Shown piece by piece: positions 1 through 35,669 of a stretch of DNA of 35,669 bases. The stretch is from Arsenophonus endosymbiont of Bemisia tabaci Q2 (GTDB lineage: Bacteria; Pseudomonadota; Gammaproteobacteria; Enterobacterales; Enterobacteriaceae): contig NZ_CACTIE010000064.1 in the NCBI RefSeq assembly GCF_902713415.1, positions 1 through 35,669 of the forward strand. Direction: 5' to 3'. The position numbers and the translations under genes are program-made. Numbering within the stretch: position 1 is the first letter of the stretch; every line of letters starts with the position of its first letter. Below the pieces are notes generated by a model, which worked only from the letters and a program-made list of their open reading frames with translations, was not told the origin of the DNA and searched no databases.

Positions 1-38
1 CATATAAATAATGTCATCAAAATTAAGTCGCTTAGCTA
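1..38 (-). mobile_element. IS630-family element, right-hand end of a copy running off the window
   Basis: The first 38 bases are the reverse complement of the transposase-proximal end of the element seen complete at 2405-3284: bases 1-3 (CAT) are its transposase start codon, and the terminal repeat ends in CTTAGCTA at 38, followed by a TA at 39-40 that would be the target duplication. The rest of the copy lies outside the window. Confidence 0.85.
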
Positions 39-165
39 TAAGTGTGCAAGAAAATTCATAGTGTCATTATAAGTGAATTTTTAATTTTCGTGATGCTTAT
101 TTGTTGCACTGTTTTTATCGCCGCACTAGACTAGTTCGCTTGTTTTGATCAAATAGTGTAAAGAA

Positions 166-1238
166 ATGCGTGTCTCTGATTTTGCTTTTAAATTACCTGA
201 TGAGTTAATAGCTCATTATCCCTTAGGCAAACGTAGTCATTGCCGGCTACTTTCTTTAAGCGGTTCAACAGGTGAACTGGAACATCTTATATTTACTAAT
301 ATTGTTGATAAATTAGAATCAGGTGATTTACTGGTTTTCAATAATACTCAGGTTATACCCGCTCGTCTTTATGGTCGTAAAATGTCTGGCGGCAATATTG
401 AAGTATTGATTGAACGCATATTGGGAAGTCATCGGATGTTGGCGCATATTTGTGCTTCTAAAGCACCTAAGGTGGGAACTGAATTATTATTAGGTGATGA
501 TGAAAGTGTTAAAGCTATTATGTTGGCAAGACACGATACGCTATTTGAAATTGATTTTCAGGATAAGCGAGATGTGTTAGCTATTTTAAATGATATTGGT
601 CATATGCCATTACCACCTTACATTGACCGCCCTGATGAAGAGGTTGATAGAACACTTTATCAAACAGTTTATGGCCAACGGCCTGGTGCCGTTGCTGCGC
701 CGACGGCAGGATTGCATTTTGATGAATCATTGCTAGCGGCGCTGCAGCAAAAAGGAGTAGCAATGGCGTTTGTGACGCTGCATGTTGGTGCCGGCACATT
801 TGAACCTGTGCGGGTGGCGAATGTTGCTGAACATACCATGCATGCAGAATATATTGAAGTATCGCAACAAGCTGTTGATGCAATATTGGCGTGTAAAGCG
901 AGGGGTAAACGGGTTATTGTGCAGTTGGCACAATTTCGATTCGATCATTAGAAAGCGCGGCTTGTGCATGTAAAGAAAGTATTATTGGCCCCTTTTTTGA
1001 TGATACTCGAATTTTTATTTACCTAGCCTTTCATTTTAAAATTGTTGATGCATTAATTACTAATTTCCATTTACCTGAGTCTACTTTGATTATGTTGGTA
1101 TCTGCTTTTTCTGGCTATCAAAATACGATGAATGCCTATCAACAAGCAATCGCAGAAAAGTACCGTTTTTTTAGTTATGGTGATGCCATGTTTATCACGC
1201 ACAATCCTAAAGCAGAGAGTGAAAAAGTGGCTAACTAG
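166..1238 (+). pseudogene. queA: queA pseudogene, S-adenosylmethionine:tRNA ribosyltransferase-isomerase
   Basis: QueA makes epoxyqueuosine in tRNA by transferring the ribosyl part of SAM to preQ1. The first ~250 codons match QueA closely (start [55 protein letters not shown]). Near 917-921 the sequence ATTGTGCAG carries an extra TG, moving the remaining 105 codons to another frame; that frame runs from 921 to the TAG at 1236-1238 and still reads as QueA ([25 protein letters not shown]). Summed length is about 357 codons, as expected for the family. The second part also shows wrong residues at conserved places (GTISIRS for GTTSVRS; IYLAFHF for IYPGFQY), so this is real decay rather than a lone sequencing slip. 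The reading frame as found would give a 261-residue protein lacking the C-terminal third. tgt follows 89 bases later. Confidence 0.93.
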
Positions 1239-1318
1239 TTGTTAACTATTAAATTGATATGAGCAATTTATTTAATTGAATATGTAACTAATCCATCAGA
1301 CTGTTTTTCTGATGCTAG

Positions 1319-2404
<1,086 letters not shown>

Positions 2405-2407
<3 letters not shown>

Positions 2408-3284
2408 CTAAGCGACTTAATTTTGATAACATTATTTATATGAGCTATTCAATTGATTTTAGATGTAAAGTGATATTTACGATGGAAGAAGAAGGGTTGA
2501 GTATCCGAGAAACAGCGAAGTAATTTCGGATTGGCTCTGCATCTGTATCGTGTTGGATTAATCAAATAGAGCCAAAAGCATCGACTACGCGTCAGCGAAA
2601 AATTGATAAATCCGAGTTGATAAAAGATGTTGAACAAATATCCAGATGCTTACCAAAAAGAGTGTGCAGAGCGTTTTGACGTTTGTCAGAAGGCCATTTG
2701 GCAAGCTCTTAAAAAAATGGGATTGACCTATAAAAAAACTCTACGTCATCCGAAAGCCGACGAAAACACTCGACAAACGTTTCAACAAAAAAACAACAGT
2801 ATGAAAAAGAAGGCAAGCATATTGTTTTTATTGATGAAAGTGGTTTTTCACACGATACCCCGCGGACTCACGGCTATTCCCCGAAAGGTCAACGGTGTGT
2901 TGGTCTCAAGAACTGGGGAGCTAAAGGAAGAACAAATGTTATCGGCGCTTTATTGGGCACAACGCTGTTTGCTATCGGATTATTTGATATCAATATTAAC
3001 AGCGATGTTTTCTATGCATGGGTCACCCAAGTCCTTATCCCAGTACTTCCTAAAAACAGTGTAATCATGATGGTTCATGCAACTGTTTCACAAGAAACAG
3101 AGTATTCAACAAGTCATCATCGATGCGGGGCATATGGTGGAATATTTGCCTACCTATTCGCCAGATCTTAATTCAATTGAACATAAATGGGCACAAGCTA
3201 AATGCAAAAAAAGAGCGCTCGGATGCGATACAGATATTTTGTTCGCACTCAATATGGTGTAATCAAAATTAAGTCGCTTAGCTA
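2405..3284 (+). mobile_element. Complete IS630-family insertion sequence, copy 1 (880 bp)
   Basis: The element starts TAGCTAAGCGACTTAATTTT and ends with the inverted copy of the same sequence; the terminal repeat is perfect over 23 bp. It is flanked by TA at 2403-2404 and TA at 3285-3286, the target duplication typical of the IS630/Tc1/mariner superfamily. Removing one TA plus the element restores tgt reading (GTA then GAG). It carries a single damaged transposase gene. A near-identical copy lies at 24399-25285 on the other strand, and partial copies sit at both window edges. Confidence 0.93.
2440..3262 (+). pseudogene. IS630-family transposase, degenerate (copy 1)
   Basis: This is a DDE transposase that would cut and paste the element at TA dinucleotides. 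Starting at ATG 2440 it reads MSYSIDFRCKVIF, with a helix-turn-helix-like N-terminus (IRETAK, then SASVSCWINQ). Damage: CAA to TAA at about 2521-2523; one extra A in GAACAAATATCC near 2633-2640 shifts the frame; the second catalytic Asp region MMDNATFHK of the sister copy reads MMVHATVSQ here with a further +1 shift near 3080. The first catalytic segment (FIDESGF) and the third (SPDLNSIEHKW, NPIE changed to NSIE) can be found in the appropriate frames. Natural expression probably also needed a -1 frameshift at A-AAA-AAC near 2785-2795. Not functional as it stands. Confidence 0.88.
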
Positions 3285-3286
3285 TA

Positions 3287-3328
3287 GAGTTTTATCGACG
3301 GATTAATAAATCGATTTCATCAAACTAG
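3287..3328 (+). pseudogene. tgt: Orphaned 3' end of tgt beyond the IS
   Basis: Directly after the TA duplication the frame of tgt resumes: 13 codons reading EFYRRINKSISSN, then TAG at 3326-3328. E. coli Tgt has the comparable DFYQRQ at this place. The rebuilt protein would be 372 residues. No start signal precedes it, so it is not expressed as a protein. Confidence 0.85.
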
Positions 3329-3350
3329 AGTATAATTTCAGTCGTGCTAA

Positions 3351-3379
3351 TTGAATCAAATCAGTGTAGGATTTATAGG
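3351..3379 (+). promoter_or_regulatory. Candidate sigma-70 promoter for yajC-secD-secF
   Basis: TTGAAT (3351-3356), a 17-base spacer and TATAGG (3374-3379) lie about 55 bases before the yajC start. A second possible -10, TATAAT, is at 3331-3336 but has no good -35. In E. coli yajC-secDF is cotranscribed with tgt; here an IS separates them, so a local promoter would be needed. Weak consensus match; inference. Confidence 0.35.
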
Positions 3380-3435
3380 CTTGGATTAATTTTTTGAGCT
3401 AGAAATATTATTTTAATCACAATGAGGAAATTTTG

Positions 3436-3768
3436 ATGAGTTTGTTTATTTCTGAAGCAGTCGCTTCAGCTGGTGGTCAAGCGCAAGGAAACCCATATTC
3501 TTTGATCATCATGCTGGTTGTTTTCGGATTGATTTTTTATTTTATGATCTTACGCCCACAGCAGAAGCGAGCTAAAGAGCACAAAAAATTAATGAATTCT
3601 ATTGCTAAAGGTGATGAGGTACTAACAACCGCTGGATTAATTGGCCGCGTCACTAAAGTATCTGAAACGGGTTACATTGTTGTTGCATTAAATGACACCA
3701 ATGAAGTAACCATTAAAGGTGATTTCGTTGCTGCTGTACTTCCAAAAGGTACAATAAAATCTATCTAA
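3436..3768 (+). CDS. yajC: Sec translocon accessory subunit YajC
   Basis: YajC is a small inner-membrane protein that associates with SecDF and the SecYEG channel. The product is 110 residues from ATG 3436 (MSLFISEAVASAGG), the usual length; a TTG three bases upstream is in frame but less likely, since a GAGG Shine-Dalgarno (3424-3427) fits the ATG. One transmembrane helix (about residues 20-39, SLIIMLVVFGLIFYFMIL) is followed by the hallmark RPQQKRAKEHKKLM and a cytoplasmic domain with the KGDEVLTTAGLIGRV segment. It is followed 28 bases later by secD, as in other gammaproteobacteria. Intact. Confidence 0.96.
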   Translation: MSLFISEAVASAGGQAQGNPYSLIIMLVVFGLIFYFMILRPQQKRAKEHKKLMNSIAKGDEVLTTAGLIGRVTKVSETGYIVVALNDTNEVTIKGDFVAAVLPKGTIKSI

Positions 3769-3796
3769 TTTCTGATTTTCCCGAAGGGAATTTGCC

Positions 3797-5644
3797 GTGC
3801 TAAATCGTTATCCTTTGTGGAAGTATTTGATGCTGATCGCTGCGTTGCTCATCGGTTTGCTGTATGCGCTTCCCAATCTTTATGCAGATGATCCGGCTGT
3901 TCAGATTACTGGCGTTCGGGGAACCGCAGCCAATGAACAGACTTTGGATCAAGTTCGCAATATTTTAAAGAAAGAGAAAATCGGAAGTAAATCAATTGCA
4001 CTGGAAAGTGGTATAATTCTTGCTCGTTTTAATAATCCAGATGTCCAGTTACATGCACGCGAAACTTTAGTTGCCGGTTTAGGAGAGCAGTATATCGTAG
4101 CGTTAAATCTGGCACCTGCAACCCCTCATTGGTTAAGGGCATTGAGCGGTGAACCAATGAAATTGGGGTTAGATTTGCGTGGTGGCGTTCATTTCTTAAT
4201 GGAAGTGGATATGGAAACAACCTTAGGTAAATTGCAAGAACAGAATATGGATGGCCTGCGTAGTGATTTACGTGAAAAAGGGATCCCATATTCAACTATA
4301 CGTAAAATAGATAATTACGGTGTTGAAATTCGTTTTCGTGATGATAGTGGACGTTCGCAAGCGGAATCTTATTTGACACCACGTTATCGCGATTTGGTTT
4401 TTACTGCCGCCAACAACAATCTATTAACGGCAGTAATGACAGATGAACGGATCCGTGAAGCACGTAATTATGCAGTATCACAAAATATTAATATTATCCG
4501 TAATCGTGTTAACCAATTAGGCGTTGCTGAACCATTGGTACAGCGTCAGGGCGCTGATCGTATTGTCGTTGAATTACCGGGTATTCAAGATACGGCGCGA
4601 GCAAAAGAGATCCTTGGTGCTACTGCAACGCTGGAGTTTCGCTTAGTTAATGTCAGCATAGACAGTTTGACTGTTCAACGTGCCCATATTCCTGGTGATT
4701 CTGAGATAAAATATACTCGCGATGGTGAGCCTGTTGTTCTTTATAAACGCGTTATTTTGACAGGTGATCATATTACTGATTCGACATCGGATTTGGATGA
4801 AATGGGTAGCCCGCAGGTAAGCATTGGTCTGGATAGCGCTGGTGGCTCAATTATGTCTGATTTTACCCGTGATAATCAGGATAAATTGATGGCAACCCTA
4901 TTTGTTGAATATAAAGATAGCGGGCGAAAGGATGCCAATGGTCGTGCTATTTTGGTAAAAGATGAGAAAGTCATTAATGTCGCAAGAATTTCTGCCCGCT
5001 TTGGTAGCAAATTTCGTATTACTGGTATCAGTAATCGAACTGAAGCTCGTCAATTATCTTTATTATTACGTGCTGGCGCATTAATTGCACCTATTCAAAT
5101 TGTTGAAGAACGCACAATTGGGCCAACATTAGGATTGCAAAATATTGAGCAAGGAATGAAAGCATCATTAGCCGGTTTACTAGCTTCAATTCTATTTATG
5201 GTCATTTATTATCGCAAGTTTGGTCTGATTGCCAGTTCTGCATTATTAGCAAACTTGATCCTCATTATGGGGATTATTTCGCTATTACCGGGGGCCACTT
5301 TAACCATGCCGGGAATTGCTGGTATTGTTTTAACGCTTGCTGTTGCCGTTGATGCGAATGTGTTGATTAATGAACGTATTAAAGAAGAATTAAAGAATGG
5401 TCGTTCAATACAGCAAGCGATATATGAAGGTTACAAGGGGGCATTTTCCAGTATCTTAGATGCAAATTTGACAACTGTGATCACGGCAACCATTTTGTAT
5501 GCGGTAGGCACCGGCTCAATTAAGGGTTTTGCCATTACTACGGTGATTGGTATTGCCACCTCCATGTTTACTGCAATTGTAGGAACACGTGCTATCGTGA
5601 ACTTATTTTATGGTGGTAAACGTATTAAAAAGCTGTCTATCTAA
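3797..5644 (+). CDS. secD: Protein translocase subunit SecD
   Basis: SecD, with SecF, uses the proton gradient to finish protein export across the inner membrane. It has 615 residues, matching the family. The start is GTG at 3797 with GAAGGG upstream (3783-3788). An N-terminal membrane helix ([17 protein letters not shown]) is followed by a large periplasmic P1 domain with the DLRGG motif ([13 protein letters not shown], about residues 125-138), then a C-terminal block of five helices from about residue 450, including [20 protein letters not shown] with the conserved Asp and Asn of the proton path. secF starts 11 bases after the stop. No lesions seen. Confidence 0.97.
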
Positions 5645-5655
5645 GGAGCGTGGTT

Positions 5656-6624
5656 GTGGCGCAAGATTACACAGTAGAACAGTTAAATCATGGCCGTAAA
5701 GTTATCGATTTTATGCGTTGGGATTATTTAGCTTTTGGTATCTCAATTGCTTTATTTATTCTTTCGGTTACGGTTATTTCATTGAAAGGATTTAACTGGG
5801 GATTGGATTTCACCGGCGGGACTGTTATTGAAATTAATCTGAGTCAACCTGCTAATTTTGATAAAATTAGAGCGAGTTTAGCGAATAATGCCCATCAAGA
5901 GCCGTTGATTCAAAATTTTGGTAGTAGCCAAGATATTATGATTCGATTGCCTCCTACTGAAGGCGTGGCAGGTCAAGAAATCGGTAAGTCCATTATTTCA
6001 GTCATTAACAAAAATGTTGATGATAAAGCAACGATTAAGCGCATCGAATTTGTCGGACCGAGTGTAGGCAGTGAATTAGCTCAAACCGGTGCAATGGCAC
6101 TGTTAGCTGCTTTGATCTGTATTTTTATTTATGTAGGTTTCCGCTTTGAATGGCGTCTGGCTGCAGGTGCAGTAATATCATTAGCGCATGATGTGATTAT
6201 TACATTAGGCATTCTATCGCTTTTTCAGATTGAAGTTGATATGACTATCGTTGCTTCATTAATGTCGGTCATCGGTTATTCATTAAATGACAGCATTGTT
6301 GTCTCTGATCGTATTCGTGAAAATTTCCGCAAGATCCGCCGCGGTACTTCTTATGAAATAGTTAACGTTTCCTTGACCCAAACATTGAGTCGAACACTCA
6401 TTACATCAGGAACTTCTTTATTAGTGGTATTGATGCTCTATCTTTTTGGTGGGTCAATACTGAAAGGATTTTCTCTAATTATGTTAATTGGCGTGACGAT
6501 TGGAACCGTGTCTTCTATTTATGTTGCTTCTGCTCTAGCATTAAAGATGAGAATGAAACGAGACCATTTGCTTCCTCCTAAAGTAGAAAAAGAGGGAGCG
6601 GATCAACATTCTCTGCTGCCGTAA
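5656..6624 (+). CDS. secF: Protein translocase subunit SecF
   Basis: SecF is the partner of SecD in the Sec machinery. I chose the GTG at 5656 ([15 protein letters not shown]) because AAGGAG (5643-5648) stands seven bases before it and the sequence then matches known SecF N-termini; a GTG at 5650 is in frame but too close to the ribosome site. The 322-residue product has a first helix at about 30-50, the periplasmic FTGG motif ([12 protein letters not shown]), and five later helices with [10 protein letters not shown] and [15 protein letters not shown]. It ends in [11 protein letters not shown], as in enterobacterial SecF. Intact. Confidence 0.96.
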
Positions 6625-6643
6625 AGACGAATTTTGTTAATTC

Positions 6644-6677
6644 ACACTCTTTTAGATTGCGCTAGCAGGGTGTTTTT
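6644..6677 (+). terminator. Candidate terminator after secF
   Basis: ACACTCT (6644-6650) can pair with AGGGTGT (6667-6673), one G:U pair included, followed by TTTTTC. It sits 20 bases after secF and before nrdR. The loop is rather long (16 bases), so this is moderate evidence. Confidence 0.5.
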
Positions 6678-6729
6678 CATTGATAGCTGAGTTAAACTGA
6701 AAAACCGGACCCTAAAATAAGGAAATTTT

Positions 6730-7179
6730 ATGCATTGCCCATTTTGCACCGCTGTAGATACCAAAGTGATTGATTCACGTCTGGTTGGCGATGGTTTGCA
6801 GGTTCGTCGTCGTCGACAATGTGTTGAATGTCATGAACGTTTTACTACTTTTGAAGTGGCTGAATTAGTCATGCCGCGTGTGGTAAAAAGTGATGATGTA
6901 CGTGAGTCATTTGATGAACACAAACTTAGACGAGGTATGCAAAAAGCATTAGAAAAAAGCCCGGTAAGTTCCGATGATGTGGAAACAGCTATTAACAATA
7001 TAAAATCGCAACTTCGCGCAACCGGAGAGCGAGAAATTCCGGCCAAGATGATTGGAAAAATTGTCATGGATAAATTGAAAAAGCTGGATAAAGTTGCATA
7101 TATACGTTTTGCTTCGGTATATCGTAGTTTTGAGGATATTCGTGAATTTGGCGAAGAAATTGCTAAGTTACAGGATTAA
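6730..7179 (+). CDS. nrdR: Transcriptional repressor NrdR
   Basis: NrdR represses ribonucleotide reductase operons by sensing ATP/dATP. The 149-residue product has an N-terminal zinc ribbon with Cys3, Cys6, Cys31 and Cys34 (MHCPFC and [13 protein letters not shown]) and an arginine-rich stretch VRRRRQ, then an ATP-cone from about residue 49 ([19 protein letters not shown]) to about 135. An AAGGAAA ribosome site precedes the ATG. ribD starts nine bases after its stop, the conserved nrdR-ribD arrangement. Intact; its targets are outside this window. Confidence 0.97.
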
Positions 7180-7187
7180 TAATAAAA

Positions 7188-8297
7188 ATGACCACGTTTG
7201 ATAAGCAGTTTATGAGCCGTGCGTTGTCATTGGCCAAGCAAGGACGATTTACTACCTCACCAAATCCGAATGTAGGCTGTGTCATTGTACGCAACGGTGA
7301 AGTCGTGGGTAAAGGTTTTCATTGGAAAGCAGGCGAGGCGCATGCTGAGATTCATGCCTTACAAATGGCAGGTCAAAAAGCGAACGGAGCAACTGCTTAT
7401 GTCACATTAGAACCCTGCAGTCATTATGGTAAAACGCCACCTTGTGCAGATGCGTTAATTAGAGCAGGTATTCGGCGAGTTGTTGTGGCTATGCTAGATC
7501 CAAATCCACAGGTTGCAGGACGTGGTTTACTTAAATTACAGCAGGCTGGCATCGAAGTATTACATGGTTTACTGATGGATGAAGCTGAACAATTAAATCA
7601 AGGCTTTCTAAAAAGAATGCGAACAGGGTTCCCCTATGTTCAACTTAAGTTAGCCGCATCACTTGATGGGCGGACGGCCCTTGCATCAGGTGAAAGTAAA
7701 TGGATCACTTCGCCAGTAGCTCGTCAAGATGTACAAAGTTTCAGGGCTCGGGCGAGCGCAATTTTGACTACCAGTGCTACTGTTTTAGCTGATAATCCAG
7801 CTTTGAATGTTCGTTCGACAGATTTTACGCGTGAGCTACAAAATATTTATCCTAAAGAATGTCTTCGACAACCAATAAGAATTGTTTTGGATAGTGAGAA
7901 TCAAGTAAAACCAGAACATATTATAACAAAATCAGATGGTGAATGTTGGCTTATTCGCCCTAATCCCATATCGCAAAATTGGTGTGGTGATGTTGAGCAA
8001 ATAGCCATCCCAACCTACAAAAAAGGCATTGATTTAGTTTTGCTAATGATGGAGCTGGCTAAGCGTAATATTAATTCAGTTTGGGTCGAAAGCGGTCCAA
8101 CACTTGCCGGTGCTTTGTTAACACTAGGATTAGTTGATGAATTGGTTGTTTATATTGCGCCTAAAATTTTAGGTGGAACCGCAAAAGAATTAATTAATAT
8201 TCCAGCATTACAAAAATTGAAAGATGCACCTGCATTTGAATTTATTAATATTGAACTTATTGGACCTGATTTACGTTTAACACTTCGACCATTGTAA
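7188..8297 (+). CDS. ribD: Bifunctional riboflavin deaminase/reductase RibD
   Basis: RibD carries out the second and third steps of riboflavin synthesis: deamination of the pyrimidinone and NADPH-dependent reduction of the ribosyl side chain. The 369-residue product has the zinc deaminase domain at about 1-145 (His52 and Glu54 in EAHAEIHAL; Cys77 and Cys86 in EPCSHYGKTPPC) and the reductase domain from about 150 (QLKLAASLDGRTA, KWITSP, ESGPTLAGALL). The length fits the enterobacterial enzyme (367). It follows nrdR by nine bases. All catalytic residues are present, and riboflavin synthesis seems kept although neighbouring vitamin gene thiL is dead. Confidence 0.97.
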   Translation: MTTFDKQFMSRALSLAKQGRFTTSPNPNVGCVIVRNGEVVGKGFHWKAGEAHAEIHALQMAGQKANGATAYVTLEPCSHYGKTPPCADALIRAGIRRVVVAMLDPNPQVAGRGLLKLQQAGIEVLHGLLMDEAEQLNQGFLKRMRTGFPYVQLKLAASLDGRTALASGESKWITSPVARQDVQSFRARASAILTTSATVLADNPALNVRSTDFTRELQNIYPKECLRQPIRIVLDSENQVKPEHIITKSDGECWLIRPNPISQNWCGDVEQIAIPTYKKGIDLVLLMMELAKRNINSVWVESGPTLAGALLTLGLVDELVVYIAPKILGGTAKELINIPALQKLKDAPAFEFINIELIGPDLRLTLRPL

Positions 8298-8488
8298 TGT
8301 CATATTCATTAATAGGTTAGCTTAATATAGTAAAGTAGTATAGTTAAAGTAATGTAACATTTAATTGATTAAATTTAGCGTTCCTAATGACTGTTTTAAA
8401 GTTAGCTAAATTCAGCAGCGCAGTATAGAAAAGAATATGATAAAATTGTTATTTCTGTAATGAATAATTAGTATTTAAGGAAGGGGCT

Positions 8489-8959
8489 ATGAAGGTAATA
8501 AAAGCTACGGTAGCAGCACCCAAAGCTCGTATAGCGATCGTTGTTGCACGTTTTAATCATTTTATCAACAATAGCTTGCTGGAAGGCGCTATTGATACCT
8601 TGGAACGTGTTGGCCAAGTTGCAAAGGAAAATATTACGGTAGTTTGGGTGCCAGGTGCTTATGAACTGCCTTTGACGATTAAAACATTAGCAGAAACAAA
8701 AAAATATGATGCAGTTCTTGCACTTGCTAGCGTTATACGTGGTGCAACCTCACATTTTGAATATGTTGCCGGTGAGTGTAGTGCTGGACTTTCTAATGTT
8801 GCGATGACAAGTAATATTCCTGTTGCCTGTGGTGTATTAACCACCGAGGATATTGAGCAGTCAATTGAGCGCGCAGGTACAAAAGCGGGAAATAAAGGTG
8901 CAGATGCTGCATTAGCTGCACTAGAAATGGTTAATGTAATTCAAGCCATTAAAGGCTAA
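8489..8959 (+). CDS. ribH: 6,7-dimethyl-8-ribityllumazine synthase
   Basis: Lumazine synthase (called ribE or ribH) joins the RibD product to 3,4-dihydroxy-2-butanone phosphate, the last step before riboflavin synthase. It has 156 residues from ATG 8489 after AAGGAAGGG. Recognisable segments are [24 protein letters not shown] and [13 protein letters not shown], which contains the catalytic-site His, and [24 protein letters not shown] 191-base non-coding stretch separates it from ribD, longer than usual, in which I see no riboswitch or clear promoter. nusB follows by 23 bases. Intact. Confidence 0.96.
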
Positions 8960-8982
8960 CTATTTTATTTAAGGGGAATTTT

Positions 8983-9396
8983 GTGAAACCTGCTGCTCGT
9001 CATCGCGCGCGTGAGTGTGCTGTTCAGGCGATTTATTCTTGGCAATTATCGGGTAATAGTATTGCTGATGTTGAAGTGGAATTTTTATCTGAACAGGATA
9101 TGTCAGATGTTGATGTAACTTATTTCCGTGAACTACTTAATGGCGTTTCAACTCATGTGTTAGAACTGGATAAAAAAATGGCTCCTTATCTTTCTCGTCA
9201 GCTTGGGGAGCTTGGTCAGGTAGAGAAAGCCGTTTTACGTTTAGCGATGTTTGAATTCTGTTATCGTGATGATGTACCTTATAAAGTTGCTATTAATGAA
9301 GCGATTGAATTAGCAAAAGTTTTTGGTGCCGAGGAGAGTCACAAATTTATCAATGGTGCGCTCGATAAAGTTGTTCCTACTGTGCGTAAAAAATAA
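8983..9396 (+). CDS. nusB: Transcription antitermination protein NusB
   Basis: NusB binds boxA RNA with NusE (S10) and supports antitermination of rRNA transcription. The 137-residue product starts with GTG 8983 behind AAGGGG. The N-terminus [23 protein letters not shown] is an all-helical NusB fold signature (the Arg-rich face binds RNA), followed by [35 protein letters not shown] and [12 protein letters not shown]. Its place between ribH and thiL is conserved. Intact. Confidence 0.96.
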
Positions 9397-9494
9397 TGGT
9401 GTTCAGGCTTTTCGAATAATCTGATGTTCATTTTGATTATAAAGTGCAGTCATAGCGTTATAGCAATCGGAGCATGGTATATTGGAATATTATT

Positions 9495-10494
9495 ATGGTT
9501 TGTGACGAATTTGATATCATCCATCGCGCGTTATTTTAATCGTCAACAGCAAAATCGGCATGACGTTAATATTGGTATTGGTGATGATTGTGCATTGATA
9601 ACAATACCGGAAAGACAGCAATTAGCAATTACTACCGATACACTAGTTGAAGGTATCCATTTTCTTGATAGTATTTCACCTGAAGATTTAGCCTATAAAT
9701 ATTTGGCGGTTAATTTAAGTGATTTAGCCGCTATGGGAGCTGATCCTGCCTGGGTTTCTCTGGCGTTCACATTGCCACATATCAATGAAGATTCGCTGGC
9801 AAGATTTAGCTCTAGCCTATTTTAACAGCTTAATTACTATGAAATGCAACTTATTGTTGGCGATACAATACGAGGGCCAATGAGTTTAACCTATACAGCC
9901 CATGGTTTGATTCCGACAGGAAAATCACTAACCCCGGTCTTGGAGCTTGTAATGGTGATTGGATTTATGTTACCGGAACATTGGGTGATAGTCCTGCAGG
10001 TCTTGCGATTTTACAATCACAGCTGGTTTTCGATGATGTAAAAGATCGTCATTTGTTGATCCAGCGTCATTTAAGGCCACAGCCTCGTATTTTGCAAGGG
10101 CAGGCTTTACTTCATCTTGCTTCTTCGGCGATTGATATTTCTGATGGCTTGATTTCTGATCTTGGAGATATTCTCAAAATTAGTGGCCGTGGCGCTAAAA
10201 TTAAATTAGATTCTTTGCCAGTATCAGAGGCATTCTGCAGACCAGTTACCTCAGAACAGGCGTTAACCTGTGGGCGTTAGGTTGTGGAGAAGATTATGAA
10301 CTGTGCTTTACAGTGCGTGAGATAAATCGTGGTGCATTAGAGTCAGCACTAGCGCATACTGTGGGGCAAATTTTCATTGTATCGGCGAGATAACACCAGA
10401 ATTAGAAGGGATCCGCTATTTTTATGGGAATAAAGAGGTTTCACCTAATTTAACTGGTTTTGATCATTTTATTGTGGAAGCTTGCTATGATTGA
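9495..10494 (+). pseudogene. thiL: thiL pseudogene, thiamine-monophosphate kinase
   Basis: ThiL phosphorylates TMP to the coenzyme TPP. The gene is still traceable from ATG 9495 (MVCDEFDII) to TGA 10492-10494 (TGFDHFIVEACYD) but is broken at least five times. They are: a 4-base duplication (ATCATCCATCGC) near 9516-9523 that shifts the frame; a TAA in place of a codon at 9823-9825 (SSSLF then stop); a one-base loss in ACCCCGG near 9930-9940; a duplicated TG near 10271; and a further shift near 10360-10370. Recognisable islands include [40 protein letters not shown] and [16 protein letters not shown]. The nucleotide-binding GGDT is GVD-like here (QLIVGDT). The end overlaps the start of pgpA by eight bases, as normal. 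Certainly non-functional. Confidence 0.95.
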
Positions 10495-10978
10495 TGCAAA
10501 ATCTCGTTTAAAGCTATCAAATCCCTGGCATCTATTGGCAACCGGATTCGGTAGTGGTTTATCACCCATCATTCCTGGAACAATGGGATCGTTAGCTGCT
10601 ATTCCATTCTGGCTACTGATGTATTGGTTATTAACCGTTTGGTTATGTTGGTTTATTATTTTATTTGGTTTTTTTGTTGGTATTGTTATTTGTCAACGAA
10701 CATCCGATGATATGCAAGTTCACGACCACGGTAGTATTGTGTGGGATGAATTTATTGGCATGTGGATGACCCTGATGGTGATACCGTTAGTTAGTTGGGA
10801 ATGGGTATTGATAGCGTTTTTGCTTTTCCGCTTTTTTGACATGTTAAAACCTTGGCCTATAGGTTGGTTTGATCGGCAAGTAGGTGGCGGGCTAGGTATT
10901 ATGTTAGATGATATTATCGCGGCTATTTTTGCTATGGTTATCGTGGCTGCGCTTGCACACTGGTTACCTGTTTTATAA
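10487..10978 (+). CDS. pgpA: Phosphatidylglycerophosphatase A
   Basis: PgpA removes phosphate from phosphatidylglycerophosphate to give phosphatidylglycerol in the inner membrane. I take ATG 10487 (MIDAKSRLKLSNPWHLL), with GGAAG just upstream, giving 163 residues; an ATG at 10460 in the same frame would add nine residues but lies inside the thiL remnant. Visible are GFGSGLSPIIPGTMGSLAA, HDHGSIVWDEFIGMW with its acidic residues, and DDIIA, plus three to four membrane helices. It is convergent with dxs across a terminator. Intact. Confidence 0.94.
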   Translation: MIDAKSRLKLSNPWHLLATGFGSGLSPIIPGTMGSLAAIPFWLLMYWLLTVWLCWFIILFGFFVGIVICQRTSDDMQVHDHGSIVWDEFIGMWMTLMVIPLVSWEWVLIAFLLFRFFDMLKPWPIGWFDRQVGGGLGIMLDDIIAAIFAMVIVAALAHWLPVL

Positions 10979-10999
10979 TGTAAGTGAAGTGAATTACTA

Positions 11000-11038
11000 A
11001 AAATCAAAAGCGCTTGGTAAACCGCTGCTTTTGGTTTT
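11000..11038. terminator. Bidirectional terminator between pgpA and dxs
   Basis: AAAATCAAAAGC (11000-11011) pairs with GCTTTTGGTTTT (11027-11038), with one G:U pair, around a loop that can pair further (CTTGGTAAACC). A-rich and T-rich flanks on both sides suit termination of the two converging genes. Confidence 0.7.
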
Positions 11039-11054
11039 CAAGATATTTATTAAT

Positions 11055-12920
11055 TTATTTAGCGTAATAGTTGTTAATTGATTTTACAATTCCTTCCGCA
11101 TTAAGCCCTAATTCAGCCTGAATTTCTGTTTGATTTCCTTGTGCGATATAGTGATCAGGCAAGCCGAGGTTAATGATAGGCATAATGTGATGGGCTTTTA
11201 ATAAAAATTCATTAACACCGCTACCGGCTCCCCCCATAATTGCATTTTCTTCTAATGTTACTAATAGCTTATGGTTGTGAGCTATTTCTAATATCAATGT
11301 TTCATCCAACGGTTTTACAAACCGCATATCGACCACGGTGGCATCGAGTAATTCTGCGGCTTTCATCGCTTCACTAAGTAATGTGCCAAAATTTAGGATG
11401 GCAACTTTTTTTCCTTGGCGGCGAATTATTCCTTTACCGATTGGAATTTTTGCTAAAGGTTGTAGAGTGGCGCCAGAGCCTGTTCCCCTTGGGTAACGAA
11501 CCGCAACAGGGCCATTCTGATAGTGATAACCCGTATGTAGCATTTGCCGGCATTCGTTTTCATCACTGGGCGACATAATGATCATATCCGGTAGACAACG
11601 TAAAAACGATAGATCGAAAGCACCTTGATGGGTCTGTCCGTCAGCACCAACAATGCCTGCTCTATCTATAGCAAACAGGATAGGTAATTTTTGAATGGCG
11701 ACATCATGGATCACTTGATCATAGGCGCGTTGTAAAAAAGTAGAATAAATAGCAACGACAGGTTTATAGCCTCCAATGGCAAGGCCAACAGCAAAAGTCA
11801 CAGCGTGTTGTTCTGCAATAGCAACATCAAAATATTGTTTAGGATAGGTTTTGGAAAATTCAACCATTCCCGATCCTTCTCGCATGGCTGGTGTGATAGC
11901 CATGAGTTTAGGATCATCGACTGCTTCTTGGCATAACCAATCACCAAAAACTTGTGAAAATGTTAATTGACTATTATTGTTTTTTGGAAGGCTAAAAGTT
12001 GCTGGATCAAATTTAGGCACCGCATGCCAGCTGATAGGATCTTTTTCGGCGGGCTCATACCCCTTGCCTTTTTTGGTCATGATATGTAAAAACTGTGGGC
12101 CTTTTAAATCACGCATATTTTTTAATGTTTGTACTAATGTGAGTACATCATGGCCGTCAATGGGACCAATATAGTTAAAGCCTAGTTCTTCGAACATAGT
12201 ACTAGGGATCATCATACCTTTAAGGTGCTCTTCGGTTTTCTTTAACAATTCTTTGATTGAGGGAATATTGGAAAATACCTTTTTGCCCCCTTCACGTAAA
12301 CTAGTATATAGATTGCCCGATAACAGTTGCGCTAAATGATTATTTAACGCCCCGACGTTTTCTGAAATTGACATTTCATTATCATTGAGGATCACTAACA
12401 TATCTTTATGAATGTCACCCGCATGGTTCATTGCTTCAAAAGCCATACCTGCGGTAATGGCGCCATCACCAATAACACAAACCGTTTTGCGAACTTTATT
12501 TTCATATTCAGCAGCTACCGCCATACCAAGTCCCGCACTGATAGAAGTCGAGGAATGACCGACACTGAGAATGTCATATTCACTTTCTGCTCGCGAGGGG
12601 AAAGGATGTAAGCCATTTTTTTGTCGTATGGTATCAATCCGGCCGCGGCGGCCAGTTAATATCTTATGTGGATATGCCTGGTGACCGACATCCCAGATAA
12701 GATTATCAAATGGCGTTTTATAGACATAGTGTAAAGCGACAGTAAGTTCAATGGTTCCTAATCCAGAAGCAAAATGTCCACTGGAACGGCTAACACTATT
12801 TAATAAAAATTGTCGCAACTCTTCACATAATTTTACCAGACTTTCTTTTGGTAAAAGTCGCAATTCTTCCGGCGTTTCTATTAATGCTAAAGTTGGATAG
12901 GAAGTGATATCAATGCTCAT
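11055..12920 (-). CDS. dxs: 1-deoxy-D-xylulose-5-phosphate synthase
   Basis: Dxs condenses pyruvate and glyceraldehyde 3-phosphate in a TPP-dependent reaction, the entry to the MEP isoprenoid pathway and also a precursor for thiazole and pyridoxal. The 621-residue protein is the standard length. It has the [13 protein letters not shown] and [14 protein letters not shown] segments near the N-terminus, the TPP/Mg motif [18 protein letters not shown] with LNDNEMSIS (about 150-190), the [12 protein letters not shown] glutamate region (about 370), and the C-terminal transketolase domain ([24 protein letters not shown]). ispA lies 115 bases upstream on the same strand. No lesions; notable because its cofactor can no longer be made through ThiL. 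Confidence 0.97.
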
Positions 12921-13035
12921 GTCTGCCCATTAAATAATTATTTTTTGTTTATACCCATGACGTTATAGTAGGCCGCCAAAAAATTATTTTGAATTTTTAT
13001 TACTGGTAAAATATTCTATTTTTTAATCAAGAAAA

Positions 13036-13956
13036 TTAGCTTTTTCGTTCGATAATAAAGTGTGTTAAATTTTGTAGTGTTTCCGTATTTAATCCATACT
13101 GTTGTTCTAACCTATAAAGCGCATCCAGTGCTTGTTCAAATAAATTGTTGGCTTTTTTTTGTGCTTGTTCAACACCGATTAATGATGGATATGTGCTTTT
13201 TTTATGTTTTTCATCAGATCCCTGCTTTTTACCTAAAGTGTCTGTATCACCAATAACATCAAGAATGTCATCGTGGACTTGGAATAGTAGTCCAATCGCA
13301 TTGGCATAATTATCTAATAATGGTAGTAATTTGTAGCTTTGGCGGCCAGCCGCAAGTGCACTCATTCTGATGGCGGCACGAATTAAAGCGCCGGTTTTAT
13401 GGTGGTGAATAGATTCTAAGGTTTCTATATCAATTTGTTGACCTTCTGATTCCATATCGAGCGCTTGACCAGCACACATGCCGGCTGCTCCACTAGCAGT
13501 AGCCAGCTCAGCTATCATTGCCAGCCGATTAGTATCACTAATATCAGGCATAGCGGAACGAGACAAGATGTTAAAGGCAAGTGTTTGGAGGGCATCACCA
13601 GCCAAAATGGCATGAGCTTCACCGAAGGAAATGTGGCAGGTAGGTTGGCCACGACGTAAATTATCGTTATCCATTGCGGGTAAATCATCGTGGATTAATG
13701 AATAAGCATGAATACATTCAACGGCCACAGCAGGTACATCCAGGTTTTCCACGGCAACATTTAACATATCACCTATAGCATAAACTAAAAAAGGCCTTAG
13801 TCGCTTTCCACCAAGTAATGTGCCATATTTGATCGCTTTGACCAGTTGACTTTGATTAAACGGTAGGCGCTGGAATTGCTTTAGTAGTGTTTTATTGACG
13901 CGATCTTGTACCCATTGGCGTTGATCCGCAAAAGAAAGTGTCACTATTTCAGACAT
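13036..13956 (-). CDS. ispA: (2E,6E)-farnesyl diphosphate synthase
   Basis: IspA condenses IPP with DMAPP and GPP to farnesyl diphosphate, the precursor of undecaprenyl phosphate and of quinone and heme O side chains. The 306-residue protein shows the first aspartate-rich motif IHDDLPAMDNDNLRRG (about 90-105), the GGKRLRPFL substrate region, and the second motif FQVHDDILDVIGD with GKKQGSDEKHKKSTYPSL after it. It starts at the ATG whose complement is 13954-13956, three bases after the xseB stop, as in the xseB-ispA-dxs operon. Intact. Confidence 0.97.
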   Translation of the reverse strand: MSEIVTLSFADQRQWVQDRVNKTLLKQFQRLPFNQSQLVKAIKYGTLLGGKRLRPFLVYAIGDMLNVAVENLDVPAVAVECIHAYSLIHDDLPAMDNDNLRRGQPTCHISFGEAHAILAGDALQTLAFNILSRSAMPDISDTNRLAMIAELATASGAAGMCAGQALDMESEGQQIDIETLESIHHHKTGALIRAAIRMSALAAGRQSYKLLPLLDNYANAIGLLFQVHDDILDVIGDTDTLGKKQGSDEKHKKSTYPSLIGVEQAQKKANNLFEQALDALYRLEQQYGLNTETLQNLTHFIIERKS

Positions 13957-13959
13957 GAT

Positions 13960-14214
13960 TTATTTATCTTCCGGCGTAAAGTTGTCTAGTGGTGCATGGT
14001 CATCGGCTTTTAACAGAATTTGGACGCGTTGTTCTGTTTGTTGCAACGCTTTCTGGCCTTGTCTGGCTAATTGGATCCCTTGTTCAAATTCACTTAATAC
14101 TTTTTCCAGCGGAAGTTCGCCTGATTCTAAGCGTGTGACTATCTGCTCTGACTCTGTCAGAGAAGTTTCAAAAGATAGCGGATCTTGTCTATCAGATATT
14201 TTCTTTTTAGCCAT
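13960..14214 (-). CDS. xseB: Exodeoxyribonuclease VII small subunit
   Basis: XseB binds the XseA catalytic subunit to form exonuclease VII, which digests single-stranded DNA. The 84-residue protein is within the normal size range and consists of a helical hairpin with the family segment [20 protein letters not shown], then [15 protein letters not shown] and a glutamine-rich helix. It is the first gene of the minus-strand xseB-ispA-dxs group and is divergent from thiI. Intact. Confidence 0.95.
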
Positions 14215-14425
14215 AATCGTTTTACTTGTTTTAATATCAGGTGAATATGAGCGTCAGGCGATTTATTTTACTACATTTATGCAGACAATTTATTCTTTTT
14301 GTGATTTTTAGCGACGAACAGCAATATAGTGATATACTTCCCGTCTTAAAATCAAATGCTCTGCTAATAAATATGAATAATATGCGTTTATTCGCAAAAA
14401 TAAAAACCGACTTTTATACAAAATT

Positions 14426-15877
14426 ATGAAGTTTATTATTAAACTATTTCCTGAAATTACCATTAAAAGCCAATCAGTGCGCTTGCGCTTTATTAAGATC
14501 TTGGCTAGTAATATTCTTAATATATTGAAGGTGTTAGATGCGGAAATAACCGTTATTCGCCATTGGGATAATATCGAAGTTCGCACCAAAAAAAACACAT
14601 ATCATGATGAAATTTGCGATGCTTTAACCAGAATTCCTGGCATCCATTATATTCTGTTAGTTGAAGAATATCAATTCCGCGATCTCCATCATATTTTTGA
14701 GTTAGCTTATGCAACTTATGCTGAATGGCTAACCAATAAAACTTTTTGTGTACGCGTTAAGCGTCGTGGTCAGCACGACTTTACTTCAATTGAAGTAGAA
14801 CGTTATGTTGGTGGGGGATTAAATCAACATATTTCATCAGCTAAGGTAAAACTCAATCAGCCTGATATCACTATCAATCTTGAAATTGAAAAGGATAAAC
14901 TCATGCTTGTTAAATCGCGTATTCAAGGGATTGGTGGCTTTCCTATTGGTACTCAAGAAGATGTTTTGTCGTTGATATCGGGTGGCTTTGATTCAGGTGT
15001 GTCTAGCTACATGTTAATGCGGCGTGGTTGCCGAGTTCATTATTGCTTTTTTAATCTGGGTGGCGCCAGTCATGAAATTGGCGTCAAGCAGGTTGCTTAC
15101 CATCTTTGGCATCGTTTTGGTCGTTCACATAAAGTGCGTTTTGTCGCGATAGATTTTGCTCGGATTGTAAGCGAAATTCTTGAAAAGATTGATGATGGCC
15201 AGATGGGCGTGGTATTGAAAAGGATGATGATTCGCGCCGCATCTATAGTAGCAGAACGTTATGGGGTTCAGGCTTTAGTAACCGGAGAAGCGTTAGGACA
15301 GGTTTCTAGCCAGACATTAACCAATCTACGTGTAATTGATAATGTTACCGATACATTGATTTTGCGGCCATTAATTTCACATGATAAAAAAAATATTATT
15401 AATCTATCTCGTGAGATAGGGACGGCAGATTTTGCCTGTACTATGCCTGAGTTTTGTGGCGTGATTTCGAAAAAGCCAACTGTGAAAGCAGTAAAAGCTA
15501 AAATTGAAGCGCAGGAAACTAATTTTGATTTTTCTCTTCTTTATCATGTTGTTAGTACAGCACAAAATATTGATATTCGTCAGATAATGAATGATAGCGA
15601 AGATAAAACGCCAGAAGTGGAAATTGTCACTACATTTTCAGGCGATGATATTGTGCTGGATATTCGTTCCCCTGATGAACAGGAAGCGCGTCCACTCAAG
15701 CTTGAAGGTGTTAAAGTAAGGTTATTGCCATTTTATAAGCTAAATAACCAATTTGCTGAGTTACCACAAGAAAAACCCTATTTGCTTTATTGTGAGCGCG
15801 GTGTTATGAGCCGCTTACAGGCACTTTATTTACATGAAGAAGGTTTTAAAAATGTAAAAGTGTATCGTCCTTCTTAG
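14426..15877 (+). CDS. thiI: tRNA 4-thiouridine synthase / thiazole sulfur carrier ThiI
   Basis: ThiI transfers sulfur from IscS to uridine-8 of tRNA and to ThiS for the thiazole part of thiamine. The 483-residue product has a ferredoxin-like N-terminus and THUMP domain (residues about 1-165), the PP-loop [15 protein letters not shown] (about 180-195), [16 protein letters not shown], a cysteine in [14 protein letters not shown] (position equivalent to Cys344), and a C-terminal rhodanese domain whose catalytic Cys lies in [17 protein letters not shown]. All functional sites are present. With thiL dead, the tRNA thiolation role may explain its retention (inference). It is convergent with the yajL remnant. 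Confidence 0.96.
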
Positions 15878-15966
15878 TGGTCATCCATTGACTTTTTCGT
15901 CTTAAGGATAGGGGAGTTTCAAGTTAATATACACAATTTGCCATATCACCGTTAGTTGGCATAGTT

Positions 15967-16543
15967 TTAAATACCAGGCGGCAGGACAAGTTGCTAAGCA
16001 ACTTCCGCTACCTTTTTTTTGCCAACTAATAGCTCGATAAATTTAAGTGAAAAGTCAATAGCTGTGGCAGGGCCCTTGGCTATTAAGTAGTTTTACCCGT
16101 TCATCATAGTAGACACGACAATCAACGCGTTTATGGCTGGCAATTTTACTTTGTAAAGCCGGATAACCGGTCATATTCCCCATTGGAAATAAACTATGGT
16201 GTTCTAGTACGATTGCCGGCACGGCACAAAGAGCGGCAATGATTTTACCCTGATGATGAGATTGGCGAATTTTTTCAATGATCAGCGGATTATCACGAAA
16301 CGCCTCCGCGCCTTTCAATCCACCAGGTAATACAATAGCAGCAAAATCCTGTTCAATGATATTGACTAACTGAGTGTCAGCAACAATTTTTACTCCACGT
16401 GAGCAAGTTAACACCAATTCGCCATTATCTGTGGTACTTGCAGTTGTTACTGGGATCTCAGTTCTAGTTAACAGATCAATCACTGTTACGGCTTGTATTT
16501 CTTCGCTACCATGCGCAAGGAAGACGAGAACGGTTGGTGAGAT
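15967..16543 (-). pseudogene. yajL: yajL pseudogene, DJ-1/PfpI family chaperone-deglycase
   Basis: YajL belongs to the DJ-1 family. The remnant reads PTVLVFLAHGSEEIQAVT at the N-terminus and keeps the reactive cysteine in AALCAVPAIVLEHH. Lesions: the codon where a start is expected reads ATC (complement of 16541-16543), the only in-frame ATGs being upstream at 16603 without a ribosome site; an extra C in GGGCCCTGCC near 16066-16070 ends the frame as SQGPCHSY; in the continued frame (ATAIDFSLKFIELLVGKKK) a TAG interrupts near 15990; the natural TAA is at 15967-15969. Not expected to make an active protein, though a 182-residue frame from 16603 is open. Confidence 0.88.
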
Positions 16544-16664
16544 TAGAGCTTCTCTCGGTTTAATTAATGGATAAATAATCGGATTTAGCATGTTGTCAGC
16601 CATAACTTGCTAACAGCGCCAGCACTAAAGATCGCTATTATTTTTTATCTGACTGAATCAATTA

Positions 16665-16767
16665 TAGCTAAGCGTTTTAATTTTGATTACAAAATATATG
16701 TTTTTCTCCAATATAAATTTAATGATATAGAGTAATTACTTGTAATCATTTTAAAGTCGCCTAGCTA
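16665..16767. mobile_element. 103-bp MITE with IS630-like ends
   Basis: The element begins TAGCTAAGCGTTTTAATTTT and ends, read from the other strand, TAGCTAGGCGACTTTAAAAT; both arms continue into TGATTACA, giving an imperfect terminal inverted repeat of about 27 bp. TA flanks both sides (16663-16664 and 16768-16769). The outer 10 bases and TGATTACA match the ends of the full IS630-family copies, but the interior is non-coding and unrelated to the transposase gene. It should fold into a long hairpin. It lies between yajL and yajQ, where E. coli has panE; no panE trace is visible. Confidence 0.85.
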
Positions 16768-16868
16768 TATGCTTTTTAGGGAATTTATTTAACATTAAGT
16801 ATAGAGCTTTTGCTGATAATAAAAAGTAGTATTATGCTATTTTATGAGTAATAAGGAGGTCATGAAAT

Positions 16869-17360
16869 ATGCCATCATTTGATATAGTTTCTGAAATTGA
16901 CATCCATGAAGTGAGTAATGCCGTTGAAAATGCACAACGTGAATTGGCTAGTCGTTGGGATTTTCGCAATGTTGAAGCCAGTTTTGAACTCAATGAAAAG
17001 AATGAGTCGATTAAAATAACGAGCGTGTCCGACTTTCAAGTAAACCAATTGGTAGATATTTTACGCGAGAAATTAGCTAAGCGTGGAATAGATGGTGCTG
17101 TCTTGAATATACCTGACGATATTGTTCATAGTGGCAGAACTTATAGCCTTGATGCTTCGTTACTGCAAGGCATTGATTCGGTAATGGCAAAAAAGATCAT
17201 TAAACTAATTAAAGAGAGTAAATTGAAGGTTCAGGGGCAAATTCAGGGAGAACAAGTGCGAGTAACCGGTAAGTCACGCAATGATTTACAAGCTGTGATA
17301 GCGCTAGTGCGAGAGGCTGAACTTGGGCAACCTTTTCAATTTACTAATTTTCGTGACTAA
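16869..17360 (+). CDS. yajQ: UPF0234/YajQ family nucleotide-binding protein
   Basis: YajQ is a small cytosolic protein of two ferredoxin-like domains; homologues bind cyclic di-GMP or nucleotides, but the physiological role is unclear. The 163-residue product starts at ATG 16869 behind a near-perfect TAAGGAGGT (16852-16860) and begins [19 protein letters not shown], the family signature, with [28 protein letters not shown], and [18 protein letters not shown] later. Divergent from yajL, convergent with yajR. Intact. Confidence 0.95.
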
Positions 17361-17370
17361 ATTTATCATT

Positions 17371-17391
17371 CCTGCTGTATCCTAGAGCAGG
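17371..17391. terminator. Short hairpin between convergent yajQ and yajR
   Basis: CCTGCT (17371-17376) and AGCAGG (17386-17391) form a 6-bp stem with a 9-base loop in the 38-base gap between the two stop codons. There is no clear T-run, so termination is only suggested by position. Confidence 0.4.
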
Positions 17392-17398
17392 TAGTGTG

Positions 17399-18763
17399 TT
17401 ATTGGTTATTAATAATAGTTTCCAACTGTTGACGACTGATAATTTTTTTATCTATTTTAATGTAGGCACTAAGCGCTTTAAGATCGAACATCACTTCGCG
17501 CACACCGGGCTGATTCATTAATTGGCTTTGTAGTAAATTAATATCTTTTATCTGTTGGGGTAAAAGTAAACGAATGCTACTGGTATAAGCAGGTTGATGC
17601 ATATTTAAGCTAATAAAAAACCAACATGTACAAAGTATCAGTCCAGTCATAAAGACCAACGAAGCACCATTTAATTGAAAAAGCCATCCCCCTAAGATCC
17701 CACCTAAAGCAACGCCTAGAAACTGACTGGTTGAGTAGAGACCCATCGCGGTTCCTTTATATCCGGCAGGCGCTTCTTTACTGATAAGTGAAGGCAATAA
17801 TGCCTCCATAACATTAAAGGCAATAAAAAATAGCTGAAGACCTAATACGATTAACCAAAATTGTTGTTTGGAAAAATAAAATGTTAATTCAGAGATAAAT
17901 AAGATGCCAATGCATAATAGAAAAACTTGTTTGATTCGACGCTGCTTTTCAGCATAGATAACAAAAGGTAGCACCATAATGAAAGCAAGAAGTAAAGTTA
18001 GTAAATATATTTTCCAATGTTGATTAGCTGCTAGACCTGAATCGATCATCACTAACGGTAAAGCAACAAAATTTCCCATCAACAACGTATGTAAACAAAA
18101 AATGCCAAAATTAAGTTTAACTAGTTGGCGATTATTAATCACTGTTTGTACACTATTTTTTATAAAATGGGTTTCGCGATTAACGCTATGATATCGGCTA
18201 TCTGGTACGGCAAAGCGAGTTATTAATATCCCGCCAAAGGCAAGTAAGCTTATTCCCCAAAAAAGGCCATGTAAACCGATAGCATGGGTGATAATTGGGC
18301 CGAGAACGAGTGCAATAGCAAAAGTGATGCCAAAGCTTATTCCCATAAAAGCCATCGCTTTAGTTCTATTTTGTTCACTAGTCAGATCGGACAGCAACGC
18401 CATAATTGCAGCAGAAATAGCCCCTGCGCCTTGTAACGCGCGACCGATAATGATACCCCAGATAGAATCTGTCATCGCGGCAATCACACTACCGGCAATA
18501 AAAATGAGTAAGCCGGCGATAATTAATTGCTTACGACCAAATCGGTCCGACATTAAACCAAATGGGATTTGGCAGATAGCCTGACTGATACCATAAATGC
18601 CAATAGCCAGACCAAGTAACAATTCATTGGCATCTTTCAGTTCGCGCCAACAGCTGGCTAAGATGGGTAATACCATGAACATGCCTAACATACGTAATGT
18701 GAATACTGCCCCTAATCCCCAAGTAGCCTTTAATTCAGTAGGCGTCATTTTACTATCATTCAT
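17399..18763 (-). CDS. yajR: Major facilitator superfamily transporter YajR
   Basis: YajR is a 12-helix inner-membrane proton-driven exporter of unknown natural substrate. The 454-residue length equals E. coli YajR. The start is MNDSKMTPTELKATWGLGAVFTLRMLGMF; MFS motif A is seen as GLMSDRFGRKQLI between helices 2 and 3, and the motif ALQGAGAISAAIMALLSDLT further on. After the last helix comes a cytosolic domain of about 65 residues (INLLQSQLMNQPGVREVMFDL) corresponding to the YAM domain. No lesion seen; transcription would be convergent with yajQ and in line after cyoE. Confidence 0.95.
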   Translation of the reverse strand: MNDSKMTPTELKATWGLGAVFTLRMLGMFMVLPILASCWRELKDANELLLGLAIGIYGISQAICQIPFGLMSDRFGRKQLIIAGLLIFIAGSVIAAMTDSIWGIIIGRALQGAGAISAAIMALLSDLTSEQNRTKAMAFMGISFGITFAIALVLGPIITHAIGLHGLFWGISLLAFGGILITRFAVPDSRYHSVNRETHFIKNSVQTVINNRQLVKLNFGIFCLHTLLMGNFVALPLVMIDSGLAANQHWKIYLLTLLLAFIMVLPFVIYAEKQRRIKQVFLLCIGILFISELTFYFSKQQFWLIVLGLQLFFIAFNVMEALLPSLISKEAPAGYKGTAMGLYSTSQFLGVALGGILGGWLFQLNGASLVFMTGLILCTCWFFISLNMHQPAYTSSIRLLLPQQIKDINLLQSQLMNQPGVREVMFDLKALSAYIKIDKKIISRQQLETIINNQ

Positions 18764-18904
18764 GGTTTATCTCAGAAATTTTACAAGTGAATATTGTAAA
18801 ATAGTTTAATCGATTAGTTAATCTATCTGTCAAGTAAGAATTAGCAAGATATAGATAAAAAAGTCGGGAATTCATTTGCATATTAGATGTTTTAACCGTG
18901 TAGG

Positions 18905-18926
18905 TAGTGGCAATTATCTGCCACTA
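18905..18926 (-). terminator. Hairpin at the end of the cyo operon
   Basis: TAGTGGCA (18905-18912) and TGCCACTA (18919-18926) are a perfect 8-bp inverted repeat around a 6-base loop, 15 bases beyond the cyoE stop. It lacks a good U-run on the minus strand, so it may be a terminator or a 3' end stabiliser. Confidence 0.5.
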
Positions 18927-18940
18927 TTTAAGATAAATTA

Positions 18941-19834
18941 TTATTTGAGATAGACAAAAATCTGTTCAGCGGTAACAGTTGGATCAATCGACATCATGAC
19001 ACTGAGAGAAGTAATTGCCACGATAGAGAATATAAACAGTTTCCGTGCCCAAAGGCGATCATTATTCTGATTTTTAAAGCCAGAAATTGCCATACCAAGC
19101 CACCATAAACTCACGGCGGCGGCAAAAATAAGATATTTGTAGCCGGCATAGCCACTAATGGTGAGCATAATGGTTGCTACCATAAAAGCAAGGATATATA
19201 AAAAGATATGAGTTTTGGCGACCGAAATTCCTTTAATTACTGGTAATACGGGAATATTGGCGGTTTGATAATCTTTGAAGCGAAAAATAGCAATTGCATA
19301 AGAGTGTGGCATTTGCCATAAGCTAAAGATCAATAGCAGAATCAATGCTCCCATATCAAATTGATCAGCAACAGCGCAGTAACCAATAACTGGCGGCGCA
19401 GCGCCGGACAAGCTACCTACCAGGGTGCCATAAACCGATTTACGTTTCATATAGAGACTATAAATACCGACATATATGATAAAACCGATAACGGCCAGTA
19501 GTGCCGCTAAGGGATTGGTGGCAATATAAAGTAAAGCTATGCCAGCAATACACAGTAGGGTGGCATAAATTAGGCAAAATTTCGGCGCAATAAGTCCTTT
19601 AACTAAAGGTCGATTTTTGGTTCTCTCCATCATTCGGTCGATATCTCGGTCAATATAGTTGTTAAAAACACAACCAGAAGCGATAACCAGAGATACGCCG
19701 AGTAATGTGGCAATAAATAGTGGGTAATCTATTATACCTTTAGCTGCGAGCAGAAAGCCGCCAATAACAGAAATTAGATTACCGAAAATAATGCCTGGTT
19801 TGGTCACTTGTAGATATTGCTTCATTAGATCCAC
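18941..19834 (-). CDS. cyoE: Protoheme IX farnesyltransferase (heme O synthase)
   Basis: CyoE adds a farnesyl group to heme B, making heme O for cytochrome bo3. The 297-residue membrane protein has the prenyl-diphosphate motif [20 protein letters not shown] (about 60-80) and the second conserved loop [28 protein letters not shown], within seven or more membrane helices. It starts six bases after cyoD, last gene of the operon. Farnesyl diphosphate would come from IspA in this window. Intact. Confidence 0.96.
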
Positions 19835-19840
19835 AACTCT

Positions 19841-20173
19841 TTAGTCGAGCATCATATTGATGTTCAGGTTATACATTATCCACAGCGAGCCAATAACGAC
19901 AATGCCTATAATTAGTATTGTGAACAGGAAGGCAACCAGATTCCAACGGTCATCTGAAGAGGTATTCATATGTAAGAAACAGACAAGATGTACCAGAATC
20001 TGGCTAATTGCCGTACCAACAACGATCCATAAGATAGTGTCATGGGATAAAGTACTATTCATTACGATCCAAAAGGGGATGACCGTTAAAATGACCGAAA
20101 GTATAAAGCCAATTAAATAAGTCTTCATACTGCCGTGGCTAGCACCAGAGTGCTGTGTATTTGTGTAACTCAT
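19841..20173 (-). CDS. cyoD: Cytochrome bo3 ubiquinol oxidase subunit IV
   Basis: CyoD is the small subunit IV that helps assemble the bo3 oxidase. The start is taken at the ATG complementary to 20171-20173 ([22 protein letters not shown]), giving 110 residues as in the family; this ATG overlaps the cyoC stop as ATGA. The open frame extends further upstream into cyoC but that part is not CyoD. Three membrane helices are visible, with [19 protein letters not shown] between the second and third. Intact. Confidence 0.95.
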
Positions 20174-20787
20174 GCAAGTGCCCCCAGAAGATAAAAAACG
20201 GTGAATACACAGATCCAAACAACATCTAAGAAATGCCAAAAAAGACTTAAACAACTTAAACGGGTTTGATTGACGGCAGTGAGGCCATGACGTGAGATAT
20301 GGATTATCATGATGATGATCCAGGCTAAACCAAAAATTACATGAATACCGTGAGTACTAACTAGCGTAAAGAAAGCGGAAAGAAAAGCGCTGCGATCAGG
20401 CCCATAACCTTCAGAAAGGAGCTCATGAAATTCGTAAATTTCCATGATAACAAATCCGAATCCGAATAAAAAAGTAATCAGTAGCCATAATTTCACCAGA
20501 TTTATTTTCTGCTTATGCATCGCAAGCATGGCAAATCCATAAGTGATGCTACTAAACAATAACAGGAAGGTTTCGACCAAGACAAAATTGAGGTTGAAAA
20601 TCTCCTTTCCTGTCGGGCCTGCGGCAGTACCATGAACTAGAACAACGTAGGTAGCAAAAAGGCAAGCAAACAGGATCAGATCGCTCATTAAATAGATCCA
20701 AAAACCAAATATTTTTGTTGCGCCTATGTCATGATGCCCATGAAAATCATGGGCAATATGTTGATTAGCTATTGAATTAGTTGACAT
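20170..20787 (-). CDS. cyoC: Cytochrome bo3 ubiquinol oxidase subunit III
   Basis: CyoC is the five-helix subunit III of the bo3 complex. It has 205 residues (E. coli 204). Features include [40 protein letters not shown], and the conserved [17 protein letters not shown] and [20 protein letters not shown]. The start overlaps the end of cyoB by 11 bases and the stop overlaps the cyoD start, so the genes are probably translationally coupled. Intact. Confidence 0.96.
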
Positions 20788-22768
20788 GATGAATACCTGC
20801 TTTTTTCAGTTTATCGTAATGCTGTTTTTCAATACGTTTAATTTCTTCTACAGGGAGATAATAATCAACATTGTCATCAAAACTTTTGCCAATCCAGGTG
20901 GCGATAATACCAGAAAAACCAATAATCGCTAGCCACCAAATATGCCAGACCATAGCAAAACCGAAGATTAAACAAAACGCTGAAATAATTATTCCGGCAG
21001 CAGTATTTTGTGGCATATGAATGGGTTCATATTTGGTTGGTTGTTGAGATGCAATCCCTTTTTCTTTCATATCCCACCAAGCATCACGCGTATCAATTTG
21101 TGGTTCTTTCGCGAAATTATAAAAAGGTGCAGGAGACGATGTTGACCATTCTAATGTACGACCATCCCATGGATCGCCGCTGAAATCGCGATTTTTGTGG
21201 CGATCGCGAATACTGACAATTATTTGAATCACTTGGCAGAGAATTCCGATAGCAATAAGCGCAGCACCGAGTGAAGCGACCATCAGCATTGAATGATATT
21301 GTGGATCAATATTTTGACTTAAACGACGAGTCATTCCCATAAAGCCCAGTATATAAAGTGGCATAAAGGCAATAAAGAAGCCACTGATCCAAAACCAAAA
21401 AGCACGAACGCCCCATTTCTCATTTAATGTAAAGCCAAATGCTTTCGGGAACCAGTAGGTCATACCAGCAAAGCAACCAAAGACCACTCCACCAATAATG
21501 ACATTATGGAAATGGGCAATCAGAAATAAACTATTGTGCAGCACAAAATTTGCACCGGGAACGGCCAATAGTACGCCAGTCATCCCACCAATCGAAAAGG
21601 TAACAATAAAACCAATCGTCCAGAGCATTGGTGTTTTAAATTCGATACGGCCATGGTACATGGTAAATAACCAATTGAATATTTTTACTCCAGTTGGAAT
21701 AGCAATAATCATGGTAGCTATACCGAAGAAGGCATTGACATTTGCCCCTCCTCCCATGGTAAAGAAGTGATGTAACCAGACGACAAACGACATTACAGTA
21801 ATAACAATGGTCGCCCAGACCAGAGACGTATAACCAAATAAACGTTTTTTACAGAATGTCGCTGTGACTTCCGAAAATACGCCAAAAACAGGTAACACTA
21901 ATATATAAACTTCAGGATGTCCCCAAGCCCAGACCAAATTGATATACATCATCATATTGCCGCCCATATCATTAGTGAAGAAATGGGTGCCTAAATATCG
22001 GTCAAGTGTGAGTAGTGCGATAGTAACGGTTAGGACAGGAAATGCTGAGATAATCAGTATATTAGTACAAAGCGCTGTCCAAGTAAAAACAGGCATTTTC
22101 ATCATTGACATACCAGGCGCCCGCATCCGTAGAATGGTCGCAAAAAAGTTTATTCCGCTTAGGGTGGTGCCAATGCCTGATATTTGTAAACTCCATATCC
22201 AATAATCTACCCCGACACCAGGATTGTATTCCTTACCTGACAATGGGGGATAAGCTAGCCAACCGGTCTGCGCAAATTCCCCGACACCTAATGATAGGTT
22301 AATCAAAATAACACCAACGACAAATAACCAAAAACTGAGAGAATTTAAAAACGGAAAGGCTACATCGCGAGCACCAATTTGCAATGGCACAACTAAATTC
22401 ATTAAGCCAACCACGAAAGGTGTTGCCATGAAAAAAATCATGATCACACCGTGAGCGGTAAAGATTTGATCATAATGATGAGGAGGTAAAAAACCGGCCT
22501 CACCGGCTGACGCTAATGCTTGTTGACCTCGCATCATTATGGCATCAGCAAAACCGCGTAGTAGCATTACCATGGCAACGATAATATACATAATGCCAAT
22601 TTTTTTATGATCTACACTAGTTAGCCATTCGCTCCAGAGCCACTTCCATTTACCAAAATAGGTGATAACGCCTAAAATAGCTATGCCAGCTAATAAAATA
22701 CATATCACAGTGATGACAATAATTGGCTGGTTAATAGGGATTGCATCGAGCGTTAATTTACCCAACAT
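20777..22768 (-). CDS. cyoB: Cytochrome bo3 ubiquinol oxidase subunit I
   Basis: CyoB holds heme b, heme o3 and CuB and reduces oxygen to water while pumping protons. The 663-residue length equals E. coli CyoB. The low-spin heme ligand region is [18 protein letters not shown], the CuB ligand and cross-linked Tyr region is [15 protein letters not shown], the His pair is [10 protein letters not shown], the K-channel region is [15 protein letters not shown], and the heme ligands are in [11 protein letters not shown]. The start is five bases after cyoA. All ligands are present, so aerobic bo3 respiration appears functional. Confidence 0.97.
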
Positions 22769-22773
22769 ACTAT

Positions 22774-23721
22774 TTATTCCTTAGCATCGACATGAGCAGA
22801 GTGGTTCATATGCATTATTTGATTGCCAGACATTTCATGTTCGGTTTTGTTAGCATGATTGATATGATGTTCATGGCCAAATTTTAATATCAGTTCTTCA
22901 TAGAGATTTGGTTTCACGCTTGAAAAATAGGTAACAGGGACATTGTGGCTAGGTTTAGCTAATTGATTAAATGTAGCCATGCTATCTAGCGTTTTGGTAG
23001 ATGTTTTTACTTTTTGCACCCATTTATCAAAGCTTGCCGTATCAGGTGTTGCAATTACATTAAATTTCATGTCGGAAAATCCGTGACCGCTATAACTTGA
23101 TGAGAAGCCTTTATAGGTATCAGGTTGATTAGCGATTAAGTGAAGCTTCGTTTGCATACCAGCCATCGCATAAATTTGACCACCAAGTGCAGGGATAAAG
23201 AAAGAATTCATCACTGACTCGGCTGTCACTTTAAAGTTAATTGGCACACCGACAGGAATGGCGATTTCATTAACGGTAGCGATATTTTCTTCTGGATAGA
23301 CAAACACCCATTTCCAATCGGTAGAAATGACCTGAATGGTAATCGGTTTTTTATCGCTTTCTAATGCTTTATAAGGATCCAGTTGATGCGTTGTTTTCCA
23401 GGTTATCACGGCAAGAATGATGATGATGATGATAGGAACTATCCAGCAAACTAACTCAATTTTATTTGAATGTGCCCAATCTGGCCGGTAGGTTGCTTGT
23501 TTATTGCTTGCTCGATATTTTCTGACGAAGATAATTGCCATAAAAATGACTGGAATAACAACAATTAACATTAAACCAAGCGCAGTTAGTATCAGTCTTT
23601 TTTGTTCAACACCAATGGCGCCCTTGGGATTTATTAATACCATATCGCAACCAGTTAGCAGGAAAACAATAGTAAGCAGTGAGATGACTCCAATACTTCC
23701 TTTATATTTTATAAGTCTCAT
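22774..23721 (-). CDS. cyoA: Cytochrome bo3 ubiquinol oxidase subunit II (lipoprotein)
   Basis: CyoA is subunit II, lacking CuA as quinol oxidases do. The 315-residue protein has a lipoprotein signal with lipobox LLTGC ending at Cys25, two membrane helices ([21 protein letters not shown] and [19 protein letters not shown]), and a periplasmic cupredoxin-like domain ([41 protein letters not shown]). The His- and Met-rich C-terminal tail is typical of the family but variable. First gene of cyoABCDE; a 377-base AT-rich region precedes it. Confidence 0.96.
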
Positions 23722-24098
23722 TTAGCGACCTCAAATGACAAAGATGATTATTGTCGTTTTGTTCAGTGTAGGTATTTTACGGTAAGGTTATATTAGTGTA
23801 AACAATTGTAAGGCGCACAAATATAATTGTTATTACTTTTTTGTTAAAGTGATCACAAGTATAATCGAATTCATTATAGAACAGTTTAAATGATTATTTT
23901 TTGGTTCACAATTATTTACATTAAATAATTTTATTTTTAATAAAAAGAAGCAGATAAAAGGAAATCAAAATGTGATTTTATAGATCGAAAATTAATTCTT
24001 ATGCTAAATAATAGTTAGTTTTAAATATTTATTATTTAGCATTAGTTAAAAAATGGTATTCATTTTTAAATAAGCAGGCTTTACGGTAGCTTACATGA
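23722..24098 (-). other. Non-coding region between cyoA and the channel pseudogene
   Basis: This very AT-rich stretch must contain the cyoA promoter on the minus strand, but I could not pick a convincing -35/-10 pair. It holds a GTGATCAC palindrome near 23849-23856 and a perfect 13-bp inverted repeat (ATGCTAAATAATA at 24001-24013, TATTATTTAGCAT at 24030-24042, loop 16) that lies 57 bases past the pseudogene end and may be its old terminator. Confidence 0.6.
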
Positions 24099-24398
24099 TT
24101 AAAAATTATATTTGATGGTATAAATGATCCCATCGTGATAAAAATCATCACCAAGTTTGTTATCAATATAGCGATATTGAATACCTTCAGATAAGGTTTC
24201 AAAAGGCGTCCACCATAAGGCTACCGGCACCGTTAATACCTCTTCTTTGCCGTCATTGCCATAGCCTTTTGCGCGATTAAGTTTCATCTCATGCCAATTA
24301 GTGATAGAAAAGTTTTGTGACCATAATTGAAAACTATAGCCGGCAACCCAACCAATGACATAGCCATTTTTGCCAGAATACAAAGTTTGATCAACATA

Positions 24399-25285
24399 TA
24401 GCTAAGCGACTTAATTTTGATTACAGCTTCGATTACACCATATTGAGTGCGAACAAAATATCTGTGTCGCATCCGAGCGCTCTTTTTTTGCATTTAGCTT
24501 GTGTCCATTTATGTTCAATTGGATTAAGATCTGGCGAATAGGTAGGCAAATATTCCACCATATTCCCCGCATCGATGATGACTTGTTGAATACTCTGTTT
24601 CTTGTGAAAAGTTCCATTATCCATCATGATTACACTGTTTTTAGGAAGTACTGGGATAAGGACTTGGGTGACCCATCCATAGAAAACATCGCTGTTAATA
24701 TTGATATCAAATAATCCGATAGCAAACAGCGTTGTGCCCAATAAAGCGCCGATAACATTTGTTCTTCCTTTAGTTCCTCAGTTCTTGAGACCAACACACC
24801 GTTGACCTTTCGGGGAATAGCCGTGAGTCCGCGGGGTATCGTATCAAAAAGCACTTTCATCAATAAAAACAATATGCTTGCCTTCTTTTTCATACTGTTG
24901 TTTTTTGTTGAAACGTTTGTCGAGTGTTTTCGTCGGCTTTCGGATGACGTAGAGTTTTTTATAGGTCAATCCCATTTTTTAAGGGCTTGCCAAATGGCCT
25001 TCTGACAAACGCCAAAACGCTCTGCACGCTCTTTTTGGTAAGCATCTGGATATTGTTCAACATCTTTTATCAACTCGGATTTATCGATTTTTCGCTGACG
25101 CGTAGTCGATGCTTTTGGCTCTATTTGATTAATCCAACGCGATACAGATGCAGAACCAATCCGAAATTGCTTCGCTGTTTCTCGGATAATCAACCCTTCT
25201 TCTTCCATCGTAAATATCACTTTACTTCTAAAATCAATTGAATAGCTCATATAAATAATGTCATCAAAATTAAGTCGCTTAGCTA
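24399..25285 (-). mobile_element. Complete IS630-family insertion sequence, copy 2 (887 bp)
   Basis: Same element as at 2405-3284, opposite strand, with TA duplications at 24397-24398 and 25286-25287. Joining the flanks after removing the element and one TA gives the uninterrupted channel reading LALHYVDQTLYSG, so the insertion is exact. Compared with copy 1 it has a 12-base insertion close to one end (GATTAC repeated at 24419-24424 and 24431-24436) and lacks one A in each of three A7 runs. Confidence 0.92.
24433..25250 (-). pseudogene. IS630-family transposase, degenerate (copy 2)
   Basis: The N-terminal part is clean for 94 residues from 25250 (MSYSIDFRSKVIFTMEEEG; helix-turn-helix region IRETAKQFRIGSASVSRWINQ) and ends early as LKKWD because an A7 run is A6 at about 24977. 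Two more A-runs are short (about 24956 and 24902). The first catalytic segment reads IDESAF followed by TGA. The C-terminal part from 24741 is open and keeps the second Asp (MMDNGTFHKK) and the Glu segment (SPDLNPIEHKW). Not able to make a full transposase as it stands. Confidence 0.88.
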
Positions 25286-25575
25286 TAATGTAAGGCTAAG
25301 AAGGGTTTTACCCAAAAATCGCCTAGTGAGAAATTGTAGCCAAAACCATAAAGTGTATTAATTTCGTGGAAATTACCACCGTATTTATAACCGGGTAAAG
25401 ACCAAATACCATAAAGATGCCCATAGAGATTAAAGCCACTGTCACCTAAGTAGAAAGGACCGGTTGTTTTAACGGCGTAGCGTTGGTTTTTGCTGGGCTC
25501 TGTTTTACGTTGATGAAATGGATTTTCAACATCAAAGAAACCGTAGAGTTCACCCCAATTAAAGTCGCCCAGCTA

Positions 25576-25632
25576 TAAATTTATATTGAAGAAAAACATA
25601 TATTTTGTAATCAAAATTAAGACGCTTAGCTA
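25576..25632 (-). mobile_element. Truncated MITE inside the channel pseudogene (57 bp)
   Basis: Read on the minus strand it begins TAGCTAAGCGTCTTAATTTT and continues through TTACAAAATATATGTTTTTC and CAATATAAATTTA, matching the first ~56 bases of the MITE at 16665-16767; the other half is missing. TA is present on both sides (25574-25575 and 25633-25634). Without it the host gene reads GGAGGAGC-TA-GCTGGG, giving GGASW in the channel protein after one base is restored. Confidence 0.8.
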
Positions 25633-25960
25633 TAGCTCCTCCTTCCAGTTCAAGATAGGTAAAATCTTTTTACCGGTAGTGTGAGCCGAGTTATTTTCTG
25701 CTCGTTGTGACCAGTTAAAATAATTTAGACTGATATTAGCGAAACCATTTTGATAACCAACGGAATTTTCTCTTGTAGTACTAGCCATGGTAAACGGAGT
25801 TAGCTACGTTAATATCGCAATAGGTAAAAACTTTTTACTCATAAATTTTATTAACTTAATTTTAAATAAACTTAAACGCATTTGAATATAATGAAATGCG
25901 AAAGTGAAAGCTGCGAGATGATAGAGTTTGTTTTTGTAAATAGAAATTTGATCTTTTGCA

Positions 25961-25982
25961 TACAGTGATAAAGATCACTCTG
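25961..25982 (-). promoter_or_regulatory. Candidate CRP (cAMP receptor protein) binding site
   Basis: AGTGATAAAGATCACT (25964-25979) matches the CRP consensus TGTGA-N6-TCACA at eight of ten positions, and the symmetry extends outward (ATACAG / CTGTAT). It stands about 120 bases upstream of the channel gene start on the minus strand. E. coli tsx is known to be under CRP control, which agrees with the gene call. The gene it served is now dead. Confidence 0.6.
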
Positions 25983-26058
25983 TATCAATGATTATTTTAT
26001 AGCAGTCAATAATAAATCATTAAAATAAATATTTTGCAATATAACTATTTTTATTTTA

Positions 26059-26082
26059 TATATATTCTAATATATATTCTAA
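26059..26082. repeat. Two tandem copies of a 12-bp unit
   Basis: TATATATTCTAA occurs twice without a gap (26059-26070 and 26071-26082), just beyond the ampG remnant stop. No function evident; typical slippage-prone AT-rich sequence. Confidence 0.7.
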
Positions 26083-26085
26083 TGG

Positions 26086-27618
26086 CTATTTATTGCATTG
26101 TTTTGGTATGCCTGTTTTAGGCATCGCTAGATAATTCAGGGTTCCGCCTAAAATAAAATCAACAGTCCCAATTATGATACTTAAATTAATCAGTTGATCT
26201 TTATAAATTAACATTTTAAACCATACTTCAATCCGTTGTGTAAATAAATTGATCTTGCCAGCCGAAAAATAACTTAAAATTGTTATTATTATCCAAAATA
26301 TAAATATACCTGCTGAGACGGCAAGACACACAAATAGCTAATTTATAGGATTGCTTAAAATAAGTCCAACGCATAAATTTCCCGGTTTGTTGGATATAAG
26401 ATAACGATTGTTTGCATATCAATATTAAAAAAATACTCAGTAATGAAATAACGACAGAAATAAGATAAAAAGCGGGCCAATCATATTTGCTCACTAGCGC
26501 GCTTGCCATGGGCCCAACATGGACCCGCCCAATAGCTGATAAGGCCGATAGTAAAGCAACTTGAGTTGCAGAAAGCGAATGATTGCAAAGCGTCATTAGT
26601 AGTGCGACAAAAGCGCCAGTGCCCATGCCAGAAAAGATATTTTCAATAAAGATAACGCTGCTGGTGTTATAAATATTGGCGGGAGTTACTGCCAGAAACC
26701 AATAACCAAAATTAGAAATAGTCTGTAAAATACTGAAAATAAGTAAGGCTTTAAATAACGACATTTTTTGCATAATATAGTCGCCATATAAAGCGCCAAG
26801 AATAGTTGCAAATAGTCCAACAGTTTTATTAATAGTGCCAACTTCAGCCAGCGAAAAGCCAAGTTTATTTAATAGGAAATTGGTAATCAGTGCCATAACA
26901 AATGCATCACCCATTTTATAAAAATGATCAATAACAAGGTGATCCAGGCATTATTACGACTAAAAAATTCGATAAAGGGTTCATAGATAGCTTCATACAG
27001 TGTTTTGGGTGATGGCGATTTTATTAGTGGTTCTTTAGCGGACAGTGTTGCATAGACACCAATTAGCATTAGGCTGCCCATCACTAGATAAAGTTGATGC
27101 CAAGTAACAAAATGGTCGACCAACCATAAAGCTAATCCGCCTGAAACCCAACATATTAATACGATAACCCATAACGGATATTGCCGCGCCGGCGCCACGC
27201 TTTTCTGTTAACAATAAATCGGTTTTATAAGCATCAAAAACAATATCTTGTGAGGCGGAACAAAAAAAGACCAGCACCGCAGCAGCTGCTAATCACCAAA
27301 GATGCTCTTTGGGATCGATAAATCCCATCGCAGCAATGCTGATAATCAGTAAAATCTGAGTGGTTAATAACCAACCACGCCGGCGACCTAGCAAGGGCAG
27401 GGTGTAGCGATCGATTAATGGTGACCAAAGAAACTTTAATACATAAGCCTGGCCGACTAATGAAAAAAACCGATCGTTTTAATATCAATATTTTCGACGG
27501 TTAACCAGGCTTGCAAAGTACTTGCGGTAACTGCCAGCGGTAACCCTGACACAAAACCTAGCAAAAGCAGCACTCGGGAACGATGTTGGGTAAAAACGGT
27601 CAGGTAGTTTTTTTTCAT
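26086..27618 (-). pseudogene. ampG: ampG pseudogene, muropeptide permease
   Basis: AmpG imports GlcNAc-anhydroMurNAc muropeptides for cell-wall recycling and beta-lactamase induction. The remnant begins MKKNYLTVFTQHRSRVLLLLG at 27618 and ends near 26086 (GTVDFILGGTLNYLAM), about the expected 490-500 codons. Lesions: a lost T in the GFFSLVG codons near 27465; TGA at 27293-27295 after PKEHLW; one extra G before VSGGLALWL near 27155; a lost T before YKMGDAFVMA near 26920; and another shift near 26340-26400 after KFMRW. Family segments are clear: FCSASQDIVFDAYKTD, RGAGAAISVMGYR, GMGTGAFVALLMTLCN and ATQVALLSALSAIGRV. Membrane helices remain readable in pieces. Non-functional. Confidence 0.93.
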
Positions 27619-27666
27619 AGTCGTCCTATTATTTATTTTCAGAAAGAGCTATTGCTGGCAGCACTC

Positions 27667-28276
27667 TCACTTAACACGCTGAAAAATGCATTGTGCGTTT
27701 TGTTTTATAAACTGGCTTGTTTCAGGATCATTAGCCATATCAGCAATAATGTCGGTTAACGCTTTATTGATAGGTGAAGCAATTTTTTCGTTACTAGCAT
27801 CAAGAGGCCCTTGTTCATTATAGCTATGCGTATAGGTACGTGTACTGGTTGACCCATTTAGATGCCATAGCTACGACACTAATCGCAACATCGACAGTGA
27901 TATTATGACGTAATCTGCCTTCTTGTAAATCAGCATACAGCTTATTTAGCGCAATTTGTAAATTAATATTAGCCGGTGCACTAACCGTATAACCTCTGCC
28001 GATCATCTGTTTTTCTAATGCTTCTTGTAAAAAATAGCGTAAATCGCGAGAGGGTTTTAATACCGCTAGTGCTGCATTACGATTAATTTCGGCGAGTGCC
28101 GTTGAGCTTCTTTTATCAATGCTAGTAATATTTATTGAAACTGCTCTTATGGTTGGATCTTGAGTTGGCAAGGTAATATTTGGCTCGATAGACAGGGTGT
28201 TACTTGGGGCAACACATCCTATTAAACTCAATGAGATTAACAAAGCAATGATTAGATGAAAGGTATTTTTTAACAT
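27667..28276 (-). pseudogene. yajG: yajG pseudogene, putative lipoprotein
   Basis: YajG is an uncharacterised lipoprotein. The remnant has a signal peptide with lipobox SLIGC (Cys21), the segments PNITLPTQDPTIRAVSI, LKPSRDLRYFLQEALEKQM, and NINLQIALNKLYADLQEG. At about 27850 the frame breaks (VAMASK then WVNQ); in the next frame the natural end continues as NGSTSTRTYTHSYNEQGPLD and ADMANDPETSQFIKQNAQ to TGA at 27667-27669. Only one frameshift is seen, so it is younger decay than ampG or could be a sequence error; a 150-residue truncated product is open. Confidence 0.82.
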
Positions 28277-28552
28277 GTTTTCTCAACCTATTTTGGTATT
28301 ACTTGATTTAATCGTTACCATACTTTGGTATTTTGCTGTTAGTATGCCAGAACGTTATCGGCATTTCGGCATTTGGTGAAGAAACCTACTAAAAAATTGG
28401 TCTGGATTATGCTTTAATCGTAATTTAGTAATATCTAATCCTATTTATAACCGATATTGAATAAATCGTAGTGAGTCATAATAAAAAAAGATTAATCATT
28501 TTTGCTTGCATATATATTTACTTAGTAAATTAAGTCGAAAGAGTCTATTAAT

Positions 28553-28879
28553 ATGATAACTAAACCTATGAAAACTATGTGTAAGCAAATTGAAGAAAAA
28601 CTGGAATACGCTTTTTCACCGGTATATTTGATGGTATTAGATGAAAGTGATCAACATAATGTTCCGCCAGGTACGGAAAGTCACTTTAAAGTTATTTTGG
28701 TGACAGAAAAATTTGCAGCAAAAAAGATGGTTGCTCGTCACCAAACTGTTTATCAATTATTAGCAGATGAACTATCTAATAGTGTTCATGCATTGGCATT
28801 ACATACTTATACCCCAACTGAGTGGCAACAGCGCCAACAGCAGGCTTTTTCTTCACCAGCTTGCCGTGGTGGAGAGTAG
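28553..28879 (+). CDS. bolA: DNA-binding transcriptional regulator / iron-sulfur partner BolA
   Basis: BolA affects cell shape and stress response and binds [2Fe-2S] clusters with monothiol glutaredoxin. The 108-residue product starts at ATG 28553 (AAAGAG ten bases before); the family match begins near residue 10 (MCKQIEEKLEYAFSP), and the BolA core is VLDESDQHNVPPGTESHFKVILV with the conserved HALALHTYTPTEW and the tail SSPACRGGE. Divergent from yajG and upstream of tig as in E. coli. Intact. Confidence 0.95.
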   Translation: MITKPMKTMCKQIEEKLEYAFSPVYLMVLDESDQHNVPPGTESHFKVILVTEKFAAKKMVARHQTVYQLLADELSNSVHALALHTYTPTEWQQRQQQAFSSPACRGGE

Positions 28880-29049
28880 GTCAATCGAGGTTAAGAAATA
28901 GATAATTATGCTGACTTAACCAGATATTATTTAGCAATAATTGCTGGTATAAAATATTTTTATCGTTATATCTTATACCGTGTTAGTCATATCAATTTCG
29001 CTACAAAAGCCAGTATTTAGAGCGTTTACTATTTATTATTCACCTTTGC

Positions 29050-29078
29050 TCGACTGACCTCATATGCATCTGTATAAT
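29050..29078 (+). promoter_or_regulatory. Sigma-70 promoter for tig
   Basis: TCGACT (29050-29055), a 17-base spacer and a perfect TATAAT (29073-29078) predict a start near 29085, which gives a leader of about 168 bases before the tig ATG. Confidence 0.65.
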
Positions 29079-29084
29079 GTGGCG

Positions 29085-29253
29085 TCTGATTTTCTATAAG
29101 GTTTCGGAACGCTTCTACTTAACAGGGATTAACAGGGAGTCTAAAAATAGAAGGTAAACCCCCCGGGTTTGGGGAACAGTATGTTATCAAGAGATGTCTG
29201 ATAACATTCACTCTGGAGTTGTCCGAGTACTAAGATTCTTTTGAGGTAACAAG
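29085..29253 (+). other. Structured 5' leader of tig
   Basis: The predicted leader holds two tandem TTAACAGGGA (29119-29138), a GC-rich block AAACCCCCCGGGTTTGGGG at 29157-29174 that can pair in two exclusive ways (AAACCC with GGGTTT, or CCCC with GGGG), and a perfect 9-bp inverted repeat ATGTTATCA / TGATAACAT (29181-29189, 29199-29207). A TTGAGGTAAC ribosome site precedes the ATG. No known riboswitch class recognised. Confidence 0.5.
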
Positions 29254-30558
29254 ATGCAAGTTTCTGTTGAAACAACTCAAGGCCTGGGGCGTCGTGTAAC
29301 AATTACCGTTCCTAATGCTGATATTGAAAAAGCGGTGAATAGTGAATTAATTAATGTGTCAAGAAAAGTGCGCATTGATGGTTTTCGTAAAGGCAAAGTG
29401 CCAATGAATATCGTTAAACAACGATATGGTACTTCTGTATTGCAGGACGTGCTGGGCGATATAATGCAGCGTAATTTTCTTAATGCAATCATAGAACAAA
29501 AAATTAATCCAGCTGGGGCACCAAAATATCAACCTGAACAATTTAAAACGGGTGAAGATTTTACCTATACCGTTGAATTCGAAGTCTATCCAGAAATTGA
29601 GTTAAAGGGTTTAGAAAATATCAAGGTTGAAAAACCTATTGTTGCGGTAAAAGATGAAGATGTTGACACCATGCTCAAAAAATTACCCAAGCAACAAGCT
29701 ACTTGGCAAGAGATAAAAGAAAAAGTTGCTGCCGATTCGCGAGTGACTATCGATTTCAAAGGCACAATTGATGGTGAAGTGTTCGAAGGTGGTAATGCGG
29801 ATGATTTTGTGCTGGTAATGGGTGAAGGTCTTATGATACCTGGTTTTGAAGATGGTATTATGGGTCATCAGGAAGGTGAAGAATTTACTATCGATGTCAA
29901 TTTTCCAGCCGATTATCACGCAGAAAATTTAAAAGGTAAAGCGGCTAACTTTGCTATCACTTTGAAGAAAGTGGAACAACGTGTATTACCAGAACTGACT
30001 GAAGAATTTATCAAACAATTTGGTGTTCCTGACGGTTCGATCGAGAGTTTACGTGGAGAAGTACGCAAAAATATGGAACGTGAACTAAAAACAGCTGTTT
30101 GTAATCGAATTAAGACGCAAGTACTTGATTGTTTAGTTAAGGAAAATGAAATTGAGGTGCCTATTGCTGTTGTTGACAGTGAAATAAATGTACTACGTCG
30201 ACAAGCTGCACAACGTTTTGGTGGCAACGAAAAACAAGCGTTAGAATTACCACGTGAAATATTTGAAGAGCAAGCTAAACATCGCGTTATTGTTGGTTTA
30301 TTATTAGGTGAAGTTATCAATAAAAACTCCCTAACTGCAGATGATGTTCGTGTAAAGTCACTGATTGAAGAGATGGCTTCAGCTTATGAAGATCCTACTG
30401 AAGTGATCGAATACTATAGCAAAAATAAAGAGTTAATGGATAGTGTCCGTAATTTTGCGTTAGAAGAAAAAGCCATTGAAATATTATTAGAAAAAGCGGA
30501 AGTAACAGATAAAGAAACTCAATTCCAAGAGTTAATGAATCAGCCTCAGATGAGGTAA
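29254..30558 (+). CDS. tig: Trigger factor, ribosome-bound chaperone
   Basis: Trigger factor binds ribosomal protein L23 at the exit tunnel and shields nascent chains, with peptidyl-prolyl isomerase activity. The 434-residue product has the ribosome-docking signature [13 protein letters not shown] (about 42-54) in the N-terminal domain, the FKBP-type domain at about 150-245 ([54 protein letters not shown]), and the helical C-terminal chaperone arms. The start follows GAGGTAACAAG. It heads the tig-clpP-clpX-lon stretch. Intact. Confidence 0.97.
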
Positions 30559-30585
30559 TTGCTGAGGTTATTATTTGGTTTTGTG

Positions 30586-30617
30586 AAAACCCGTGGTTTT
30601 ATGCTACGGGTTTTTTT
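30586..30617 (+). terminator. Rho-independent terminator after tig
   Basis: AAAACCCGT (30586-30594) and ACGGGTTTT (30606-30614) pair around an 11-base loop and run into a seven-T tract (30611-30617), 28 bases after the tig stop. Confidence 0.9.
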
Positions 30618-30629
30618 ATCGTTAAAAAA

Positions 30630-30729
30630 CTTTTCTTTTTTCTTTCTTGCAAAAAGAAAAGAATAACCTCAAATAATTTTCTATATTGTTGTATGACTTT
30701 CTTCATAAGGGCGAATATCCCTTTATGAA
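30630..30729 (+). repeat. Two further inverted repeats between tig and clpP
   Basis: CTTTTCTTTTT (30630-30640) and AAAAAGAAAAG (30651-30661) form a perfect 11-bp repeat with a 10-base loop. Further on, TTCATAAGGG (30702-30711) and CCCTTTATGAA (30719-30729) form a stem with a single bulged base. TGAGGTTATT just after tig (about 30562-30571) also pairs with AATAACCTCA at about 30662-30671, so the terminator and first hairpin are nested in a larger stem. Confidence 0.6.
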
Positions 30730-30822
30730 TAATGGTTAAGTTTGTAATTATAGTCATTCTTATTTATCTCGAGTAGAATTAGATAGATTGGGCACCATAA
30801 AGCGTTTAATTAGGAGATGGAA

Positions 30823-31446
30823 ATGTCATATCATAACAATCAAGATCAACTTTCGCCGCATATGGCATTGGTGCCAATGGTAATCGAGCAGACTTCACGC
30901 GGTGAACGTTCTTATGATATTTATTCGCGCCTACTTAAAGAAAGAATTATTTTTTTAACAGGTCAGGTCGAAGATCACATGGCAAATTTAGTGGTTGCTC
31001 AAATGCTGTTTTTAGAAGCTGAAAACCCTGATAAAGACATTCATCTTTATATTAATTCACCGGGTGGCGTCATTACGGCAGGTATGTCAATTTATGATAC
31101 GATGCAATTTATTAAACCTGATGTTAGTACAATTTGTATGGGGCAAGCGTGTTCGATGGGCGCTTTTTTGCTTACCGCCGGTACTAAAGGAAAACGTTAT
31201 TGTTTGCCCAATTCTCGTGTCATGATCCACCAACCTTTAGGCGGATTTCAAGGACAAGCGTCGGATATCGAAATTCACGCCAAAGAAATTTTAAAAATTA
31301 AATTGCGTATGAATGAATTAATGGCTAAACATACGGGTAAAAAAATAAAAGAGATTGAGAGCGATACCGAACGGGATCGTTTTTTATGTGCAGAAGAAGC
31401 AGTTAGTTATGGTTTGGTAGATAAAATTTATACTAATCGTAATTAA
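30823..31446 (+). CDS. clpP: ATP-dependent Clp protease proteolytic subunit
   Basis: ClpP forms the 14-subunit serine protease chamber used by ClpX and ClpA. I start at ATG 30823 ([20 protein letters not shown]) since AGGAG is seven bases before it; an ATG at 30817 is in frame but only one base from the ribosome site. The 207-residue protein has catalytic Ser111 in [11 protein letters not shown], His136 in [11 protein letters not shown] and Asp in ESDTERDRF. The residue before Ser111 is Cys where E. coli has Ala. Intact, followed by clpX after 116 bases. Confidence 0.97.
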
Positions 31447-31496
31447 TTTACATAAATGTATGGCATGCCTGATATAGTTATATACATGATTAATTA

Positions 31497-31514
31497 GTAA
31501 CAGTTTTCTGTTAC
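31497..31514 (+). terminator. Small hairpin between clpP and clpX
   Basis: GTAACAG (31497-31503) and CTGTTAC (31508-31514) pair around TTTT, followed by CCTCTTTG. It may partly attenuate read-through into clpX or mark an mRNA end; the U-run is poor. Confidence 0.4.
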
Positions 31515-31562
31515 CCTCTTTGTTGAAATTAGGGTGATGGTTAAAAAAGTGAGGTTATCTGA

Positions 31563-32849
31563 ATGACAGATAAACGCAAAGAGAGTTCAGGAAAGTTGCT
31601 GTACTGCTCCTTCTGCGGAAAAAGCCAGCATGCAGTTCGTAAGTTAATTGCTGGTCCGTCAGTTTATATCTGTGATGAGTGTGTTGAGCTCTGTAACGAT
31701 ATTATTCGAGAAGAAGTTAAAGAGATTGCACCACATCGTGAGCAGAGCGCATTACCGAGACCCCATGAAATTCGTTATCATCTTGATGATTATGTTATTG
31801 GCCAGGAAAATGCGAAGAAAGTATTGGCGGTAGGTGTTTATAACCATTATAAACGCCTACGTAATATTTCTAACGAAGGGATGAATGGTGAAGGCGTAGA
31901 ACTAGGTAAAAGTAATATTTTGCTTATTGGGCCGACGGGCAGTGGTAAGACACTATTAGCTGAAACTTTGGCTCGTTACCTGGATGTACCATTTACTATC
32001 GCTGATGCGACAACATTAACGGAAGCGGGTTATGTTGGAGAAGATGTAGAAAATATTATTCAGAAACTTCTACAAAAATGCGACTATGATGTAGAGAAAG
32101 CACAGCGTGGTATCGTCTATATAGACGAAATTGATAAAATATCCCGTAAATCTGACAACCCGTCAATTACACGCGATGTTTCAGGTGAAGGCGTTCAGCA
32201 AGCTTTACTTAAACTTATTGAAGGTACAATTGCAGCAGTGCCCCCTCAAGGAGGCCGTAAACATCCACAACAGGAATTTTTGCAAGTCGATACTTCTAAA
32301 ATTCTATTTATTTGTGGAGGTGCATTCGCAGGTCTTGATAAAGTGATTGGCCAACGGTTAAATACACGTTCTGGTATTGGTTTCTCTGCTGAGGTCAAAA
32401 GCGAATCCGAGCGAGCGACTGAAGGTGAGTTATTTTCTCAAGTGGAACCAGAAGATTTAATTAAGTTTGGTTTGATTCCTGAATTTATTGGTCGTTTACC
32501 TGTCGTAGCTACTTTAGGCGAATTAAGTGAAGAAGCATTAATTCAGATTCTGAAAGAGCCTAAAAATGCGTTGACTAAACAATATCAAGCACTTTTTGAA
32601 CTTGAAGGCGTTAATCTTGAGTTTCGTGAAGAAGCGTTGAAAGCAATTGCGAAAAAAGCCATGTCGAGGAAAACCGGAGCACGTGGTTTACGTTCTATTG
32701 TGGAAGGCGCTTTGCTAGAAACTATGTATGATTTGCCATCAATGGAGCATGTTGAGAAGATAGTGATTGATGAAATGGTGGTTTCCGGTCAATCAGAACC
32801 TTTAGTGATTTATAGTCAACCTGATATACAAGCATCAGGTGAAAAATAA
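31563..32849 (+). CDS. clpX: ATP-dependent Clp protease ATP-binding subunit ClpX
   Basis: ClpX is the AAA+ unfoldase that feeds ssrA-tagged and other substrates to ClpP. The 428-residue product has the N-terminal zinc domain with Cys15, Cys18, Cys37 and Cys40 ([18 protein letters not shown]), the [20 protein letters not shown] entry to the AAA+ domain, Walker A GPTGSGKT (about 120), Walker [11 protein letters not shown], the ClpP-docking IGF loop ([10 protein letters not shown]), sensor region FIGRLPVVA, and the C-terminal [16 protein letters not shown]. Intact. Confidence 0.97.
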
Positions 32850-32883
32850 ATCTTAATGCTTTTCTTAGTTGAATTGTGTAATG

Positions 32884-32915
32884 CAAAATGAGGGTTTTCT
32901 CCTCATTTTGTGTTT
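32884..32915 (+). terminator. Terminator after clpX
   Basis: CAAAATGAGG (32884-32893) and CCTCATTTTG (32901-32910) are a perfect 10-bp repeat with a 7-base loop, followed by TGTTT, 34 bases past the clpX stop. Confidence 0.8.
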
Positions 32916-32932
32916 AATACCGAATCAGGGCA

Positions 32933-32960
32933 TTGAATATCAAAATTTTGTCCCCATGTA
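32933..32960 (+). promoter_or_regulatory. Sigma-32 heat-shock promoter of lon
   Basis: TTGAAT (32933-32938), a 13-base spacer and CCCCATGTA (32952-32960) have the form and spacing of the E. coli lon heat-shock promoter (TTGAAT-13-CCCCATAT). It lies about 80 bases before the lon start and downstream of the clpX terminator. Confidence 0.8.
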
Positions 32961-33040
32961 ACTCTATATTTAAACTGAGGTTTCTCAAAACTTTTAAGGA
33001 AACCCTAAAATTGGCATAAGCTAAACGAAGAGAGAACCTT

Positions 33041-35413
33041 ATGAATCTTGAGCGTTCCGAACGCATTGAAATTCCTCTACTGCCTCTGCGAGATGTCGTG
33101 GTTTATCCACATATGGTGATCCCATTGTTTGTTGGCCGTGAGAAATCGATTCACTGTCTTGAAGCTGCAATGGATCAGAATAAACAGGTTATGTTGGTGG
33201 CTCAAAAAGAAGCATCGACTGATGAGCCAGGAGTAAATGATCTTTTCTCTGTAGGGACAGTTGTTTCTGTTTTGCAGATGCTAAAACTACCAGATGGTAC
33301 GGTTAAAGTCTTAGTTGAAGGTCTTCGTCGTGCAAAAATCACTACGCTAACAGATAATGGAGAATATTTCATTGCCCAGGCTGAGTATTTTAGTTCTCCG
33401 ACTGTTGATGAAAAAGAGCAAGAAGTCTTAAATCGGACAACCATTAATCAGTTTGAAGGCTATATTAAACTGAATAAAAAGATCCCACCTGAGGTATTAA
33501 CATCATTGCATTCTATTGAACAATCGGACAAATTGGCTGATACAATCGCTTCTCATATGCCGTTAAAACTAGCCGATAAACAGCGTGTATTAGAAATGGC
33601 TGATGTGGTTGAGCGCCTTGAATATTTGATGGCAATGATGGAGTCTGAAATTGATTTACTGCAGGTTGAAAAACGTATTCGTAATCGCGTTAAAAAGCAG
33701 ATGGAGAAAAGTCAGCGCGAATATTATTTGAATGAGCAGATGAAAGCAATTCAGAAAGAATTAGGTGAGATGGAAGACGCGCCTGATGAATATGAAATGT
33801 TCAAGCGCAAAATCGAAGCAGTTAAAATGCTTAAGGAAGCTCGGCAAAAAGCGGAGGCAGAATTACAAAAATTGAAAATGATGTCACCTATGTCTGCTGA
33901 AGCGACAGTTTTACGGAGCTATATTGATTGGATGGTGCAGGTCCCGTGGAATGCTCGCAGTAAAGTTAAAAAAAATTTGCTGAAAGCTCAGGAGACACTG
34001 GATAGCGATCATTATGGTTTAGAACGTGTTAAGGAACGTATTCTTGAATACTTAGCTGTGCAAAGTCGCGTAAGTAAAATTAAAGGGCCAATTTTATGTT
34101 TGGTCGGACCGCCTGGTGTTGGTAAAACATCATTGGGTCAATCAATTGCTAAAGCGACAGGGCGTAAATATATTCGTATGGCACTTGGTGGTGTCCGTGA
34201 TGAAGCAGAAATTCGTGGACATAGACGAACATACATTGGCTCTATGCCCGGGAAACTTATTCAAAAAATGGCAAAAGTGGGTGTTAAGAACCCCTTATTT
34301 TTGTTAGATGAAATTGACAAAATGTCTTCGGATATGCGTGGTGATCCGGCATCGGCTTTACTTGAGGTACTTGATCCAGAACAGAATGTTGCGTTTAATG
34401 ATCATTATTTAGAAGTTGATTATGACCTTTCTGATGTGATGTTCGTTGCCACTTCAAATTCGATGAACATTCCAGCACCGTTATTAGATCGTATGGAAGT
34501 GATTCGTCTTTCAGGTTACACCGAAGATGAAAAACTTAATATTGCCAAAAAACATTTGTTACCTAAACAGATTCAGCGAAATGCATTGAAAAAAGGTGAG
34601 CTTACGATCGACGATAGCGCAATTATTAGTATTATTCGTTATTATACCCGCGAGGCTGGTGTTCGTGGTTTAGAACGTGAAATTTCCAAATTATGTCGTA
34701 AAGCAGTAAAAGGACTACTGATGGATAAATCATTGAAACACCTTGTCATCAATGAAAATAATCTAAAAGACTATCTTGGTGTGCGTAAAGTTGATTACGG
34801 TCGTGCAGATACCGAAAATCGTATCGGTCAAGTGACGAGTTTAGCTTGGACAGAAGTTGGTGGCGATTTATTAACTATTGAAACTGCTTGTGTACTTGGA
34901 AAAGGTAAACTCACTTATACCGGATCGTTAGGTGAGGTTATGCAAGAATCTATTCAAACGGCGTTAACTGCAGTTCGGGCGCGAGCAGAAAAGCTAGGTA
35001 TTAATGCTGATTTCTACGAAAAACGGGATATTCATGTGCATGTACCTGAGGGAGCAACACCAAAAGATGGTCCCAGTGCAGGAATTGCAATGTGCACAGC
35101 GTTAGTTTCTTGTTTGACCGGTAATCCTGTACGAGCAGACGTAGCGATGACTGGTGAGATAACATTACGAGGATTAGTGTTACCAATTGGTGGTTTAAAA
35201 GAAAAATTGTTAGCCGCTCACCGTGGTGGTATAAAAATCGTCCTAATTCCCGATGAAAATCGTCGAGATTTGGAAGAAATACCCCAAAATGTTATCGCAG
35301 ATCTAAAAATTTACCCGGTAAAGACCATTGAAGAGGTTTTTTCTATTGCACTACAAACCCTCCCTTTTGGGATCGAGATAGTGAGTAAAGATGCTCTTAA
35401 TGCATTGATTTAA
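33041..35413 (+). CDS. lon: ATP-dependent protease La (Lon)
   Basis: Lon degrades misfolded proteins and short-lived regulators. The 790-residue protein has the LAN domain (IPLLPLRDVVVYPHMVIPLFVG), a coiled-coil middle with REYYLNEQMKAIQKELGE, the AAA+ Walker A GPPGVGKTSLGQ (about 356-367) and Walker B LFLLDEIDKM, and the Ser-Lys protease domain with the catalytic serine in PKDGPSAGIAM (about 679) and the lysine in LPIGGLKEKLLAA (about 722). The C-terminal tail (FGIEIVSKDALNALI) is slightly longer than in E. coli (784 residues). hupB, expected next, is not in view; an IS copy begins 97 bases later. Confidence 0.97.
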   Translation: MNLERSERIEIPLLPLRDVVVYPHMVIPLFVGREKSIHCLEAAMDQNKQVMLVAQKEASTDEPGVNDLFSVGTVVSVLQMLKLPDGTVKVLVEGLRRAKITTLTDNGEYFIAQAEYFSSPTVDEKEQEVLNRTTINQFEGYIKLNKKIPPEVLTSLHSIEQSDKLADTIASHMPLKLADKQRVLEMADVVERLEYLMAMMESEIDLLQVEKRIRNRVKKQMEKSQREYYLNEQMKAIQKELGEMEDAPDEYEMFKRKIEAVKMLKEARQKAEAELQKLKMMSPMSAEATVLRSYIDWMVQVPWNARSKVKKNLLKAQETLDSDHYGLERVKERILEYLAVQSRVSKIKGPILCLVGPPGVGKTSLGQSIAKATGRKYIRMALGGVRDEAEIRGHRRTYIGSMPGKLIQKMAKVGVKNPLFLLDEIDKMSSDMRGDPASALLEVLDPEQNVAFNDHYLEVDYDLSDVMFVATSNSMNIPAPLLDRMEVIRLSGYTEDEKLNIAKKHLLPKQIQRNALKKGELTIDDSAIISIIRYYTREAGVRGLEREISKLCRKAVKGLLMDKSLKHLVINENNLKDYLGVRKVDYGRADTENRIGQVTSLAWTEVGGDLLTIETACVLGKGKLTYTGSLGEVMQESIQTALTAVRARAEKLGINADFYEKRDIHVHVPEGATPKDGPSAGIAMCTALVSCLTGNPVRADVAMTGEITLRGLVLPIGGLKEKLLAAHRGGIKIVLIPDENRRDLEEIPQNVIADLKIYPVKTIEEVFSIALQTLPFGIEIVSKDALNALI

Positions 35414-35509
35414 ATTAAAAATTTAACATAAATTTAAAACTGATAAATCTTAAATGATTTATTATTTTTTTTATCTACTAAATAAATTAAGCAAACAAAT
35501 CTATAATTA

Positions 35510-35669
35510 TAGCTAAGCGACTTAATTTTGATGACATTATTTATATGAGCTATTTAATTGATTTTAGACGTAAACTGATATTTACGATGGAAGAAAAAGG
35601 GTTGACTATCCGAGAAACAGCGAAGCAATTTCGGATTCGCTCTGCAGCTGTATCGCGTTGGATTAATCA
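35510..35669 (+). mobile_element. IS630-family element, left part of a copy running off the window
   Basis: After a TA at 35508-35509 the terminal repeat TAGCTAAGCGACTTAATTTT begins and the sequence matches the other copies to the window end with scattered substitutions. Confidence 0.9.
35545..35669 (+). CDS. IS630-family transposase, N-terminal part
   Basis: From ATG 35545 the frame is open for 41 codons to the window edge: MSYLIDFRRKLIFTMEEKG, then IRETAKQFRIRSAAVSRWINQ, a helix-turn-helix DNA-binding region for the element ends. Unlike copy 1 it has Gln rather than a stop after ETAK. Whether the rest is intact cannot be told. Confidence 0.75.
   Translation, partial: MSYLIDFRRKLIFTMEEKGLTIRETAKQFRIRSAAVSRWIN

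Follow-up and report, generated by a model that had tools for sequence, protein, structure and literature searches.

RUP (repeat unit of pneumococcus) is the nearest described case of a MITE driven by an IS630-type transposase. Excerpts of PMC2229807 and PMC3049150 describe it as a non-coding element of 107 bp with IS630-like ends and a TA target, present in 108 copies (110 in another strain), and report copies within or close to IS elements as well as insertions into other repeats. Correia/NEMIS of Neisseria is, in the excerpt of PMC2229807, a small MITE of about 107 and 155 bp with TA at its termini and a terminal inverted repeat (TIR) of 24 bp. For the cyanobacterial MITE Nezha, movement by ISNpu3-like elements with similar ends is proposed in the excerpt of PMC3049150. 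ERIC reaches 711 copies in Photorhabdus luminescens (PMC10969869, in part) and has a TIR of 7 bp (PMC2229807, in part).

Elements of this IS630-driven kind are well known, and the family described here, whose host genus is Arsenophonus as judged from relatives, is a new and very abundant example. As far as the excerpted accounts go, RUP with IS630-Spn1 resembles it in its 107-bp length, lack of coding capacity, TA target and IS630-like ends; the likeness is one of architecture only, and the RUP host belongs to another phylum. By the same excerpts, the ends held in common with IS630 are longer in the present MITE (about 28 bp on the left, against a listed TIR of 9 bp for RUP), and its copies are about twice as numerous. 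The other systems are likened to it by description alone, again from partial accounts: Correia/NEMIS as a small, TA-ended element of an unrelated host, Nezha as a MITE whose proposed mover (ISNpu3, which we take to be IS630-like) has similar ends, and ERIC as a high-copy enterobacterial MITE. In a search of open-licence papers we noticed no description of an Arsenophonus MITE family; the main text of PMC12090721 contains none of the terms “IS630”, “transpos” and “insertion sequence”, PMC10969869 contains neither “IS630” nor “Arsenophonus”, and the part of PMC5091035 consulted yielded nothing on a MITE. The present family adds to an Arsenophonus genome a dense set of MITEs, which take up about 1.5% of the sampled DNA (IS630 takes up about 7%), and it comes with diverged relatives in two congeners and with letter-level evidence of empty sites. 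How a MITE and an IS630 partner expand, disrupt genes and degenerate side by side can be followed here in a natural setting.

The window, meaning the whole 35,669-nucleotide stretch that was analysed, contains a full copy of the MITE and a rearranged remnant, together with IS630-family copies and fragments (Table 1).

Table 1. Coordinates of the MITE, its IS630 partner and neighbouring genes in the window.
Feature	Position	Strand	Remark
IS630 end at left contig edge	1..40	-	sequence match
IS630-family copy, 884 bp, at 3′ end of a gene presumed to be tgt	2403..3286	+	frame broken
Gene presumed to be yajL-like, outside the element	16055..16603	-	start codon 59 bases from the MITE
MITE copy including duplicated TA at both ends	16663..16769	+	element proper 16665-16767, 103 bp; empty single-TA site in G006 and G003
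Left terminal inverted repeat	16663..16691	+	27/29 identical to IS630 3′ end (consensus MITE 28/29)
Right terminal inverted repeat	16741..16769	-	24/29 identical to IS630 3′ end; 22/29 to own left repeat
yajQ (DUF520), outside the element	16869..17360	+	intact, downstream of the MITE
IS630-family copy, 891 bp, at TA in tsx	24397..25287	-	transposase frame broken
Rearranged MITE remnant in tsx	25566..25632	-	MITE left 59 bp (25576-25634 including TA), then a second MITE's right end, inverted
IS630 fragment at right contig edge	35508..35669	+	sequence match

The element is short and has no transposase frame, its 107 bp including the TAs being below transposase coding size (consensus translated in six frames). 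Its terminal repeats are imperfect, with 22 of 29 bases agreeing between the two ends, and as single-stranded DNA it folds at −13 kcal/mol against a mean of −5.42 for shuffled sequences (z −4.08; none of 200 shuffles is equally stable). With the TA duplication, the empty sites and the many copies described below, these are the features of a MITE. The first-pass annotation, which had noted TA duplications, an unrelated interior and hairpin potential, is borne out on each of these points, the middle of the element giving no significant match to the IS630 consensus. That the MITE arose from the resident IS630 by internal deletion is rejected, since the likeness is confined to the ends. The same annotation had called the ends nearly identical to those of the IS630 copies. 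This holds for the left end, which also matches the IS630 5′ end at 26/29, whereas the right end fits only in part, at 23/29 for the IS630 5′ end. In the MITE consensus the left and right ends agree with the IS630 3′ end at 28/29 and 23/29, and the match of the right end to IS630 ends ranges from 22/29 to 24/29 overall.

All copy counts are draft counts, from an assembly of 1,860,497 bases in 328 contigs. The interior pattern matches 221 times (at most 3 mismatches; 114 + 107), the right-end pattern 231 times (at most 2 mismatches; 121 + 110), a reversed control pattern not once, and the common end pattern 660 times. After removal of partial copies (8 in the sampled DNA), of duplicates by flank and of copies with fewer than 60 bases of flank, 80 distinct full copies remain, 78 of them with TA at both ends, in keeping with the many TA-flanked copies that had been predicted genome-wide; TA is absent from an end in the other 2, as it is in 2 of the 54 full copies in the sampled DNA. 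The distinct copies lie on average 1.66 substitutions from the consensus (maximum 5; 14 with none), and the two main subfamilies, A4 and A5, carry GCCCA (41/57) and GCCTA (14/17) near the right end, respectively. The sampled DNA, 393,275 bases made up of the window and 20 other stretches of the genome, was chosen largely for MITE-bearing contigs, and the densities may be inflated: the 54 full copies take up 1.5% of bases, and 47 IS630 alignments take up 7.0%. Such repeats are probably a major reason why the assembly is so fragmented.

Empty sites, likewise predicted, are found in relatives. At the yajL–yajQ site, G001, G003, G005 and G006 match both sides and all are without the element, and the letters of G006 and G003 read one TA where the MITE sits in the window. 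When the 80 distinct copies were compared with 839,801 bases of G006, 12 insertions gave an alignment running through the junction, and every one of them corresponded to a single TA without a MITE; in two of these alignments a small gap lies close to the junction but does not coincide with it. Of the remaining copies, 7 matched by one flank alone, and for 61 this portion of G006 offered no equivalent site. Eight of the 12 lie inside G006 open frames (stop-to-stop, at least 80 codons), against a background of 77.5% of TA in 800 kb of G006. The insertions show no sign of avoiding genes in this small sample (n = 12), whereas RUP is described as intergenic in the excerpts available. An effect of the copy on yajQ transcription, also raised in the first-pass annotation, finds no support. 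The yajQ ATG lies 99 bases past the outer TA of the MITE, G006 and G003 have nearly the same letters over these intact 99 bases, and a consensus scan of the yajL–yajQ gap, with little power (2.1 promoter-like sites expected by chance), found no promoter- or terminator-like site. On the nearly unchanged spacer and the empty, low-power scan, a role of the MITE at yajQ is rejected.

Among eight other genomes of the genus (G001–G008, of which G007 is 72% complete), the right-end pattern is found in G001 (1), G003 (4) and G007 (2); matches to the interior pattern are confined to G003 (2). G003, presumably the Arsenophonus symbiont of Aleurodicus floccissimus, holds four full copies 90–92% identical to the consensus, one partial copy and one that is much diverged, and G007, which we take to be Ca. 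A. triatominarum, holds two copies at 84% identity. In 30 genomes of other genera, none of the matches listed (at most 11 best candidates per genome, so that weak matches could be missed) involves the MITE portion of the query. A phage search gave no match, and a plasmid search gave a single 35-base match, to the end of an IS630 on a Serratia symbiotica plasmid. Among the matches listed in the contig scan, one to Bacteroidales (L104) spans 21 bases only and is taken as a chance match. Judged by these sequences, the MITE family appears to be old within the genus Arsenophonus and to have burst recently in the present lineage.

Pfam matches to HTH_Tnp_IS630 (PF01710) and DDE_3 (PF13358), on two fragments of one IS630 copy in the window, confirm that the partner belongs to the IS630 family. 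Its 5′ end has 176 matches in the genome, and 11 distinct full-length copies differ from their own consensus by 0.23–1.82% substitutions, a spread similar to that of the MITE copies. Each of the two full-length window copies is inserted at a TA, where G006 has just one TA, and the MITE and the resident IS630 have the same TA target. Of 38 distinct copies with the exact start sequence, 29 are readable over 825 bases, and none of these encodes an intact transposase, the longest frame reaching 209 of the 272 expected codons; among the other nine, two shorter copies already contain a stop, and seven, still open where the sequence ends, allow no verdict. Because no intact transposase is seen among the readable copies, no active source is identified, and most MITE copies are probably now stranded. 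The lengths of A-tracts in the transposase gene vary between copies (e.g., L081, L009 and the window copy at 24397-25287), which could reflect frameshifting, transcript slippage, decay or assembly error; homopolymer assembly errors might lie behind the broken frames.

The 5′ end of the window IS630 was not found in G001–G008. An IS630 of Ca. A. triatominarum is 76% identical to that of the window, relatives on plasmids fall in the range of 70–72% (Serratia symbiotica, 71.5%; Arsenophonus apicola, 71.1%; Fukatsuia symbiotica), and two Legionella plasmids give short matches. The plasmid-borne relatives in S. symbiotica and A. apicola are on NZ_AP019532.1 (H14, H15) and NZ_CP084224.1 (H16), and such plasmids are a possible route between insect symbionts.

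In our judgment it is very likely that this old MITE of the genus was mobilised by IS630 and underwent a recent burst. The DDE transposase encoded by the resident IS630 elements, or by a very near relative, would recognise the MITE ends in trans, insert the MITE into TA dinucleotides and duplicate the TA; the burst to more than 200 copies would have followed the split from the G006 lineage and run alongside that of IS630. We infer movement by the resident transposase from the shared ends and the TA target, as did the first-pass annotation, whose choice of the same IS630 family is upheld to that extent, with a right end that fits the IS630 3′ end at 23–24/29 only. The variant letters TATAGCTAGGCG occur in the IS630 of Ca. 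A. triatominarum and again at the left end of that species' MITE. This co-variation supports the pairing only weakly, because it is limited to the left end, the right end there reading TATAGCTAAGCG, and because the AGGCG form of Ca. A. triatominarum also occurs at the right end of one subfamily in the present genome.

The imperfect right end could instead mean that a different IS630 relative with better-fitting ends, now lost or unseen, moved the MITE while the burst of the resident IS630 was coincident. Related elements do exist, in Ca. A. triatominarum and on the plasmids of S. symbiotica and A. apicola, but the consensus left end agrees with the resident IS630 at 28/29 and the resident element has a comparable copy number and a comparable sequence spread among its copies, and we regard this explanation as unlikely. 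Much less probable is an element of REP-like, RNA-structural or terminator type that is retained for its function in the host and is mobile only secondarily; the stable hairpin is what such an element would share with the MITE, whereas the insertions in G006 open frames give no indication of intergenic placement in the small sample and the yajL–yajQ gap is without a terminator-like site in the consensus scan. That the fragmented draft has inflated the copy number deserves the least credence: contigs are numerous and many of their edges bear IS630 or MITE matches, yet the 80 copies are told apart by their own flanks and 12 of them are placed at separate G006 sites. Mobilisation by the resident IS630 family is retained as the preferred explanation.

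The MITE is often found beside its partner. In the sampled DNA, 17 of the 54 full copies adjoin IS630, where 5.5% (by share of TA) to 7.0% (by bases) would be expected; the binomial p (about 3e-9 to 1e-7) overstates the significance, since several adjoining copies have the same left flank (IS 533-592, IS 280-221) and the events may not be independent. Seven of the 17 have IS630 on both sides, non-contiguous in three, and ten have it on one side only, at least two of these reaching an IS630 end. Clean insertions into contiguous IS630 number 4 of 54 (7.4%), about as expected. In L118 (15954-16060), L120 (9508-9614) and L124 (12537-12643) the two flanks are non-contiguous parts of IS630, which suggests recombination between MITEs, deletion or misassembly, and the excess of one-sided or rearranged adjacency may be due to recombination between MITEs, end-to-end insertion or misassembly. 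Insertion points recur at IS630 position 219, which is hit in both orientations, and at about 592 (e.g., L107 17655, L110 4075, L121 14210, L118 12007; L115 5202, L118 15954); a recurrent point may be a preferred TA or the mark of copies of one nested unit.

A like brake role has reportedly been proposed for RUP. The MITE could conceivably act as a brake on IS630, its own supplier, so that in the present lineage the burst may have contributed to its own end, an idea we consider improbable. The 17/54 adjacency, the recurrent IS630 positions and the lack of an intact transposase in the 29 readable copies speak for it; against it, clean insertions are only 4 of 54, the remaining adjacency is one-sided or rearranged, and frameshifts also break the IS630 frames. 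Tolerance of insertions is the simpler reading of the adjacency, and in the excerpt of PMC3049150 the excess of RUP beside pseudogenes is ascribed to tolerance.

The second MITE locus of the window lies in tsx, whose C-terminal part is Channel_Tsx (Pfam). The first-pass annotation had reported a 57-bp truncated relative at 25576-25632; the related copy is real, and plain truncation is rejected, since comparison with G006 delimits the insert to 25566-25632 and shows it to terminate in the right end of a MITE, inverted. Where tsx in G006 runs GCTAACTTTAATTGG, the window reads GCTA, then 59 bases of the MITE left part, the start of an inverted second right end and then ACTTTAATTGG, the remnant joining tsx at a 7-base microhomology (25559-25565). 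The insert is best read as two nested MITEs cut down by a microhomology deletion inside tsx. In the order of events that the letters suggest, tsx would first have received one MITE; a second, oppositely oriented, would then have landed at a TA within that MITE, and the rest would have been lost by deletion between two ACTTTAA stretches, one in the second MITE and one in tsx.

Several genes of the window are broken. In tsx (24099-25800), the interruptions are the IS630 copy and the MITE remnant, and the matching part is open in G006. Three more genes appear split into adjacent frames at 166-951, 9424-10280 and 26228-27198, as expected of genome decay or homopolymer errors; we take them to be queA-like, thiL-like and a transporter. 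At 2380-2410 the tgt-like gene has lost part of its 3′ end to the IS630 copy at 2403, the insertion having created a stop; the G006 frame continues beyond the TA.
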